Source of the DNA: Acidovorax sp.
Lineage (GTDB): Bacteria > Pseudomonadota > Gammaproteobacteria > Burkholderiales > Burkholderiaceae_C
Assembly: GCA_031277855.1 (NCBI GenBank)
Contig: JAITLO010000036.1
Span: 1 to 64,000, forward strand
Direction of reading: 5' to 3'
Length of the DNA: 64,000 bases
This document shows, piece after piece, positions 1 to 64,000 of the stretch (its first letter is position 1; every line of letters begins with the position of its first letter). The translations under genes were made by a program, and so were the position numbers. Under the pieces are notes generated by a model, which had not been told where the DNA came from, ran no database searches, and saw nothing but the letters and a program-made list of their open reading frames with translations.

Positions 1-57
1 ATCCCACATCAGGGCCTTCTGAGCTTCGGTGTAGTAAATCCGCGGTCTTTGCTTCAT
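1..57 (-). CDS. IS30-family transposase, N-terminal fragment (partial)
   Basis: Only the first 19 codons are present; they read MKQRPRIYYTEAQKALMWD. The basic start followed by RIYYTEAQKALMW matches my recollection of the N-terminal region of IS30-group transposases, ahead of the helix-turn-helix. A good Shine-Dalgarno (GGAAGGAG) lies about seven bases before the ATG. The rest of the gene, including the DDE catalytic domain, is outside the window, so it cannot be judged whether the element is intact. Confidence 0.6.
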   Translation of the reverse strand, partial: MKQRPRIYYTEAQKALMWD

Positions 58-115
58 GCCAACACTCCTTCCGCCAGAGGCGGTCATTGTGTTGCATTGA
101 CCAGTTGAATCCACA
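1..115 (-). mobile_element. IS30-family insertion sequence, one end only
   Basis: The window starts inside an insertion sequence whose transposase reads leftwards out of the window. About 60 bases of non-coding IS end follow the transposase start. They include a hairpin at 71-83 (CCGCC-AGA-GGCGG) just upstream of the ribosome binding site. The stretch around 90-115 (TGTTGCATTGACCAGTTGAA) has the look of a terminal inverted repeat of this group, but the other end is outside the window, so the boundary is approximate. Confidence 0.45.
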
Positions 116-342
116 AGCGCAAGCCGCCCGTGGGAGGGTATCTCTCCACTCCACGTCAAGGGTTCTGTGCGACATCATGGCCGCCAACTCATGATCTGGC
201 GCGCATAGTCGCCCGGGCCCAAAGTGAGTTGGCAAGCGCACTGCAGATGGCGCTTGCAATTTTTGACAAAGTGGGCTGGCAAGGCCGTCCGGCGGATGCG
301 ATGACTATCACATGACAGGATATGGCCAGTCAGCCCTTGTCC

Positions 343-576
343 TTATGGCAGGTTCAAGTCCATGCCCAGCGTCTTGGCGAGGCCAAAGGTGAAGAGCATC
401 ACGGCCAGGAGGGCCAGCATGAAGATGGCCACCACCTTGCCGCCCGTGCGCAGCAGCGCCCGCCTGTCCGCACCCTTTTTCCCCTGGTCGTAATGCCATT
501 TGATGGCGAAGAACATGCAGGTGACGAACATGAGGACTTTGAACGTAACAAAGACTACAGGGACCCAATCGATCAT
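343..576 (-). CDS. small two-helix membrane protein, function unknown
   Basis: This 77-residue protein has two hydrophobic segments, at about residues 5-24 and 46-68. They are joined by a charged stretch containing HYDQGKKGADRR. The start at MIDW was preferred over an upstream in-frame ATG because it begins directly with the first membrane helix. No family is recognised. It lies between the IS edge and the MocR-type gene, which runs the other way, so it has no operon partner. Confidence 0.6.
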   Translation of the reverse strand: MIDWVPVVFVTFKVLMFVTCMFFAIKWHYDQGKKGADRRALLRTGGKVVAIFMLALLAVMLFTFGLAKTLGMDLNLP

Positions 577-749
577 TTTGAGAATTTCCAGCCTATGACT
601 TGACACTGTCTGTGGTGAGGAGCAGCACTTCTTCGGAGAGCGGCGCAACGGCAGCGGCCACTCTGCAAGAGCATTGCTGTCACCCGTTTTGGGACATACT
701 ACTTAAAAGCAATTTCCATACATTGACGCAAAAAACGCCGTTAAAAACC

Positions 750-2141
750 ATGCAAGATGAAGATGTACCCATCTGGTCACCGCGACTGGCCATGCATGGC
801 GGCCCACGTTTTTTGCAGATTGCAGATGCCTTGCAGGCGGCGGTGGCGGACGGAGTGCTGACCCCGGGTGATCGCCTGCCTCCGCAGCGCCACCTGGCTG
901 CGCAGCTGGGCGTTGACCTGACAACGATCACGCGCGCCTACGACGAGGCCAGACGTCGTCACTTGCTGGAGGGCCGCGGCGCCCGAGGCACTTATGTCGC
1001 GGCGCCGAAAGTCGAACTGACTTCTGTCCTCGATTTGAGCATGAACACCCCACCGCCACCGGATGGTGTGGATTTCGACGATATGTTGAAACAAGGCTTG
1101 TCTCAGGTGTTGATGCGGGCCGATGCAGAACTGCTGATGACTTATCACCTGGGTGGGGGAAGCGACGCTGACCGCAAGGCAGGTGCCCAATGGCTTGCGC
1201 CCATGTTTGGGCAGCTGGATGCTGAGCAGGTGCTGGTCTGTCCGGGGGCGCAAGCGGCGATTGCCGCCTTGCTTCTGGCACTTACCGAGCCTGGCGATGT
1301 GATCTTGGCCGAACCCGCAAGTTACCCCGGCTTGCGGGCTGCGGCCACCCAATTTGGCCGGCGCCTGGTCGCGGTGGAGGCGGACCAGCATGGGATGCTG
1401 CCCGAGAGGCTGGAGCAGGCATGCCGCCAGCACAAGTCTGCTCTGGTCTACCTCAATCCGACCTTGCAAAACCCGACCGCCATCACCATGCCGGAGCAGC
1501 GGCGCAAGCAGCTGGCCGGCGTCGCGCAGCGCTGCCAGGTGCGCATTGTGGAGGACGACCCCTACTGGCTGCTGGCCGAGGCGCCGCCGCCTCCGATTGC
1601 CAGTTGGGCGCCGGAGCAGGTGTGCTACATCTCCACCCTGTCCAAATGCCTGACACCGGGATTGCGCGTTGCCTTCGTGTTGCTGCGTGACCCGCAGGAG
1701 CGGGAACGTTTTCTGGTGGCGCTCCGGTCATTTGCGCTGATGGTGGCGCCCATGACGGCTGCACTGGCTACGCAGTGGATTTTCGACGGCTCGGCTGCCG
1801 GCTTGATGGAGGGCGTGCGCAAGGAGGCACGCCTGCGCCACCGGATGGCCAGGGATATTCTGGCGGGCCGCTATAGCGGCGCTGGAGACGGCCTGCATGT
1901 ATGGCTGGAGCTGCCGGGATACTGGAGCTCTGCACAGCTTGCGCATGCAGCTGACCGCGAGGGCATTGCCGTCACGCCGGCGCAGGCGTTTGCAACGGAC
2001 ACCACGGGCAGCGCCTCGGTGAATGCGATTCGGATTTCCTTGGGCAGCACCAAGGATCGAGGGCGTTTGCGTGCGGGCCTTCAACGGCTGTCCCAACTGC
2101 TGGCGCGCAGGCCCGAATCGTTCAGCATCGCGGTGGTGTAG
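750..2141 (+). CDS. MocR-type transcriptional regulator (GntR wHTH fused to aminotransferase-like domain)
   Basis: This 463-residue protein combines a winged-helix GntR DNA-binding domain at about 15-85 (LPPQRHLAAQLGVDLTTITRAY) with a fold-type I PLP domain at about 110-450. The predicted PLP lysine is K299 in STLSKCLTPG. Other aminotransferase marks are YLNPTLQNP near 234 and EDDPY at 268-272. Such proteins are regulators that use PLP or an amino adduct as the signal, often for vitamin B6 or amino-compound genes. I chose the ATG at 750 because upstream codons are not homologous-looking. Its target is unknown; the next gene is convergent. Confidence 0.85.
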   Translation: MQDEDVPIWSPRLAMHGGPRFLQIADALQAAVADGVLTPGDRLPPQRHLAAQLGVDLTTITRAYDEARRRHLLEGRGARGTYVAAPKVELTSVLDLSMNTPPPPDGVDFDDMLKQGLSQVLMRADAELLMTYHLGGGSDADRKAGAQWLAPMFGQLDAEQVLVCPGAQAAIAALLLALTEPGDVILAEPASYPGLRAAATQFGRRLVAVEADQHGMLPERLEQACRQHKSALVYLNPTLQNPTAITMPEQRRKQLAGVAQRCQVRIVEDDPYWLLAEAPPPPIASWAPEQVCYISTLSKCLTPGLRVAFVLLRDPQERERFLVALRSFALMVAPMTAALATQWIFDGSAAGLMEGVRKEARLRHRMARDILAGRYSGAGDGLHVWLELPGYWSSAQLAHAADREGIAVTPAQAFATDTTGSASVNAIRISLGSTKDRGRLRAGLQRLSQLLARRPESFSIAVV

Positions 2142-2170
2142 CTGCGCAGGTGAGGGGCCAGAACAGGCCC

Positions 2171-3151
2171 TCAGGCATTCCCCTGCCGCAGCCCAACCCC
2201 CAAATCCTTGACCCGTGGCGCCCGGGCCTTGAGCCATCGCCCCAGTGCCCGGATTGCTCCGTCATGTGCACTGTCCCGTGGCCAGACCAGGTGGTAGCCG
2301 TCGCCGGTGGCCATGGCGATGGGCACGGCGGCCACCAACTGGCCGCTGCGCAAGGCATCTGAGGCCAGGGCCAGGTCGGCCATGCTGACGCCATGGCCCT
2401 GGGCTGCGGCGGCCATGCCTTGCTCCAGGGTGTCGAACACCAGGGCGGAGGGGGCGTTGAAGTCCTTATGCAAATCGAGGCCGGCGCACCAGCGGCGCCA
2501 GTCACGGTGGTCGGGCGAGGGGTGGATGGTGGTGATCGGGGCGGGTGTTTGGCCCAGCTGCTGTAGCAGCTGGGCAGCCTGGGCCGTGGCATCGCCGGTA
2601 TCGGAGAGCGTCAATAACGGCAGTTGTGCGGCCACGACAGGGCTGCATACGGGCAGCAGCCATTCGTCCATCAGCTTGAGGCTGTGCCAGCGAGGGTGAT
2701 GGCGGAACTGGCCCAGCAGCACGGCGCAGTCGTAGGGCTCGCTGTCAAAGTCCACATGGTCCACATCCATCCACTGGCTGTGCAGCAGCACGCGCTCTTG
2801 CGGCAGGGCGGGGCGGTGGGACTGCAGGATGGGTAGCAGCCAGCGGGTGGTGAGCGAGGTGGGCGTCTTCAGGCGCAAACCGTCGCTGCGCTGCTGCATG
2901 CGGGCGCAGGCGCGCTCTATGGTGCGAAAGCCGGTGGCCAGCTCGCGTGCCAGCAGCTCGCCTTCGGTGGTGAGGGTCACGCGCGGGCCATTGCGGTGGA
3001 ACAGCGTGCGCTGGAGCTGCTCTTCCAGCGTGCGGATATGGCGGCTGATGGCGCTGGGCGTGAGGTGCAACTCCTCACCCGCGCGGGTGAAGGAGGCGGT
3101 GCGGGCAGCGGCCTCGAAGGCGCGAAGGGCATACAACGGGGGGAGCGACAT
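2171..3151 (-). CDS. LysR-family transcriptional regulator (GcvA-like), divergent from LysE exporter
   Basis: This 326-residue protein has an N-terminal LysR helix-turn-helix at about 6-65, including FTRAGEELHLTPSAISRHIR. An effector-binding domain follows, with the typical start after residue 90. The overall pattern resembles the GcvA/AmpR branch of LysR regulators. It diverges from the exporter gene at 3314 across 162 bases that contain a palindrome, so the exporter is its probable target, likely induced by an amino acid or related metabolite. The inducer cannot be read from the sequence. Confidence 0.85.
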   Translation of the reverse strand: MSLPPLYALRAFEAAARTASFTRAGEELHLTPSAISRHIRTLEEQLQRTLFHRNGPRVTLTTEGELLARELATGFRTIERACARMQQRSDGLRLKTPTSLTTRWLLPILQSHRPALPQERVLLHSQWMDVDHVDFDSEPYDCAVLLGQFRHHPRWHSLKLMDEWLLPVCSPVVAAQLPLLTLSDTGDATAQAAQLLQQLGQTPAPITTIHPSPDHRDWRRWCAGLDLHKDFNAPSALVFDTLEQGMAAAAQGHGVSMADLALASDALRSGQLVAAVPIAMATGDGYHLVWPRDSAHDGAIRALGRWLKARAPRVKDLGVGLRQGNA

Positions 3152-3205
3152 AAAGCAAAAGCCCGGGCAGAGGGCGGGCTGCCAAGAGCAAAGAGCGAAG
3201 AACGT

Positions 3206-3222
3206 TTTTACTGTGCGTAAAA
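3206..3222. promoter_or_regulatory. palindrome in LysR/LysE divergent promoter region
   Basis: TTTTAC-TGTGC-GTAAAA is a perfect 6-bp inverted repeat. It overlaps a second one, CTGTG...CACAG, at 3211-3229. A T-N11-A type palindrome between a LysR gene and its divergent target is the usual position of a LysR operator. This is a prediction only. Confidence 0.5.
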
Positions 3223-3313
3223 CTCACAGTGTAGATGCCTTATTTGCGTTTTGCCTGGTGTGGGCAGCGCAGCAGAATTCGGGCCGTTTCATTGTTTTGC
3301 TTTGCTGCCCACC

Positions 3314-3952
3314 ATGCCTTTGGCCTTGCTGCTGTCCTATGTGCTGTCCATTGTTTTGCTGATCGCCACCCCGGGCCCTGTAGTGGCCTATATCACCCAG
3401 GTGGCGCTGCAGCAGGGCCGGGGCGTGGCCTGGCGCACGGCGCTGGGCACCAGCAGCGGGGCCTTGGTGTTGATGGCCCTGGCAGCGTTGGCCGTGGGCG
3501 GCGTGCTGGTGCTGCGGCCCGAGGCGCTGGCCTGGCTGGGCTTGGCGGGCAGCGTTTTTTTGATGGTGTTGGCGGGCAGCGGCCTGCGGGACTGGGCTGC
3601 GCAGCCTCGTGAAAATGTCGACACCGCAGCGGTGGGTGCCGCCAAGCCCGCTGGCCTGGGGGGCTGGCAGCGCGGCTTTTTGGTGGCCGTGGCCAACCCC
3701 AAAGACATTCTGTTTTTTGCCGCGCTGTTCCCGCAGTTTCTGCACGGCGCCAGCGCCCCGATGGCGCGGCTCGGCCTGCTGGCCGCCATCTGGGTGGGGC
3801 TGGACTTGCTGATCCTGGCCGCCTATATCGCCGCGGCCCAGCACCCGCGCGTGCAGCGCCACCAAAGGCTGCTGGCGCTGTTGTCCTTGTTGATATTGCT
3901 GGTCATGGGCTTGCTGGCGGCAGGGTGGTCGGTGTGGGCACTGTGGTCTTGA
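3314..3952 (+). CDS. LysE/RhtB-family amino acid exporter
   Basis: This 212-residue protein has about six hydrophobic segments and the signature TPGP at 19-22 in the first helix (LIATPGPVVAY). That signature is characteristic of LysE/RhtB efflux permeases. Members export amino acids or their analogues at the inner membrane. The ATG at 3314 was chosen because the first helix starts directly after it; the ORF extends 21 codons upstream with no membrane character. It is divergent from a LysR regulator. The substrate is not predictable. Confidence 0.85.
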   Translation: MPLALLLSYVLSIVLLIATPGPVVAYITQVALQQGRGVAWRTALGTSSGALVLMALAALAVGGVLVLRPEALAWLGLAGSVFLMVLAGSGLRDWAAQPRENVDTAAVGAAKPAGLGGWQRGFLVAVANPKDILFFAALFPQFLHGASAPMARLGLLAAIWVGLDLLILAAYIAAAQHPRVQRHQRLLALLSLLILLVMGLLAAGWSVWALWS

Positions 3953-3988
3953 ATCTGATACCGTCTACAGAAGTGGGAAAGGGCTTGG

Positions 3989-4050
3989 GTTTTGATAGCT
4001 GCTTGTGCTTGCCACTTATGCCTTGGCGGCGGTTTTGCTGCCCGATTACT
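3989..4050. repeat. dispersed intergenic repeat between convergent genes
   Basis: The 20 bases at 3989-4008 (GTTTTGATAGCTGCTTGTGC) recur exactly in inverted orientation at 14735-14754, at the very end of acnD. The element sits between the 3' ends of two convergent genes. It resembles the short AT-GC repeat units scattered through Comamonadaceae intergenic regions; the family assignment is from memory, the identity is seen. Confidence 0.55.
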
Positions 4051-4056
4051 GCTTGA

Positions 4057-4914
4057 TTACGTCCTGATGGCGCTGCGGTAGGCTGCAGCCAACTGTTCCA
4101 GGGCCGAGCTTGCCTGTGCATCGCGGGCGCGGCCATGGAGCAACACCGGCAGGTGCGGCAGGGCGGGCAGGCCCAGTTTGGCGCCCACGTCTACCGCGCC
4201 CAGGGGCAGCATGCGCGGGGCCAGGGCGGCAATGCCCAGTCCCGCCATGACGGCGGCGCTGACGGAGGCCACGCCACCGCCCACAAACACCTCGGCCCAG
4301 GAGATGCCGGCGGCATCCAGCAGCTTGCCCGCCATCAGGCGCACGCCGCAAGGCTCGGCCAGCGTGGCAATGGGCAGGGGCTCACCCGCGTGGGGTTGCC
4401 AGTGTGGGGCGGCAAACCAGCCAAAGGCTTCTTCCGCCAGCATCTCGCCGTCGGTGCGGCCTGTGTGCAGGCGCACGATGGCGGCGTCCAGCTCGCGCCG
4501 GTCATAGCTTTGCAACAGGTCGCCGGAAGAGCCTATGCGCACCACGATCAGCAGCTCGGGGTGGTGCGCGTTCAGGCGAGCGATCAAGGCCGGCAACTCG
4601 GGCCCGGCCACATGATCGCTGATGCCAATGCTCAGCCGCTGGCGGGCGCCGGCAAAGGCGCGTAGCGCCTGGTGGTTGGCCTCCAGCAGGGCGCGGGCAT
4701 GCTCCACAAAGGCCGTGCCCTGGGGTGAAAGCTCCACATAGCGGGGCGTGCGCTCCAGCAGCCGGCAGCCCAGACGGTCTTCCAGGCGCTTGAGTTTGAG
4801 GCTCACGGCAGCCTGCGTGGTCTGCATGGTCTCTGCCGCGCGGGTAAAGCTGCCCAGCTCCGCCACCTGCAAAAAAGCGGCCACGGCATCCAGGTCCAAA
4901 GGGCGGTTTTTCAT
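4057..4914 (-). CDS. LysR-family transcriptional regulator, divergent from tautomerase
   Basis: This 285-residue protein has a LysR-type helix-turn-helix at about 8-66 (FTRAAETMQTTQAAVSLKLK) and a normal-length effector domain. It diverges from the tautomerase gene at 4999 across an 84-base region filled by a 45-base near-palindrome that touches its own start codon. Autoregulation and control of the tautomerase are therefore likely. The inducer is unknown. Confidence 0.85.
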   Translation of the reverse strand: MKNRPLDLDAVAAFLQVAELGSFTRAAETMQTTQAAVSLKLKRLEDRLGCRLLERTPRYVELSPQGTAFVEHARALLEANHQALRAFAGARQRLSIGISDHVAGPELPALIARLNAHHPELLIVVRIGSSGDLLQSYDRRELDAAIVRLHTGRTDGEMLAEEAFGWFAAPHWQPHAGEPLPIATLAEPCGVRLMAGKLLDAAGISWAEVFVGGGVASVSAAVMAGLGIAALAPRMLPLGAVDVGAKLGLPALPHLPVLLHGRARDAQASSALEQLAAAYRSAIRT

Positions 4915-4958
4915 TTCAAAAGTTTATCAACGAAATTCCTTTTGATAAATATTTGAAA
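4914..4958. promoter_or_regulatory. long near-palindromic operator overlapping LysR start codon
   Basis: The 17-base arms at 4914-4930 and 4942-4958 match at 15 positions and are separated by 11 bases. The core is TTTATCAA...TTGATAAA. The site overlaps the first base of the regulator gene and lies 40 bases before the tautomerase start, which fits a LysR operator that serves both genes. Confidence 0.6.
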
Positions 4959-4998
4959 TCCATAGCATGCGGACTGTTTGTACCACCAAGGAGTTCCC

Positions 4999-5379
4999 AT
5001 GCCACTGACTCACATCACCCTGCGCACCGGCAAGACAGAGGCCTATCGCCAGGCCATTTTTGACAGCCTGCACCAGGCAATGCACACATGCTTTGATGTG
5101 CCTGCGGACAACCAGTTCGCCACCATGACGGAGTGCGACGCCGTCCACTTCCGCTACAGCGCGTCTTATCTGGGGGTGGAGCGCAGCGATGACCTGGTGA
5201 TCATCCAGATCACTGCCAACAACACCCGCAGCGTGGCGCAGAAAAAGGCCTTGTACCGTCAGATCGTGGAGCAGCTGGGCCACAGCCCTGGCATACGCCC
5301 GGCCGATGTATTCATTAACTTGCTGGAGGTGGACAGGGCCAACTGGTCGCTGGGCCAGGGCGAAGCGCAATATGCCTGA
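4999..5379 (+). CDS. tautomerase-superfamily protein (4-OT/MSAD-like)
   Basis: This 126-residue protein begins MPLTHITLR, placing a proline at position 2. After removal of Met this becomes the N-terminal Pro-1 general base of the tautomerase superfamily. Its length fits the double-length beta-alpha-beta members (about 130 residues) rather than the 62-residue 4-oxalocrotonate tautomerase. The start at 4999 is fixed by this proline and by the AAGGAG about ten bases upstream. It diverges from a LysR gene, suggesting an inducible catabolic role, but the substrate is unknown. Confidence 0.8.
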   Translation: MPLTHITLRTGKTEAYRQAIFDSLHQAMHTCFDVPADNQFATMTECDAVHFRYSASYLGVERSDDLVIIQITANNTRSVAQKKALYRQIVEQLGHSPGIRPADVFINLLEVDRANWSLGQGEAQYA

Positions 5380-5607
5380 GGGGGAGGATGGTTCGGGCGG
5401 TGCATACCGCGCGTTGCACAGCTTGCGGCATGGATGTGGGACCATGCCGCTGTCTCTCCTTCCAGGAGAGGCAGGGTGTAGAAAACAAGCTGACGTTGGA
5501 GGGGTTGTTGCGTCAAGCATGGTGATTTGACTCCGTGCCAGACAAGGCCACCCTCTGGTTTGCTATCCTGCCCTGGTCCCCCTGGGTGAACAGAAAAAGG
5601 TATGCGA

Positions 5608-6171
5608 ATGGAACTGCAAAGCGATGCACAAGGACTGGGCCGCAGGCTGCGGCGCTTTCGCGTGCTGCGGCAGATCAAGCAGGCCAGTCTGGCGGCAGAT
5701 CTGGGCGTTTCACAGGGCATGCTGTCGCGCTGGGAGTCTGGTGTGCATCTGCCTTCTCCCCAGGCCCTGGTCCGTATCGAGGCCATGCTGGCCCAGCATG
5801 AAAGCCTGGGCATGGACAGCAGCTTGCGGCGCCTGATTGAAAGCGCGCCTTTTCCCGTGTACCTGGTGAGCGAGCACAAGCTGGCTTTGCTGGCGCTCTC
5901 GCCCGCGCGCCAGGCCGAATGGCGTATCGATGCCAGTGCCTGGTTCGGGCGGTCGCTGCAGGGCTTTGCCACGCCGGAAATTCTGGATACCGAGCGCCGG
6001 CTGCAAGCGCTGGGCTGGTTCGAGGGCAAGCCCAGCCAGGCCGTGCGCTTTGCCACCAGCGGCAACGCCAATGCCGATATTCCCATACTACCCAGCACCG
6101 TGGTCTGGGAGCGCATAGGCCTGGCCGATGGCCGTACCGGCCTGCTGGTGAGCAACGAAGCCCTGGTCTGA
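5608..6171 (+). CDS. XRE-family helix-turn-helix regulator with PAS-like C-terminal region
   Basis: This protein of about 187 residues has an HTH_3/XRE domain at roughly 10-65 (KQASLAADLGVSQGMLSRWE). A C-terminal half of about 100 residues follows, and its pattern (FPVYLVSEHKLALLALSP) resembles a small PAS-like sensor. The ATG at 5608 was preferred to the in-frame ATG at 5602 because AAAGG at 5596-5600 is spaced seven bases from it. No partner gene is obvious. A stem-loop follows at 6197-6222. Confidence 0.75.
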   Translation: MELQSDAQGLGRRLRRFRVLRQIKQASLAADLGVSQGMLSRWESGVHLPSPQALVRIEAMLAQHESLGMDSSLRRLIESAPFPVYLVSEHKLALLALSPARQAEWRIDASAWFGRSLQGFATPEILDTERRLQALGWFEGKPSQAVRFATSGNANADIPILPSTVVWERIGLADGRTGLLVSNEALV

Positions 6172-6196
6172 TCTGGCGAAGGTGAGCTGAGGTGAG

Positions 6197-6222
6197 GGGC
6201 ACGAATATTTCATTCGTTGCCC
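6197..6222 (+). terminator. stem-loop after XRE gene
   Basis: GGGC-ACGAAT-ATTTC-ATTCGT-TGCCC can form a ten-pair stem with one bulged base, 25 bases after the stop codon. There is no T-tract, so rho-independent termination is uncertain. Confidence 0.35.
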
Positions 6223-6339
6223 GGGCCGCAGCCCTTGGTTAGGCTGGAAGCTGTTGGCCCTTTGTGGGTGTGCGCGGTGCCTTGTGCAAATCAGTCCGTG
6301 TGCGCCATGCGGGCCGGGCTTTTTCCGTTGAAAAGAACA

Positions 6340-6933
6340 ATGACCATGCCTTCTTCCCATCTCTGCGGCACCCTGGAATTTTTGCGCGAGGCCGAGCGCC
6401 TGAAAAGCGTGCTGCGCAGCGCCCACACCTCGACTGGGCGTGCCGAAAGCACGGCCGAACACAGCTGGCGGCTGTGCCTGATGGCCATGGCTTTTGAGCG
6501 CGAGCTGGCGGGCCTGGACATGCTCAAGCTGCTCAAGTTGTGTGTGATTCACGACCTGGGCGAGGCCATTGGCGGTGATATTCCCGCCATCCACAAGGCC
6601 CAACACCCGGACAAGAGCGCCCAGGAAAAGCGCGATCTGCAGCAGCTCACCCGCAGCCTGGATGCCAGCGGCCAGGCTGCCATCCTGGCGCTGTGGCAGG
6701 AGTATGAAGACGCCACCAGCCCTGAGGCCCAGGCCGTCAAGGCGCTGGACAAGCTGGAGACCATTCTTCAGCACAACCAGGGGCGCAATCCGCCGGATTT
6801 TGACTACGGCTTCAACCTGGGCTACGGCAAGCGCTACACCGATGCCGCACCGCTGTTTGCCCAACTGCGGGAGCTGGTGGATGCGGACACGCGCCAGCGC
6901 ATGGAAAAGGCTGACACCCACACCAAGGCATGA
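6340..6933 (+). CDS. HD-domain phosphohydrolase (YfbR/HDDC2-like)
   Basis: This 197-residue protein has the HD-superfamily metal-binding residues H41 (TAEHSWR), H71-D72 (VIHDLGE) and D137 (KALDKLE). The arrangement matches YfbR/HDDC2-type 5'-deoxynucleotidases, which remove phosphate from dNMPs. The length fits. The start at 6340 puts the first conserved helix (LEFLREAERLKSVLR) near the N-terminus; an earlier in-frame start would add about 40 unconserved residues. The exact substrate is not determined by sequence. Confidence 0.8.
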   Translation: MTMPSSHLCGTLEFLREAERLKSVLRSAHTSTGRAESTAEHSWRLCLMAMAFERELAGLDMLKLLKLCVIHDLGEAIGGDIPAIHKAQHPDKSAQEKRDLQQLTRSLDASGQAAILALWQEYEDATSPEAQAVKALDKLETILQHNQGRNPPDFDYGFNLGYGKRYTDAAPLFAQLRELVDADTRQRMEKADTHTKA

Positions 6934-7033
6934 GAGCAGGCGAGCGGGGCTGAGGCACACTGGCCGCTGCCACGGCGGCATGTCTGCCATGCGTGGCATG
7001 CATTGCAACGCTGCTTTGGAGATCCCGTTTGCC

Positions 7034-7951
7034 ATGGTCTTGCCTTCACCTTCTTCTCCCTTGCATGCCGGCCCTTTCGATACCCGCAGCATGCGCTATC
7101 TGCTGGCCGTGGCGGACCAGGGCAGCATGACGGCTGCGGCTTCCTACCTGGGGATTGCCCAGCCTGCGCTGAGCCAGGCCATGCGTAGGTTGGAGCAAGA
7201 GCTGGGTGTGCGCCTTTTCGAGCGTTCACGTCGGGGTACGCTGCTGAGCAGCGCCGGGCGGGCAGTGATTGATGATGTACGCGCCAGTCTGGCCATGGCC
7301 GCATCGGCTGCGCAGCATGCCAGGGCGATTGCAGAGGGCAAGACCGGGCGTTTGCGTGTGGGCTTTGTGACCCATGCGGTGTATGAGGTACTGCCGGCCG
7401 CGCTCAAGCTGCTGCACGCGGAATTCCAGGGTACGCAGGTGGTGTTGTCAGAGATGAGCAATGCCGACTTGGTGAATGCCTTGGGGCAGGGCGATATCGA
7501 CCTGGCCATGCTGCATACCCCGGTGGCTGTGCAGGGTGCCGTGCGGCAAAAGCTGGTGCGCCGTGACCGGTTGATGGCGGTGCTGCCGGCGGCCTATCCG
7601 CTGGAGCCGGATGGCCGGGTTTCGCTGGCGGATGTGGCGCGTCTGGGGCTGGTGTGGTTTCCGGAGTCGCAACTCCCCTCCTTGCGTGCGGCCATTGCCG
7701 CCGCTTTTTTGCGCATGGGGCTGGAAATGCGGGTGGTGCAGGAGGCCAATCGCACGCTCACGGTGTTGTCCTGTGTCGCGGCCGGCATAGGCGCCTCGCT
7801 GTTGCCCCAGTCCGCCACGGTGCTGCAGCACCGTGGTGTGCAATTTGCCCCGTTGCGTGACGGCGAGCGTTTGCCCTATTTCGAGCTCAGCGTGCTCTGG
7901 CAGGCCTCGGGCCGGCCCACCATCGCCAGCCAGTTGGCCGGTCTGCTGTAA
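7034..7951 (+). CDS. LysR-family transcriptional regulator
   Basis: This 305-residue protein has a LysR helix-turn-helix at about 20-78 (GSMTAAASYLGIAQPALSQA) and an effector domain. The ATG at 7034 gives a normal family length; an alternative ATG at 7091 would begin closer to the HTH. It is convergent with the amidohydrolase-Bug pair rather than divergent from it, so that pair is only a possible target. A two-tier stem-loop lies between the 3' ends. Confidence 0.85.
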   Translation: MVLPSPSSPLHAGPFDTRSMRYLLAVADQGSMTAAASYLGIAQPALSQAMRRLEQELGVRLFERSRRGTLLSSAGRAVIDDVRASLAMAASAAQHARAIAEGKTGRLRVGFVTHAVYEVLPAALKLLHAEFQGTQVVLSEMSNADLVNALGQGDIDLAMLHTPVAVQGAVRQKLVRRDRLMAVLPAAYPLEPDGRVSLADVARLGLVWFPESQLPSLRAAIAAAFLRMGLEMRVVQEANRTLTVLSCVAAGIGASLLPQSATVLQHRGVQFAPLRDGERLPYFELSVLWQASGRPTIASQLAGLL

Positions 7952-7988
7952 GAACGTGTTCAAAGGCTGCACACATCGGTGAAGCAGA

Positions 7989-8031
7989 CCTTTGCCAGAG
8001 GCGGCCTGCACATGCCGCGCCCCGGCAAAGG
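7989..8031. terminator. two-tier stem-loop between convergent genes
   Basis: An outer stem CCTTTGCC (7989-7996)/GGCAAAGG (8024-8031) encloses an inner stem GCGGC (8001-8005)/GCCGC (8014-8018). It lies between the LysR stop and the Bug stop. A bidirectional terminator is plausible, though there is no strong T-tract. Confidence 0.45.
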
Positions 8032-8054
8032 CCGTCGTTCAGAAGGGCTGCCGC

Positions 8055-9032
8055 TCAGTCCAGTGCGATATTGGCTTGCTTGCCCACAGCGGTCCACTTG
8101 CTGATCTCATCCTTGCGGAACTGGTGCAGCTCTTTGGGTGTGGAGCCGATGACCTCGGCACCCATGGCGATCAAGCGGGCTCTGACCTCGCGGTCGTTCA
8201 GGGCTGTGGCAATGTCCTTGCTGATCTTGCTCACCAGCTCCGGCGGAGTGCCAGCGGGTGCGAAGACCGCATTCCACTCGTACATGTGCACGCCGGGTAC
8301 GCCGGCCTCTGCAAAGGTTGGAACCTGGGGCAGCACGGCAGACCGGGTCTGGCCTGCGGTGGCGAGTGGAATCAGGCGGCCGCTTTGCAAAAAAGGCAGC
8401 GAGGAGCCCAGGCTGGCAAAGAACACGGGCACGGTGCCGGCCATGACATCGGTCATTGCCGGACCGCCGCCGCGGTAGGCCACATGGGTCATCTTGACGC
8501 CGGTCTTCAGTGTGAACAGCTCGGCCGCCAGGTGGGGGGAGGAGCCGTTGCCGGAGGATGCGTAATCCACCTTGCCGGGGTTGGCGTTGACGTAGCTGAC
8601 CAGTTCCTTGACGGTGCGCGGTGGAAAGCTGGGGGCCACGACCAGGATGTTGGGCACTTTGATCATCAGCGACACGGCCTCGAACTCCTTGACGGTGTCG
8701 AAGGGCATGCGCTTTTTCAGAGCGGGATTCTGGGCGTGGTTGGATGCGTCGACCATCAGCGTGTAGCCATCCGCGCGCGAGGACAGCACGGCCTGGGCTC
8801 CGATGAGACCGCCGCCACCGGCGCGGTTCTCGATCACCACCGGCTGACCCCAAATCTGCGAGAGCTTGGGGCTGACGATGCGGGCCACGGCATCCACCGT
8901 ACCGCCTGGTGGATAGGTCACGATCAGGCGCACGGGTTTGTCGGGAAAGGCCGTGGCTGGCTGGCCCTGGGCATGAGCCAGGGGCGCCAAGGCCAGTGTC
9001 AGGGCGGCAAGTGTGATGGAACGGCGTTGCAT
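8055..9032 (-). CDS. Bug/TctC-family periplasmic solute receptor
   Basis: This 325-residue protein has a Sec signal peptide of about 22 residues ending LAHAQG. The Bug hallmarks follow: FPDKPVRLIVTYPPGG, then VVIENRAGGGG and a late PTFAEAGVPG. Bug proteins capture organic acids or amides in the periplasm, often for tripartite tricarboxylate transporters; no membrane subunits lie nearby. It is 26 bases downstream of an amidohydrolase gene in the same orientation, which suggests that both handle one aromatic or lactone-type acid. The ligand is unknown. Confidence 0.85.
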   Translation of the reverse strand: MQRRSITLAALTLALAPLAHAQGQPATAFPDKPVRLIVTYPPGGTVDAVARIVSPKLSQIWGQPVVIENRAGGGGLIGAQAVLSSRADGYTLMVDASNHAQNPALKKRMPFDTVKEFEAVSLMIKVPNILVVAPSFPPRTVKELVSYVNANPGKVDYASSGNGSSPHLAAELFTLKTGVKMTHVAYRGGGPAMTDVMAGTVPVFFASLGSSLPFLQSGRLIPLATAGQTRSAVLPQVPTFAEAGVPGVHMYEWNAVFAPAGTPPELVSKISKDIATALNDREVRARLIAMGAEVIGSTPKELHQFRKDEISKWTAVGKQANIALD

Positions 9033-9058
9033 GGTGTCTCCTTTGGGGTTTGTCGTAG

Positions 9059-9928
9059 TCAGCAAATCTTGAACAGTTCCGCAGCGGTTCTCCCCAGAAT
9101 CAGGCTGCGCTGCTGTGTGTCGGGAACCCAGTCCGCCAGCAGCGCCAGGCTGCCGCCGTAGTCGATCAAATCCTGGTGCTGGGTATGGGGCCAGTCGCTG
9201 CCCCACACCAGGCGTTCGGGCCCGAAGGCTGCGAGCAATTGTTGCGCGCAGGCGCGAGCTGCCTGTGCATCGCGCTCTCGCAAGGCCGGTGTGCGTTCGG
9301 CGGCCGGGTGTTGCGCGCTTTGGGCATTGCGGTAGGCGGCCGACAGCTTGACCCAGATGCGGCCCGATGCGGCGCGCCGCAGCAACTGGGCAAAGCCCGG
9401 GTCATGCTGGGCGAGTAGGGCATCCGGGCGGCCAAAATGGTCCACGACGATGCGGCAACCGGAACGCAAGGCTGCATCCAGCAGGGGCGCCAGATCGGCA
9501 GCCCCACGGTGCAGCTCCAGGTGCCAGTCCAGGGCCTTGAGGCGACATAAAAAAGCCTGCCACTCGGCCTGGTTCAGATCGGGCAATGGCAAGCCCACCA
9601 GATTCAGGCGCACGCCCACCACGCCTTGGGCATTCAGTGCAGTCAATTGCGCCTCATCGGTGTGTGGGGACAGCATGACCACGCTGCGCAGCCGCTGCGG
9701 ATGGCGGCGCATGGCGTCCAGCATAAAGCTGTTGTCCGTGCCCAGAAAACTGGGCTGCACCAGCACGCCGTGGCTGACGGCGTGCTGATCGAGTAGCGCC
9801 AGGTAGGCCTCTAGCGTGGCATCGAATTCCGGTGCATGGCGGCGGGTTGCGGCCAAGGGCATGTCCTGGAGAAAAACATGGGCGTGGCTATCGATCACCA
9901 GAGAGGGGGGAGAGGTGTTGGACGGCAT
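9059..9928 (-). CDS. TIM-barrel amidohydrolase (COG3618/LigI-like)
   Basis: This 289-residue protein has the amidohydrolase-2 layout. The HxH metal motif is H15-A-H17 (DSHAHVF), with LELHRG and VVDHFGRPD mid-protein and the catalytic-type aspartate in VWGSDWPHT near the end. The nearest characterised relatives are 2-pyrone-4,6-dicarboxylate lactonase and similar lactonases. The start MPSNTS places the HxH at the usual distance. It is the first gene of a two-gene unit with the Bug protein, so the product likely hydrolyses the imported compound or a derivative. Confidence 0.8.
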   Translation of the reverse strand: MPSNTSPPSLVIDSHAHVFLQDMPLAATRRHAPEFDATLEAYLALLDQHAVSHGVLVQPSFLGTDNSFMLDAMRRHPQRLRSVVMLSPHTDEAQLTALNAQGVVGVRLNLVGLPLPDLNQAEWQAFLCRLKALDWHLELHRGAADLAPLLDAALRSGCRIVVDHFGRPDALLAQHDPGFAQLLRRAASGRIWVKLSAAYRNAQSAQHPAAERTPALRERDAQAARACAQQLLAAFGPERLVWGSDWPHTQHQDLIDYGGSLALLADWVPDTQQRSLILGRTAAELFKIC

Positions 9929-10256
9929 GGACTGTCTCGGTGTTGTCGCTTGCCCACAGGCGCTACGCATGCCGGGATGCGATGTACATCACCGGGGCTG
10001 CGAAGGGCTGATGCCTGGGGCTTGGACATGACTGTAGGCAGGTCCAGCGGAGACAGTGAGTCGCAATCTGGTGCAGATCCATAAGCTGCCGTTATGGATG
10101 GGCAGAGGGCGTCCAGGGGTTGCGATGCAGCCATCCTGCAAGCGCGGTCGCGGCTGTGCGCATTGGAATGAAATGCTCTCGAAACAGGAGCTATCTGCGC
10201 AGGTCTGCTCTATGGTTAGAGGTGGTCGGCGACGCGTAGAGATCGCTAATACGTTC
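9929..10256. other. intergenic region without recognisable gene
   Basis: These 328 bases lie between two minus-strand genes and should contain the promoter of the amidohydrolase-Bug unit near 9930-10000. No ORF in any frame shows family features. Around 10173-10225 there is sequence (AAACAGGAGCTATCTGCGC) resembling the short Comamonadaceae intergenic repeat. Nothing else is supported. Confidence 0.5.
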
Positions 10257-11717
10257 TTACAGCTTCTCCGCCGCCCCATAGGGCACAAACCCGCTTTCGT
10301 TCTCGTTCACATGCAGCGGCTTGCCCACAAAGGGGAAGGCGCGCTGTGGGCAGGCTCCGCGCTCGCAGACCTTGCAGCCCATGCCAATGGGGGTGGCCGC
10401 GTCCAGGCTGCGCAGGTCCAGGCCCTTGGAATACACCAGGCGCTGGGCATGCTGCACATCGCAGCCCAGGCCGATGGAGAAGGTCTTGCCCGGCATGCCC
10501 CAGCCCAGGCCGTCGTGGGTGACGCTGCGGGCAATCCACAGGTAGACGCGCCCATCGGGCATGGCAGCGAGCTGGGGCAGGATGCGGCCCGGCTGGGCAA
10601 AGGCCTCATACACATTCCACAGCGGGCAGGTGCCCCCGGTTTTGGAGAAGTGAAAGTGCGTGGCCGATTGCCGCTTGCTGATGTTGCCGGCGCGGTCCAC
10701 ACGGATAAAGAAAAACGGCAGGCCGGGGGCTTCGGCGCGCTGCAGCGTGGAGAGGCGGTGGCACACGGTCTCAAAGCCCACGCCGAAATGCTGGGCCAGC
10801 AGGTCCAGGTCATAGCGCAGTTGCTCGGCCGTTTGCAGAAACAAGCCATAGGGCAGCACCAGGGCGCCGGCCGTGTAGTTGGCCAGGCCGATGCGGGCCA
10901 GCCGGCGCGTGGCCTCGTCCTGCCAGCGCGCGCTGTCCAGCAGTGCATCAATCTGTGGGGCCAGCTCCAGCAGCGCCAGCTGGGTGCCCAACTGAAAGGC
11001 TTGCTGGCCGGGCAGCAGCCGGCTGGACAGGTAGAGCGTGCGGCTGTGGGCGTCGAAATGGCGATTGGGCGCGGCCTGGCCGTCGGCGCCGGTTTCCACG
11101 CGCAGCACATGCACGCCATGCCGGCTGCGCAGGTGCTGGATCAGCCAGTCGCTGAGCCCGCCGCCTTGCTGGCGGGCCTGCTGGGCCATGGCCTCGGCAG
11201 CGCGGTCCAGGCTGTCGAAGTAGTTGCGGTGGGCAAAGACAAAGTCCCGCACCGCCTCAAAAGGCATTTGGCGCAGCGGCATGTCCACCAGATCGCGGGC
11301 GCCGGGCAAGGCTGCGTCGTGGTGGTCGTGCAGGCGGTCGTGCAAGGCTTCCAGGCGCTGCTGGTCTTGCTGGTGGCGCTGGTGCAGGGTCAGCAGTACC
11401 TGGGACAGATGGGGCAGCTTGGCCGCCAGCTCGCGCAGCTCGGGCTGGGGCACGGGGGGCAGGCCGGGCAGGGAGGCCACGGCGTCCCGCAACTGTGCCA
11501 GGCGGCGGGCTTCCTCGTCTTCGGAAAACTGCTGAATGTCCACGCCCAGCACACGGTGCACCTTGAGCAGCACCGACACGGTGAAGGGGCGCTGGTCCTG
11601 CTCCAGCTGGTTCAAATAGCTGGGCGACAGGCCCAGGGCCTGGGCCAGCGCCACCTGGGTCATGCCGCGCTCCTGGCGCAGCGAGCGCAGGCGCACGCCC
11701 ATAAAAATCTTGGCCAT
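10257..11717 (-). CDS. ScfR/RamB/PrpR-type regulator of short-chain acyl metabolism
   Basis: This 486-residue protein has an XRE HTH at 8-65 (MTQVALAQALGLSPSYLNQL), a central ImmA/IrrE-like region and a C-terminal DUF2083 domain. The C-terminal domain carries a cysteine cluster (GCKVCERGACPQRAF). This architecture is that of the short-chain fatty acyl regulators, including mycobacterial PrpR and RamB, which sense acyl-CoA and in one reported case hold an Fe-S cluster. No HExxH zinc motif is present where ImmA peptidases have it. It diverges from acnD across a region with repeated TTCGCAA elements, so it very probably controls the methylcitrate genes. Confidence 0.85.
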   Translation of the reverse strand: MAKIFMGVRLRSLRQERGMTQVALAQALGLSPSYLNQLEQDQRPFTVSVLLKVHRVLGVDIQQFSEDEEARRLAQLRDAVASLPGLPPVPQPELRELAAKLPHLSQVLLTLHQRHQQDQQRLEALHDRLHDHHDAALPGARDLVDMPLRQMPFEAVRDFVFAHRNYFDSLDRAAEAMAQQARQQGGGLSDWLIQHLRSRHGVHVLRVETGADGQAAPNRHFDAHSRTLYLSSRLLPGQQAFQLGTQLALLELAPQIDALLDSARWQDEATRRLARIGLANYTAGALVLPYGLFLQTAEQLRYDLDLLAQHFGVGFETVCHRLSTLQRAEAPGLPFFFIRVDRAGNISKRQSATHFHFSKTGGTCPLWNVYEAFAQPGRILPQLAAMPDGRVYLWIARSVTHDGLGWGMPGKTFSIGLGCDVQHAQRLVYSKGLDLRSLDAATPIGMGCKVCERGACPQRAFPFVGKPLHVNENESGFVPYGAAEKL

Positions 11718-11765
11718 TTTTTTAGTCCTTCATTGCGCTACTGTGAGTAGGCGCACCGTTTGAAG

Positions 11766-11866
11766 GCGGCCATACAGCACTTCATGCTTTGTTGCTTGCC
11801 CTTGCCGTACCCAAGTACTGTCTGCGGGCGCGCGCCGCGCCTGAAGCGCTGTCTGGCCGTTGTGGA
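11766..11866 (+). repeat. about 100-base imperfect palindromic repeat, copy A
   Basis: The outer arms CATACAGCACTT (11771-11782) and AAGCGCTGTCTG (11844-11855) pair imperfectly around a GTAC-CCAA-GTAC core. The inverted copy at 17391-17500 is clearly homologous over its full length. The two copies bracket acnD-prpF-prpC. Copy A lies in a divergent promoter region, so a pure terminator role is unlikely here. Confidence 0.75.
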
Positions 11867-11981
11867 GAGCGATTTCATCGGTCGTGGCGCTTTTCAGGCC
11901 CACTCCGGCAGGCAATGCCAGTGTGGGATCCTGTGCCGTCATTCCGTGTTGAAGCATTTTTGCGGTGTGTTTGTGAAATGA

Positions 11982-12075
11982 AATTCGCAAAATTCGCAAA
12001 AACAAGTTTTGCAATTCACTATGTTTTGCACATTCAGCCCTTCTGTCAAAGGTTTGGTTTGCGTAAATTGCGAAT
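11982..12075. promoter_or_regulatory. candidate ScfR/RamB-type operator cluster upstream of acnD
   Basis: AATTCGCAA occurs twice in direct tandem (11982-11990, 11991-11999). An inverted TTTGCAATT follows at 12008-12016, then TTTTGCA at 12024-12030 and TTTGCGTAAATTGCGAA at 12058-12074. Mycobacterial and corynebacterial RamB/PrpR relatives bind TTTGCAAA-like sites, which these resemble. The block ends 36 bases before the acnD start codon. Confidence 0.55.
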
Positions 12076-12109
12076 CTACCAAGAGCCTAGCAACGAGACA
12101 AGCGACCCC

Positions 12110-14770
12110 ATGAGCGATTTCTGCAAAAAACTGCCCGGCACCGATTTGCGCTACTTTGACGCCCGCGCTGCGGTGGACGCCATCCAGCCCGGCGCCTATG
12201 ACGGCCTGCCCTATACCAGCCGCGTGCTGGCCGAAAACCTGGTGCGCCGCTGCGAGCCCGCGCTGCTGAGCGATGCGCTCAAGCAGCTGATTGAGCGCAA
12301 GCGCGATCTGGACTTTCCCTGGTACCCGGCGCGTGTGGTCTGCCACGACATCCTGGGCCAGACCGCGCTGGTGGACCTGGCCGGCCTGCGCGACGCCATT
12401 GCCGAGCAAGGCGGTGACCCCGCCCAGGTCAACCCCGTGGTGCCCACCCAACTGATCGTGGACCACTCGCTGGCCGTGGAGTACGGCGGCTTTGACCCCG
12501 AGGCCTTCGAGAAAAACCGCGCGGTGGAGGACCGCCGCAATGCCGACCGCTTTGACTTCATCGACTGGTGCAAGACGGCCTTCCAGAACGTGGATGTGAT
12601 CCCCGCGGGCAACGGCATCATGCACCAGATCAATCTGGAGAAGATGAGCCCCGTGATCCAGGTGCAAAGCGATGGCCAGGGCGGCAAGATCGCCTTCCCC
12701 GACACCTGTGTGGGCACGGACAGCCACACCCCCCATGTGGATGCGCTGGGCGTGATTGCCATCGGCGTGGGCGGCCTGGAGGCCGAGACCGTAATGCTGG
12801 GCCGCGCCAGCATGATGCGCCTGCCCGACATTGTGGGCGTGCAGCTCACGGGCAAGCGCCAGAGCGGTATTACCGCCACCGACATCGTGCTGGCGCTGAC
12901 CGAGTTTTTGCGCAAGGAGCGCGTGGTGGGCGCCTATGTGGAGTTCTTTGGCGAAGGTGCGGACAGCCTGTCGATTGGCGACCGCGCCACCATCTCCAAT
13001 ATGTGTCCCGAATATGGCGCCACCGCCGCCATGTTCTATATCGACCAGCAGACCCTGGACTATCTGAGCCTCACCGGCCGCGAGCCCGAGCAGGTCAAGC
13101 TGGTGGCGCATTACGCCAAGACCACCGGCCTGTGGGCCGATGCGCTGAAGACGGCCGAGTACGAGCGCGTGCTGTCCTTCGACCTGAGCACGGTGGTACG
13201 CAATATGGCAGGCCCCAGCAATCCCCACCGCCGCCTGCCCACCTCGGCCCTGGCCGAGCGCGGCATTGCCGATGAGGCCAAGCTGCAGACCGCCCACCAG
13301 CAAGAGGCCCAGGGCCAGATGCCCGATGGCGCCGTCATCATTGCCGCCATCACCAGCTGCACCAACACCAGCAACCCGCGCAATGTGGTGGCTGCGGGGC
13401 TGGTGGCCAAAAAGGCCAATGCACTGGGCCTGGTGCGCAAGCCCTGGGTCAAGACCTCGTTTGCGCCGGGCTCCAAGGTGGCCAAGCTGTATTTGGAAGA
13501 AAGCGGCCTGCTGCCCGAGCTGGAGCAACTGGGCTTTGGCATCGTGGCCTATGCCTGCACCACCTGCAACGGTATGAGTGGCGCGCTGGATCCCGCGATC
13601 CAGCAAGAAATCATCGACCGCGACCTCTACACCACGGCCGTACTCTCGGGCAACCGCAACTTTGACGGCCGCATCCACCCCTATGCCAAGCAGGCATTCC
13701 TGGCTTCGCCCCCGCTGGTGGTGGCCTATGCCATTGCCGGCACGGTGCGCTTCGATATCGAGCAGGATGTGTTGGGCCACGACGCCGCCGGCAAGCCCAT
13801 CACCCTCAAAGACCTGTGGCCCAGCGACGAGGAGGTGGACGCCATCGTGGCCGCCAGCGTCAAGCCCGAGCAGTTCCGCAGCGTCTACATCCCCATGTTC
13901 GCTCAGGGTGAGGTGCAGCAGGCCGCAAGCCCGCTGTACGACTGGCGCGCCCAGTCCACCTATATCCGCCGCCCGCCTTATTGGGAAGGTGCATTGGCGG
14001 GCGAGCGCACGCTCCAGGGCATGCGCCCCTTGGCCTTGCTGCCGGACAACATCACCACCGACCACCTCTCGCCCTCGAATGCCATCCTGGCCAGCAGTGC
14101 GGCAGGCGAGTACCTGGCCAAGATGGGCGTGCCCGAGGAGGACTTCAACTCCTACGCCACCCACCGTGGCGACCATCTGACGGCCCAGCGCGCCACCTTT
14201 GCCAACCCCCAGCTGGTGAATGAAATGGCCGTGGTCGACGGCCAGGTGAAAAAAGGCTCGCTGGCCCGCGTGGAGCCCGAGGGCAAGGTGATGCGCATGT
14301 GGGAAGCCATCGAAACCTATATGGACCGCAAGCAGCCGCTGATCATCATCGCCGGCGCCGACTACGGCCAGGGCTCCAGCCGCGACTGGGCTGCCAAGGG
14401 CGTGCGCCTGGCCGGTGTCGAAGCCATTGCGGCCGAAGGCTTTGAGCGCATCCACCGCACCAATCTGATTGGCATGGGCGTGTTGCCGCTGGAATTCCTG
14501 CCCGGCACCAACCGCAAGACCCTGGAATTGGACGGCACCGAAACCTATGACGTGCTGGGCGAGCGCCGCCCCCGCACCCAACTGACGCTGGTGGTGCACC
14601 GCCAAAATGGCCAGAGCGAGCGTGTGCCTGTCATCTGCCGCCTGGATACTGCCGAAGAAGTGTCCATCTACGAGGCAGGTGGCGTGCTGCAGCGTTTTGC
14701 CCAGGACTTTCTGGCCCAAACGCAGGCCACACCTGCACAAGCAGCTATCAAAACAATGGAGTCCGTGTAA
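12110..14770 (+). CDS. acnD: 2-methylcitrate dehydratase, Fe-S-dependent (AcnD)
   Basis: This 886-residue protein belongs to the aconitase superfamily. The three 4Fe-4S cysteines are visible: C417 (TSCTNTSNP), C483 and C486 (ACTTCNGMSG). Later aconitase marks are NLIGMGVLPLEF and GADYGQGSSRDWA. Directly followed by prpF, it is AcnD: it dehydrates 2-methylcitrate to 2-methylaconitate in the propionate-degrading methylcitrate cycle, with PrpF isomerising the product. The start at 12110 begins MSDFCKKLPGTDL, the usual AcnD N-terminus. The last residues (AQAAIKT) are encoded within a 20-base dispersed repeat. The stop overlaps the prpF start by one base. Confidence 0.93.
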   Translation: MSDFCKKLPGTDLRYFDARAAVDAIQPGAYDGLPYTSRVLAENLVRRCEPALLSDALKQLIERKRDLDFPWYPARVVCHDILGQTALVDLAGLRDAIAEQGGDPAQVNPVVPTQLIVDHSLAVEYGGFDPEAFEKNRAVEDRRNADRFDFIDWCKTAFQNVDVIPAGNGIMHQINLEKMSPVIQVQSDGQGGKIAFPDTCVGTDSHTPHVDALGVIAIGVGGLEAETVMLGRASMMRLPDIVGVQLTGKRQSGITATDIVLALTEFLRKERVVGAYVEFFGEGADSLSIGDRATISNMCPEYGATAAMFYIDQQTLDYLSLTGREPEQVKLVAHYAKTTGLWADALKTAEYERVLSFDLSTVVRNMAGPSNPHRRLPTSALAERGIADEAKLQTAHQQEAQGQMPDGAVIIAAITSCTNTSNPRNVVAAGLVAKKANALGLVRKPWVKTSFAPGSKVAKLYLEESGLLPELEQLGFGIVAYACTTCNGMSGALDPAIQQEIIDRDLYTTAVLSGNRNFDGRIHPYAKQAFLASPPLVVAYAIAGTVRFDIEQDVLGHDAAGKPITLKDLWPSDEEVDAIVAASVKPEQFRSVYIPMFAQGEVQQAASPLYDWRAQSTYIRRPPYWEGALAGERTLQGMRPLALLPDNITTDHLSPSNAILASSAAGEYLAKMGVPEEDFNSYATHRGDHLTAQRATFANPQLVNEMAVVDGQVKKGSLARVEPEGKVMRMWEAIETYMDRKQPLIIIAGADYGQGSSRDWAAKGVRLAGVEAIAAEGFERIHRTNLIGMGVLPLEFLPGTNRKTLELDGTETYDVLGERRPRTQLTLVVHRQNGQSERVPVICRLDTAEEVSIYEAGGVLQRFAQDFLAQTQATPAQAAIKTMESV
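14735..14754 (-). repeat. 20-base dispersed repeat inside acnD 3' end
   Basis: This segment is the exact inverted copy of 3989-4008. It is translated as part of the AcnD C-terminal tail, just before the stop codon and the overlapping prpF start. Confidence 0.6.
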
Positions 14771-15999
14771 TGGCTACAGCCCGTCATGCCGCGCAAATCA
14801 AGATTGCCGCCACCTATATGCGTGGCGGCACCAGCAAGGGCGTGTTCTTCAATCTGGCCGATTTGCCCGCTGCGGCCCAGCAAGCCGGTGCCGTGCGCGA
14901 TGCCATCTTGCTGCGCACCCTGGGCAGCCCCGATCCTTACGGCAAGCAGATCGATGGCCTGGGCAATGCCTCATCCAGCACCAGCAAGGCCGTCATCCTG
15001 GCCAAGAGCAGCAAGCCAGATCATGATGTGGACTATCTGTTCGGCCAAGTGTCCATAGACCAGCCCTTTGTGGACTGGAGCGGCAACTGTGGCAATCTGT
15101 CAGCCGCCGTGGGCCCGGCCGCCATCCACATGGGCTTGATCGACGCTGCCCGCATTCCCGCAAATGGCATGGCCCGCATCCGCATCTGGCAGGCGAACAT
15201 TGCCAAGACCATCGTGGCCCATGTGCCCATCACCAATGGGGCGGTACAGGAAACCGGCGACTTCGAGCTGGATGGCGTGACCTTTGCCGCAGCCGAAGTG
15301 GCGCTGGAGTTCATTGATCCGGCCGACGATGGCGAGGAGGGGGGAGCCATGTTCCCCACCGGCAATGTGGTGGACGATCTGGAAGTGCCCGGTATTGGCA
15401 ACTTCAAAGCCACGCTGATCAATGCCGGCATTCCCACCATCTTTCTGAATGCGGCAAATATCGGCTACACCGGCTGCGAGCTGCAGGGCGATATCAACGA
15501 AAACGCCGCCGCACTGGCCCGCTTTGAAAGCATTCGCGCCCACGGTGCGCTGAAGATGGGTTTGATCAAGGACCTGTCCGAGGCCGCTAAGCGCCAGCAC
15601 ACGCCAAAAATAGCCTTTGTGGCGCCGCCCCAAAGCTATACGGCCTCCAGCGGCAAACGCGTGGAAGCCGCCGATGTGGACCTGCTGGTGCGCGCCCTGT
15701 CCATGGGCAAGCTGCACCACGCCATGATGGGTACGGCCGCCGTGGCCATTGGCACGGCAGCGGCCATTCCCGGCACGCTGGTGAACCTGGCGGCCGGTGG
15801 GGGTGAGCGCCATGCAGTTCGCTTTGGCCACCCTTCGGGCACGCTGCGCGTCGGTGCCGAGGCCTGCCAGGCCGCCGATGGCCAATGGCAAGTCACCAAG
15901 GCCTTGATGAGCCGCAGCGCCCGCATCTTGATGGAGGGCTGGGTGCGCGTGCCCGGTGACTGCCTGAACGTGGAGCCGGCTCCACACCACACCAGCTGA
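14770..15999 (+). CDS. prpF: 2-methylaconitate cis-trans isomerase PrpF
   Basis: This 409-residue protein has the two-lobed diaminopimelate-epimerase-like fold. The residues reported as catalytic in Shewanella PrpF fall at the same numbers here: K73 (STSKAVIL) and C107 (SGNCGNLS). The opening RGGTSKGVFF and AAGGGERHAVRFGHPSG are also typical. PrpF isomerises the AcnD product so that ordinary aconitase can hydrate it to 2-methylisocitrate. The gene overlaps the acnD stop by one base (TAATG), indicating translational coupling. The family is usually about 395 residues, so length is normal. Confidence 0.93.
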   Translation: MATARHAAQIKIAATYMRGGTSKGVFFNLADLPAAAQQAGAVRDAILLRTLGSPDPYGKQIDGLGNASSSTSKAVILAKSSKPDHDVDYLFGQVSIDQPFVDWSGNCGNLSAAVGPAAIHMGLIDAARIPANGMARIRIWQANIAKTIVAHVPITNGAVQETGDFELDGVTFAAAEVALEFIDPADDGEEGGAMFPTGNVVDDLEVPGIGNFKATLINAGIPTIFLNAANIGYTGCELQGDINENAAALARFESIRAHGALKMGLIKDLSEAAKRQHTPKIAFVAPPQSYTASSGKRVEAADVDLLVRALSMGKLHHAMMGTAAVAIGTAAAIPGTLVNLAAGGGERHAVRFGHPSGTLRVGAEACQAADGQWQVTKALMSRSARILMEGWVRVPGDCLNVEPAPHHTS

Positions 16000-16092
16000 T
16001 GCTGCCGGGGCCTGCTGCTGCATATCTTTTCTAGCCCCTTTTTTCACCCCCTTGCAGCCAGGCCTTTTCTGAATTTCTGAACCCCATTTTGG

Positions 16093-16109
16093 GCCCATTT
16101 TTCATGGGC
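16093..16109 (+). promoter_or_regulatory. hairpin in prpF-prpC intergenic region
   Basis: GCCCAT-TTTTC-ATGGGC forms a six-pair hairpin 41 bases before the prpC start codon, followed by an AAGGAGA ribosome binding site at 16136-16142. It could set prpC expression relative to acnD-prpF; no T-tract follows it. Confidence 0.35.
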
Positions 16110-16149
16110 TGGGCCGCTGCTTTGCCCATTTTCAACAAGGAGACCTGTC

Positions 16150-17328
16150 ATGACCACTACCACCACGAGCGCCGCACCCGCAGCCACCGCACCCGCTTTC
16201 AAACCCAAGAAGTCCGTGGCCCTGTCGGGCGTGACGGCCGGCAACACCGCGCTGTGCACCGTGGGCAAGACCGGCAACGACTTGCACTACCGCGGCTACG
16301 ACATTCTGGACATTGCCGAGGTCTGCGAGTTCGAGGAAATCGCCCACCTGCTGGTGCATGGCAAGCTGCCCACCAGCGCCGAACTCAAGGCCTACAAGGC
16401 CAAGCTCAAGGCCTTGCGTGGCCTGCCCGCCAGCGTCAAGGCCGCGCTGGAGCAACTGCCTGCCGCCAGCCACCCCATGGATGTGATGCGCACCGGCGTT
16501 TCGGCCCTGGGCTGCGCCCTGCCAGAAAAAGACGATCACAACCTGCCCGGCGCGCGTGACATTGCCGATCGCCTGATGGCCAGCCTTGGCTCCATGCTGC
16601 TGTACTGGTACCACTTCAGCAACTCGGGCCGCCGCATCGAGGTGGAGACCGAGGACGATTCCATCGGCGGCCATTTCCTGCACCTGCTGCATGGCGAAAA
16701 GCCTGCGGACAGCTGGGTGCGTGCCATGCACACCTCGCTCAACCTGTATGCCGAGCATGAGTTCAATGCCTCCACCTTCACCGCCCGCGTGGTGGCTGGC
16801 ACGGGCAGCGATATGTACTCGGCCATCACCGGCGCCATCGGCGCGCTGCGCGGCCCTAAGCATGGCGGCGCCAACGAGGTGGCCTTCGAGATCCAAAAAC
16901 GCTACGACAACCCCGCCGAAGCCGAGGCCGACATCCGCCAGCGCGTGGAGAACAAGGAGGTGGTGATCGGCTTTGGTCACCCTGTCTACACCATCAGCGA
17001 CCCGCGCAATGTGGTCATCAAGGGCGTGGCCCACAAGCTCTCGCAGGAGGCTGGCTCCACCCGCATGTACGACATTGCCGAGCGCCTGGAGTCGGTGATG
17101 TGGGAAGTGAAGAAAATGTTCCCCAACCTGGACTGGTTCAGCGCCGTCAGCTACCACATGATGGGCGTGCCCACTGCCATGTTCACACCGCTGTTTGTGA
17201 TTGCCCGCACCAGCGGCTGGGCGGCCCACATCATCGAGCAGCGCCAGGACAACAAGATCATCCGCCCCAGCGCCAACTACACCGGCCCGGACGATCTGGC
17301 CTTTGTGCCCATCGAACAGCGCAGCTGA
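16150..17328 (+). CDS. prpC: 2-methylcitrate synthase PrpC
   Basis: This 392-residue protein is a citrate-synthase-family enzyme. The catalytic residues are visible: H238 (KHGGANEV), H277 (GFGHPVYT) and D328 ([16 protein letters not shown]). Their spacing fits PrpC rather than the longer GltA, and the gene follows acnD-prpF. It condenses propionyl-CoA with oxaloacetate to 2-methylcitrate in the cytoplasm. It is 150 bases after prpF with its own strong ribosome binding site. A palindromic repeat follows within 65 bases of the stop codon. Confidence 0.93.
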
Positions 17329-17390
17329 TCCGGCGCAGGTGCATATCTGCCGGAGCGGGCTCGCACACTGCATCCGGCGCTGAGTCCACT

Positions 17391-17500
17391 CCCACAACGA
17401 TCAGACAGCGCTTGAGGCGCGGCGTCTCGCCCGCCGGCAGTACTTTGGTACGGCCAGGGCGAGCAACAAAGCTTGAAGCGCTGTCTGAGCACCGCCATAC
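17391..17500 (-). repeat. about 100-base imperfect palindromic repeat, copy B
   Basis: The arms CAGACAGCGCTT (17402-17413) and AAGCGCTGTCTG (17476-17487) are exact inverses. Inner GGGCGAG-type arms and GTAC-TTTG-GTAC make a long foldback. It is the reverse-oriented homologue of copy A at 11766-11866. Confidence 0.75.
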
Positions 17501-17537
17501 GGGTGACTCGCCCATCTACTTTCAGAAAAGGATACGT

Positions 17538-17957
17538 ATGAGCGATTCTCTGCGGCGGCCGCGTTCGCTGTGCATGGCCATTGCCGAAAAACTGCGCCAA
17601 CGCATCCTGGCACATGAGTGGGCGCAGGGCACATCGCTCAACGAGGCCGACATTGCCCGTGGCTACGGCGTCAACCGCGCGCCGGTGCGCGAGGCGCTCA
17701 AGCTGCTGTGCCATGACGGCCTGCTGCAAGCCCATCCACACCATGGCATGACGGTGGCCGTGCCCAGTGCCGCACAGCTGCGCGAGGCACAGGCGCTGCA
17801 GCAGTGGCTGGGTCGCTTTGTGTGCGAGCAGGGCAGCGGCCTGCCCGATAACAGCCTGGCGCATGCCATGCTGCGCATGGCGGAGCAGCGCGTGTGCCTG
17901 AGCCATGTGCCCGGGGCAGCCGCAGGCTGGCCGGCACAGCGCGCCCGTGTAGCGTGA
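17538..17957 (+). CDS. short GntR-family protein (wHTH with truncated FCD region)
   Basis: This 139-residue protein has a complete GntR winged helix at about 10-75 (LNEADIARGYGVNRAPVREA, then LKLLCHDGLLQ). Only about 60 residues remain where an FCD ligand domain normally needs 120-150. The tail ends in a low-complexity stretch (PGAAAGWPAQRARVA). The gene is therefore either truncated by a frameshift or deletion, or a naturally short repressor. It sits between prpC and the prpR-type gene. The reading frame upstream overlaps prpC out of frame, so the ATG at 17538 is the only sensible start. Confidence 0.6.
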   Translation: MSDSLRRPRSLCMAIAEKLRQRILAHEWAQGTSLNEADIARGYGVNRAPVREALKLLCHDGLLQAHPHHGMTVAVPSAAQLREAQALQQWLGRFVCEQGSGLPDNSLAHAMLRMAEQRVCLSHVPGAAAGWPAQRARVA

Positions 17958-18044
17958 AGGGCAGCGGTGCACATCGGCAAAGGCGAAATACGCCATGGTT
18001 TTATGCGGAACAGCGGTGTGCTCCCATGCCAGGGCGCCGCGCAA

Positions 18045-18145
18045 GGGCCTACGCCGGCCGCGCCGCCCCGCTGCGCTGGAGCCGTCTCCCTCCATCGCGT
18101 AGCGATAGAGAGGGGGAAGACGCGCAGCGGCTCAGGGGGAGCCAT
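18045..18145 (-). repeat. gene-end repeat, copy 1 (downstream of prpR-like gene)
   Basis: Read on the minus strand, it starts four bases after the stop codon of the sigma54 activator with CCCCCTGAGCCGCTGCGCGT. It continues through a CCCTCTCT...GGAGGGAG foldback to CAGCGCAGCGGGGCGG. A homologous copy follows the pcp gene at 41158, in the same orientation relative to the preceding stop codon. Confidence 0.7.
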
Positions 18146-18146
18146 T

Positions 18147-20108
18147 TCACTTTTTCATGCGTCGCCACAAGGTGGCGCGGCTGATGCCCAAAATCTCGCA
18201 GGCGCGGCGCTGGTCGCCCTGGACCGACTCCAGCACCGCACGCAGATGGGCCAGCTCGGCCTGGCGTCCAGCCTGTTGCAGGTGGCCGTTCTCGGCGGGA
18301 GGCGGGGGCGTTGCACATTCGGGAAACAGCTCCAGCAGCCTGTGCGTGTCCAGCCGGCCCCGGGCGTCTTGCAGATAGCTGTGGGCGGCCAGCAGGCGCT
18401 CCACCCAATTGTCCAGCTCGCGCACATTGCCGGGCCAGCGGTGGTGGGTGGCCCGCGCCAGCACGGCGTCCAGCAGGTGCGCCAGCGGGGCTGTGCTGTC
18501 ACCTTCCAGGGCCTCGGGGCCAGCCAGGCCCAGGCGGCGTGCCAGCAGGCTGCGGGCCAGCATGGCGACGTCGGCCTGGCCGCGTGCATGCAGGCTGGGG
18601 GCCTTCAGGCGCAGCACGGCCAGGCGGTAGAACAGGTCACGGCGAAACAGTCCGCGCTCCACCTGGGCTGCCAGGTCGGCATGGGTGGCGGCCATCACCC
18701 GCACATCCACGGGCACGGGCACGGTGGCGCCCACGCGCAGCACCTCGCGTTCCTGCAGCACGCGCAGCAGGCGGGATTGCAGCGCCAGCGGCATATCGCC
18801 GATCTCGTCCAGGAACAGCGTGCCCGTGTGGGCAGCCTCGATCAGGCCGGTCTTGCCGCCACGGCGGGCCCCGGTGAAAGCGCCTTCCTCGTGGCCGAAC
18901 AGCTCACTCTCCAGCAGGCTTTCGCTCAGCGCGGCGCAGTTCACGGCCAGAAAGGGCTGGCTGGCGCGCGCGCTGGCGCGGTGCATGCCCTGGGCCAGCA
19001 ATTCCTTGCCGGTGCCGCTGTCACCCTGGATCAGCACCGTGGCATCGCTGGCGGCAAAAGTGTGGGCCAGAGTGCGCAGACCTTCCACGGCGGGGCTGCT
19101 GCCCACAAAGTCTTGCAGCTGCCAGCGCGCGCCCACGCTGCGCTGGCGCTGGCTGGCGCGCAGGCTGCGGTCGGCACGCTGGATCACGGCAGGGTCGCGG
19201 CAGACGACCAGGGCGCCGGTGATTTGTCCGCCTTCGCGCATGGGGGCACGGCGTACCACCAGGGTGCGCGCGGCCAGTTGGATCACATCTTCGCTGCCTT
19301 CCTCGCCGGCCAGGGCTGCACGCATGTCCAGCGCAGGCGCCAGCTGGGCCAGTCGCTGGCCGTGCAGGGCCGCTGCCGGGCTGCCCAGCAGCGCCGCCAT
19401 GTGCGCGTTGATGGCGCGGATGCGGCCCTGGGCATCGACGGCGGCTACGCCGTCCTGCAGCTGGGCCAGCACGCTTTCCAATCGTTGCTGGCGCTCACGT
19501 TCGGCGCGGCGTTGACGGGCCAGCAGCAGCGCATCCTGCAGTGCCTGGCGCACGGCGGCGTCCGAATACAGCAGCACGCTGGCCATGCCGGCCTGCTCGG
19601 CCAGATCGGCCACCAGACCGGGGGCCACCACGGCCTCCACACCGGCCGCCAGCAACTGCTGCACGCAGGCTGGCGCATCCTCCGGGCCGCGGTAGGCAAA
19701 CTGGGCCAGACCCAGGCCGAACAGGGCGTCGAACTGCGCCACCTCGGCGGAGGGCGGGCCGAAAGACACCAGGCCCACACGGCCGGCCTGGCCGCGGGTG
19801 CGCTCGCGCGCCTGGCGCAATGCCTGCAACAGGTCCAGCCCACGCACCTCGACGATGGCCACCGGCATGTCCACGCGCTCACGCAGCCAGGCGCCGCTGG
19901 CGCCGGCCGCCACCAGGGCATCGATGGGCCGGCGCGCGTGCAGGGCCTGCACGGCCTGCACGGCTTCATCGAAGGCAGCGCCGATATGGCTCAGCCTCAC
20001 CTGGCTTGCCCAAGGGCCGGCCAGGCCTTGCATGACCCTGCCGACACGGTGGCGGCCCACGGTGACGATATGGGGCAGGGTGGAGGGCTCGAGGTTTGCT
20101 TTAAACAT
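18147..20108 (-). CDS. prpR: PrpR-type sigma54-dependent transcriptional activator
   Basis: This 653-residue protein has a PrpR_N sensor domain at about 10-180 and a PAS region near 215-320. A sigma54 AAA+ domain at about 330-570 shows Walker A GDSGTGKE and the sigma54 contact motif GAFTGA. A Fis-type HTH closes the protein ([15 protein letters not shown]). In enterobacteria PrpR senses 2-methylcitrate. The gene diverges from a Bug receptor and a lyase; a sigma54 promoter in front of the Bug gene and a palindrome next to the prpR start make that pair its target. The ATG at 20108 was chosen because the PrpR_N pattern starts there. Confidence 0.85.
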
Positions 20109-20109
20109 G

Positions 20110-20127
20110 AAATGAATTATTTCATTT
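20110..20127. promoter_or_regulatory. candidate activator-binding palindrome upstream of sigma54 promoter
   Basis: AAATGAA-TTAT-TTCATTT has perfect 7-base arms. It abuts the prpR-like start codon and lies about 120 bases upstream of the sigma54 promoter at 20243. This is the normal distance for an enhancer site, and the position also allows autorepression. Confidence 0.5.
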
Positions 20128-20242
20128 GTGAAGCATGGCGGCCGCGGCCACGGCATGCACACCCTGGCATTGCGTCGACTTGGGATGGAATGGCCAATGA
20201 AATCAATGGCTTGGATTGCCAAGGGTTTTCACTGATTCATGC

Positions 20243-20258
20243 TGGCACAGGCATTGCG
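20243..20258 (+). promoter_or_regulatory. sigma54 (-24/-12) promoter for Bug-lyase operon
   Basis: TGGCACAGGCATTGCG has the invariant GG and GC with exactly ten bases between them and a full TGGCAC. It lies 68 bases before the Bug start codon, opposite a gene for a sigma54 activator. Confidence 0.7.
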
Positions 20259-20325
20259 CTGTGGAGGACACACCGGCGCTACGGCCGGCCTACACACCAG
20301 ACATAGCAAATAGGAGAACCAGTCC

Positions 20326-21303
20326 ATGTCCATTTCCCGTCGCTCCGTGATGCACACCACCGCGCTGCTGGCCGCCCTGGCCGCCATCGGCAGTGCCCAG
20401 GCCGCAGACAACTGGCCCAGCCGGCCCATTCGCTTCATCGTGCCGTTCTCGGCCGGTGGGGCCAATGACTTGCTGGCACGCTCGGCTGCCGAAGGCGCAT
20501 CCCGTGTGCTGGGCCAGCCCATCGTGGTGGAAAACCGCCCCGGTGGCGGTGGCACCGTGGGTGCCGATCTGGTGGCCAAGTCCCAGCCCGATGGCTACAC
20601 CTGGCTGATCAGCGCCGCTGGTGTGATCTCCAACAGCCAGATCAAAAAGCGCATGCCATTCAAAGACACGGATTTGCTGCCCGTGGTCATGATCGGCCTG
20701 GCGCCTTCGGTGATCGTGGTGCCCAAGACCGCGCCCTACCAAAACCTGCGTGATTTTGTCGAGGCTTCCAAGCAGGGCGAGGGCTTCAACTTCGCCACGG
20801 CCGGCACCGGCAGCACGCCGCACTTTGTGGCCGAGATGCTGAATGTGAAATACGGCGCCAAGCTGCAGCCCGTGCCCTACAAGAGCGGATCGGAAAGCAC
20901 CACCGCCGTGCTGGGCGGCCAGGTGGAAGGCACCTCCGAGGCCAGCATCATCGCCTTGCCGCACATCTTGAAGGACGGCAAGTTCAAGCCCCTGGCCACC
21001 ACCTGGACCCAGCGCATCTCGGCCTATCCCTCGCTGTCCACCGCCGTGGAGCAGGGCTTTGCGGATCTGCAGATTGCGCACTGGGCCGGCCTGCATGCAC
21101 CCAAGGGCACATCGCCGGCCACCATGGACAAGCTGGCCGCTGCGGTGGACAAGGCCATGCGCGAACCTGCCACCGTGGAAAAGCTCAAGGCCCTGGGCAT
21201 TGAGCCCGTAGGCGGCACACGCGCCGACTTCATCAAGTTCACCGACGCCGAGCGCCAGCGCCTGGGCGAGATCGTCAAGGCCGCCAAGATGCAGGAGCAG
21301 TAA
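20326..21303 (+). CDS. Bug/TctC-family periplasmic solute receptor
   Basis: This 325-residue protein has a signal peptide of about 26 residues ending GSAQAADN. Bug features follow: WPSRPIRFIVPFSAGG, VVENRPGGGGTVGADL and FATAGTGSTPHF. It is the first gene after the sigma54 promoter and is followed 102 bases later by a lyase of the methylisocitrate lyase family. It therefore probably binds a methylated or short-chain di- or tricarboxylate. No TctA or TctB genes are in the window, so the membrane partner must be shared or elsewhere. Confidence 0.85.
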   Translation: MSISRRSVMHTTALLAALAAIGSAQAADNWPSRPIRFIVPFSAGGANDLLARSAAEGASRVLGQPIVVENRPGGGGTVGADLVAKSQPDGYTWLISAAGVISNSQIKKRMPFKDTDLLPVVMIGLAPSVIVVPKTAPYQNLRDFVEASKQGEGFNFATAGTGSTPHFVAEMLNVKYGAKLQPVPYKSGSESTTAVLGGQVEGTSEASIIALPHILKDGKFKPLATTWTQRISAYPSLSTAVEQGFADLQIAHWAGLHAPKGTSPATMDKLAAAVDKAMREPATVEKLKALGIEPVGGTRADFIKFTDAERQRLGEIVKAAKMQEQ

Positions 21304-21405
21304 GCCGCTTTCCCAGGCATGCGGCATGGCCGCCTGCCTTTTCTTTTACGGGCGTGCTGCTGCGGCAGTGCTTCCGCCTTTTTTCACAACCACAGCATGT
21401 ACTCC

Positions 21406-22266
21406 ATGAGCACCCAGCAAAAACTCAAGCAACTCATCAACGAGCGCCGCGGCGTCATCGTGCCTGGCGCATTCAATGCCATGTCGGCCCGTGTGGTGGC
21501 CGACCAGGGATTTGAAGCCATTTATGTGACCGGCGCCGGCGTGACCAATATGTGGTTTGGCCTGCCCGACCAGGGATTTATGGGCCTGACCGATATTGCC
21601 GACCACACGGCACGCATCCGCGAGGCTGTGGACCTGCCTCTGATCGTCGATGCCGACACCGGCTTTGGCAATGCCCTCAACACCTACCACGCCGTGCGCA
21701 CGCTGGAGCGTGCGGGCGCCGACTGCATCCAGCTGGAAGACCAGGTATCGCCCAAGCGCTGCGGCCATTTCAACGGCAAGGAAGTGATCGAAACCAGCGA
21801 GATGGTGGGCAAGATCAAGGCCGCCTGCGATGCCCGTCGTAATGCCGACACCCTCATCATGGCCCGCACCGATGCGGCAGCCATCCACGGTTTTGACGCG
21901 GCGGTGGAACGCGCCCAGTGCTATGCCGAAGCCGGTGCCGACATGCTGTTTGTAGAGGCCGTGACCAGCGCAGAGCAAATCCGTGCCCTGACCCAGCGCC
22001 TGAAAACGCCCCAGCTGATGAACATGGTGATTGGCGGCAAGACCCCCATCACCAGCACCGAGGAGCTGGCCGAGATGGGCTTTAGCATCGTGCTCTACGC
22101 CAATGCCACGCTGCAAGGCGCTGTGGCCGGCATGCAGCGCGCGCTGGGCGCGCTCAAGACCGAGCGCCACCTTCAGGAAGACCCGGCCCTGGTCGTGCCC
22201 TTCGCCGAGCGCCAGCGCCTGGTGTGCAAGCCGGAATGGGATGCGCTGGAGCAGCGCTACAAGTGA
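21406..22266 (+). CDS. isocitrate lyase/PEP mutase-family lyase (possible PrpB analogue)
   Basis: This 286-residue TIM-barrel protein contains the catalytic cysteine motif KRCGH (SPKRCGHFNGK). That motif marks the C-C lyases of the family, such as methylisocitrate lyase and dimethylmalate lyase, rather than PEP mutases. The Mg-binding VDADTGFGN is also present. It is clearly more distant from classical PrpB than an orthologue should be. No other PrpB is in the window, so it may cleave 2-methylisocitrate or a related acid imported by the upstream Bug protein. The ATG at 21406 (MSTQQKL) was chosen; 21397 is possible. Confidence 0.8.
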   Translation: MSTQQKLKQLINERRGVIVPGAFNAMSARVVADQGFEAIYVTGAGVTNMWFGLPDQGFMGLTDIADHTARIREAVDLPLIVDADTGFGNALNTYHAVRTLERAGADCIQLEDQVSPKRCGHFNGKEVIETSEMVGKIKAACDARRNADTLIMARTDAAAIHGFDAAVERAQCYAEAGADMLFVEAVTSAEQIRALTQRLKTPQLMNMVIGGKTPITSTEELAEMGFSIVLYANATLQGAVAGMQRALGALKTERHLQEDPALVVPFAERQRLVCKPEWDALEQRYK

Positions 22267-22281
22267 GCGTGTGGGGCTGAG

Positions 22282-22318
22282 GCAGCGCTGCAAAAGGCCA
22301 GGGCCTTGGCAACGCTGC
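22282..22318. terminator. stem-loop between convergent genes
   Basis: An outer stem GCAGCG (22282-22287)/CGCTGC (22313-22318) encloses an inner AAGGCC-AG-GGCCTT stem at 22294-22307. It lies between the lyase stop and the Bug stop and is a plausible bidirectional terminator. Confidence 0.45.
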
Positions 22319-22341
22319 GCCAGATCGGAAAGGGCTTGAAA

Positions 22342-23301
22342 TCAGTCCAGCGTGATCTGGTTTTCTCGGATGATGCGCTCAAAAAGCAGGTCATCGTTTT
22401 GAATCTGCAGCGCGAAGTCCTGCACGCTGCCGCTGTAGGGAATCAGCCCCATGGCATCGATTTGCGCTTGCAGCTCGGGGGTCTTCAGCGTGCGCTGGAT
22501 TTCATCGGCAAAGCGCTGGACAACGGCGGGCGGTGTGCCCGCAGGCATGAAAAAGCCCGTCCACCCCGCCGTGTCCAGCGCGGTGTAGCCCAGCTCCTTG
22601 AAGCTGGGTACGTCGGGCAGGCTGGGCCAGCGATCGGGGCCGGTGGCGGCCAGCAGGCGCAGGCTGCCCTTCATGGTCTGGGCGGCGACCACGTCCAGCA
22701 TGGCGGCCGTGATGTGCTTGCCCATGAGGGCTTGCATCAGCGGTGCCGTGCCTGAAAAAGGCACATGGTTGATGTCGATGCCGGCCTGGCGCGCAAAGGC
22801 CGCACCCTGTATGTGCGGGGTTGTTCCATTGCCATAGCTGCCGTAGTTGTAGGTGCCGGGGCGGGCCTTGGCCAGGGCCACAAACTCCTGGAGATTCTTG
22901 GCGGGAATGTCGGGCTGTATGGCCAGCATCAGCTGACCGCGAATCAGGCGCGTGACCGGTGTCAAATCTCTGGAGACCACATAGGGCTTTTTGGCGAACA
23001 AATGTGGGAACTGCAGGATGGAGGCCAGGTGCAGCAGCACCGTATGGCCGTCCGGTGCAGAGCGCGCCACGAACTGGGTGGCGATGGAGCCACCGGCGCC
23101 GGGCCGGTTTTCCACAATGACGGGCCGCTTCCATGCCTGCTGCAGCTTCTGGGCCAGGCGACGGGCCAGGGCGTCGGCCGTTGCGCCCGGTGCAAAAGGC
23201 ACGACGATCTTCACCATCTGGCTGGGGTGGGCCCGTGCCGTCAGAGCCATGCCTGTACCGGCTGCCAGCAGCATGGCACGACGCGAAATACCTGCTTTCA
23301 T
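22342..23301 (-). CDS. Bug/TctC-family periplasmic solute receptor (last gene of acyl-CoA operon)
   Basis: This 319-residue protein has a signal peptide with a twin-arginine-like start (KAGISRRAMLLAAG). Bug motifs follow: VKIVVPFAPGATADALARRL, VIVENRPGAGGS and YGSYGNGTTPHI. The start MKAGIS has a very good Shine-Dalgarno (AAAGGAGACA). It is the eighth and last gene of a minus-strand operon for acyl-CoA chemistry that also begins with a Bug gene. The operon therefore carries two receptors, perhaps for two related acids. Confidence 0.85.
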   Translation of the reverse strand: MKAGISRRAMLLAAGTGMALTARAHPSQMVKIVVPFAPGATADALARRLAQKLQQAWKRPVIVENRPGAGGSIATQFVARSAPDGHTVLLHLASILQFPHLFAKKPYVVSRDLTPVTRLIRGQLMLAIQPDIPAKNLQEFVALAKARPGTYNYGSYGNGTTPHIQGAAFARQAGIDINHVPFSGTAPLMQALMGKHITAAMLDVVAAQTMKGSLRLLAATGPDRWPSLPDVPSFKELGYTALDTAGWTGFFMPAGTPPAVVQRFADEIQRTLKTPELQAQIDAMGLIPYSGSVQDFALQIQNDDLLFERIIRENQITLD

Positions 23302-23385
23302 CCACTGTCTCCTTTGTATGGGGCGCAGCAAAGCCCGGCGGCAAGCGCTGCTTGCCACCTTGGTCTGATGGGGGAGGGGGCGGTG

Positions 23386-25065
23386 CTAGACCGCTTCTGT
23401 CTGGGCTGCCTGCAGCTCTCGCCACAGAATCTTGCCCGTGCCGGACTTGGGCAGGTGGTCCAGAAAGTCGACCAGGCGCGGAACCTTATAGGCGGCCATG
23501 CGCTCGCGGCTCCAGTCCATGATGTCCTGGGCCGTGACCTTGCCCTGGAACTCGGGCTTGAGCACGAGCAAGGCCTTGACGGTCTCTCCGCGTTTGCGGT
23601 CGGGCACGCCGACCACGCAGGCCTCGTGCACTGCGGGGTGCTCGTACATGGTGTTTTCGACTTCGGCAGGCCAGACCTTGTAGCCCGAGGCGTTGATCAT
23701 GCGCTTGAGCCGGTCGCGCATGAAGAAATAGCCTTCCTCATCTACGCTGGCCAGATCGCCGGTGCGGAAAAAGCGTTTGCCATCACGCTCAAAAAAAGAA
23801 GCTTGGTTGGCTTGCGTATTGCGCCAGTAGCCGTGCATGAGCTGGGGGCCATGGGCTACGAGCTCGCCCACCTCGCCAGCAGCCAGCTCCTGCAGCGTCT
23901 CGGGGTCGACGATGCGGGCATCCACGCCGGGGGTGGCAATGCCCAGGCATTGGCGTTTGCCGTGGTCCAGCGGATTGCCCAGCAAAAAGGAGGCGGTTTC
24001 CGTCATGCCGTAGGCCTCGTTGTAGCTGATGCCAAAACGCTGCTGCAGCATATGGGACACGGGCTCGGGCATGGCAGCTCCCCCGCCCGAGAGCAGATTC
24101 AGGCTGCTGAGGTCGCGGCTCTGGGCCTCTGGGTGGGAGAAGAAGTCGATGAGCATGGCGGGCGGAGCTGCCCAGGTCGAGACGCGGTAGCGCTCTATGA
24201 GCCGGGCGGCCATACCTGCATGCCAGCGCGGCATCATGACCACGGTGGCGCCCAGGGTGGTGGGCACGTTGAGCGTGCCCTGCATGCCCAGCATGTGAAA
24301 CAACGGGGCCACGGCCAGAAACACCGAGTCCATGTGCACGCCGCGCCAGACCTGGGACGAGATATTCGAGGCCAGCACGGTAGCGTGGCTGTGCATGCAG
24401 CCCTTGGGGTGGCCTGTGGTGCCCGAGGTATAGGGCAGCACGCAGAGATCGTCGACGTCTGGGTGCTCGGCAGGCGGTGCCAGCTGCAGGGCCAGGGCTT
24501 CGGTGAGCCCATGCAGGCCGGCTTGCTCCAGTGGCTGGCGTGGCGCAAATACGAGATCGGGCACATCGTCTCGCAGCGCGGCATGTTCGGGCGCTGCGTC
24601 CAGTGCTTCCGAGTAGGCGTGGACCATGATGGCATCCAGCTGCTTGCCATGCAGATGGGGAAGCAGGGCAGGCAGCAACTCCTGGGCGGCGATGGCCACG
24701 CGAGCGCCGCTGTCCTGCAGGTAGTACGCGACTTCGGCCGCTGTGCTCATGGCATTCAGCGGCACCACCACGGCCCCGGCACGCATGATGCCGTAATAGG
24801 CCATGGTGTACTGGGGGCAGTTCTGGCTCATGAGCAAGACCCGGTCCCCCCGCTGCACACCCAGGCGTTGGCAGAGATAGCCGGCCAGAGCCTCGACGTT
24901 GTGCAGCAGCTGTGCATAGCACAGCGGCGTGCCGCAGAAAATCACGGCAGGCTTGTGGGGATAGCGCTGGGCGGCGACTTCCAGGTAATGCGTCAGCGGA
25001 ACGCTGGAGGCGTGCAGCGCTGGCGGCACACCTTTGGGCCAGAACGGTGAGCGGGAACCAGGCAT
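23386..25065 (-). CDS. AMP-forming acyl-CoA ligase (FadD-like)
   Basis: This 559-residue adenylate-forming enzyme has the P-loop YTSGTTGHPKG, the mid-domain YNEAYGMTE and the hinge/ATP-binding TGDLASVDEEGY. The C-terminal catalytic lysine is in PKSGTGKILWREL. It activates a carboxylic acid to its CoA thioester using ATP. The ORF runs on far upstream in frame, over the acyl-CoA dehydrogenase gene, but the ATG at 25065 with a GGAGA site is the correct start. It lies between the acyl-CoA dehydrogenase and the last Bug gene of the operon. Confidence 0.88.
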   Translation of the reverse strand: MPGSRSPFWPKGVPPALHASSVPLTHYLEVAAQRYPHKPAVIFCGTPLCYAQLLHNVEALAGYLCQRLGVQRGDRVLLMSQNCPQYTMAYYGIMRAGAVVVPLNAMSTAAEVAYYLQDSGARVAIAAQELLPALLPHLHGKQLDAIMVHAYSEALDAAPEHAALRDDVPDLVFAPRQPLEQAGLHGLTEALALQLAPPAEHPDVDDLCVLPYTSGTTGHPKGCMHSHATVLASNISSQVWRGVHMDSVFLAVAPLFHMLGMQGTLNVPTTLGATVVMMPRWHAGMAARLIERYRVSTWAAPPAMLIDFFSHPEAQSRDLSSLNLLSGGGAAMPEPVSHMLQQRFGISYNEAYGMTETASFLLGNPLDHGKRQCLGIATPGVDARIVDPETLQELAAGEVGELVAHGPQLMHGYWRNTQANQASFFERDGKRFFRTGDLASVDEEGYFFMRDRLKRMINASGYKVWPAEVENTMYEHPAVHEACVVGVPDRKRGETVKALLVLKPEFQGKVTAQDIMDWSRERMAAYKVPRLVDFLDHLPKSGTGKILWRELQAAQTEAV

Positions 25066-25142
25066 GGCGAATGTCTCCGTGGATATTGTTCTTGGGGGAA
25101 TAGGGCCGGCCCCATGCAGGGCTGTGGCCGGCCTGCAGGGGG

Positions 25143-26294
25143 TTAGAGCTGACGCGAGATCAGCTCCTTCATGACCTCGCTGGTGCCGCCGTAGATGCGG
25201 TTGACGCGCGAGTCCACAAAGGCGCGGCAGATGGGGTATTCCATCATGTAGCCGTAGCCGCCATACAGCTGCAGCAGTTCGTCCAGGCCCTTGCCCAGCT
25301 CCTCGGTGCTGTAGAGCTTGGCCATGGCGGCTTCCTCCAGCGTGAGCTTGCGCGCCATATGCTCGCGCAGGTATTGATCCACCATCATGCGCACGGCCGT
25401 GGTGCGGGTCTTGAGCTCGGCGAGCTTGAAGCGCGTGTTCTGGAAGTCGAACAGCGGCTTGCCAAACACCATGCGCTCTTTGGTGTAGCGCACGGTGTCG
25501 GCCAGCATGGCTTCGAGCTTGGCGGCCGCGCCCACGGCAATCATGAAGCGCTCCTGGGCCAGCTCCTGCATCAGGTACGCAAAGCCCTTGTTCTCTTCGC
25601 CAAGCAGGTTGGAGACGGGAACGCGCACATTCTCGAAGAACAGCTCGGCCGTGTCGGCTGCCTGCTGGCCCATTTTGTCGAGCTTGCGGCCTTTTTTGAA
25701 GCCGGGCCGGTTGGCCTCGACCAGGAGCAGGGAGATGCCCTTGCCGCCGAGCTCGGGGTCGGTCTTGGCCACCACCACCACCAGATCGCAGTTCAGGCCG
25801 TTGGAGATAAAGGTCTTGGCGCCGTTGATGACGTACGCATCGCCTTCGCGGCGTGCCGTGGTGCGAATGGCTTTGAGGTCGCTGCCCGCGCCGGGCTCGC
25901 TCATGGCCACGGCCAAAATGACCTCGCCGCTGGCGCAGCCGGGCAGCCATTTGCGCTTTTGTTCCTCGGTGCCCAGACGCTCGATGTAGGGGGCAATGAT
26001 GTCGGAGTGCAGGGCAAAGCCGGGGCCACTCAAGCCTGCATACGACAGCTCCTCCTGGAGCACGGCCGCATGGCCGAAGTCACCGCCGGCACCACCCCAT
26101 TCCTCGCTGATGGCCACACACAGCAGGCCTTCGCGGCCGGCCTTGCGCCAGGTATCGCGGTCTACCTTGCCGTTGGCGTCCCACTGTGCCTGCAGGGGCT
26201 TGCATTCGCGTTCGAAGAAGCGGCGCACCGTGGTGCGGAACATCTCGTGGTCTTCGCGGAAAACGCTGCGGGGGAAAGTCAATACGCTGTCCAT
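25143..26294 (-). CDS. acyl-CoA dehydrogenase (LCAD-type active site)
   Basis: This 383-residue flavoprotein has the family motifs AMSEPGAGSDL and QLYGGYGYMMEYP. At the usual MCAD base position the sequence reads IYGGTSEVM, with glycine in place of glutamate. A glutamate is present in LAQERFMIA, the position used by LCAD and isovaleryl-CoA dehydrogenase. A long-chain or branched acyl substrate is therefore likely. It introduces the alpha-beta double bond in beta-oxidation. It lies 10 bases after the SDR gene in the same operon. Confidence 0.88.
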   Translation of the reverse strand: MDSVLTFPRSVFREDHEMFRTTVRRFFERECKPLQAQWDANGKVDRDTWRKAGREGLLCVAISEEWGGAGGDFGHAAVLQEELSYAGLSGPGFALHSDIIAPYIERLGTEEQKRKWLPGCASGEVILAVAMSEPGAGSDLKAIRTTARREGDAYVINGAKTFISNGLNCDLVVVVAKTDPELGGKGISLLLVEANRPGFKKGRKLDKMGQQAADTAELFFENVRVPVSNLLGEENKGFAYLMQELAQERFMIAVGAAAKLEAMLADTVRYTKERMVFGKPLFDFQNTRFKLAELKTRTTAVRMMVDQYLREHMARKLTLEEAAMAKLYSTEELGKGLDELLQLYGGYGYMMEYPICRAFVDSRVNRIYGGTSEVMKELISRQL

Positions 26295-26304
26295 GTCGCG
26301 CTCC

Positions 26305-27132
26305 TCAGGGTTTGCCGCCTGCGCAGACCAGAACCTGGCCGCTCACATAGTCGGATTCGGGAATGCAGAACATATAGACCGCGCCTGCGGCTTCCTCGGG
26401 CTTGCCGCCACGGCCCAGCGGAATCGTGGCTTCGACGTTCTTGAGGATCTGGGGATTCACGCCCACCTTGATCTGCTGGCCGGCAATGTCGATCTTGGTA
26501 TCGGCTGCGGCCGAGGCCTCGGTCAGCCGGGTCATGATCAGGCCAAAGGCCACGCTGTTGACGTTGACCTTGTAGCGTCCCCATTCCTTGGCCATGGCCT
26601 TGGTCAACCCATTGATGCCGGCCTTGGCCGCTGCATAGTTGGCCTGGCCTGCATTGCCGTAAACCCCCGAGGTCGAGGAGATGTTGACCACCTTGCGGTG
26701 CACGGGTGTGCCGGCTTCGGCCTCGCGCTTGGAGGCTTCGCGGATGAAGTCGGAAGCGGCGCGCAGAATGCGGAACGGCGCGGTCAGGTGCACGGCCAGC
26801 ATGGCATCCCATTGCTCGTCGCTCATCTTCTGGACCACGTTGTCCCAGGTGTAGCCGGCGTTGTTGATGATGATGTCCAGGCCGCCATAGGTCTGGATGG
26901 CGGTTTGCACAAAGCGGTCGGCAAAGCCGGCATCGGTCACGCTACCGGCGCAGGCCACGGCCTGGCCGCCGGCGGCGATGATGTCGGCCACGGTTTGCTC
27001 GGCTGGCGCTGCGTCCAGATCGTTGATCACCACGCTGGCACCTTCGCTGGCCAGCTTGAGAGCGATTTCACGGCCTATGCCGCGGCCGGATCCAGAGACG
27101 ATGGCCACCTTGCCTTCGAGTTTGCGGGTCAT
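26305..27132 (-). CDS. SDR-family oxidoreductase (3-hydroxyacyl-CoA/ACP dehydrogenase-like)
   Basis: This 275-residue Rossmann protein has the cofactor motif SGSGRGIGR near the N-terminus, then NNAG. The catalytic Ser-Tyr-Lys set is in NISSTSGVYGNAGQANYAAAK. Given MaoC hydratase and acyl-CoA dehydrogenase neighbours, it probably oxidises a 3-hydroxyacyl-CoA, like the N-terminal part of multifunctional enzyme type 2. FabG-type reduction is possible but less likely in this context. Spacing to both neighbours is short. Confidence 0.85.
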   Translation of the reverse strand: MTRKLEGKVAIVSGSGRGIGREIALKLASEGASVVINDLDAAPAEQTVADIIAAGGQAVACAGSVTDAGFADRFVQTAIQTYGGLDIIINNAGYTWDNVVQKMSDEQWDAMLAVHLTAPFRILRAASDFIREASKREAEAGTPVHRKVVNISSTSGVYGNAGQANYAAAKAGINGLTKAMAKEWGRYKVNVNSVAFGLIMTRLTEASAAADTKIDIAGQQIKVGVNPQILKNVEATIPLGRGGKPEEAAGAVYMFCIPESDYVSGQVLVCAGGKP

Positions 27133-27174
27133 TGTTTTTTCCTTGGGGTGTGAATAGGGGCTTAGAGCAGGTTC

Positions 27175-27600
27175 TCAGGTCAGGGCGATCAACGCATCGC
27201 CTGCCAGCTTGGTCTGGCCGTCCTGGTTGGTGGTGCTGACTTCGATGCGCGCGCAGCGCTCACCGTTGTGCTCCACCAGCTCGGCCACATGGCCGGTGCA
27301 GCGAATGCACTCGCCCACCTGGGTGATGGCGGCAAAGCGCACGCTGAAGTCGCGGATGGCGGTCTGCGGTGCCCAACTGGTGAGCAGGCGCCCCAGCCAG
27401 GCCATGGACAACATGCCGTGGGCGAACACGTCGGGCATGCCGGCGGCGCGCGCAAAGTCGCTGTCCACATGGATGGGGTTGTGGTCGCCCGAGGCGCCGC
27501 AGTAAAGCGCCAGGCTCAGGCGTGAGAGGGGCTCGGTTTCGAAGCTGGGCAAGGCATCGCCCACCTTCAAGGAATCCATGGTTTGCTGGGAGGTGGTCAT
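27175..27600 (-). CDS. MaoC-like enoyl-CoA hydratase, catalytic subunit
   Basis: This 141-residue hot-dog protein carries the complete hydratase-2 motif YCGASGDHNPIHVD, with the catalytic Asp and His. It is immediately preceded by a second MaoC-type gene that lacks the motif; stop and start are one base apart. The pair therefore most likely forms a two-chain hydratase equivalent to the fused eukaryotic hydratase-2 domain. It would hydrate a 2-enoyl-CoA to the (R)-3-hydroxyacyl-CoA. Confidence 0.85.
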   Translation of the reverse strand: MTTSQQTMDSLKVGDALPSFETEPLSRLSLALYCGASGDHNPIHVDSDFARAAGMPDVFAHGMLSMAWLGRLLTSWAPQTAIRDFSVRFAAITQVGECIRCTGHVAELVEHNGERCARIEVSTTNQDGQTKLAGDALIALT

Positions 27601-27601
27601 G

Positions 27602-28054
27602 TCAATTTCCCTTGGCGTTGCGGATCACGGTGACGCAGCGCAGCTCGGCCACGGGCTCGCCGCGCTGGTTGCTGACCTCGGTCAGTCGGGTCACGAACTC
27701 CAACGCTCCGTTCTTTTTGTCGTAGATGTCCTCGATGCGCTGGCGGAAAGTCAGCGTGTCACCCGCGTAGGCCATGGCGTGGTAGGTGAAGCGCTGCTCG
27801 CCGTGCAGCAGGCTGCGGTAGTCCAGGCCCAGCAGGTCGCGCATGGCGGCCGGGTTGGGTGCATCCATTTCCAGGCAGAACAAAAAGGTGGGAGGCACGG
27901 GCAGGCCGGGGTGGCCTGCAGCGCGGGCCGCAGCCTCATCGGTGTAGATGGGGTCGGCCTGGCCCGTGGCCTTGGCAAAAAAGCGCAGGCGCCCGGCTTC
28001 GAGCAGCACACTGTAGGGCGCCAGGCTGTGGCCTATAAAGCTTTTGTCAATCAT
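27602..28054 (-). CDS. MaoC-like hydratase, non-catalytic N-domain subunit
   Basis: This 150-residue hot-dog protein of the MaoC N-domain type has TGQADPIYTD where the catalytic family has GDHNPIHVD. The active-site Asp/His pair is thus absent. It likely forms the substrate-binding half of a heteromeric hydratase with the next gene. The start at MIDKSF was chosen because it lies just after the thiolase stop and matches the usual N-terminus (MIDKSFIGHSL); the ORF upstream overlaps the thiolase gene. Confidence 0.82.
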   Translation of the reverse strand: MIDKSFIGHSLAPYSVLLEAGRLRFFAKATGQADPIYTDEAAARAAGHPGLPVPPTFLFCLEMDAPNPAAMRDLLGLDYRSLLHGEQRFTYHAMAYAGDTLTFRQRIEDIYDKKNGALEFVTRLTEVSNQRGEPVAELRCVTVIRNAKGN

Positions 28055-28064
28055 GGTGCCGGCC

Positions 28065-29258
28065 TCAGACCGCCTGGTACATGGTGACCACGCAGGCCCC
28101 GCCCAGGCCCAGGTTGTGCTGCAGCGCAATGCGTGCACCCTCCACCTGGCGCTGCTGGGCCTGGCCGCGCAGCTGCCAGGTCAGCTCGGCGCACTGGGCC
28201 AGGCCCGTGGCACCCAGGGGATGGCCCTTGGACAGCAAGCCGCCCGAGGGGTTGGTGACCACGCGGCCGCCATAGGTGTTGTCGCCATCCAGAATGAACT
28301 TCTCGGCCGTGCCTTCGGGCGTCAGGCCCAGGCCTTCGTAGGTGATGAGCTCGTTGGCGGTAAAGCAGTCGTGCAGCTCCACCACGTCGACCTCTTCGGG
28401 GCCTATGCCTGCGGCTTCATAGACCTGGCGCGCGGCTGTGGCCGTCATGTCGTAGCCCACGACGCGGCGCATATCGCCGCTCTCGAACGTGCTGGCCGTG
28501 TCCGTGGTCATGGACTGGGCGGCAATGACTACGCGCATGTCCAGATTGTGTTTTTTGGCGAACTCGGCCGAGCAGATCACGGCCGCCGCAGCGCCGCAGG
28601 TGGGCGGGCAGCACTGAAAGCGTGTCAGCGGGCCGAAGACCGTGGGCGAGGCCATGACTTCGTCCAGCGTCAGCGTCTGGCGGAACACGGCCAGCGGATT
28701 GCGCGCAGCATGCTGGCGCGCCTTGACCGAGATGCGGCCAAAGGTTTCGGGCTGGATGCCGTACTGCTTCATATAGTCCACGCCAGCACCGCCGAAGAAC
28801 TGGGCTGCGCGGGGGGCATCGGCCACATAGCCCTGGTGGGCGCTCATGACATCGGCAAAACGGGCCATGGGCGAGGGCCGGTCGTCCCAGGCACCTTTGA
28901 GTGCACCGGGTTGCATCTGCTCAAAACCCAGGGCAATGGCGCATTCCACCAGACCGCTTTCCACGGCCTGGCGCGCCAGGTACAGGGCGCTGGAGCCGGT
29001 GGCGCAGTTGTTGTTGACGTTGAAGACGGGAATGCCCGTGAGGCCCACGCCGTAGATGGCGGCCTGGCCTGCGGTGGAATCACCGAAGACATAGCCCACA
29101 TAGGCTTGTTGCACGTCGGCGTAGTTCACGCCGGCATCTTCCAGGGCCAGCTGGGCTGCACGCGCGCCCATGGCGGTATAGGGCTCGCTGGCACCGGGTT
29201 TGGTAAAGGGAATCATGCCGACGCCCACCACGTGGACGGCTCTTTTCATGCTGCTCAT
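28065..29258 (-). CDS. thiolase-like lipid-transfer protein (SCP2-type thiolase)
   Basis: This 397-residue thiolase-superfamily protein has the nucleophile C85 (NNNCATGSSAL). The histidine motifs are HDCFTANEL and GHPLGATG, and the C-terminus is GLGGACVV. Its length and motif style match SCP2-thiolase/Ltp proteins, which carry out thiolysis or, with DUF35 partners, retro-aldol cleavage of branched acyl-CoAs. No DUF35 protein is next to it, favouring thiolysis. It is the second gene of the operon, 45 bases after the Bug gene. Confidence 0.83.
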   Translation of the reverse strand: MSSMKRAVHVVGVGMIPFTKPGASEPYTAMGARAAQLALEDAGVNYADVQQAYVGYVFGDSTAGQAAIYGVGLTGIPVFNVNNNCATGSSALYLARQAVESGLVECAIALGFEQMQPGALKGAWDDRPSPMARFADVMSAHQGYVADAPRAAQFFGGAGVDYMKQYGIQPETFGRISVKARQHAARNPLAVFRQTLTLDEVMASPTVFGPLTRFQCCPPTCGAAAAVICSAEFAKKHNLDMRVVIAAQSMTTDTASTFESGDMRRVVGYDMTATAARQVYEAAGIGPEEVDVVELHDCFTANELITYEGLGLTPEGTAEKFILDGDNTYGGRVVTNPSGGLLSKGHPLGATGLAQCAELTWQLRGQAQQRQVEGARIALQHNLGLGGACVVTMYQAV

Positions 29259-29303
29259 GGTCAGTCTTTCAGGTTGATTGAAGGGGAAGCGGCCGAAGCC
29301 GGG

Positions 29304-30299
29304 TTAGTCGAGGCGGATATGGGCCTGCTCCACAATGCGGGCCCAGTGGGGCAGGTCGCGCTCCATGGCTGCCTTGAGCTCCTGGGGCGTACCGCCCAGA
29401 GGCAGCAGGCCCATGCTGCGCATGCGAGTGCTTAATTCGGGGGAAGCGACGATGCGCCGGATTTCGGTGGACAGCTTGTCCACGATGGGTTGGGGTGTGG
29501 CACTGGGCACAAAGGTGCCGAACCAGCCATTGGCCTCGAAACCGGGGTAGCCGGATTCGGTGAACGTCGGAACCTGGGGCAGGGCCGGATGCCTTTGCTG
29601 GCCCGTGATGGCCAGGACGCGCAGGCGCTTGGAGCTGAGGTGGGCGTTGGCGGAGGACACATCCAGAAAGGCCGAACTCAGCTGGGCGCCCAGCAGGTCG
29701 TTGAGCAAGGGCGCCGCGCCTTTGTAGGGCACGCTGGTCAGGTCCAGGCCGGTCTTGAGCTTGAGCAATTCGCCATGCAGATGGGAAGAGGTGCCGCTGC
29801 CATAGTTCCCGCATTGGAAATGCGAAGGTTGGGCCTTGGCCAGGGCAATGAACTCCGAAAGCGTGCGTGCGGGCGAGTTGCCGGGAACGATGAACAGGTC
29901 TGCCGACAGGGCCAGCTGGGACAGCGGGGCCAGGTCTTTCATCACGTCATAAGGCAGCTTGGGGTAGAGCGCCGGGGCCTGGATCATGGCGGTGATGCCG
30001 AGCAGCAGGGTATGGCCGTCGGGTGCCGACTTGGCGACCAGATCGTTGCCCAGAGTGCCGCTGGCGCCGGGCTTGTTTTCCACGATGGCAGCCACGCCAA
30101 AGGACTGGTTCAGCCCCGCTGCAATAGCGCGGCCGATGATGTCGGCACCGCCGCCGGCCGGGTAGGGCACGATGATGCGCAAAGGCTTGCTGGGATAGCG
30201 CAGGGGCTGCTGATTGGCCAGGGCCGTGGAGGCGGCCATCCAGCCCGGGATGGTGCTGCCCAATGCCAGCTGCATGGCCAAGCGACGTGAAAACTGCAT
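29304..30299 (-). CDS. Bug/TctC-family periplasmic solute receptor (first gene of acyl-CoA operon)
   Basis: This 331-residue protein has a signal peptide with the region MQLALGSTIPGWMAASTALA. Bug motifs follow: YPSKPLRIIVPYPAGGGADI, IVENKPGASGTLGND and CGNYGSGTSSHL. It leads an eight-gene minus-strand operon and diverges from a second CoA ligase. It presumably captures the organic acid that the operon degrades after CoA activation. The start at 30299 was chosen because the signal peptide begins there. Confidence 0.85.
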   Translation of the reverse strand: MQFSRRLAMQLALGSTIPGWMAASTALANQQPLRYPSKPLRIIVPYPAGGGADIIGRAIAAGLNQSFGVAAIVENKPGASGTLGNDLVAKSAPDGHTLLLGITAMIQAPALYPKLPYDVMKDLAPLSQLALSADLFIVPGNSPARTLSEFIALAKAQPSHFQCGNYGSGTSSHLHGELLKLKTGLDLTSVPYKGAAPLLNDLLGAQLSSAFLDVSSANAHLSSKRLRVLAITGQQRHPALPQVPTFTESGYPGFEANGWFGTFVPSATPQPIVDKLSTEIRRIVASPELSTRMRSMGLLPLGGTPQELKAAMERDLPHWARIVEQAHIRLD

Positions 30300-30622
30300 G
30301 CTCTGTCTCCTGTCTTTTTTGTTTGCAGGCCTTGTGTCCTTGTGTATGTGACCCAGGCCTTGCAGGGCAGTTTGCGTTGCAGCAGCACACAAGCCAATCG
30401 CGTCTTGGGACAAAAGCATTGGCAAAAAGTATCAAACCGGGCAGGGGTGAGATTGGGCACTGCAGTGACCGGATGGGGCGCGGTGCAAGAGACGCAGAGA
30501 GACGCAGGACTGGCATTTCTTGCCAATGACTTTGACCGGATTGGTGATTGCCGCGGGCACATGGCCGGGCTTGAATGCAGCTGAATCTGCCGTGTAGCGC
30601 AGACCTTGCTCAAGGAGACACC
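30300..30622. promoter_or_regulatory. divergent promoter region with paired CATTGGCAA elements
   Basis: These 323 bases contain no gene. CATTGGCAA at 30417-30425 and its inverse TTGCCAATG at 30520-30528 face each other about 100 bases apart, and both are followed outwards by A-rich sequence (AAAAGT, GAAATG). A third copy lies at 34534-34542, upstream of the CaiB gene. They are candidate sites for the AraC-type regulator encoded at 32156. Confidence 0.5.
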
Positions 30623-32167
30623 ATGTATTTGACCGCCGGCCTGCACCGCGCTTTGCAGCGCCACCCCGACAAGACCGCTCTGGTGGCCGGCCCGCGCCGG
30701 CTCTCGTTTCGCAGCCTGGTGGAGCGTGTGGCCCGCCTGGCCTCGGGCCTGCAGGCCCTGGGTCTGCAGCCCGGTGACCGCGTGGCCCTGCTGGCGCGCA
30801 ACAGCGACCGCTACGCCGAGTCTGTGCTGGCGCTGTGGTGGAGTGGTGCGGTGGCCCTGCCGCTGAATACGCGCTGGAGCCAGGCGGAGATGGTCTATGC
30901 CCTCCAGGATTGCGAGGTGGGCATGCTGTTGGTGGACGATGCTTTTCTGGACCAGGCCCAAGCCCTGGTTGCCGAGCTGCCGGAGCTGAAGACCTGTCTG
31001 CACTGGGGCGAGCGTGGTGCGCCGGGGCTGCTGGACTATGAGCAAATCATCGCGCGTTCGGAGGCCGTGGAAGACAGGCGCTGCAGCGCCGAGGAGCTGG
31101 CTGTGATCCTCTACACCGGTGGCACCACGGGCTTTCCCAAGGGCGTCATGTTGTCGCACCGCAATTTCTGGGCCTCCACGGTGGGGCGCATGGCCGAGGT
31201 GCCCAACCCTTCGGACTTCATCACCTTGCTGGTGACACCGCTGTTCCACGTCGCAGGGCTGGGGCGGCTCATAGGCCAGATCCAGTCGGGTGGTGCCTGT
31301 GTGATGCTGCCGGCCTTCGAGCCCGAGGCCGTGCTGCGCACCATAGCGCAAGAGCGCATCACCGATACGCTGCTGGTGCCCAGCATGGTGCAGATGCTGT
31401 TTGATTCACCGGCCTTTGGCCAATACGACCTGTCCAGCATACGGCGCATTGCCTGGGGGGCTGCGCCCATGGCCCTGCCTTTGCTGGAGCGCTGCCTCAG
31501 TGCGTTTGAAGGCGTGGAATTCATGCATGCCTATGGCATGACGGAAACCGCCGCCTCGGTCACGGTGCACCGCATAGGCCATGCGCCCGAGGAGCGCCAG
31601 GGCGCACGCATTCGCTCGGCAGGCCATGCCGGCTTTGCCAGCGAGATCCGCATTGCCGACGCGCAGGGGAAGTCCTTGGGTTGTGGGGAGGTCGGCGAGA
31701 TCTGGATCCGTGGTGCTGCGGTGATGATGGGTTACTGGAAGCGGCCCGAGGAAAGCGCCCAGGCCTTGCGCGATGGCTGGCTGCGTACCGGCGATGGCGG
31801 CTATCTGGACGCGCAGGGCTATCTTTTCGTGGTTGACAGAATCAAGGACATGGTCATCTCGGGAGGCGAGAACGTGTACCCGGCCGAGGTGGAAGATGCC
31901 CTGGGTCAGCACCCTGCCGTGGCCACCTGCGCCGTCATCGGCATTCCGGATGCCAAATGGGGCGAGGCCGTGCATGCCGTGGTGCAGCTGCGCGAAGGTG
32001 CCAAGGTCACGCCGCAAGAGCTGCAAGCGCATTGCCGATCCCGGCTTGCCAGCTACAAATGCCCCAAGAGCGTGGAGTTTCTCAGCAGCCTGCCTTTGTC
32101 GGCCGCAGGCAAGGTACTCAAGAGCGAGTTGCGCCGGGCGCGGCAAGGCGGAGTCTTAACCGGCTGA
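30623..32167 (+). CDS. AMP-forming acyl-CoA synthetase
   Basis: This 514-residue enzyme has the adenylate-forming motifs YTGGTTGFPKG, HAYGMTETAAS and RTGDGGYLDAQGY. The C-terminal lysine is in PLSAAGKVLKSELRR. The ATG at 30623 has AAGGAGA seven bases upstream. It diverges from the Bug-led operon and ends overlapping the AraC gene by 12 bases, tail to tail. As a second ligase of the locus it may act on a different chain length or on a pathway intermediate. Confidence 0.87.
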   Translation: MYLTAGLHRALQRHPDKTALVAGPRRLSFRSLVERVARLASGLQALGLQPGDRVALLARNSDRYAESVLALWWSGAVALPLNTRWSQAEMVYALQDCEVGMLLVDDAFLDQAQALVAELPELKTCLHWGERGAPGLLDYEQIIARSEAVEDRRCSAEELAVILYTGGTTGFPKGVMLSHRNFWASTVGRMAEVPNPSDFITLLVTPLFHVAGLGRLIGQIQSGGACVMLPAFEPEAVLRTIAQERITDTLLVPSMVQMLFDSPAFGQYDLSSIRRIAWGAAPMALPLLERCLSAFEGVEFMHAYGMTETAASVTVHRIGHAPEERQGARIRSAGHAGFASEIRIADAQGKSLGCGEVGEIWIRGAAVMMGYWKRPEESAQALRDGWLRTGDGGYLDAQGYLFVVDRIKDMVISGGENVYPAEVEDALGQHPAVATCAVIGIPDAKWGEAVHAVVQLREGAKVTPQELQAHCRSRLASYKCPKSVEFLSSLPLSAAGKVLKSELRRARQGGVLTG

Positions 32168-33187
32168 TTTTGTGAGGTAGGCCTGGCGGTAGATGCCGGG
32201 CGCCTGGCCGGTCCAGCCCTTGAAGGCGCGGTGAAAGGTGCTGGCCTCGGAAAATCCCAGCCGGTTGGCAATGTCGAGCAAGGTCAGCTCGGGCTGGGCC
32301 AGGTATTCGATGGCGGCGTCGCGCCGCAGATTGTCCTTGATGGACTGAAACCCCTGGCCTTCGTCACGCAGGCGCCGGCGCAGGGTCTGGGGCGTCAGGG
32401 CCAGGGCCTGGCTGACCTTTTCCAGAGAGGGCATTTCCTCGGCCAGATGCCGGCGCAGCAAACGGCGTATGCGTTCGGCCAGGTTGGTCTGGTCGCGGTA
32501 TTTGACCAGCATGCTGGACGGCGCTTGCTGCAAAAACTCCTGCAGGCTTTGCGGTGTCTGCACAATGGGCAGATCCAGCCAGCGGGCATCAAAGCTATAG
32601 CCCACCCAGGGGTAGGCGTAGACCACGGGGGCCAGAAAGATGCGCTCGGCGTCGGTGCTGCGGCCTCGGTCCTTGGGGCGGTACATGAGCTCGCGCACGG
32701 GAATGCGCCGCGCCACCAGCCAGGAAATCAAACCGTAGGACAGAAAACAGAACGCCAGCTCGGCATAGCCCAGCGGACTGGCCTTGGCCGGATTCGCCAC
32801 CAGGCGCAGCGAGGCCTTGTCCTGCTCGACCACAAGGCGCGGCACAAAGTCTTCGAGCAGCAGGTGATAGAACTGCGCGCCGGCACGCAAGGCCTCGCCC
32901 AGGGTGCTGCAGTGGATGAGCAGGCGGCAGGCCTGGGCAAAAGAGCCCAGCTTCAGCGGGTGATTGGCGATGCCCCAGAGCTCATCGCGGGTGACTCGGC
33001 GCAGCACGCGTATCAGCGCCGCATATTGGGCCTGGGTCACGCGTGACAAAGGTGCCTCCAGCAGGGCAGGTGCAATGCCTGCGCGCCGCAAAATGGGGGC
33101 GAGCTCCAGGCCTCGGTCACGCACACCTTGCAGAATCTGCTGAACCTGCAAGATGGCAATGGTGGGCTGGCTGGCAATGGGGGGCAT
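32156..33187 (-). CDS. AraC-family transcriptional regulator (OruR/ArgR-like)
   Basis: This 343-residue protein has an N-terminal arabinose-binding-type domain at about 15-200. A C-terminal double HTH at about 235-335 contains TLLDIANRLGFSEASTFHRA. This layout is that of OruR-type activators, which respond to amino acids, fatty acids or steroids. It lies between the CoA ligase and the CaiB gene, and the repeated CATTGGCAA elements upstream of both operons and of the CaiB gene are candidate binding sites. The start MPPIAS was chosen over an upstream ATG by fit to the family. Confidence 0.85.
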   Translation of the reverse strand: MPPIASQPTIAILQVQQILQGVRDRGLELAPILRRAGIAPALLEAPLSRVTQAQYAALIRVLRRVTRDELWGIANHPLKLGSFAQACRLLIHCSTLGEALRAGAQFYHLLLEDFVPRLVVEQDKASLRLVANPAKASPLGYAELAFCFLSYGLISWLVARRIPVRELMYRPKDRGRSTDAERIFLAPVVYAYPWVGYSFDARWLDLPIVQTPQSLQEFLQQAPSSMLVKYRDQTNLAERIRRLLRRHLAEEMPSLEKVSQALALTPQTLRRRLRDEGQGFQSIKDNLRRDAAIEYLAQPELTLLDIANRLGFSEASTFHRAFKGWTGQAPGIYRQAYLTKSAG

Positions 33188-33225
33188 GCAGCGAGTGTAG
33201 TGGCGGTGGGCCTGCGTTTTGCCCT

Positions 33226-34425
33226 TCAACCCACGGCGCCCAGAGCACGCAGCTGCACCACTTCTTCCGGGGTGTAGCCGGCGGCCAGCAGGACAGAGTC
33301 CGTGTGCTCGCCACGGCGGGGCGCGGGCAGGCGCACCTCGAAGTCAAAGCCACTCATTTGCACGGGACAGGCCAACTGCCTGGCCTGTGCCGGGCCACCG
33401 TGAAGCGGCCGCACCATGCCGCGCGCCTGAAAGTGCGGATCGTCCAGAGCCTGCTCCAGCTTGAGCACAGGCGTCACGCAGCAGTCGCTGCCCGCCAGCT
33501 TGTCTGTCCACCATGCCAGGGACTGCGCAGCAATGAGCTGCCGCAGCTCTGCGCGCACCCACCCGATCTTTTCGGGATCGTCGAAGCTGTGCAAATCCTT
33601 CAAGTCTTCGCGTCCCAGCAGCGCGCAAAAGCCCTGCCAGAACTTGGGCTCCAGCGCCGCCACGGCCAGGTGGCCACCGTCTGCGGTCTGGTACATGGCA
33701 TAGCAGGGCAGCGCGCCTGTGAGCTTGCTCTGGCCGGCCGGCTGGCTGCGGCCTACGGTATTGACCGTGGCCAGCGGAATGACGGCATGGGCCAGAACGC
33801 CGTCGGCAATGGCGATGTCCACATGCCGGCCAGGCCCCCCGCGCGCCACATCGTAGAGCGCGGCCAGAATGCCCATGACGGCGGGCATGGAGCCACCCAG
33901 CAAATCGGCCTGCGGCAGGCTGGTCAGTGCCGGCGCCTGGCCTGCTGCACCGTTCTGGTCGGCCACACCGGTGAGCGCGCAGTAATTCATGTCATGCCCG
34001 GGCGCGTTGCGGTAGGGGCCGGTCTGGCCATAGCCGGTGAGGCTGCAATACACCAGCTTGGGGTTGCGCGCCGCAGCCTGGGCCCAGCCCACGCCCAGGC
34101 GTTCCATCACGCCGGGGCGAAAGCTCTCCACCAGCACATCGGCCTGCTCGCACAGCTTGAGCAAGGTCGCCACGCCTTCGGGACTTTTGAGATTCAGCCC
34201 CAGGCCGCGCTTGTTGCGGTTGACCAGGGTGCGCACCGGCTCGGCCGTGTAGTCGCCGGCTTCCAGGTCTTCGATCTTGATGACATCGGCACCCAGGTCG
34301 GCCAGGTGCAGCGTGCACATGGGGCCGGGCAGCAAACGGGTCAGGTCCAGAATGCGGACCCCTGCCAAGGGGGCTGTTGTGGCGGGGGGGGACGCAGTGG
34401 AAGGCTGTGTGTGGAGTGGTGACAT
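33226..34425 (-). CDS. CaiB/BaiF-family protein, alpha-methylacyl-CoA racemase-like
   Basis: This 399-residue class III CoA-transferase fold protein contains GHDMNYCALTG. It matches the GHDxNYxxLxG motif of alpha-methylacyl-CoA racemases and supplies the catalytic aspartate. FRPGVMERLGVG and DIAIADG are also typical. A racemase would convert 2-methyl-branched acyl-CoAs to the isomer accepted by the acyl-CoA dehydrogenase, fitting the neighbouring operon. The true ATG is at 34425; the frame is open upstream only with a TTG. Confidence 0.84.
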   Translation of the reverse strand: MSPLHTQPSTASPPATTAPLAGVRILDLTRLLPGPMCTLHLADLGADVIKIEDLEAGDYTAEPVRTLVNRNKRGLGLNLKSPEGVATLLKLCEQADVLVESFRPGVMERLGVGWAQAAARNPKLVYCSLTGYGQTGPYRNAPGHDMNYCALTGVADQNGAAGQAPALTSLPQADLLGGSMPAVMGILAALYDVARGGPGRHVDIAIADGVLAHAVIPLATVNTVGRSQPAGQSKLTGALPCYAMYQTADGGHLAVAALEPKFWQGFCALLGREDLKDLHSFDDPEKIGWVRAELRQLIAAQSLAWWTDKLAGSDCCVTPVLKLEQALDDPHFQARGMVRPLHGGPAQARQLACPVQMSGFDFEVRLPAPRRGEHTDSVLLAAGYTPEEVVQLRALGAVG

Positions 34426-34533
34426 GGTGGCAGGCAAAGAAAGGCTGGAGCCAGTCTAGTCAGCCAGTGCGGGGCGCTGCAATGGCCGTCCTGGTCAATG
34501 CCATTGGCCGGAATGTTCACCCGGTCTATGGCA

Positions 34534-34542
34534 TTGCCAATG
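34534..34542 (-). promoter_or_regulatory. CATTGGCAA element upstream of CaiB gene
   Basis: TTGCCAATG on the plus strand repeats the elements found at 30417 and 30520. A related CATTGGC lies at 34502-34508. Both are 75-120 bases before the CaiB start and are candidate regulator sites. Confidence 0.4.
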
Positions 34543-34550
34543 TGCTGCGC

Positions 34551-35846
34551 CTACATATGGTTGGGCAGCGCGGTCACGATGCCGGGGAAGATCCACAGAA
34601 TCGCCAGGGCCAACACCATCAGGCAGAAGTAGGGTGCACAGACTTTGGCGATGTAGGTGACCTGCTTGCCCGTCATGCCTTGCAGCACAAACAGGTTAAA
34701 GCCCACGGGTGGCGTGATCTGCGCGGTCTCCACGGTGATCACCAGGAAGATGCCGAACCACAGCGGATCGATGCCCGCCGCCTGGATGATGGGCAGCACC
34801 ACGCTCATGGTCAGCACGATGGTGGAGATGCCATCCAGAAAGCAGCCGATCAGAATGTAGAAGATGCCCAGCACGATGATCAGCATCACCGGAGACAGAT
34901 GCAGGCTGCCCACGAACTCGGCCAGTTGGCGCGGCAGGCCGATATAACCCATGGACAGGGTCATAAAGGCTGCGCCCGCCAGGATCAGGGCGATCATGCA
35001 GTACAGGCGGGTGGCGCCAAACAGCGCGTCCTTGAAGTTCTTCCAGGTCAGCGCACCTTGCAGGGCCGAGAGAATCAGCGAGCCCAGCACGCCGATGGCG
35101 GCGGCCTCCGTGGCCGTGGCGATGCCGGTGTAGATGCTGGCGATCACCGAGGCAATCAAGAGCACCACCGGAATCAGGTGGCGGGCCTCGTGCAGCTTTT
35201 GCATAAAGCTCATGGAGGCATCGGCCTTGGGGACTTTCTCGGGGTTCATCAAGGCCCAGACCATGATCCAGCCGCTGAACATCAAGGCCAGCATCAGCCC
35301 GGGCAGCACGCCGGCCATGAAGAGCTTGGAGATGGACAGCTCGGCCGAGACGCCATAGACGATGAGGATGATGGAGGGCGGGATCAGCAACCCCAGCGTG
35401 GCCGGGCCGCCCAGCGAGCCAATGACCTGTGCCTCGGGATAGCCGCGCTTGCGCAGCTCGGGGATGTTCATCTTGCCCACGGTGGCGCAGGTGGCGGCGG
35501 ACGAGCCGGAGACGGCAGCAAAAATGGTGCAGCCAATCACATTGGTGTGCAGCAGTCGCCCGGGCAGGGCGTTGACCCAGGGTGCCAGGCCACGGAACAT
35601 GCTTTCCGACAGATTGGTGCGGTAGAGGATTTCGCCCATCCACACAAACAGCGGCAAGGCGGTGAGCGTCCAGCTGCTGGCCGAGCCCCAGATGGTCATG
35701 GCCATGGCATCGCCCGCAGCGCGGGCGGTGAAAAACTCCATGCCAAACCAGGCCACGCCGGCCAGCGTGAGGCCTACCCAGACGCCGCCGCCCAACAGGG
35801 CTAGCAGCACCACGATCAAGGCAATGCTTGCGGTGATTTCATTCAT
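34551..35846 (-). CDS. dctM: TRAP transporter large membrane subunit (DctM)
   Basis: This 431-residue protein has about twelve hydrophobic segments and typical DctM stretches: GGPATLGLLIPPSIILIVYG and TVETAQITPPVGFNLFVLQG. It is the ion-coupled channel of a TRAP transporter for organic acids. The ATG at 35846 was chosen because AGGAGG lies nine bases before it; a second ATG at 35855 would touch that site. It overlaps the end of the dctQ gene by eight bases. Confidence 0.92.
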   Translation of the reverse strand: MNEITASIALIVVLLALLGGGVWVGLTLAGVAWFGMEFFTARAAGDAMAMTIWGSASSWTLTALPLFVWMGEILYRTNLSESMFRGLAPWVNALPGRLLHTNVIGCTIFAAVSGSSAATCATVGKMNIPELRKRGYPEAQVIGSLGGPATLGLLIPPSIILIVYGVSAELSISKLFMAGVLPGLMLALMFSGWIMVWALMNPEKVPKADASMSFMQKLHEARHLIPVVLLIASVIASIYTGIATATEAAAIGVLGSLILSALQGALTWKNFKDALFGATRLYCMIALILAGAAFMTLSMGYIGLPRQLAEFVGSLHLSPVMLIIVLGIFYILIGCFLDGISTIVLTMSVVLPIIQAAGIDPLWFGIFLVITVETAQITPPVGFNLFVLQGMTGKQVTYIAKVCAPYFCLMVLALAILWIFPGIVTALPNHM

Positions 35847-36345
35847 GGTGGGCATCCTCCTGCGATGCTTGCTTGCGTTGTCCCGTCAACTCCAGCACCA
35901 GCTCATCGCAAAAGGCGATGAAGAACACCACGGTGCCCAATGCCATGAAAACCTGGGGAATCCACATGGGGGTGGCGTCGATGCCCACCGATATATCGCC
36001 AATGTCCCAGGATTGCCACACCAGGTGGGTGGCGTAGAAGGCCAGGAAGCCCGAGAGCACGGTGGCAATCAGCAGGGCGGCCACTTCCATGGCCTTGCGC
36101 GCCTGGCCTTGGAGGGCGCCCAGCAGCAGGGTCACGCGGATGTGCTCGCCCTTTTTGAGCGTGCTGGCCAGGGCCATGAAGCCGGCGCCCGCCATGGCAT
36201 AGCCGGCGTAGGCATCGGTGCCGGGCGCACTGAAGCCAAAGAGGCGGCTGGCGATGGTGAGCAACACCATGAGCAGCACACCCACCATGGACAGGCCTGC
36301 CAGCCAGGCACTGGCGGCATACAGACCATCTAAAAACTTTCGCAT
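35839..36345 (-). CDS. dctQ: TRAP transporter small membrane subunit (DctQ)
   Basis: This 168-residue protein has four hydrophobic segments, a typical DctQ pattern with GEHIRVTLLLGAL after the second helix. It pairs with DctM in the inner membrane. The start MRKFLDG was chosen because the first helix follows at once; the ORF extends upstream over non-homologous codons. Its stop overlaps the dctM start, indicating coupled translation. Confidence 0.88.
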   Translation of the reverse strand: MRKFLDGLYAASAWLAGLSMVGVLLMVLLTIASRLFGFSAPGTDAYAGYAMAGAGFMALASTLKKGEHIRVTLLLGALQGQARKAMEVAALLIATVLSGFLAFYATHLVWQSWDIGDISVGIDATPMWIPQVFMALGTVVFFIAFCDELVLELTGQRKQASQEDAHHE

Positions 36346-36430
36346 AGCAGCGGTTCCCAAGTGGAATCGGCCGGGCATTGCACCGCAAGGCTTGGAGGTG
36401 GCCGTGCCGTGCAATGCCTGGGGCCTGGTA

Positions 36431-37414
36431 TTACCTGGCGGCCTTGTAGGCATCCAAAACGGCCTTGCCTTCTGCGCCGGCCTTCTCGGTCCATTCCTTG
36501 ACCACGGTTTCACCCAGCTTGGCCAGGTCTGCCTTCAGCTGGGGCGAGGGCAGCTCCACGCTCATGCCGCCTTGCTTGAGCGTGGCCTGGGACTTGGCAT
36601 CCACCTCGCGCGACTCTTTCCAGCCGCGCTCTTCGGCGGCGGCTGCGGCCTTGAGCAGCGCGTCCTGCTCGGGCTTGCTCAGCGCGGCAAAAGCCTTTTT
36701 GCTCACGGTGACGGCGTTCTTGGGGATCCAGGCCTGGACGTTGTAGTAGTACTTCAGGCTCTCGAACAGCTTGTTGTCGGCACCAGTGGCGCTGGAAGAG
36801 ATCAGGCCGTCGACCACGCCAGTGGCCAGGGCCTGGGACAGCTCGGCTTCCTGCACGGTCACCGGCTGGGCACCGATCAGCTCGCCGATGCGGGCCGTGG
36901 TGGGCGAGTACACGCGCCACTTCATGCCCTTGAGGTCGGCCACGGACTGCACGGGCTTTTTGGTATAGATGCCTTGCGGTGGCCAGGCCACGGCATACAG
37001 CAGCACCTGGCCCTGTTTGTCCAGTAGCTTTTGCAGCGCAGGCTTCTGGGCCTGGTAGAGCTTGAAGGCTTCTTCATAGCTGCTCACCAGAAAGGGCAGA
37101 CCATCGACACCAAAGATTTGCGATTCGTTCTGGAAGCTGACCAGGAAGAACTCGCCCATCTGCGCATTGCCTGTTTGCACGGCGCGCTTGATCTCGGGCA
37201 TCTTGAACAGCGAAGCGCCAAAGTGCGGCGTGATCTTGAGCTTGCCACCGGTGGCTGCATCCACATCCTTGACGAACAGCTCGTTGTTCTTGGAGTGGAA
37301 GTTGAATGCGGGGTAGGCCGTGGCGAAGTCCCACTTGGTCTGGGCTGCGGCAGCGCCGGCAAAGCCAATGCTGGCGATCAGGGCCGTGGTGGCGCAAAAA
37401 ATGCGTCGTTGCAT
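36431..37414 (-). CDS. dctP: TRAP transporter solute-binding protein (DctP)
   Basis: This 327-residue protein has a signal peptide of about 24 residues ending GAAAAQT. DctP motifs follow, including the binding-site region LKGMKWRVYSPTTARIGELI with the conserved arginine. The next stretch reads PVTVQEAELSQALATGVVDG. It binds an organic acid in the periplasm and delivers it to DctQM. A FadR-type operator lies 180 bases upstream, next to the GntR gene, so the transporter is probably repressed by that regulator. Confidence 0.9.
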   Translation of the reverse strand: MQRRIFCATTALIASIGFAGAAAAQTKWDFATAYPAFNFHSKNNELFVKDVDAATGGKLKITPHFGASLFKMPEIKRAVQTGNAQMGEFFLVSFQNESQIFGVDGLPFLVSSYEEAFKLYQAQKPALQKLLDKQGQVLLYAVAWPPQGIYTKKPVQSVADLKGMKWRVYSPTTARIGELIGAQPVTVQEAELSQALATGVVDGLISSSATGADNKLFESLKYYYNVQAWIPKNAVTVSKKAFAALSKPEQDALLKAAAAAEERGWKESREVDAKSQATLKQGGMSVELPSPQLKADLAKLGETVVKEWTEKAGAEGKAVLDAYKAAR

Positions 37415-37597
37415 GGTGATGTCTCCTTACAGGGATGGAGACAGGGCAATGCCAGCCCTGTCGTGGTATGACAAGGCCGTGGAGCCTCTCACCCGCCGAA
37501 ATTAGCACCGGCGATGGCAAAAAGGCATCAGGGATTTCAACAATAGATTGGTTTGGTAGGCTGCTAATTGTTATCTTGTTGGTTGGTTTTGTTTGAA

Positions 37598-37613
37598 TTG
37601 TTCAACCAAAAAT
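37598..37613. promoter_or_regulatory. FadR-type GntR operator upstream of dctPQM
   Basis: TTGTTCAACCA fits the FadR-subfamily consensus TNGTNNNACNA exactly. With its A-rich flank it matches the site at 38613-38628 at 15 of 16 bases. A longer inverted pair TTGGTTG (37579-37585)/CAACCAA (37603-37609) overlaps it. Confidence 0.65.
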
Positions 37614-37661
37614 GTGCAACGAAACAACCAGAAATAGGGACGGCGCTGGCAGCCGCCGTAT

Positions 37662-38336
37662 TCAGGCGCGCACACCTTGCTCGGCCAGGCGGCGGGCATA
37701 GGCTGCGAGGATGATGCGCTCCGAGTGCACCAGATAGTCGTGCAGGGAGTTGGAGGCCTCGGTCAGCTTGCCGGCCTCAAACAACGCCAGCAGCTTGGCG
37801 TTCATGTCCACATAGGGGGCGTGCAGAAACTCCGGGTCGCGCAGCAGGCCGAAGGCCAGGCGCAGCTCGGCCAGCAGGTGGGTGAACATGGTGTCCAGCC
37901 GCTCGCTGTCGGCCAGCGCAACGACGGCTTTGTGAAAAGCCATGTTTGCCGAGCCCACGGCAGGCCAGTCGCGCTCCTCGCGGCCACGCAATGCATCTTC
38001 CACGGCGGTGCGCATGGCGCTGCGCGCCGGGTGCATGGGGTAGGCCTGGGCCAGTGCCTGGCACTCGATCATGCGGCGCACACGGTAGATGTCCATGATG
38101 GACGCCATGCTGGGCGCCGCCACCGAGACGCCCTTGTTGGGTTCGTGCACCAGCAGCCCTTCTTTGGTCAGCAGCCGGAAGGCCTCGCGCAGCGTGTTGC
38201 GTGAGATGGCCAGGCTTTCGCTGAGTGCGGCCTCGGACAGCCGCTGGCCTGGCTCCCAGTCGCCTGCGATCAACTTGCTGCGCAGTTCTTCGGTCACGCG
38301 GTCGGCGAGGTTCTGGGTGTCGGTAGTGCGGCTCAT
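37662..38336 (-). CDS. GntR-family regulator with FCD domain
   Basis: This 224-residue protein has a winged HTH at about 10-75 (LSEAALSESLAISRNTLREA) and a complete FCD ligand domain at about 85-210. The FCD histidine/aspartate pattern is visible (NMAFHKAV, LVHSERII). FCD regulators bind carboxylic acids and usually repress. The gene lies between the TRAP operon, same strand, and the 5-oxoproline cluster, divergent. FadR-type operators sit on both sides, so it probably controls both. Confidence 0.87.
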   Translation of the reverse strand: MSRTTDTQNLADRVTEELRSKLIAGDWEPGQRLSEAALSESLAISRNTLREAFRLLTKEGLLVHEPNKGVSVAAPSMASIMDIYRVRRMIECQALAQAYPMHPARSAMRTAVEDALRGREERDWPAVGSANMAFHKAVVALADSERLDTMFTHLLAELRLAFGLLRDPEFLHAPYVDMNAKLLALFEAGKLTEASNSLHDYLVHSERIILAAYARRLAEQGVRA

Positions 38337-38795
38337 GGTGGTTCAGGGGTTGGAGGCGATGCAGTCATGCAGTGTAGCCAGAGCGCGCCTGCTGCAGTGC
38401 CCAATCCTGGCCCGCACACCGGCTACAGCCGCATGCTTTGCCCATGGAAAAGCGGATGCGTACGCCTGCTGCCCCGCCGCAGAGGCGGGGCCGGGGCTTC
38501 TTGCCTGGTGATGTGGCCCATGCGCTTTTCAGCGCGGTTCCTAGGGTTTGTACTGTATGTGTGACTCTTGTGTCATATAGAAAATTGAGTTTAGTAAGAC
38601 AAAATTTGTTTTTTGTTCAACAAAAAATAGCTGATCGATCAATCTGATCAGATTTTTTGTCTTCCGATTGATATGCGATGTGCATCGCATGCTGCGGTGA
38701 TGTGCCCTGTGGGCGCGTGCCGGCAAATGGGTTCTTCGCCACGCCTTGCTGCGTGGCGGAGGGCCCGGAATCCATGAGTAGGAAGAAATCACCAC
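38337..38795. other. 459-base AT-rich regulatory region with several hairpins
   Basis: This gene-free stretch separates the GntR gene from the 5-oxoproline cluster. It contains a FadR-type operator at 38609-38628 and palindromes at 38633-38640 and 38641-38654. Hairpins are ATGCGAT-GTGC-ATCGCAT (38673-38690), GCCC-TGT-GGGC (38704-38714) and CGCCACGC-CTTGCT-GCGTGGCG (38737-38758). The last ends 37 bases before the DUF969 start, so the operon transcript probably has a structured leader. Confidence 0.55.
38609..38628. promoter_or_regulatory. FadR-type GntR operator upstream of the 5-oxoproline cluster
   Basis: TTTTTTGTT-C-AACAAAAAA is a 19-base palindrome with core TTGTTCAACAA, a perfect fit to TNGTNNNACNA. 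It lies between the GntR gene and the cluster it diverges from. Confidence 0.68.
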
Positions 38796-39515
38796 ATGTT
38801 GGCTGACGTTAATCTCTGGCCCCTGATCGGGGTGGCCATCATCATTGCGGGCTTTGTGCTGCGCTTTAACCCCATGCTGGTCGTGATCGTCACGGCCATT
38901 GGCACGGCCATGGCGGCGGGCTTTCCGCTGGACAAGGTGCTGGCCACCATTGGCACCGGCTTTATCAAGACGCGCAATCTGCCCTTGATTATTTTGTTGC
39001 CTCTGGCCGTCATTGGTCTGCTGGAGCGCCACGGCCTGCGCCAGCACGCGCAAAGCTGGATCAGCTCCATCAAGTCGGCCACGGCCGGCCGCCTGCTGAT
39101 CGTCTACCTGGCAGCGCGCCAGCTCACGGCTGCCATCGGTTTGACCAGCCTGGGTGGACACCCCCAAATGGTGCGCCCGCTGCTGGCGCCCATGGCCGAA
39201 GGTGCCACCGAATCCCGCTACGGCAAGCTGCCCGCCAAGGTGCGCGACAAGCTGCGGGCCTATTCCGCCGCCACCGACAACGTGGGCCTGTTTTTTGGCG
39301 AGGACATCTTTGTGGCCTTTGGCGCCATCGTGCTGATGACCACCTTCTTGCGTGAGGCGGGTATCGAGGTCGAGCCCATCCACGTGGCGCTGTGGGGCAT
39401 TCCCACGGCCGTCTGCGCTTTTGCAATCCATGCCTGGCGCCTGCGCCGCCTGGACAAGACCCTGGCCCGCGAAATGGCCGCCCACCAAGCTGCCGCCGCT
39501 AGCCAGAAAGCCTGA
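38796..39515 (+). CDS. DUF969 membrane protein (putative 5-oxoproline transporter subunit)
   Basis: This 239-residue membrane protein has hydrophobic segments near 8-25, 28-48, 65-85, 105-120, 175-195 and 205-220. The pattern NVGLFFGEDIFVAFGAIVLM is characteristic of DUF969. DUF969 and DUF979 pairs recur next to pcp and pxpABC genes, which suggests together they carry 5-oxoproline; this is inferred from context, not shown biochemically to my knowledge. The next gene starts two bases after the stop. Confidence 0.8.
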   Translation: MLADVNLWPLIGVAIIIAGFVLRFNPMLVVIVTAIGTAMAAGFPLDKVLATIGTGFIKTRNLPLIILLPLAVIGLLERHGLRQHAQSWISSIKSATAGRLLIVYLAARQLTAAIGLTSLGGHPQMVRPLLAPMAEGATESRYGKLPAKVRDKLRAYSAATDNVGLFFGEDIFVAFGAIVLMTTFLREAGIEVEPIHVALWGIPTAVCAFAIHAWRLRRLDKTLAREMAAHQAAAASQKA

Positions 39516-39517
39516 TC

Positions 39518-40471
39518 ATGATTCTCTCTATCCAGCATCTTTACTATCTGGTGGGCTTTGTCCTGGCGGTCACGGCCGTCATGACGCTGCGCGACGCCAG
39601 CAACCCCAAGCGCTATAGCGCAGGCCTGTTCTGGGCCTTGTATGCCGCAGTCTTTCTGGTTGGTGAGCAACTGCCGCCCACCTGGGTGGGTGCCGGCGCT
39701 GTGCTCATGGCCGTGATTGCCGGTTTCGGCGGCGTGGCGGGCGGGCGTCTCGCTCCGCGCAGCGATGCCGAGTACCTGGCCAGCGCCAAGCGCCTGGGCA
39801 ACAAGCTGTTTGCCCCGGCCCTGGCCATTCCCCTGATCACCATGGCCGGCACGCTGTCTGCCAAACACCTGGTGATCGGCGGCACGCCGCTGCTGGACCC
39901 CAAGAATGCCACGCTGGTGAGCCTGGGCGTGGGCTGTGTGCTGTCGCTGGCGCTGGTGTGCTGGCTGACCCGTGAGACACCGGCCCAGGGCATGCGCGAA
40001 TCGCGCCGGCTGATTGATGCCCTGGGCTGGGCCCTGGTGTTGCCGCAGATGCTGGGCATGCTGGGCCTGGTGTTCTCGGACGCGGGCGTGGGCAAGGCCG
40101 TGGCCCATGTGACCACCACCTATATCAACATGGACATGCGCTTTGTGGCGGTGGCCGTGTATGTGATTGGCATGGCACTGTTCACCATCATCATGGGCAA
40201 TGGTTTTGCCGCTTTCCCGGTGATGACGGGGGGCGTGGGCGTGCCGGTGCTGGTGGGTGTCTACCACGGTGACCCCGCGGTGATGGCCGCTGTGGGCATG
40301 CTCTCGGGTTACTGCGGCACCTTGCTGACGCCCATGGCTGCCAACTTCAACCTGGTGCCCGCCGCCTTGCTGGAAATTGACAAAAATGCGGTGATACGCG
40401 CGCAAATGCCCACGGCCATTGCGCTCTTGATTGCCAACATATTCCTGCTGAACTTCCTGATGTTCCGCTGA
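39518..40471 (+). CDS. DUF979 membrane protein (putative 5-oxoproline transporter subunit)
   Basis: This 317-residue polytopic membrane protein has about nine hydrophobic segments. Its C-terminal half is strongly conserved-looking ([20 protein letters not shown] and [20 protein letters not shown]). It is the standard partner of DUF969, starting two bases after it, so both are probably made together as a transporter. The predicted substrate, 5-oxoproline or a relative, rests on the neighbours pcp and pxpA. Confidence 0.8.
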
Positions 40472-40482
40472 CGCTCCGAAAG

Positions 40483-41154
40483 ATGACCATGACAGCCCCA
40501 GAGCGCCCTCGCATTCTGCTCACCGGCTTCGAGCCGTTCGACAAAGACCCCATCAACCCCTCCTGGGAAGTGGCACGCGCGCTCGATGGTGCGGAGATTG
40601 CCGGTGGCTCCGTGCATGCCGTGCAACTGCCCTGTGTGTTCGGTGATGCCATGGCCGTGCTGGATGAGGCGCTGACACGTCTGCAGCCCACGCTGGTCAT
40701 CAGCCTGGGTCTGGCCAGTGGCCGCAGCGACATCACGCCCGAGCGCGTGGCCATCAATATCGATGACGCCCGCATTCCCGACAACGCAGGCAAGCAGCCG
40801 GTGGACGAGGCCGTGGTGGACAAGGCCCCGGCCGCCTATTTCTCCACACTGCCCATCAAGGCCATGGTGCGAAATTTGCGTGAAGCAGGCATTCCTGCAG
40901 CGGTGTCCAACACCGCAGGCACCTTTGTCTGCAACCATGTTTTCTATGCCTTGATGCACCGCCTCGCACGCCGGGCCGCTCCCGGCGTGCGCGGTGGTTT
41001 CATTCATATACCGGCCTTGCCGCAGCAGGCCGCGAAGATGCCGGGCATGGCCAGCATGGCGTTGGAAACCCAAGTCAAAGGCATGCGCGAAGCCATTCGC
41101 ACCGCCATGACCACCAAAGAAGACCTGCGTGAAAACGCCGGCCAATTGCATTGA
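40483..41154 (+). CDS. pcp: pyroglutamyl-peptidase I (pyrrolidone-carboxylate peptidase)
   Basis: This 223-residue C15 cysteine peptidase has the expected triad: Glu in TPERVAINI, Cys in [14 protein letters not shown] and His in [10 protein letters not shown]. The N-terminal [19 protein letters not shown] is diagnostic. It removes N-terminal pyroglutamate from peptides, releasing the 5-oxoproline that the downstream pxp genes would open to glutamate. A start at 40489 is also possible. A gene-end repeat begins within eight bases of the stop codon. Confidence 0.92.
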
Positions 41155-41157
41155 AAT

Positions 41158-41300
41158 AAAGCACCCCCTGAGCCGCTGCGCGTCTTCCCCCCTCTCTCGC
41201 TACGCGGGAGGGGGACGGCACCAGCGCCAGGCAGGGGCACAAGGCGGCCCTCGCACGGTGCCCTGTGTGGAGCCGGGCAGTGGCCCGATGCGAGGGGCCG
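41158..41300 (+). repeat. gene-end repeat, copy 2 (downstream of pcp)
   Basis: It starts with CCCCCTGAGCCGCTGCGCGT eight bases after the pcp stop, continues through a CCCTCTCT/GGGAGGGG foldback and ends in a CAGCGCCAGGCAGGGG stretch. It is homologous to 18045-18145 and has the same orientation relative to the upstream gene. It fills most of the 188 bases between pcp and pxpA. Confidence 0.7.
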
Positions 41301-41342
41301 GAGATGCGGCAATGATGAGCACAAAGTGCTTGGAGTGACACG

Positions 41343-42113
41343 ATGAAAATGGATTTGAACAGCGATTTGGGCGAGAGCTTTGGCGCCTGGACCATGGGTG
41401 ACGATGCCGCCATGCTGGACATTGTCAGCAGTGCCAATGTGGCCTGCGGCTTTCATGCCGGCGATGCGGCCGGCATCCTGGCCACGCTCAAGGCCGCCAA
41501 GGCGCGCGGCGTGGTGGTGGGCGCCCATGTGGCCTACCGCGACCTGGCCGGCTTTGGCCGCCGCAATATGGACGTGGCAAGCGCCGACCTGGTGGCTGAT
41601 GTGATCTACCAGATCGGCGCCCTGCAAGGTCTGGCCCAGGCTGCAGGCACCACGGTGCAGTACGTCAAGCCCCATGGCGCGCTCTACAACACCATTGCCC
41701 AGGACAAGCGCCAGGCCACGGATGTGATCCAGGCGATCAAAGTCCTTAACCCCAGTCTGGTGCTGATGGCTCTGGCCGGCTCACCACTGATTGGCTGGGC
41801 GCGCGAGGCCGGCCTTACGGTGATGGCCGAGGCCTTTGCCGACCGGGCCTATATGCCCGATGGCGCCCTGGTCTCGCGCCGCGAGCCCGGCGCCGTGCTG
41901 CATGACCCCGCGCACATTGCCGAGCGCATGCTGCAGCTGGTGCGGCATGGCACGGTGCAGGCCGTGGACGGCAGCCAGGTGCGCATAGCGGCCGATTCGA
42001 TTTGCGTGCACGGCGACAGCCCCGGCGCCGTGGCCATGGCCCGCGTGCTGCGCCAGCGCTTTGAAGCCGAGGGCGTGCGCATTGCTTCTTTTGTGAACGC
42101 GCCAGCCAAATGA
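41343..42113 (+). CDS. pxpA: 5-oxoprolinase subunit A (LamB/YcsF family)
   Basis: This 256-residue protein has the YcsF signature start [13 protein letters not shown], followed by [13 protein letters not shown] and [10 protein letters not shown]. PxpA is the polysaccharide-deacetylase-like subunit of the three-part bacterial ATP-dependent 5-oxoprolinase, which opens 5-oxoproline to glutamate. A GGAG site precedes the ATG at 41343. Its stop overlaps the start of the pxpB-pxpC fusion (ATGA), so they are translationally coupled. Confidence 0.93.
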
Positions 42114-43753
42114 GTGCCATGCGTTTTCTGCCCGTCAACCGCCAGGCTTTGCTGGTGGAATTGGCCGACCTGCCGCAAACCCTGGTGTTGCTGCAATCGC
42201 TGCAAGCTGCGCCCATTGCCGGTGTGCAGGAGCTGGTGCCCGCAGCGCGGACCATCCTGGTGTACTTTGCCCCGCAGCAGATCACGGCGGCTGCGCTGGT
42301 GAAGGCCATTGCCGGCCGCGAGCTGGGCGGCAGCGTGCAGCGCAGCGAGGTGCTGGTGCAAATCCCCGTGCGCTACGAAGGTGAAGACCTGGCCGAGGTG
42401 GCGCAGATGCTGGGCATCAGCCCCGAGGAAGTGGTGCGCCGCCATACCGGCAGCGAATGGGCCGTGGCCTTTACCGGCTTTGCGCCGGGCTTTGCCTATT
42501 TGAGCGGCGGCGATCCCATCTTCAACGTGCCACGCCGTGCCACGCCGCGCACCAAGGTGCCCGCAGGCGCCGTGGCCCTGGCCGGTACCTTCAGCGCGGT
42601 CTACCCCCAGGCCAGCCCTGGCGGCTGGCAAATCATTGGCGTGACCGACGCCGCCATGTGGGATGTGGAGCGCGAACTGCCCGCGCTGCTTCAGCCCGGC
42701 TACCGCGTGCAGTTTGTGGACGCAGCAAAAACCATAGCTGCCGGTGCAGACCAACAGCCAGATTCCAAGCCAAACACTGCCAAGGTGCAGGCTGTAAAAG
42801 CACAGTCTGCTATCCAAATTGAAGAGGCCGTGGAAGAGGGCGGCGCGGCACTGCGCGTGCAGTCCACCGGCCTGCTCACCCTGTTCCAGGACCTGGGCCG
42901 CCATGGCCAGGCCGGGCAGGGCGTATCGGCCTCGGGCGCCATGGACCAGGGCGCGCTCAAAACCGCCAACCGCCTGGTGGGTAATCCCAGCCAGTTGCCG
43001 GCGCTGGAAACCGTGGGCGGAGGCCTGGCCCTGCAAAGCGTGGGAGACAACGTGGTGGCCGTCACCGGCGCCGCTGCCCCGCTGTGGCTGCGCACGGCCG
43101 ACGGCCAGCGCTGGTCCGTGCCCTGCCATGCCCCCGTGGCCCTGGCCGATGGCGATGTGTTGCAGATAGACCAACCCATCTCCGGCGCACGCTGCTACGT
43201 GGCCGTGCGTGGCGGCTACCGGGTAGCGCCGGTGCTGGGCAGTGCATCCACCGACACCCTGGCCCATGTGGGCCCGCCAGCCCTGCAGCGCGGCCAGCTG
43301 CTGCAGGTACAGCTCGTGCAAGGCGCGCAGGCCGTGGTGGGTGCGACCCAGTTGCCGCCGCAGGGCCTGCCCGCAGCCGGTGCCGAAGTGGTACTGGATG
43401 TGGAGCTGGGCCCGCGCACCGACTGGTTCACGCCCGAAGCCGTGGCCCTGCTGGCCGCGCAGCGCTGGCAGGTCACACCCCAGTCCAACCGCGTGGGCCT
43501 GCGCCTGGCGGGCGATACGCCGCTGGCCCGCTCCATTACCAGCGAGCTGCCCAGCGAGGGCACGGCCCTGGGCGCCATCCAGGTGCCCGCCAGCGGCCAG
43601 CCCGTGCTGTTTCTGGCCGACCACCCCTTGACCGGGGGCTATCCCGTGATCGGCTGCGTGGCACCCCACCACCTGGACCTGGCGGGACAGATCCCCGTGG
43701 GCGCCTGGATTCGCTTTAACCCCATTCGATTTTTTGAAGAGCTCGTACCATGA
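42110..43753 (+). CDS. pxpBC: 5-oxoprolinase subunits B and C fused (PxpB-PxpC, AHS1-AHS2)
   Basis: This 547-residue protein combines PxpB/KipI (AHS1) at about 1-205 with PxpC/KipA (AHS2) at about 245-547. The first part shows [16 protein letters not shown] and [15 protein letters not shown]. The second starts [20 protein letters not shown] and contains GYPVIGCV near its end. In many bacteria these are separate genes; here a linker of about 40 residues joins them. AHS1-AHS2 is also the carboxyltransferase part of urea carboxylase. The start overlaps pxpA by four bases, and its stop overlaps the start of a vestigial leader ORF (ATGA). Confidence 0.92.
42721..42840 (+). other. PxpB-PxpC linker with intergenic-repeat character
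   Basis: Codons of about residues 205-244 encode a low-complexity, alanine/glutamine-rich linker. The DNA has AAAAACCATAGCTGCCGGTGC, which shares ATAGCTGC-NN-GTGC with the dispersed repeat at 3989 and 14735. The linker may derive from an intergenic repeat that once separated two genes. Confidence 0.4.
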
Positions 43754-43869
43754 TTTCCAAAGTGCTGATCGCGAACAGAGGGGAAAACGGCCGCTATGCG
43801 GACGTTTCACTACATTGCCGTACCTGCGCAGCAGGTGACCGCTATTTCGCCCGCCCTGCCATTTGCTGA
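43750..43869 (+). pseudogene. 39-codon leader ORF: displaced duplicate of biotin carboxylase start
   Basis: The ORF begins with [12 protein letters not shown], the same twelve residues that open the real carboxylase gene at 43887, but most codons are synonymously different. After residue 12 it leaves homology, includes a small hairpin (ACCTGC-GCA-GCAGGT) and stops five bases before the ATG at 43875. Its ATG overlaps the pxpBC stop (ATGA). It looks like the remnant of the original coupled start after recombination, or a coupling leader. Confidence 0.6.
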
Positions 43870-43874
43870 GTTCA

Positions 43875-45623
43875 ATGTACGAAAAAATGATCTCTAAAGT
43901 TTTGATTGCCAACCGTGGCGAAATAGCCGTCCGCATTGCCCGCGCCTGTGCTGACTATGGTGTGAAGTCGGTGGCGGTCTATGCCGATGCCGACATCGAT
44001 GCCCTGCATGTGCGCGCTGCCGACCAGGCTTTTGGCCTGGAGGGCGACAAGCCGGCCGACACCTATCTGCATGTCGACAAGCTGATTGCCATTGCCAAGC
44101 GCTGCGGCGCCGACGCCGTGCATCCCGGCTACGGCTTTCTGTCGGAAAGCGCGGCCTTTGCCCAGGCCGTGATCGACGCCGGCCTTCGCTGGATTGGCCC
44201 CAAGCCCGACACCATTGCCCAGCTGGGCGACAAGGTGCAGGCGCGCAAGATTGCGCTCAAGGTCGGCGCGCCGCTGGTGGCAGGCACCTCCGAGCCGGTG
44301 CAAGACGCCGGCGAGGTGCTGGCCTTTGCCCAGCAGCATGGCCTGCCCATCATCATCAAGGCAGCGTTTGGCGGCGGTGGGCGCGGCATGAAGATCGCCT
44401 GGCGCATGGACGAAGTGGAAGAGCTCTACCACTCCGCCGTGCGCGAGGCCGTCACGGCCTTTGGCCGGGGCGAATGCTTTGTCGAGCAGTTCCTGGACAA
44501 GCCCCGCCATATCGAGGCCCAGGTGCTGGCCGACACCCATGGTCAGGTGGTGGTGCTGGGCACGCGCGACTGCTCGCTGCAGCGCCGCAACCAGAAGCTG
44601 GTGGAAGAAGCTCCCGCACCTTTTATTACCGAAGAACAGCGCGAACGCATCCACAGCGCAGCCCAGGCCATTTGCGCCGAGGCCGGGTATGTCAGCGCCG
44701 GCACGGTGGAGTTTTTGCTCTCGGCCAACGGTGCGATCTCTTTCCTCGAGGTCAACACCCGCTTGCAGGTGGAGCACACGGTGACCGAAGAAAGCACCGG
44801 CCTGGACCTGGTGATAGAGCAGCTGCGCGTGGCCGATGGCCTGCCGCTGTCCATCAGCGCCACACCCGCAGCGCGCTGCCACTCCATAGAGTTCCGTATC
44901 AATGCCGAAGACGTGGGCCGGGGCTTTTTGCCCACGCCCGGCCCGGTGCTGAAGTTTGCCCCGCCTTCCGGCCCCGGTGTGCGCCTGGATGCGGGCGTGG
45001 AAACCGGCTCCGTCATCCCCGGCAGCTTTGACTCCATGATGGCCAAGCTCATCGTCACCGGCGCCACACGCGAGCAGGCCCTGGCCCGCGCGCGCCGCGC
45101 CCTGGCGGAGTTCCAGATCGAGGGCGTGGCCTCGGTACTGCCTTTCCACAAGGCCGTCATCGACCACCCGGACTTCATCGGTGCAGATGGCTTTAAGGTG
45201 CATACGCGCTGGATCGAATCCGACTTTGCCGAGCCGCTGGCCGCCGCCGTGCGCGCCCAGCCCCTGCCCGACACCAGCCTGGTGCGCGCCGCCATCGAGG
45301 TCAACGGCCACCGCGTGCAACTGGGCCTTCCGGCCGGTTTGCTGGCCGGCCTGGCAGGGGCCGCAGGCATTGGCGCAGCCGCGCTTGCACCCACTGCGGC
45401 CGAGGCCGTGGATGCCAACGCCGTGACCTCGCCCATTGCAGGCAATCTGCATGCCTGGAAGGTGGCCGATGGCGACCAGGTGCAAGAGGGCGATGTCATT
45501 GCCGTGATGGAGGCCATGAAGATGGAGATGCAGGTGGCGGCCCACAAGAGCGGCCGCATCACGCTGGCTGCAGAAGCCGGCAGCGCCCAGGCTCTGGGCG
45601 CCGTGCTTGCACGGATCGCCTAG
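43875..45623 (+). CDS. biotin carboxylase-biotin carboxyl carrier fusion (acyl- or 5-oxoproline-type)
   Basis: This 582-residue protein has a biotin carboxylase domain at about 6-450, showing HPGYGFLSE, the ATP-grasp loop FGGGGRGM at 165-172 and [19 protein letters not shown] domain follows at about 510-582 with the biotin lysine K549 in MEAMKMEM. No carboxyltransferase domain is present and no AccD/PccB-type gene is in the window. The adjacent AHS1-AHS2 protein could fill that role as in urea carboxylase. The ATG at 43875 or the one at 43887 may be used; the leader ORF ends just upstream. Confidence 0.87.
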
Positions 45624-45640
45624 ACGCTTGCCCATCTCCA

Positions 45641-47134
45641 TCAGGCCTTGGCCGGCATAGGAGCCAAGGCGGCGGAGCCGGTGCTCGTCAGCTGCGGCAA
45701 GGCCGCTGCCAGCGTGGGGTAGGCAAACACATAGCCGCTGGCCAAGGCCTTTTGCGGTGCGGCGTTTTGCCCGCACAGCAGTAGCTCCGACAGCTCGCCC
45801 AGCGCGCTGCGCAGTGCCCAGGCAGGCACGCGCAAGCGGGCGCGGCGGTCGTAGGCAGCTGCCAGTGCATGGGCAAACACGGCTTGGGTGCAGGCTTCCG
45901 GGGCCACGGCATTGAGCCCGCCTTGCAGCGTGGGCTCGGCCATGGCATGGCGTATCAGGCCCACCACATCGTCCAAATGCACCCAGGGCATGGGCTGCTT
46001 GCCCGTTCCCATGATGCTGCCCAGGCCCAGTCTGGCGGCCAGCGCTTGCGGGGCCAGGGCGCCGCCGGCATCACCCAGCACAATGCCGGGGCGCAGGCAG
46101 ACCACGCGGGTGCCCAGGGCTTCGGCGCGCAGGGCTTCGTTTTCAATGGCGGTGCACAGATCCGACTGGAAGCGCCCAGGCTCGGCGGCGGCGGACTCAT
46201 CGATGCGCGTGCTGCCATGGGCTATGCCGTAATAGCCCACGGCGGAGGCACAGACCAGTGCCTCGGGTGCGCGCTCCATGCGGGCCATCAGGGCCAGCAG
46301 CTCGCGGGTGATGCGCAAGCGGCTGTCCAGCAGCGTGCGGCGGCGCGAGGCAGTCCACGGGCCGCCCAGAATGCCGGCGCCGGCCAGGTGCACGATGCTG
46401 TCTATGCGCGTCTCCGAGGGGATGTCGGCCAGTCGGTCCACCACCCAGATGTTGCTGCCAAACAGGCTGCGGGCCTGCACGGTGTCGCGGCTGAGCACGA
46501 TCACGCGGCGGCCTTCATGCTGCAGCCGCTTGACCAGGGCGCTACCCACAAAGCCGGTGCCGCCGGTGACCAGCACGGTCGAAGCGTTGATGGCTTGTGG
46601 AGCCGGTGCGGCGGTGGTTTCGGCAGCGGCCCGCTGGCCCAGCTGCACCACGGCCAGGGTGTTGCGCAGGCTCCAGATCAGCACGCCGATGGCGGCGAAG
46701 CTGAAAAACCAGGTCCACAGGCCGTGGTAGGTCCAGACCAGCTCGGTGGGCAGGCTGGATGCAGCCCAGAGCTGGGGGCCCAGCAAGCCCAGCAGCAGGC
46801 CGTAGCTCACGGTGAGCACGGTGTGCAGCGCGCGTTCAAAAGGGGGCAGCGTGCGGCTGCGGTCTTCTTCCAGAAAGTCGGCCACGGTGACGACCATCTC
46901 CACCAGCAGCAAGGCCAGGGCCAGGGCGGCCCACCAGCCTTGCAGCTGCACCCAGGCAAAGGCGGCAAACAGCAGGCCGTAAATGGCCTCGCGCGCGGCG
47001 TGCAGGCGCAACTCATGGCGCGCCGAGCCGCGCTGGGGCAGGCGGGCATGCAGCTCGTGGTGCCAGAGGTTGTCAAAGCCGCCCAGCAGGGTCTGGAGGG
47101 TGAGCAGGGCAAAAAGCAAGGGGGTCATGGTCAT
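45641..47134 (-). CDS. membrane-anchored TIGR01777-type epimerase/dehydratase
   Basis: This 497-residue protein has an N-terminal membrane domain with about five hydrophobic segments in 1-160. A Rossmann SDR domain follows, with TGGTGFVGSAL (NAD motif 191-197), SAVGYYG and GGLNAVAPE. The C-terminal domain matches the roughly 300-residue YfcH/TIGR01777 proteins; the membrane domain is an extra fusion. It starts 15 bases after the DUF4166 gene and forms an operon with it. Function is unknown. It may modify a membrane-bound lipid or sugar. Confidence 0.75.
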   Translation of the reverse strand: MTMTPLLFALLTLQTLLGGFDNLWHHELHARLPQRGSARHELRLHAAREAIYGLLFAAFAWVQLQGWWAALALALLLVEMVVTVADFLEEDRSRTLPPFERALHTVLTVSYGLLLGLLGPQLWAASSLPTELVWTYHGLWTWFFSFAAIGVLIWSLRNTLAVVQLGQRAAAETTAAPAPQAINASTVLVTGGTGFVGSALVKRLQHEGRRVIVLSRDTVQARSLFGSNIWVVDRLADIPSETRIDSIVHLAGAGILGGPWTASRRRTLLDSRLRITRELLALMARMERAPEALVCASAVGYYGIAHGSTRIDESAAAEPGRFQSDLCTAIENEALRAEALGTRVVCLRPGIVLGDAGGALAPQALAARLGLGSIMGTGKQPMPWVHLDDVVGLIRHAMAEPTLQGGLNAVAPEACTQAVFAHALAAAYDRRARLRVPAWALRSALGELSELLLCGQNAAPQKALASGYVFAYPTLAAALPQLTSTGSAALAPMPAKA

Positions 47135-47149
47135 GGCAGATACTCCGGT

Positions 47150-47803
47150 TCAATCTTGTTCAGCGTGGCTGGGCTGCGGGTCGTGGAAGACGCCGCTTTG
47201 GTGGAAGGTGTGGCCCCACAGCGGGTGGTTCATGTCCATCGTGAAGCGGAACTGGCCGGGGCCCATGTCCTGGTGGGCTACGCGGCAGGTGCCGGGCGTG
47301 AGCCAGGCGGGGATCGTGATGCGCCGTCCTGCAAGCAGCAGGAAATAGCGGCGGCTTTGGAACACCAGCGCACCATCGGCCTCCACGCGCACATCCAGCT
47401 GCATGGACAGGCCGCCGGCCGTGCACTCCTCCAGCGTGCCGTCGGGGCCCAGGCGCTTGGTGGAGCGCACGCGCTGGCGGCCCAGCAGGCGCTCCCACAC
47501 CACGCCGCCCGCGCCGTCGCCATACACATTCACCGTGGCGGCCACGGCATGGGTTTGCGCGCTGGCCAAGGGGCTGCCCAGCAAGCGGGCTGCCAGGCCA
47601 AAGAGGCGGCCCATGCACGAGGCTTGGAGCGCCATGCTGCCCTGGTAGCTGACATCGGCGTGACCTGCCGCAAAGCGCTTGCGGATGGCGGGGGACAGAC
47701 GCTGCCATTCGCGCTCGCCCAGCAGTGCCGCCAGGTCGAGCGTGGGGGCTTGCTGGTGCAAGCCATCGGCCTGGAATGTGGTGGGGTGGTGCAAGGTGTT
47801 CAT
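47150..47803 (-). CDS. DUF4166 domain protein
   Basis: This 217-residue soluble protein has the DUF4166 pattern: LLGEREWQRLSPAIRKRFA at the start, VWERLLG in the middle and LWGHTFHQSGVFHD at the end. The biochemical function of this domain is not known. It is the first gene of a two-gene operon with the epimerase and diverges from a histidine kinase gene across 126 bases. That region contains a sigma54-like promoter and two matching palindromes, so it is likely under control of the neighbouring two-component system. Confidence 0.78.
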   Translation of the reverse strand: MNTLHHPTTFQADGLHQQAPTLDLAALLGEREWQRLSPAIRKRFAAGHADVSYQGSMALQASCMGRLFGLAARLLGSPLASAQTHAVAATVNVYGDGAGGVVWERLLGRQRVRSTKRLGPDGTLEECTAGGLSMQLDVRVEADGALVFQSRRYFLLLAGRRITIPAWLTPGTCRVAHQDMGPGQFRFTMDMNHPLWGHTFHQSGVFHDPQPSHAEQD

Positions 47804-47815
47804 GCACAGAGATGT

Positions 47816-47831
47816 GCAGCAAGCGTGCCAG
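47816..47831 (-). promoter_or_regulatory. candidate sigma54 promoter for DUF4166-epimerase operon
   Basis: On the minus strand TGGCACGCTTGCTGCA has GG and GC spaced by ten bases and a perfect TGGCACG; the -12 box is CTGCA instead of TTGCA. The start site would fall two or three bases before the annotated ATG, so either the transcript is nearly leaderless or the call is wrong. Confidence 0.4.
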
Positions 47832-47871
47832 CTTTTAAGTCATTGATTTCATTGAGTTTGTTGCCGGAGTT

Positions 47872-47920
47872 GTCAACAGCGTATACAGCTTGGCTGCGCA
47901 GGGCGTAAACGCCGTTTACA
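47872..47920. promoter_or_regulatory. two matching 16-bp palindromes, candidate response-regulator enhancer
   Basis: GTCAACAGCGTATACA (47872-47887) and GTAAACGCCGTTTACA (47905-47920) agree at 12 of 16 positions. They are 33 bases apart centre to centre, about three helical turns. They lie 50-100 bases upstream of the sigma54-like promoter and immediately before the kinase start. Confidence 0.6.
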
Positions 47921-47929
47921 GTGCAGGCC

Positions 47930-49789
47930 ATGGCCATTCACATTGCTTTGCTGCTGACCTTGTTGGAAACGCTCGCGTTGAGCGCGGTGCTGTTGTTGTG
48001 GGCCAAGCAGGTCCAGGGCGCACGGCTGTTGGTGGTGTTTCTGGCGGGGGTGGCCACCTGGATCGTGGGCAACGAGCTGCCCAACTGGGCCGGCATTGCC
48101 ACAGCGCCGCTGGCCATGGCCTTGCTGTCCACGCTGCCGCTGACCTCGGCGGCGTTTTTGCATTTCTGCCTGATTTTTTGCCAGTCAGCACTACACAGGC
48201 GCTGGATTTATGCGGCCTATGCGGTCGCCGCGCTGGCGGCCTTGAACGCCTTGCTGCGCTCGCCGGGCAGCTTTGAACACTTTGAACCGTTTACGGGCGT
48301 GGAATGGGTGGTGGTGCCCAACCATGTGGGCTGGACCACCAGCCTGGTCTGGGCCTGCTGCGCCGCCCTGGGAATTGGGGCCTTGCTGCTGGCGTTCTGG
48401 CGCACGGACTCGGCCCAGCGCCGGCGGCAGATTGCGGCCGTGGCCATCTCTTGCGCCTGGGGGTTGATGGCCATGTCGGGCTATGGGTTTGCGGCCCTGC
48501 AGATTCCGCTCTATCCCTGGCAGGTTCTGACGGCGCCGGCCTATCCGGTGATCCTGGTCTACGGCATCTTGCGCTACCGCGTGTTTGTTGCCAATGTCTG
48601 GGCGCGGCGGGCGCTGGCATCGGCCATCTTGGTGGGGTTGGGGGCCTTGGTGGTGCCGCTGGCCGTGGCCCTGCCTTTTGCCTTTTTGGAGTCGCGCTGG
48701 GTGGTGGCCGTGGCCGTGGCTGCCGTCACGCTGGCCTTGCGCGGGCCGGTATGGCGTTTTGCCGAGCGCCTGATCTATCCGGGGGGCATGCCTTCGGCCG
48801 AGGATTTGCGCAGCTGGCGCACACAGCTCGGCAGAGTCAGCACCATGGACGCGTTGGAGCGCGCTGCACAGCAGTTGCTTTCGCAGCGCATGGGCATGGA
48901 GATCGCGGTGCAGCTGCGGCGCGGTGAACACAGCACCGGCCAGACCACGCACCCTGCATCGCAGCCCAGCTTGCAATGTGCCAAAGCGGGAGATGGCGGC
49001 TGGCAGACCCAGCTGCAGGGCTTTGGGGAAGCCCCCCCCGGCCAACGCCATCTGGCAGAGCTGTTTGGCAGCATCTTGGCGGACGCCTGCGCTTCTGTGG
49101 AGCATGCGGAGCAAGCCAGGTTGCTGGAGCGCGAGTCGCAGCTGCAGGCACGCCTGGCCGAGCTGGGTTCGCTGGCCACCACGGTGGCCCATGACTTGCG
49201 CAATCCGCTGAACATCATCGCCATGGCCGTGGCCATGGCGCCGCAGGACACGCGCCAGGAAGTGGGCGAGCAGATTGCGCGCATTTCGCGGCTGACCGAA
49301 GACCTGCTGGACTACGCCAAGCCCTGGCAGCTGCATGCCGTGCAAACCGATATCACGCAGCGGCTGCGCAGCCTGGTGCGCCGCATGCCCGAGGTGGAGC
49401 TGGGGCCCGGGCTGCAGAGCCCATGCCCAGCCTGGCTGGACCCGGTGCGTTTTGACCAGGCGGTGGTGAACCTGCTCACCAACGCCCAATCTGCTCGCCA
49501 GCCCACGTCTTCCTTGGCGGCCAGCCCGCGCGTGTGGGTGGATGCCGAGTGCAGCCGAGACGCCGTGCTGCTGCATGTCTGCGACGACGGTGCAGGCATT
49601 CCTGCCGATCTGCGCGAGCGGCTGTTCCAGCCCTTTGCATCGCGCAGCCCCGGTGGCACCGGCTTGGGGCTGGCCATTGTGGCCCGCATCATGGCCGCGC
49701 ATGGCGGCACGGCCGCGCTGACCGAGCGCGCACCCTGGCGCACCTGCTTCACGCTGACTTTTCCCATGAAAGAGAACCCCACACCATGA
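47930..49789 (+). CDS. sensor histidine kinase with multi-helix membrane domain
   Basis: This 619-residue protein has about eight hydrophobic segments in residues 5-290, a linker or GAF-like region at about 300-390 and the H-box VAHDLRNPLN with H421. The ATPase boxes are VVNLLTNAQSA, DDGAGIPAD and GGTGLGLAIV. The 7-8 helix input domain resembles kinases of the PrsK/membrane-integral class that sense lipids or membrane state. A GTG start at 47921 is possible. Its stop overlaps the response-regulator start (ATGA). Confidence 0.88.
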   Translation: MAIHIALLLTLLETLALSAVLLLWAKQVQGARLLVVFLAGVATWIVGNELPNWAGIATAPLAMALLSTLPLTSAAFLHFCLIFCQSALHRRWIYAAYAVAALAALNALLRSPGSFEHFEPFTGVEWVVVPNHVGWTTSLVWACCAALGIGALLLAFWRTDSAQRRRQIAAVAISCAWGLMAMSGYGFAALQIPLYPWQVLTAPAYPVILVYGILRYRVFVANVWARRALASAILVGLGALVVPLAVALPFAFLESRWVVAVAVAAVTLALRGPVWRFAERLIYPGGMPSAEDLRSWRTQLGRVSTMDALERAAQQLLSQRMGMEIAVQLRRGEHSTGQTTHPASQPSLQCAKAGDGGWQTQLQGFGEAPPGQRHLAELFGSILADACASVEHAEQARLLERESQLQARLAELGSLATTVAHDLRNPLNIIAMAVAMAPQDTRQEVGEQIARISRLTEDLLDYAKPWQLHAVQTDITQRLRSLVRRMPEVELGPGLQSPCPAWLDPVRFDQAVVNLLTNAQSARQPTSSLAASPRVWVDAECSRDAVLLHVCDDGAGIPADLRERLFQPFASRSPGGTGLGLAIVARIMAAHGGTAALTERAPWRTCFTLTFPMKENPTP

Positions 49790-51216
49790 ATAGCACCAGC
49801 GCGGCCCAGACTGCCATGACCACATCGGTGGCGACCTCGGGGCATATTTTGTTGGTGGACGATGAGCCTGCCTACCAGCGCCTGGGCGCATCGTTTTTGC
49901 GCCAGCTGGGCTATCGCGTGTCGGTGGCAGGCGATGTCGACGAGGCCTTGCAGGCCTTTGCCGACGACCCACCCCATGTGGTGCTGCTGGACCTGGCCAT
50001 GCCGCCCAGCATGGACCCCGAGGCCGGGTTGTCGCTGATTCCGCGCTTTGCATCTGCCGTGGTGGTGGTGCTCAGCGGCCATGGAGACCGCGATACCGCG
50101 CTGCGTGCGGTCGAGCTGGGAGTGTGGGATTTTCTGGTTAAGCCCATAGACCCCGAGATGCTGCGCATGGTGGTGGCGCGTGCCATGCACAAGGCGCGGC
50201 TGGATGCCGAAGTGCGGGCCTTGCGCGCCGCCAAAAACGGGGGAGAGCCCGATGCCATGGGATTGATAGGCCAGACCCCGGCCATGCAGCAGCTGCGTGC
50301 CATGGTGCGGCGCGTGGGGGGCACCTCGGTCAATTTGATGGTGTTGGGGCCCACGGGTACGGGCAAGGAGCTGGTGGCCCGTGCCCTGCACCAGTGCAGC
50401 GCCCGGCGCGATGGGCCGTTTGCCATTGTCCACTGCGGGGCGCTGTCGGCCGAGCTGCTGGAGAGCGAGCTGTTCGGCCATCTCAAGGGCAGCTTTACCG
50501 GCGCCCACCGCGACCAGCAGGGGCTGGTGGAAACCGCCCATGGCGGTACCTTGTTTTTGGATGAAGTGGGCGAGATGCCTGCGCTGATGCAGGTAAAGCT
50601 GCTACGCTTTTTGCAGGAGGGCACTTTCATGCCCGTGGGCGGGCGGCAGGAGAAAAAAGCCGATGTACGCGTGGTGGCCGCCACCCACCGCGACCTGGAC
50701 GCCATGGTGCGCGAGGGCAGTTTTCGCGAAGACCTTTTCTACCGGCTGAAAGGCATGGTGTTGCGCACGCCCGCGCTGGCCGAGCGCAGCGCCGATGTGC
50801 CATTGCTGGCCGCCCGCTTTCTGCAGGGTGTGGCGCCCAATGCGCGCTTCAGCGCCGATGCCCTGCAGTGGCTGCAAACGCGGGAATGGCCGGGCAATGT
50901 GCGGCAGCTGAAGGCCGTGGTGGAGTCGGCCGGCGAGCTGGTCCTGCCCGAGCACCCTTGTGTGGATGCCGACCTGCTGCGCTTTGCCAGCGGCGAGAGC
51001 ACGCAACTGCCCGAAGCACCGCAGGATGTGGGACAGGACAGTGCGCCAAAAAACGCCGCCCTCGGCAGCATGGATGCCGCGCTGCTGGAGCTGGAGACGC
51101 GCATGATCCGCGAGGCCATGGCCCAGTCCGGCGGCAATCAGTCAGAGGCCGCCCGGGTGCTGGGTATCTCGCGCGTGGGCCTGATCAAAAAGCTCACGCG
51201 CCTGGGACTCCGATAA
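49786..51216 (+). CDS. NtrC-type response regulator (receiver, AAA+, Fis HTH)
   Basis: This 476-residue protein has a receiver domain with phosphoacceptor D69 (VVLLDLAMP). The sigma54-activator AAA+ domain shows Walker A GPTGTGKE and GSFTGA at 235-240, a serine variant of GAFTGA. A Fis-type HTH closes the protein (SEAARVLGISRVGLIKK). It is translationally coupled to the kinase. The variant motif still fits sigma54 contact, and the divergent DUF4166-epimerase operon has a sigma54-like promoter, making it the prime target. Confidence 0.88.
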   Translation: MNSTSAAQTAMTTSVATSGHILLVDDEPAYQRLGASFLRQLGYRVSVAGDVDEALQAFADDPPHVVLLDLAMPPSMDPEAGLSLIPRFASAVVVVLSGHGDRDTALRAVELGVWDFLVKPIDPEMLRMVVARAMHKARLDAEVRALRAAKNGGEPDAMGLIGQTPAMQQLRAMVRRVGGTSVNLMVLGPTGTGKELVARALHQCSARRDGPFAIVHCGALSAELLESELFGHLKGSFTGAHRDQQGLVETAHGGTLFLDEVGEMPALMQVKLLRFLQEGTFMPVGGRQEKKADVRVVAATHRDLDAMVREGSFREDLFYRLKGMVLRTPALAERSADVPLLAARFLQGVAPNARFSADALQWLQTREWPGNVRQLKAVVESAGELVLPEHPCVDADLLRFASGESTQLPEAPQDVGQDSAPKNAALGSMDAALLELETRMIREAMAQSGGNQSEAARVLGISRVGLIKKLTRLGLR

Positions 51217-51220
51217 ACCG

Positions 51221-51254
51221 CCAGAGCGCCACGGCAGCGGCGGTGGCGTTCTGG
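51221..51254. terminator. stem-loop between convergent genes
   Basis: CCAGAGCGCCAC (51221-51232) and GTGGCGTTCTGG (51243-51254) form a 12-pair stem with one G-T pair. It lies between the response-regulator stop and the amidase stop; there is no T-tract. Confidence 0.5.
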
Positions 51255-51267
51255 TTCCGGTTCTGGA

Positions 51268-52341
51268 TCAAATCCCCAGGAACTGGAACGGCGCCGAGGG
51301 CTGGAATTGCTTGGTGGCGTTGCCCGAGAAGGTGTGGCTCTGGTCGGCACCCAGGTCCAGCTTGAGCACCTTGCCGGTCTGCTTGCTGAAGTCCAGGGCC
51401 TTGAGGTCCACCCAGAAGGTGTTGGGCGTCAGCGCCGACTCGAAGAAGTACAGCTTGCGCTGGTGGTCAAACACCGTGCGCCAGCGGGTGGACGAGATAT
51501 TGGGCTGGTCCGGCGTGCTGATGCCATAGGGCACGGAGACGTTGCGGATCACGCTGAACACGCTGGCCAGGGTCTTGTTCGGTGTCTGCTCCTTGGGCAG
51601 GGCGTTCACATAGAACGAGGCACGCGCAAAGCGGTCGGCAGCGCGGTTGGTGCCGGGAAGCATGGTGGTGCCGCCGATTTGCTGCCAATAGCTGTTGAGT
51701 GCCAGCTGCTGGTCAAAGGTGGGCGAGTTGGTCATCACCTGGTAGGAGCGGCTGTGGTGAATCACCTGCTTGCCGCCGATGTATTCGACGATGGCGCTGT
51801 CGCCGCTGGCATCCGACATGGACAGGTGCAGCGTGGTCAGGCGGTTTTCGCCGGGCACATTGTCCGAAACGATGGTGTAGGGCTGTTTTTGCAGCGCGTC
51901 GACGGCCTCTTGCACGGTGGCAAAGTTGTCCAGCACATACTGGGCCCAGGCGGCAATCGTCAGGCCCGGCTTGCTGCTGGCATCAAACTCCGGGTATTGC
52001 GATTCCACCAGCCACAGCAGGTTGGCGGCCAGGCCGGCCTCGTTCACACCGTCGGTGGTGGAGATGTCATAGCCCGAGGTGATGACGCTGCCGTATTTGG
52101 AGGTCCAGCGCAGGGTGTTGGCACCGGTCTGGCCCGTGCGTTCCATGCCGCGTGGCAGCACCCAGAGGTTGCTGACGATGTCGCTCTTCCAGTCCATGGA
52201 GCGAGCGGTGACCACCTGGCCATTGGCGCCGAGAAACACCAGGCGTGTGCAGGCCCAGGCGCTGGAGATGGCGGCCAGGCTGGCCGTGCCCAGCAGCAGG
52301 GCGGCAAGTTGGGGGCGCAGGCGCAGCGTTTTTTTCTTCAT
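51268..52341 (-). CDS. secreted choloylglycine hydrolase-family amidase (Ntn hydrolase)
   Basis: This 357-residue protein has a 30-residue signal peptide ending SSAWA. Removal exposes C31 (ACTRLVFLGANG), which is the N-terminal nucleophile of penicillin V acylases and bile salt hydrolases. RSMDW and SGYDISTTDGVNEAGLAANL are family-typical. It likely hydrolyses a linear amide such as an acyl-homoserine lactone, penicillin V or N-acyl amino acid in the periplasm. The start at 52341 is set by the signal peptide and a GAGGAGGA site. Confidence 0.87.
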   Translation of the reverse strand: MKKKTLRLRPQLAALLLGTASLAAISSAWACTRLVFLGANGQVVTARSMDWKSDIVSNLWVLPRGMERTGQTGANTLRWTSKYGSVITSGYDISTTDGVNEAGLAANLLWLVESQYPEFDASSKPGLTIAAWAQYVLDNFATVQEAVDALQKQPYTIVSDNVPGENRLTTLHLSMSDASGDSAIVEYIGGKQVIHHSRSYQVMTNSPTFDQQLALNSYWQQIGGTTMLPGTNRAADRFARASFYVNALPKEQTPNKTLASVFSVIRNVSVPYGISTPDQPNISSTRWRTVFDHQRKLYFFESALTPNTFWVDLKALDFSKQTGKVLKLDLGADQSHTFSGNATKQFQPSAPFQFLGI

Positions 52342-52511
52342 CAGATCCTCCTCGGGGTACGTAACTGAGTGCACAACAGGGTGCGCAGGGGCGTAATGGG
52401 GTGAGACATGCAGCGTTGCTTATACAGGCCACATCTTGCAAATTCTCACTTGTTTTGCCGTTTGTCTTTGCATGCCCTGTGCAGACAGGTATTTGTCTGA
52501 CAGCACAGGCA

Positions 52512-53180
52512 TCACAGCGTGCCCAATTTGCGCAGCAGCAAGAACACAGGAATGGCCAGCAGGCACAGCAGCAAGGAAAGCTGGTTGGCGCAGTCCAGAT
52601 TGCCATCCAACACCTGGTTGAAGATGGCCAGCGACAAGGTCTCGGTGCGGCCCACAATATTGCCACCCAGCATCAGGGACAGGCCGACTTCGCCCAGCGC
52701 ACGGCCGCCCGCCAGCACCAGGCCGGCAGCCAGGCCGCGCCGGGCCAAGGGCAGCTCCACGCGCCAGAAAGTCTGCCAGGGCGTGCAGCCCAGGGTGGCC
52801 GAGGCCTCGCGCAGGCTGGCCGGGGTGGCGGCAAAAGCGTTTTGCGCCGGTTTGACCATCAGCGGCAGTCCGGCCACCAGGGCCGCAATCACCAGGCCCG
52901 TGGGGGTGAAAACAATGTCAGGCCGCAGCGCGCTGGGCAGCCACTGTGCCAGCCAGCCCTGGCGGCCCAGCAGCAGCAAAATGCCGTAGCCCAGCACAAT
53001 CGGCGGAAAAACCAGAGGCAGGGTGACGATGACATCCAGCAACTGGTAGAAGGCGCCCTTGCGGCGCGCCAGCAGCCAGGCCAGGCTGCCGCCCAGAATG
53101 AGTTGCAGCAACAGGCTCCAGGCAATGACCTCGGCCGTGAGCCACAGGGGCGCGCTGGCGCACAGCAGCGGGGTTTGCAC
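52512..53180 (-). CDS. modB: molybdate ABC transporter permease (ModB-like)
   Basis: This 222-residue permease has about five hydrophobic segments and the ABC-permease EAA loop EASATLGCTPWQTFWRVELP. The early LVFPPIVLGYGILLLLG is typical of ModB. It forms the channel of a molybdate/tungstate importer. It follows modA by 15 bases. No modC ATPase gene follows; the next gene is an unrelated amidase, so the ATPase must be encoded elsewhere. Confidence 0.83.
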   Translation of the reverse strand: MQTPLLCASAPLWLTAEVIAWSLLLQLILGGSLAWLLARRKGAFYQLLDVIVTLPLVFPPIVLGYGILLLLGRQGWLAQWLPSALRPDIVFTPTGLVIAALVAGLPLMVKPAQNAFAATPASLREASATLGCTPWQTFWRVELPLARRGLAAGLVLAGGRALGEVGLSLMLGGNIVGRTETLSLAIFNQVLDGNLDCANQLSLLLCLLAIPVFLLLRKLGTL

Positions 53181-53195
53181 AGATGGGGGCTGCGC

Positions 53196-53915
53196 TCAGA
53201 GCCCGTGGCGCTGCATGACCTGGCGGGCCTGCGGCGTTGCCACGAAGCGGATGAAAGCCTGCGCTGCGGGGCTGTGATCGCGTCCCTGCAGCACGGCCAG
53301 GCTCAGCTCGATCGGCTCGTGGCAGGCGGGGTCTATGGTCACCGTGGAGCCGACCTTGTCCTTCAGGGCCAGGGCTTCGGTGGCGTTGATAAAGCCGGCA
53401 TCCACTTCGCCGGTCACCAGATAGGCGCTGACCTGGGGAACGGTGGCCACTTCCAGCAGCTTGCTGCCTACGGCCTGCATCAGCCCTTGTCGCTGCAGGC
53501 AGGTGAAAGCGGCCTTGCCATACACGGCCTTGCTGCGGTCGGGCACGGCAATGCGTTGGAACTGGGACTGGCCCAGATCGTTGATGCTGCCGAGCGCATG
53601 GGCCTTGGATGTGACCAGCACCAGGCGCCCGGTGCCGAGCAGCTCAAAGCGCTGGCTCAGCTGCATGGGCTCCAGAAAAGCACGGTCACCAATCAACAGG
53701 CTGATGTCGGTGTTTTGCTTGGCCTGCACTTCGACCTGCTTCATATTGCCGAAGCTGGCCTCGGCCTTGAAACCCGTGGCAGTGGTGAAGGTCTGCAGCA
53801 GCTCCAGTACCGGCTTGCGATAGCCTGCACCTGCAGCAATCAACAGGCTGTCGCTGGCCCAGGCCGGCAGGATGAAGGCGGCGGCAGCGCAGCCGAGAAA
53901 AAAACGTCGCAACAT
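53196..53915 (-). CDS. modA: molybdate-type ABC transporter binding protein (ModA-like)
   Basis: This 239-residue protein has a signal peptide of about 20 residues (FFLGCAAAAFILPAWA). ModA-type features follow: LIAAGAGYRKPVLELLQTF, an anion-loop-like SFGNM and GEVDAGFINATEAL. It captures molybdate or tungstate in the periplasm for ModB. The start MLRRFF at 53915 was chosen for the signal peptide. A CGCTAT/ATAGCG inverted repeat that could be a ModE site lies 87 bases upstream. Confidence 0.8.
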   Translation of the reverse strand: MLRRFFLGCAAAAFILPAWASDSLLIAAGAGYRKPVLELLQTFTTATGFKAEASFGNMKQVEVQAKQNTDISLLIGDRAFLEPMQLSQRFELLGTGRLVLVTSKAHALGSINDLGQSQFQRIAVPDRSKAVYGKAAFTCLQRQGLMQAVGSKLLEVATVPQVSAYLVTGEVDAGFINATEALALKDKVGSTVTIDPACHEPIELSLAVLQGRDHSPAAQAFIRFVATPQARQVMQRHGL

Positions 53916-54001
53916 GGAACTCCAATGCCCGGGCAGGGCCTTGATGCAAGCCTGCAAAAACGGGGCAGGCGGGGCCCAAATGGGCGGCCATAATACCGCA
54001 A

Positions 54002-54024
54002 CGCTATGATTTTTTTGAATAGCG
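54002..54024. promoter_or_regulatory. candidate ModE box upstream of modA
   Basis: CGCTAT-N11-ATAGCG is a 23-base inverted repeat, close to the CGNTAT-N-ATANCG pattern of ModE sites. It lies between modA and the divergent trmO. No modE gene is in the window. Confidence 0.5.
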
Positions 54025-54118
54025 AAACAAAGCGTTTGTTTCTGTCTTTTTCATCCGCCCGACCATGGCGCTTGGCAGTGGATGCTGCCAAGCGCATGGA
54101 GGCTTTTTGTGGACTCCC

Positions 54119-54619
54119 ATGCCTGACCTCGCCCCTTCTGCAGACCCCATTGCCATGCAAGCTCTGGGCTTTGTGCGCAGCCCTTTTCACTCGGTCCAAG
54201 GCATGCCCATCCAAACCGTGGCGGCTGCGGAAGTGGAGGGGCAGCTGCAGGTCTTGCCGCAGTTCCAGCCCGGCCTGCGCGACATCGAGGGATTCGAGTA
54301 CCTGATCCTCATCACCCATTTGCACCAGGCGGTGGAGAAGCTGGAGGTCGTGCCCTTTATGGACAACAGCAGCCACGGCGTGTTTGCCACCCGCGCACCG
54401 GCACGGCCCAACCGCATCGGCCTGTCCATCGTGCAACTGACCAAGGTGGAAAACGGCTGCCTCCACTTCAAGGGCAACGACATGCTCGACGGCACGCCGG
54501 TGCTGGACATCAAGCCCTATGTGCCGGCCCTGGACCAGCGCCATACCGAACGCATAGGCTGGTTTCAGCAAGGTCTGCAAAAGCTGCCTTCTACCCAGTC
54601 GGATGACCGGATGCGGTAG
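54119..54619 (+). CDS. trmO: tRNA (adenine-N6) methyltransferase TrmO (TsaA family)
   Basis: This 166-residue protein of the TsaA/UPF0066 fold has the features ALGFVRSPF, GFEYLILITHLHQ and GVFATRAPARPNRIGLSIVQ. The stretch GNDMLDGTPVLDIKPYVP is the family's best mark. TrmO methylates t6A37 of tRNA-Thr to m6t6A using S-adenosylmethionine. It is shorter than the E. coli enzyme, which has a C-terminal extension, but fits the bacterial core length. The start MPDLAPS was chosen by family alignment. Confidence 0.87.
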   Translation: MPDLAPSADPIAMQALGFVRSPFHSVQGMPIQTVAAAEVEGQLQVLPQFQPGLRDIEGFEYLILITHLHQAVEKLEVVPFMDNSSHGVFATRAPARPNRIGLSIVQLTKVENGCLHFKGNDMLDGTPVLDIKPYVPALDQRHTERIGWFQQGLQKLPSTQSDDRMR

Positions 54620-54756
54620 CCAGGATGTGGCCCTGGGTATGCCTGAGGCCGCTTTGCTGTTGAAAATGCTGCTACCGAATCTCCGCAAGCAAATCTTTGG
54701 GAGGGCACCGTTGGCATGCGCCAAGGGGGTCGGCAGGTGGCGCTTTTGGCCTTGTG

Positions 54757-55209
54757 TCAGGCCTGCTGTTGGATCAGGCGGTTCAGGTCAAGGCGTGACA
54801 GATTGGGGCTGCGATCGGCCAAGCCCACCAGACCCTTGGCACTGTTGCCTAGCAGGTAATCCTGGGTGACCGGGCCTTTGAGATAGCCATCGGCACGGTC
54901 CATGGCAATGAACATGGCAATTTCTTGCGCCTTGGCATCGTGGTTGGTTGGCCAGCCTGTCAGTAGCTTGTCTTCAGGGGTCAACACCTTGTCGAAGTCG
55001 ATTTTTCTCCACGCGCGGCCGTCGGGGCCAATGGCATGGGAAATTCCGTCTGCGCTTTCTGTCCAGGTCCACTCACCGCCCGGAGCGCCACTGCTGCTTT
55101 GTGCAGCTGATAAGGCAGCAGAAAACGAGGTGGCTCCAACGTCAGGTAAAGCTGATGGTGCTTGCCCTTGATGGGGATAAAACCCGGCTCCAACGGAATC
55201 TAGTCGCAT
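54757..55209 (-). CDS. hypothetical protein, no recognised domain
   Basis: This 150-residue ORF has good codon structure and a soluble profile without signal peptide or membrane segments. It contains WTWTESADG, GRAWRKIDFDKVLTPEDKLL and AMFIAMDRADGYLKG, and no family is recognised. It ends 137 bases from trmO, convergent with it. Because it lies beside a tRNA gene and an unassigned 275-base stretch, it could be accessory, but composition does not clearly differ from its neighbours. Confidence 0.55.
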   Translation of the reverse strand: MRLDSVGAGFYPHQGQAPSALPDVGATSFSAALSAAQSSSGAPGGEWTWTESADGISHAIGPDGRAWRKIDFDKVLTPEDKLLTGWPTNHDAKAQEIAMFIAMDRADGYLKGPVTQDYLLGNSAKGLVGLADRSPNLSRLDLNRLIQQQA

Positions 55210-55484
55210 TGCACAGTCCTTGCATGAAAGCGTTGCTGCTCTTGACTCACATACAAGACAGCATTGCGTCTATTTTGGCGATGCCTTGGCGTATGGAAGC
55301 CATAAACAAAGACAGATCGCGCGCTTTGTTCTGCGGAATACAACGTGGGCCAGTTCTATCTTTGTGCAAGAAGTGGAGGCGGACCATGTGGCGGTATCCC
55401 GGATTTTTAACCCAAAAAGTACCGTCAAAAGTACCGGCAAATTGCCGAGATGCGGGTGGATGCCTGTGGGCGGTTATGGAAGTA
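55210..55484. other. unassigned stretch between hypothetical gene and tRNA-Arg
   Basis: No family-like ORF is visible in any frame. The DNA is less GC-rich than its surroundings and contains two GTAC-rich direct elements (AAGTACCGTCAAAAGTACCG at 55418-55437). A degraded integration region next to the tRNA is possible, but no integrase fragment was recognised. Confidence 0.35.
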
Positions 55485-55519
55485 AAAACCCCGCAAGCCC
55501 AATAGGCATGCGGGGTTTT
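55485..55519 (-). terminator. rho-independent terminator of tRNA-Arg
   Basis: The stem AAAACCCCGCA (55485-55495)/TGCGGGGTTTT (55509-55519) is followed on the minus strand by a T-run. It lies 32 bases downstream of the tRNA 3' end; a further small hairpin GACTCC-TGT-GGAGTC lies between them. Confidence 0.8.
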
Positions 55520-55550
55520 GGATTTCTATGGACTCCTGTGGAGTCTTAAT

Positions 55551-55627
55551 TGGCCTGCCTGGAGGGACTCGAACCCCCGACCTATTGCTTAGAAGGCAAT
55601 TGCTCTATCCGGTTGAGCTACAGGCAG
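55551..55627 (-). tRNA. tRNA-Arg (anticodon TCT)
   Basis: On the minus strand the acceptor CTGCCTG pairs perfectly with CAGGCAG, followed by G and encoded CCA. The D-arm is GCTC-N9-GAGC. The anticodon stem ATTGC/GCAAT closes the loop CTTCTAA with anticodon TCT, and the T-arm loop is TTCGAGT. Encoded length with CCA is 77 bases. It reads AGA codons, rare in this GC-rich genome. Confidence 0.95.
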
Positions 55628-55705
55628 CCATAAAGGTGTGGATCATACCTTGCTCCAGCCGCTTCCCAGGCTTCGCTGGGCTGTGCTGGGCAAGGTTGGC
55701 AGGGC

Positions 55706-57436
55706 TCAATCTTCTTCTTCAAACACCAGGCTGGTGGGCGCCATGACCCGGGCCAGATCGCCCAGGCTGGACACCAGGCCTTGGCTGACATAGCTGTAGG
55801 CGGTGTCAGGCTCCAGGGCCGCAGCCGCCACATTGGCCAGCGGCTGGTTCATGCTGATGTAGTAGCTTCCGGGGGCTGCGTCGATGGCGTTGCGTGAGAC
55901 CACGATTTTGCCGCCCGCATTGCTATAGCCATCGGACAGCACGGGGGCTTGCTCGGCCACGCGCTGTACCTGCACGCCTAGCAGGCGCAGGCGCTCCACG
56001 GCTTGCTCGCTTTGGGCGGACAGCCAGTAGCCGCAGGCACGGGGGCGCTGCAGCGTGGAGCGCAGTTCCGTGGCGGAAACCCATGCGGCGCGCACGCCCT
56101 GGTCGGCACCGGTTTGCGGGTCCAGCATTTGCACCTCGCGCTGGGTTTGCAGGGCCTGCGCAGCTACGGTGAGCTGGCCGCTACAGGCCTGGGAGGCGAT
56201 GTCGCGGGCAACAAAGGACTGGACCTTACCCAGATCGGCGCTGCGGGCAATGGTGTCGTTCAGTGCTGCGCCCATTGCCGTGACCAGGGTGTGCACGCGG
56301 CGCTGGATGTGGGTGCGCTGCAGGTCGGCGCCACGGCTTTGCACGGTCAGGCTGGGGGTGTTTTTCAGCGCCGAAACATTGTGCAGGCTGGTGGGGGCCG
56401 GGCTGGCCATGCGCAGTGTCTTGTCGCTGCTGCTGGCGCTGTAGGCCCAGTCCACACGCAGGCCGGCCTGGGTCAGGCTGTCGACCACGGGGCGGTACAG
56501 CCATTCGCGTTCGGCCTTGGCGACGAACTCATGCACATTGGGGCTGTAGCCATACTGCAGGCCGGCGTCGTTGGAACGCAGTGCGTTGAATTGCGCCAGC
56601 GTTGGCTGGATGGCGGGAAACTCCTCGGCATCCAGGATGACGCTGGGGCGGTAGTCGCGCACCAGCTTGGCCAGGGCTTGGGCTTCCGGGGTCTGCAGCA
56701 GCAAATGGTCTTCGGTCAGCACAACGCCGTTGGCGGTGGCGGCCGTGCCACTGTCAAAGCCGTCGGGATTGGCGCGGGGCACCAGGATCACATTGGCCTT
56801 GGACAACTGAGCGTGCAGCAGGCCGCCGGGAGCCAGTTCCTTGGCCATGGCCAGCAGGGCTTCGGTGGGCGCGGCATCCGTGCCTTGCTGGCCGGCCACG
56901 ATGAGCAGGGTGGGGCGGCCGGTGGCATCCAGCGCGCCGGGGTTGACCCCTTCGCCCTGGGTGGCGACCAAGGCCGAGATCACCTGGCCTTGCTGGCTGG
57001 TGCCTGCGGTGATTTGGGCCAGGCGTACGGGCTGACCCAGGCTGTCGATAGAGAGTTTTTGCAGCAGCGCATTCAACTCGGTGTTGGTGGTGAAGCTGCG
57101 GCGCCCGCTTTCCAGGCCAGGCGTTTGGTAGCGCACGGCCGGATCGGGAAAGCGCACGGCCACTTCGCCTGCATAGGGCAGGACCTCCAGCTCGGTATTC
57201 GGGGCCACGGGAGTGGTGCGGGCGGGCTGGTGTGTGCTGGCTGGCACTGCTGCAGCCGCAGTGGCCGCAGGGGCAGGCTTGGCGGGTGTGCTGGAAGCCC
57301 AGGGCGGCAGCGGCGTGCTTGCGCAGCCTGCCAACACGGCTGCAGCACCGGCTGCACCCAGCCACCGCAGGGTGGGGCGAAGGGAGTGTGGGCTGTCCTG
57401 GGTGGAGAAGCGTGCGAAGGTGGAGTGCCAGGTCAT
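55706..57436 (-). CDS. lipoprotein M14-like protein lacking zinc ligands (pseudo-carboxypeptidase)
   Basis: This 576-residue protein has a lipoprotein signal (VLAGCAS, lipidated C38) and an Ala/Pro-rich linker to about 80. The following domain has the layout of M14 zinc carboxypeptidases. At the first ligand site, where family members have an HGxE-type motif, it reads AGQQGTDAAPTE (181-192). At the second, where a DxHEY motif is expected, it reads DAEEF (269-273). Substrate-side motifs such as VPRANPDGF and LTEDHLLLQTPEAQAL remain. It is probably catalytically inactive or uses another metal, perhaps a peptidoglycan-binding scaffold. The ATG at 57436 sets the lipoprotein signal. Confidence 0.72.
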   Translation of the reverse strand: MTWHSTFARFSTQDSPHSLRPTLRWLGAAGAAAVLAGCASTPLPPWASSTPAKPAPAATAAAAVPASTHQPARTTPVAPNTELEVLPYAGEVAVRFPDPAVRYQTPGLESGRRSFTTNTELNALLQKLSIDSLGQPVRLAQITAGTSQQGQVISALVATQGEGVNPGALDATGRPTLLIVAGQQGTDAAPTEALLAMAKELAPGGLLHAQLSKANVILVPRANPDGFDSGTAATANGVVLTEDHLLLQTPEAQALAKLVRDYRPSVILDAEEFPAIQPTLAQFNALRSNDAGLQYGYSPNVHEFVAKAEREWLYRPVVDSLTQAGLRVDWAYSASSSDKTLRMASPAPTSLHNVSALKNTPSLTVQSRGADLQRTHIQRRVHTLVTAMGAALNDTIARSADLGKVQSFVARDIASQACSGQLTVAAQALQTQREVQMLDPQTGADQGVRAAWVSATELRSTLQRPRACGYWLSAQSEQAVERLRLLGVQVQRVAEQAPVLSDGYSNAGGKIVVSRNAIDAAPGSYYISMNQPLANVAAAALEPDTAYSYVSQGLVSSLGDLARVMAPTSLVFEEED

Positions 57437-57639
57437 GGTGTACGGATACCTCAAGTCTTGCTCTGCAAAGGCTGCGGATTGCGTGCGCAGCGCGGCTGCG
57501 GGCATGTTAGCTGCACGGCTGCGCAGCCCAACCGATGCGGCTGTAGGAGTAAGTCAATGAAACGGCCCTGGGCCTGCAGACGCAGCCCTGAGCGTGGCTG
57601 CGCTGCAACAGGCAGGCATGGCGCCTGCCTGGAGTGGGG

Positions 57640-59490
57640 TTAGCGGTTGAAGCCGCCACCGCCACGGCGATTGCCACCGCCGCCAAAGCCGCCACCACCA
57701 CCATTGCCGCCGCGGCGGTTGCCACCACCGCCAAAGCCGCCACGGCGACCACGGTCGGCCATGCTGTCCACGCTGGTGCGCATGGGGTCGGGTTGGCCGC
57801 CGTTGCCGCCACCGTTGCCGCGGGGAGCGGCATTGCGGATCACGCCCACATGGGTGCCCAGGTGGGCATTGGCGCGAGGCGGCTGGTCGTCAAAGCGGCT
57901 GGGGCCTTCATAGCCGTCGCGGGTTTGACGCTGGGGGCGGGGTGCATCGCGCAGGCCGTCGCGTTCACGGCGAGGGGCTGCATCGGCGCGAGGTGTGTCA
58001 CGCGAAGGGCGCTGGCGCGAGCGGTTGAAGCCCTGGCCGCTGCGGCGTTGCTGGTTGTCGCCTTCGCCTGCAAATTCGGCGCGGGGTGCGCGGCCTTGCT
58101 CGTTGCCACGGCGATTGCCGCCGTTGCTGTTGCGGCGCTGGCCGTCTTCACCGGTTGCAGCACCTTGCTCGGAACGCGGGCCCTTGCCCTTGCCGCCGCG
58201 CTCGCCCTGGGCTGCCTTGTTGGTGCGGATGCGGTCCATCATTTCCTGGCGGGCGGCCTTGGCTGCGGCCTGCATCACATCGCGGCTAGGAGGCTTGCCG
58301 GCGCCGCCCCAGATGGTCTGGCGACCCATGGCAATGGGTTCGGCCTTTTCACCTTCTTCGGGGCCAAAGCCTTCGAGCACCTGCACAGGGATTTCCTGCT
58401 TGGTGAAGCGCTCAATCTCCATCATGAAGCCTTCTTCGTCCATGCACACCAGGCTGACGGCATGGCCTTCACGGCCGGCACGGCCCGTGCGGCCGATGCG
58501 GTGCACATAGTCTTCGGGCACGTTGGGGATTTCGTAGTTCACCACGTGCGGCAGCTCGTCGATGTCGATGCCGCGGGCAGCGATGTCGGTGGCCACCAGG
58601 GCGCGCAGCTCGCCGGTCTTGAAGCCGGCCAGGGCCTGGGTGCGGGCGCTCTGGCTCTTGTTGCCGTGCAGGGCCATGGCGCTGACGCCATGCTTGGTCA
58701 GGTAGTCGGCCACATTGTTGGCGCCGAACTTGGTGCGGGTGAAGACCAGCACCTGGCTCCAGTCGTGCTCGCGGATGATGTGCAGCAGCACTTCTTTTTT
58801 CTTGCCGCGGCCCACGGGGTGGATCACTTGGGTGATGCGCTGCACCGTGGTGTTGCGCGGCGTGACCTGGATGGACTGGGGGTTCTTCAGCAGGCTGTTG
58901 GCCAGCTCACGGATTTCATCGCTGAAGGTGGCCGAGAACAGCAGGCTTTGCTTGTCCTTGGGCACCAGGGCCAGCACCTTCTTCACGTCGTGGATGAAGC
59001 CCATGTCCAGCATGCGGTCGGCTTCGTCCAGCACCAGGATTTCGACCTGGGACAGATCGACCAGACCTTGCTGCTGCAGGTCCAGCAGGCGGCCGGGGGT
59101 GGCCACCAGAATGTCCACGCCCTTGCGGATGCGGTCCACCTGGGGCTTGATGCCCACGCCGCCAAAGATGACGGTGGACTTCACGTCCAGGTATTGGGAG
59201 TAGGCGCGCAGGTTCTCTTCGATCTGGGCGGCCAGCTCACGGGTGGGCGAAAGCACCAGGCCGCGGATACCGCCAGCAGGCGCTTGCGTGCCGCCTTGTG
59301 TCAGGCGGTGCAGCATGGGAAGGGAGAAGGCGGCGGTCTTGCCGGTGCCGGTTTGGGCGCCGGCCAGCAGATCCTGGCCAGTCAACACGGCCGGAATGGC
59401 CTGTGCCTGGATAGGCGTAGGGTTCTCGTAACCCTGTTCAAGCACCGCTTTGACAATGGCGGGAGCAAGATTCAGTTCTTCAAATGTCAT
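57640..59490 (-). CDS. rhlE: DEAD-box RNA helicase (RhlE-like) with RGG tail
   Basis: This 616-residue protein has a helicase core at about 1-370: [24 protein letters not shown], and [11 protein letters not shown] near 335. A disordered basic tail of about 240 residues ends in glycine/arginine repeats ([12 protein letters not shown] twice). RhlE helicases remodel rRNA and mRNA in ribosome assembly, cold growth and RNA decay. The ATG at 59490 (MTFEELNL) is the family start; an upstream TTG is not needed. It diverges from ettA. Confidence 0.92.
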
Positions 59491-59753
59491 TGTTGTCAAT
59501 GCGCCCGTCCGGGCGCCGGGTATCAGCCTGTCGGGGCAACCTGCGGTGGTTGCCGGGCCAGTCTTAGGCAGATGATTTCAAAGGAATGGGAGCCAGGAGC
59601 TGCGTCCTTCGTCCCCAGCTGGAATGCTGATGCCAAGGGCAACTGGAGCCCTTGACTGTGCATATTGTCGCATGCGTCGATAATCAACGCTGGAGAGCAA
59701 CCACCGGTTGCCCAGTTTTCTCACCAAAATTCGGACTTTTTTCACACATATCC

Positions 59754-61415
59754 ATGGCTCAATACGTCTTTTCGATGAACCACCTGACCAAGACTGTGCC
59801 GCCCAAGCGCCAGATCTTGAAGGACATTTCGCTCAGTTTCTTCCCGGGTGCCAAGATTGGCGTGCTGGGTTTGAACGGCTCGGGTAAGTCTTCGCTGCTG
59901 AAGATCATGGCGGGCGTGGACAAGGAGTTCGAAGGCGAAGCCATCCCCATGGCAGGGTTGTCCATCGGTTATCTGCCGCAGGAACCCCAGCTCAACCCCG
60001 AGCACACCGTGCGCCAGGCCGTGGAAGAAGCCATGGCCGAGGTGAACAACGCCAAGGCCCGCCTGGAAGAGGTGTATGCGGCCTACGCCGAAGAGGACGC
60101 CGACTTCGACGCCCTGGCCAAGGAGCAGGGCGAGCTGGAGGCCATCATTGCCGCTGCCGGTACCGACTCCGAGCACCAGTTGGAAATCGCTGCCGACGCG
60201 CTGCGCCTGCCGGCCTGGGACGCCATCGTGGGCCAGCTCTCCGGTGGTGAAAAGCGCCGCGTGGCCCTGTGCAAGCTGCTGCTGTCCAAGCCCGACATGC
60301 TGCTGCTGGACGAGCCTACCAACCACTTGGACGCCGAATCGGTGGAGTGGCTGGAGCATTTTCTGCACCGCTTCAGCGGCACCGTGGTGGCCATCACCCA
60401 CGATCGCTACTTCCTGGACAACGCTGCCGAGTGGATTTTGGAACTCGACCGTGGCCACGGCATTCCCTACAAGGGCAATTACTCCGACTGGCTGATCCAG
60501 AAGGGCAACCGCCTGGAAGCCGAGCAAAAGGGCGAAGAAGCCCGCGCCAAGGCCTTGAAGAAGGAATTGGAATGGGTGCGCCAGAACGCCAAGGGCCGCC
60601 AGGCCAAGTCCAAGGCGCGTATTGCCCGCTTCGAAGAGCTGAGCGATTACGAATACCAGCGCCGCAACGAAACCCAGGAAATTTTCATTCCTGTGGCGGA
60701 GCGTCTGGGCAGCAAGGTCATTGAGTTCACCAACGTCTCCAAGGCCTTTGGCGACCGCTTGCTGATCGACAACCTGAGCATGAACATTCCCGCTGGCGCC
60801 ATCGTCGGCATCATCGGCCCCAACGGTGCGGGTAAGTCCACGCTGTTCAAGCTGATCGCCGGCAAGGAGCAGCCCGATTCCGGCACCGTGGATATCGGCC
60901 AGACTGTGAAGATGGCTTTCGTCGACCAGCACCGCGATGCGCTGGCCAATGAAAAAACCGTGTGGGAAGACGTCTCGGGCGGCCTGGACATGCTGAACAT
61001 CGGCAAGTTCCAGATGGCCTCGCGTGCCTACTGCGGTCGCTTCAACTTCAACGGCCAGGACCAGCAGAAGAAGGTGGGCAACCTCTCCGGTGGTGAGCGT
61101 GGCCGTCTGCACCTGGCCAAGACCCTGATCCAGGGCGGCAACGTGCTGCTGCTGGACGAACCCTCCAACGACTTGGACGTGGAAACCCTGCGTGCGCTGG
61201 AAGACGCGCTGCTGGAATACGCCGGCACCGTGCTGGTCATCTCCCACGACCGCTGGTTCCTGGACCGTATCGCCACCCACATCCTGGCTGCCGAAGGCGA
61301 CTCGCAATGGGTGTTCTTCGACGGCAACTACCAGGAGTACGAGGCCGACAAGAAAAAGCGTCTGGGCGAAGAGGGCGCACAGCCCAAGCGCTTCCGCTAC
61401 AAGGCCCTCAAGTAA
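59754..61415 (+). CDS. ettA: energy-dependent translational throttle protein EttA (ABC-F)
   Basis: This 553-residue ABC-F ATPase has two nucleotide-binding domains: Walker A GLNGSGKSS and GPNGAGKST, signatures LSGGEKRR and LSGGERGR. The EttA arm region lies between about 95 and 140. It starts with the conserved MAQYVFSMNHLTKTVPPKRQ. EttA binds the ribosomal E site and gates entry to elongation according to the ADP/ATP ratio. A strong terminator follows at 61454. The ATG at 59754 fits all homologues. Confidence 0.95.
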   Translation: MAQYVFSMNHLTKTVPPKRQILKDISLSFFPGAKIGVLGLNGSGKSSLLKIMAGVDKEFEGEAIPMAGLSIGYLPQEPQLNPEHTVRQAVEEAMAEVNNAKARLEEVYAAYAEEDADFDALAKEQGELEAIIAAAGTDSEHQLEIAADALRLPAWDAIVGQLSGGEKRRVALCKLLLSKPDMLLLDEPTNHLDAESVEWLEHFLHRFSGTVVAITHDRYFLDNAAEWILELDRGHGIPYKGNYSDWLIQKGNRLEAEQKGEEARAKALKKELEWVRQNAKGRQAKSKARIARFEELSDYEYQRRNETQEIFIPVAERLGSKVIEFTNVSKAFGDRLLIDNLSMNIPAGAIVGIIGPNGAGKSTLFKLIAGKEQPDSGTVDIGQTVKMAFVDQHRDALANEKTVWEDVSGGLDMLNIGKFQMASRAYCGRFNFNGQDQQKKVGNLSGGERGRLHLAKTLIQGGNVLLLDEPSNDLDVETLRALEDALLEYAGTVLVISHDRWFLDRIATHILAAEGDSQWVFFDGNYQEYEADKKKRLGEEGAQPKRFRYKALK

Positions 61416-61735
61416 GGTCTTTGCTGCCGGCCTGCAGGCCGGCATGCACCGCAAAAGGCTTCCCTCGGGAAGCCTTTTTTATGCGCTGCTGCTGGGCTCC
61501 GCGTTCTGAAGACTCCTGAAAAAAGAGCTCTCTATGCAGCCGTGACAAGCGTTTCAAGACCTTTGCCCGTTAGACGGGTGCGGCCGTCGCGCTGTCGCGC
61601 AGAGCTCAGCCAGCCGGGACAAGTCCCAGTGGTGGGGCGCAAGACTTGGCCCTAGATTGGCGGGGCCGGCAGCAAGCCACACCTGCGTGGGGCTCGCCGG
61701 CTTTCCCATAAAAAATGACAGGAGACTTTCCCCCT
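61416..61735. other. intergenic region downstream of ettA
   Basis: These 320 bases hold a perfect 18-base palindrome GCCGGCCTGCAGGCCGGC (61427-61444), the ettA terminator (61454-61482) and a hairpin CCCGT-TAG-ACGGG (61566-61578). The right part should contain the promoter of the Bug gene; no small gene is supported. Confidence 0.5.
61454..61482 (+). terminator. rho-independent terminator of ettA
   Basis: AAAAGGCTTCCC (61454-61465) and GGGAAGCCTTTT (61468-61479) form a 12-pair hairpin running into a T-tract, 38 bases after the ettA stop codon. Confidence 0.88.
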
Positions 61736-62767
61736 ATGGCCACCGCAACCTCTTTCACCGCTCGCAACTCGGCTTCCGGCGCACGCCGCCATCTCATCCA
61801 GGCGGCTGCCGCTTTGCTGGCTGTGGGGGCCTTGGGTCTGCCTGCCCAGGCGCAGAGCCAGGCCAGCAGCACCTATCCCGCCAAGCCCGTGCGCATCGTG
61901 GTGGGCTTTTCGGCTGGTGGCACCACCGATGTGGTGGCGCGCATCATGGCCAAGGAGCTGACACAGGCCCTGGGCCAGACCTTTATGGTGGACAACAAGC
62001 CCGGCGGCGGCAGCAATATCGCCACCGATCTGGTGGCCGCCGCCCAGCCCGATGGCTACACCCTGCTGTTTGTGGCCGTGACCAGCGCCATCAACCAGAC
62101 GCTTTATCCGAATGTGAAGTTCGACCTGAACCGCGACTTCGAGGCCGTGGCCCTGGGCGCCAAGGTGCCCAATGTGCTGGTGGTTCACCCCAGCGTACCG
62201 GCCAAGAATGTGAAGGAGCTGATCGCCTGGGCCAAGGCCAACAACGACAAGGTGTCCTATGCCTCCTCGGGCAGCGGCACCTCCATTCACATGGCGGCCG
62301 AGCTGTTCAAGGTGCGCACCGGCCTGCAAACCCAGCATGTGCCCTACAAGGGCAGCGCGCCGGCCCTGACCGATTTGATGGGCAACCAGGTGCAGTTCAT
62401 GTTCGACAACATGCCCTCGGCCTGGCCCCAGGTGCAGGGCGGCAAGCTCAAGGCCCTGGCCGTGACCACCAAGACCCGTTCGCCCTCGGCGCCCGATGTG
62501 CCCACCATGGAAGAAAGCGGCGTGGAGCGTTTTGACGTCAGCAGCTGGTTTGGCCTGATCGCCCCCAAGGGCACGCCCAAGCCCATTGTGGACAAGCTCA
62601 ACAAGGCCATGAACGCAGCCTTTGACAAGCCCGAAGTGAAAGAGGCTTACGCCAAGCTGGGCGCCGTGGCTGAGCACAACACGCCGGCGCAGTTCGGCAG
62701 CTTTATCCGCACCGAAGTGGCCAACTGGGCGCCGGTGGTGAAGGCCTCGGGGGCGAAAGTTGATTAA
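61736..62767 (+). CDS. Bug/TctC-family periplasmic solute receptor
   Basis: This 343-residue protein has a signal peptide of about 38 residues ending GLPAQAQS. Bug motifs follow: YPAKPVRIVVGFSAGGTTDV, MVDNKPGGGSNIATDL and YASSGSGTSIHM. The start at 61736 has AGGAGA upstream; an ATG at 61715 precedes that site. It is convergent with a DmpA/NylC-like hydrolase gene and has no transporter partner nearby. The ligand is unknown. Confidence 0.86.
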   Translation: MATATSFTARNSASGARRHLIQAAAALLAVGALGLPAQAQSQASSTYPAKPVRIVVGFSAGGTTDVVARIMAKELTQALGQTFMVDNKPGGGSNIATDLVAAAQPDGYTLLFVAVTSAINQTLYPNVKFDLNRDFEAVALGAKVPNVLVVHPSVPAKNVKELIAWAKANNDKVSYASSGSGTSIHMAAELFKVRTGLQTQHVPYKGSAPALTDLMGNQVQFMFDNMPSAWPQVQGGKLKALAVTTKTRSPSAPDVPTMEESGVERFDVSSWFGLIAPKGTPKPIVDKLNKAMNAAFDKPEVKEAYAKLGAVAEHNTPAQFGSFIRTEVANWAPVVKASGAKVD

Positions 62768-62857
62768 AAACAGGAGCGCTTGCTGCCTGCTGTCAGACAA
62801 TTTCCAACGCAAAAAGCAAGGAAGCTGTTGCTGTGTAGGCGCAAGCTGCTCCTTTTT
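62766..62857. terminator. long foldback between convergent genes
   Basis: AAAAACAGGAGC-GCTTGC at 62766-62784 pairs with GCAAGC-T-GCTCCTTTTTTT at 62841-62857, with one bulge. It is followed by a T-run on the plus strand. It lies between the Bug stop and the stop of the minus-strand hydrolase and probably ends both transcripts. Confidence 0.6.
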
Positions 62858-62870
62858 TTGAGGATGCGAT

Positions 62871-63884
62871 TCAACCCTGCCAATCGCTCCAGCTGGGCAA
62901 CTTGGCTTGCCCGGCCACTTCCACCGATTGCGCCAGCAAAATTGCCCGTGCCGTGGCCACGGCCACGGCTTCGGCGGCCAGGGTGAACAGCGTCATCAGC
63001 CCCAAGCTCTTGCCGGCCTGGCCCGTGCCCAGGGCGAACAAGGTGTCGCCATCGCTCATGGTGTGCACCGGGTTGATGGCGCGTGCCAGGCCGTCGTGGG
63101 CCACGGTGGCCAGGCGCTGGGCCTGGGGTTTGGTGATTTGGGCATCGGTGGCCACCACGCCGATGGTGGTGTTGCTGCCGGCCAGAATGGGGCGGGGTTC
63201 CTCGCCGCGCAAGAGCGCATCGCGGCTGCATAGCAGTTGCTTGCCATCGGCCGTGCGGGCGCCGGCCAGCAACTGGCCGGAATAAGGGTGGTAGACATCA
63301 CCCAGGGCATTGCAGGCCACCAGCGCGCCCACGGTGACGTCATCCACCGTGAAGCTGGCCGTGCCAATGCCGCCCTTCATGGCCCGGGCTGCACCAAAAA
63401 TCTTGCCCACCACGGCGCCGGCACCGGCGCCCACGCTGCCCTCGGCCGGGCGTTCGCTGCTGGCGGCCTGGCAGGCGGCATAGCCGGCGGCGGCGTCGGG
63501 CCGGATGCGCATATCGCCCAGCATCACATCAAACAGCACGGCGGCGGGCACCAACGGGATGCGGCCCACACCAATGTCCAGGCCGGCGCCTTGCTCTTCC
63601 AGCCAGCGCACGCAGCCGGTGGCGGCGTCCAGCCCCCAGGCACTGCCACCGGCCAGGGTGATGCCGTGAACCTGCTGCACCAGGTGGCTGGGGTCCAGCA
63701 AATCGGTCTCGCGCGTGCCGGGGGCGGCGCCGCGCACATCCACGCCCCCCACGGCGCCTTGCGGACACAGCACCACCGAGCAGCCGGTGGGGCGGCGCGC
63801 ATCGCTGTAATGGCCCACGCGGATGCCGTGGACGCGGGCGATATGGCCGTCATGGGCCAGCAGATCTGGGATGGAGTGGGTCAT
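62871..63884 (-). CDS. P1/S58-family self-processing hydrolase (DmpA/NylC-like)
   Basis: This 337-residue protein of the DmpA Ntn-like fold has the features GVGHYSDAR, GGSAWGLDAATG and KGGIGTAS. The predicted self-cleavage and nucleophile region is LAGSNTTIGVVATDA. Asn238-Thr239 occupies the place of the Asn/Thr cleavage site of NylC rather than the Gly-Ser of DmpA. Such enzymes hydrolyse N-terminal amino acids, beta-peptides or nylon-type oligoamides. It faces the Bug gene tail to tail. The ATG at 63884 is the family-like start. Confidence 0.8.
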   Translation of the reverse strand: MTHSIPDLLAHDGHIARVHGIRVGHYSDARRPTGCSVVLCPQGAVGGVDVRGAAPGTRETDLLDPSHLVQQVHGITLAGGSAWGLDAATGCVRWLEEQGAGLDIGVGRIPLVPAAVLFDVMLGDMRIRPDAAAGYAACQAASSERPAEGSVGAGAGAVVGKIFGAARAMKGGIGTASFTVDDVTVGALVACNALGDVYHPYSGQLLAGARTADGKQLLCSRDALLRGEEPRPILAGSNTTIGVVATDAQITKPQAQRLATVAHDGLARAINPVHTMSDGDTLFALGTGQAGKSLGLMTLFTLAAEAVAVATARAILLAQSVEVAGQAKLPSWSDWQG

Positions 63885-64000
63885 GGGCTGTTTGGTCAGT
63901 GCTGAACAAAGCGACGAGGATTTTCGAAAGAGAAGCCTGGAAGGCGCGATACTTGGAGGTTACATATTGCAGCCGGGCTTGCCCGAAGGTGCGCCCCCTT
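63885..64000. other. window end, upstream region of the S58 hydrolase
   Basis: The last 116 bases should contain the promoter of the minus-strand hydrolase. I see no start, stop or family fragment of another gene here. Confidence 0.4.

Follow-up and report, generated by a model that had tools for sequence, protein, structure and literature searches.

The 64,000-nucleotide stretch of Acidovorax sp. DNA analysed here (the window) carries an operon for pyroglutamate (5-oxoproline) use that encodes the ring-opening enzyme alongside its own biotin-charging protein. We put the probability that this cluster is a dedicated biotin-dependent form of the prokaryotic 5-oxoprolinase at about 60%. Near-constant linkage of a biotin carboxylase (BC) in the subfamily, a genome with no clearly free carboxyltransferase (CT) and a homologous pair in PDB entry 9yx5 make the BC-BCCP protein very probably the functional partner of the PxpB-PxpC fusion (PxpBC). 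Gene pairing with a biotin-charging protein, common in bacteria, suggests that the substrate is activated by biotin-borne CO2, and carboxylation of 5-oxoproline appears to be the most coherent reading of the analysis.

Layout of the operon

Genes for DUF969 and DUF979 proteins and for a pyroglutamyl peptidase are followed by those for PxpA, the PxpBC fusion and the BC-BCCP protein (Table 1). Pfam matches bear out the original prediction of four modules on two genes together with PxpA, and the PxpA, PxpB and PxpC domains (LamB_YcsF, CT_C_D and CT_A_B) in adjacent genes make up the gene set by which PxpABC is recognised. The PxpA and PxpBC genes overlap in an ATGA at 42110-42113, and a gap of 121 nt separates PxpBC from BC-BCCP. 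The first 12 residues of the small 39-codon ORF are identical to those of the BC gene in translation, and copies similar to this ORF are present in loci L062, L134, L156 and L157.

Table 1. Features of the 5-oxoproline operon and its surroundings in the window.
Feature	Coordinates	Strand	Evidence
TRAP periplasmic receptor (DctP), candidate 5-oxoproline receptor	36431..37414	-	best PDB match 2pfz (E 1.1e-110), then 2pfy (3.1e-82)
GntR/FCD regulator, candidate for operon control	37662..38336	-	PF00392, PF07729; divergent from operon
DUF969 protein, probably one half of a transporter for 5-oxoproline (or pyroglutamyl peptides)	38796..39515	+	Pfam PF06149 (E 3.4e-88)
DUF979 protein, probable other transporter half	39518..40471	+	Pfam PF06166 (E 1.8e-115)
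Pyroglutamyl peptidase I, releases 5-oxoproline from peptides	40483..41154	+	TIGR00504, 294 bits vs cut-off 202; Peptidase_C15
PxpA (LamB/YcsF), proposed hydrolase of activated 5-oxoproline	41343..42113	+	NF003814, 376.3 bits vs cut-off 226; LamB_YcsF
PxpB-PxpC fusion, carboxyltransferase-type subunit	42110..43753	+	CT_C_D and CT_A_B; Arg142 at urea carboxylase Lys1605 position
39-codon ORF, remnant or leader, at ATGA junction with PxpBC	43750..43869	+	sequence and translation
BC-BCCP, AccA3 type, biotin Lys549	43875..45623	+	Pfam BC and Biotin_lipoyl domains; AccA3 best PDB match (733 bits); tree; residues

The DctP receptor resembles 5-oxoproline-binding TRAP receptors of Bordetella. A likeness of the DUF969 protein to gntP permeases in the profile search is weak and lies far below cut-off. 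As far as gene content can tell, the pyroglutamyl peptidase, PxpA, DUF969/979 and a DctP receptor nearest to 2pfz/2pfy count for 5-oxoproline as the substrate.

The PxpBC and BC-BCCP proteins

The PxpBC fusion (547 aa) has CT_C_D (PxpB/AHS1) at residues 4-194 and CT_A_B (PxpC/AHS2) at 271-537, and its predicted model shows the urea-carboxylase CT fold. Its profile scores stay under the NCBIfam equivalog cut-offs for PxpB and PxpC, with 163.7 bits against 500 for PxpC_5OPro and 129.6 against 145.55 for TIGR00370 (PxpB); the wider TIGR00724 gives 230.1 against 230.2. Translated from its ATG, the BC-BCCP protein has 582 aa, with Biotin_carb_N, CPSase_L_D2, Biotin_carb_C and Biotin_lipoyl domains and the biotin lysine K549 within EAMKM. 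Of 12 BC active-site positions known from E. coli AccC, 12 are conserved. At the level of sequence, then, the BC active site and the biotinyl-lysine motif are intact, as in biotin-dependent carboxylases and as originally claimed for the lysine and the ATP-grasp loop. Calculated masses are 61.2 kDa for BC-BCCP, 57.0 kDa for PxpBC and 26.8 kDa for PxpA (80 for three copies).

The kinship with a split urea carboxylase that the original prediction proposed did not hold up. The window BC falls into the AccA3 clade (support 99), and 17 urea-carboxylase BCs form a group with support 100 that leaves it out; likewise, the window PxpC clade is separate from urea carboxylase and from the E. coli PxpC clade, both trees being quick searches without bootstraps. 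Urea carboxylase (K. lactis, 3va7/5i8i) is also a single chain with the CT halves in the opposite order, and so is the host genome's own enzyme (C49). A MAFFT alignment places Arg142 of the window PxpBC, an arginine in E. coli PxpB as well, at the position of Lys1605 of the K. lactis enzyme, a lysine in urea carboxylases, about 2 of the 17 urea-carboxylase rows in the residue table being badly cut and the host's own enzyme read separately. With Arg142 in place of the urea-carboxylase general base, carboxyl transfer cannot proceed in quite the same way. The two window chains score 152 and 494 bits with TIGR02712 (urea carboxylase), missing its cut-off of 1303.85. A strict split urea carboxylase was rejected on the AccA3-type BC and on Arg142.

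The closest solved relative of the window BC-BCCP is the AccA3 of 9yx5, from the same BC clade (support 99). Sequence matches in the PDB amount to 733 bits for this M. smegmatis AccA3 and 716 for 5mlk, another AccA3, with the next entry at 453. Going by its title, chain names and sequence matches, 9yx5 contains M. smegmatis MSMEG_0435-MSMEG_0436 (PxpC-PxpB homologues) bound to the long-chain acyl-CoA carboxylase complex with AccA3, and MSMEG_0435 groups with the window clade in the PxpC tree (support 99). One solved complex thus unites an AccA3-type BC-BCCP with homologues of PxpC and PxpB, from the clades to which the window proteins belong; however, PxpB and PxpC are separate chains there and AccA3 belongs to an acyl-CoA carboxylase complex, whereas the window has a fused PxpBC with BC-BCCP encoded alongside. 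The T. thermophilus relative TTHA0988 (3oep) is called putative uncharacterized in its entry. The PxpABC systems of E. coli (YbgJKL, 5dud) and C. glutamicum (pxpABC) share the PxpA, PxpB and PxpC domains and the pyroglutamate gene context, but the E. coli locus has no BC gene and the window PxpC lies in another clade, under the equivalog cut-offs.

The original prediction had also stressed that the window lacks an AccD/PccB gene, an absence that says little by itself and with which the host genome (95.5% complete) agrees. A search there for a dedicated CT returned five classical CT matches beside six BCs. Three are near, or in the same frame as, another BC; the remaining two are partial and agree with AccA and AccD, and the genome has a separate BC of AccC size to go with these. 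With all five assignable to other BCs, no AccD-type beta subunit free for the window BC-BCCP was found in the genome; BC-BCCP could still share one with another BC.

Biotin carboxylases next to pxp genes across bacteria

Our survey of PxpB covered 79 places from 249 Pseudomonadota genomes and 31 places from 119 Actinomycetota genomes, with about 7 kb searched for a BC on each side (less at contig ends). A BC was found at 19 of the 79 and 9 of the 31 places, against some 1.5-3% expected from position alone by our own estimate, the surveyed genomes being related. Chance does not explain this neighbourhood. All 11 PxpBC loci of the window clade (type 1) among the Pseudomonadota places have a BC-BCCP nearby. 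The co-occurrence extends to named genomes of Pseudomonadota and Actinomycetota, where a BC lies in the same stretch at 78 of 80 loci, and in 74 of these the BC ORF also carries a BCCP signal. The 80 were the closest, out of 578, to a type-1 alignment that has a Pseudomonas-like PxpBC at its head, and hence are type 1 by choice and no random draw. A distance fitting a 4-nt overlap of PxpBC and BC is seen in 23 of the 86 type-1 loci, out of 91, for which it was measurable. The arrangement of the window is evidently no private oddity but is found in many bacteria.

Separate PxpB and PxpC genes stand beside another type of BC at 8 of the 79 Pseudomonadota places (type 2; BCCP found in 7). The nine BC-linked Actinomycetota places show further arrangements, eight of them with a biotin-motif ORF. 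In the tree of PxpC, type 2 is separate from type 1 and takes four label changes, three of them within the E. coli YbgK group. From these type-2 and Actinomycetota arrangements, BC linkage of pxp genes appears to be of repeated origin.

PxpABC without a linked BC is nonetheless commoner than with one. The stretch read has no BC at 60 of the 79 Pseudomonadota places, and a fused PxpBC without a nearby BC occurs at 2 of the 80 named loci and at L219 of the Actinomycetota survey, where many unfused relatives also have none nearby. One Actinomycetota genome (G377, locus L215; completeness not given) has PxpA, PxpB and PxpC with no detectable BC. The genome of locus L189 (G307) has, besides its linked BC, a second one of AccA3 size as judged by frame length. 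All 11 surveyed type-1 loci and 79 of the 80 named ones have PxpA nearby; the stretch read includes a pyroglutamyl peptidase at 2 of the 11 and 5 of the 80. The peptidase and DUF969/979 accompany 6 and 5 of the 60 PxpB places that lack a BC, and 2 and 2 of the 11 type-1 loci, a shared context that speaks for a single substrate.

Proposed reaction and competing explanations

In the reaction we propose, the BC domain would consume ATP and bicarbonate to load a carboxyl group onto the biotin at Lys549, in the BCCP domain of the same protein, and the biotin arm would deliver this group to the CT formed by the PxpB-PxpC fusion. The fusion would carboxylate 5-oxoproline, most simply at the ring nitrogen, giving the otherwise stable lactam an activated carbonyl of imide-like character; PxpA would then hydrolyse the ring, and the resulting N-carboxyglutamate would shed CO2 to give glutamate. 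Sequence or a deposited structure shows that the parts are present and intact, that they are linked across bacteria and that homologues occur in a complex; we infer the transfer to 5-oxoproline, its site and the action of PxpA on a carboxylated intermediate.

More tentatively, all PxpBC proteins might be carboxybiotin-dependent CTs, with BC rather than PxpBC spending the ATP of 5-oxoprolinase and BC-less loci borrowing AccC/AccB or AccA3, an extension that we consider less likely than not. Were it true, one of the two components (A and B) of the 5-oxoprolinase that Meister's group had from P. putida, component A, would be BC-BCCP plus the PxpBC fusion, and transient N-carboxylation would activate 5-oxoproline, placing biotin in a hydrolysis with no net carbon fixation. 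That enzyme is a lead and not a match for the window proteins, and its 51 kDa falls short of the calculated mass of PxpBC from Pseudomonas (55-57 kDa).

Under the classical phosphorylating scheme, PxpBC would activate 5-oxoproline directly with ATP, PxpA would open the ring and BC-BCCP would be regulatory or structural. PMC13274462 describes pxpTABC as required by C. glutamicum for growth on 5-oxoproline and assumes that PxpBC phosphorylates it; a word search of that paper for "carboxylase" returned nothing. PxpABC function in species with no linked BC, as in that paper and at the E. coli locus, speaks for this scheme, as do the BC-less majority of places, the genome G377 and the report that PxpB and PxpC, when purified together, hydrolyse ATP (PMC8453981). 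We nevertheless consider it unlikely for the window: every position checked in the BC and BCCP sites is conserved, PxpBC has the domain make-up and fold expected of a biotin-dependent CT, and the BC linkage recurs on several branches. It seems more doubtful still that the same biotin chemistry serves a different substrate, be it another lactam, hydantoin, a guanidine-like compound or a modified pyroglutamate. A CT domain of the same fold does act on urea in urea carboxylase (PMC5770610), and the peptidase is scarce around type-1 loci, but PxpA is near almost all of them, the window combines peptidase, DUF969/979 and DctP receptor similarity, and Arg142 agrees with E. coli PxpB, unlike the lysine of urea carboxylase.

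The original prediction had left the substrate of its biotin-dependent enzyme as 5-oxoproline or another lactam or amide. The partnership of BC-BCCP and PxpBC that it implied is well supported, and carboxylation of 5-oxoproline is the most coherent reading; other lactams, hydantoin and urea have become less likely given the pyroglutamyl peptidase, DUF969/DUF979 and the Bordetella-like TRAP receptor. Alternatively, BC-BCCP could share no more than a transcript with the pxp genes and serve, together with a CT encoded elsewhere, as the alpha subunit in an acyl-CoA carboxylase. The nearest solved relatives are indeed AccA3 proteins, which serve acyl-CoA carboxylases. We regard this as very improbable: none of the CT matches in the genome clearly lacks a BC, the linkage is kept in two phyla by genes often closely spaced or overlapping, another AccA3-size BC is retained in the L189 genome and a homologous PxpBC binds the AccA3 complex (9yx5).

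Implications

That urea-carboxylase CT homologues encoded as two adjacent genes might serve other biotin carboxylases has already been raised, as one of two possibilities, in an earlier paper, the available passages of which do not mention linked BC genes, a substrate or PxpA. In the literature consulted the ATP use of the widespread PxpABC 5-oxoprolinase is merely assumed, in agreement with the original view that the chemistry is not settled, and a subfamily with a complete, intact BC as its near-constant partner provides a concrete mechanism for it. If the biotin-dependent reading is true, biotin would be at work in a hydrolysis that recovers glutamate, CO2 acting as the catalytic activator. 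In that case the older labels "allophanate hydrolase" and "KipI" would require further revision, and the complex of the M. smegmatis AccA3 enzyme with MSMEG_0435-0436 would gain an explanation.

Organization of the operon and its divergent neighbors

Six plus-strand genes follow one another in the order DUF969, DUF979, pyroglutamyl peptidase I, PxpA, PxpB-PxpC fusion (PxpBC) and biotin carboxylase-biotin carrier (BC-BCCP) protein, with PxpA and PxpBC overlapping in a shared ATGA. The BC-BCCP protein (582 aa, counted from the ATG at 43875) keeps all 12 of the E. coli AccC active-site positions checked, and its EAMKM site sets the biotin lysine at 549, where the original prediction of a split urea-carboxylase-like assembly had placed it. 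Among the divergent genes, the TRAP receptor is closest to 2pfz (E 1.1e-110) and 2pfy (E 3.1e-82), presumably the Bordetella receptors DctP6 and DctP7. PMC13274462 mentions solved structures of both DctP6 and DctP7 with 5-oxoproline.

Features of the operon and its surroundings (window coordinates)
Feature	Position	Strand	Remark
CaiB-like CoA-transferase frame	33226-34437		beside TRAP transporter; named by inspection
TRAP transporter, whole	34551-37414	-	
DctM-like	34551-35855	-	named by inspection
DctQ-like	35839-36513	-	named by inspection
TRAP receptor DctP	36431-37414	-	divergent from operon
GntR/FCD regulator	37662-38336	-	divergent from operon
DUF969	38796-39515	+	
DUF979	39518-40471	+	
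Pyroglutamyl peptidase I	40483-41154	+	
PxpA	41343-42113	+	
PxpB-PxpC fusion	42110-43753	+	
Duplicated BC gene start	43750-43886		first 12 codons present twice
BC-BCCP protein	43875-45623	+	

Of the two copies of the BC gene start, one lies at the ATGA junction with PxpBC and opens a 39-codon ORF, and the other, 137 nt downstream, belongs to the BC gene itself (27/36 bases equal). The arrangement would fit an element that inserted behind codon 12 and brought a second gene start with it. Comparable leaders (GEN-type continuation, TGCGCAGCAGG core) are found at three loci from other genomes (L062, L134, L157) and in two copies at L156; the leader DNA was matched in 4 of 60 genomes of the family, strongly only in the window's own genome and G207.

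Carboxyltransferases of the same genome

BC was matched six times in the window's genome (95.5% complete). C39 is AccC-sized, C45 and C40 each lie near a carboxyltransferase, C38 shares a 1103-aa frame with one, C49 is part of a 1242-aa urea carboxylase, and the sixth is the BC-BCCP of the window. Of five carboxyltransferase matches, three belong to C45, C40 and C38; the other two are partial, and by matched part and size we take them for AccD (C20) and AccA (C7). With all five assigned elsewhere, only the window BC-BCCP is left with no classical carboxyltransferase to itself, and it may share one.

Linkage of BC with PxpBC across genomes

CT_C_D, the Pfam domain for PxpB, was matched in 84 of 249 Pseudomonadota genomes. 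The survey took in 79 places from genomes other than the window's whose open frame could not accommodate a single-chain urea carboxylase; the place in the window itself, a single hit below the cut-off and frames of urea-carboxylase size were excluded. The window's clade (type 1) accounts for eleven, ten of them fused and one split into a PxpB and a PxpC frame, and each has a BC-BCCP nearby. In eight more (type 2), PxpB and PxpC are separate genes and the BC gene is of another kind; a BCCP gene was found in seven of these, and a contig end cuts the eighth. The remaining 60 have no BC within the stretch read, and this commoner form counts against the biotin-dependent reading. Among the best 80 of 578 confirmed named-genome loci similar to type-1 PxpBC (spanning Pseudomonas, Comamonas, Cupriavidus, Sinorhizobium, Photorhabdus, Acinetobacter and Arthrobacter), a BC is present at 78, and 74 carry a BCCP signal on the BC's own frame; the genomes of the exceptions, L168 and L188, hold an AccA3-sized BC elsewhere (590- and 619-aa frames). 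One genome, G043, has two type-1 PxpA-PxpBC-BC-BCCP operons (L035, L052), which branch apart in the type-1 trees.

In Actinomycetota, where 29 of 119 genomes matched CT_C_D, a BC is nearby at 9 of 31 places fetched, eight of them with a biotin-motif ORF; L231, at a contig end, has a BCCP-like ORF only, and no BC lies near the fused PxpBC of L219. L228, L229 and L234 have frames of 705-793 aa that weakly resemble PxpC, and in two cases PxpB, with no BC close by. By position alone we estimate that a BC would lie near 1.5-3% of PxpB places; the observed 19/79 and 9/31 are far above this, with the caveat that the genomes share ancestry.

A tree built on 74 BC domains places the 43 type-1 BCs with M. 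smegmatis AccA3 (support 99) and sets three other groups apart from them: the 17 urea-carboxylase BCs (100), three type-2 BCs with E. coli AccC and the AccC of the window's genome (100), and five further type-2 BCs (100). For PxpC (tree of 127 domains), MSMEG_0435 joins 42 type-1 rows (99), E. coli YbgK joins eight BC-less and three type-2 rows (96), and five type-2 rows plus one BC-less row (99) join urea carboxylase (92). The type-2 label requires four changes on this tree; together with the groupings, this indicates that BCs of different kinds probably became linked to PxpBC-type proteins more than once. Each of the eight type-2 Pseudomonadota genomes has at least one further BC in a 449-484 aa frame, so the linked BC is an extra copy.

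The strongest single support for the partnership is PDB 9yx5, known here by title, chain names and sequence matches: an M. smegmatis long chain acyl-CoA carboxylase complex with MSMEG_0435-MSMEG_0436 bound, containing AccA3 plus PxpB and PxpC homologues. Its AccA3 is the best solved match of the window BC-BCCP (733 bits), followed by 5mlk, which we take to be AccA3 (716); the next scores 453.

Substrate and proposed mechanism

PxpA is nearby at 11/11 surveyed type-1 loci and 79 of the best 80 named ones. Pyroglutamyl peptidase is near 2/11, 5 of the best 80 and 6/60 BC-less places, DUF969 with DUF979 near 2/11, 10 of the best 80 and 5/60, and none of the three near the eight type-2 loci. Type 1 and classical PxpABC thus partly share accessory genes, which argues for a single substrate, 5-oxoproline. 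At nine loci (L086, L088, L089, L090, L092, L230, L232, L233, L235), PxpA, an AccC-like BC, PxpB and PxpC are separate, and an EVMK-type BCCP accompanies most of these sets; L090, cut by a contig end, has neither BCCP nor PxpA in the stretch read. The first five, from Pseudomonadota, have a lysine at the position of urea-carboxylase Lys1605 and no pyroglutamate accessory genes, so these enzymes may carboxylate another amide.

In the simplest scheme, BC would form carboxybiotin, PxpBC would transfer the carboxyl to 5-oxoproline, PxpA would hydrolyse the ring and CO2 loss would yield glutamate. The first step follows from the domain families; we infer the later ones from urea carboxylase and gene content. 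The scheme predicts a 5-oxoproline-dependent ATPase without ring opening if PxpA is absent. PMC8453981 reports such behavior for the P. putida enzyme's component A (64 and 51 kDa), which is accompanied by a component B of 82 kDa. Calculated masses at six Pseudomonas loci are 60.6-62.1 (BC-BCCP), 55.3-57.1 (PxpBC) and 26.8-27.2 kDa (PxpA). Proteins labelled as from P. capeferrum and P. fulva, both of the P. putida group, match the fused PxpBC over the full length. We treat kinship with the P. putida enzyme as a lead only.

Also against the biotin-dependent reading, the E. coli pxp locus contains no BC. Growth of C. glutamicum on 5-oxoproline requires pxpTABC, and a word search of the paper returns no mention of a carboxylase (PMC13274462). 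A BC match is present in 27 of the 29 Actinomycetota genomes with CT_C_D, the one of G353 being partial. G377 (1.9 Mb, completeness unstated) has a full PxpB-PxpC-PxpA set (L215) and no detectable BC; G416, also of unstated completeness, has no BC match and a weak PxpC-like frame only. On balance, we consider the BC-BCCP/PxpBC partnership well supported and biotin chemistry moderately supported in the window's subfamily, and an extension to all PxpABC no more than a possibility.

The component families are already known and a homologous complex is deposited; a 2011 paper asked whether such carboxyltransferase homologues might pair with other BCs (PMC3199775). New, within the literature searched, is the recognition that a widespread subfamily of 5-oxoprolinases has a dedicated BC-BCCP of AccA3 type, together with the proposed biotin mechanism derived from it.
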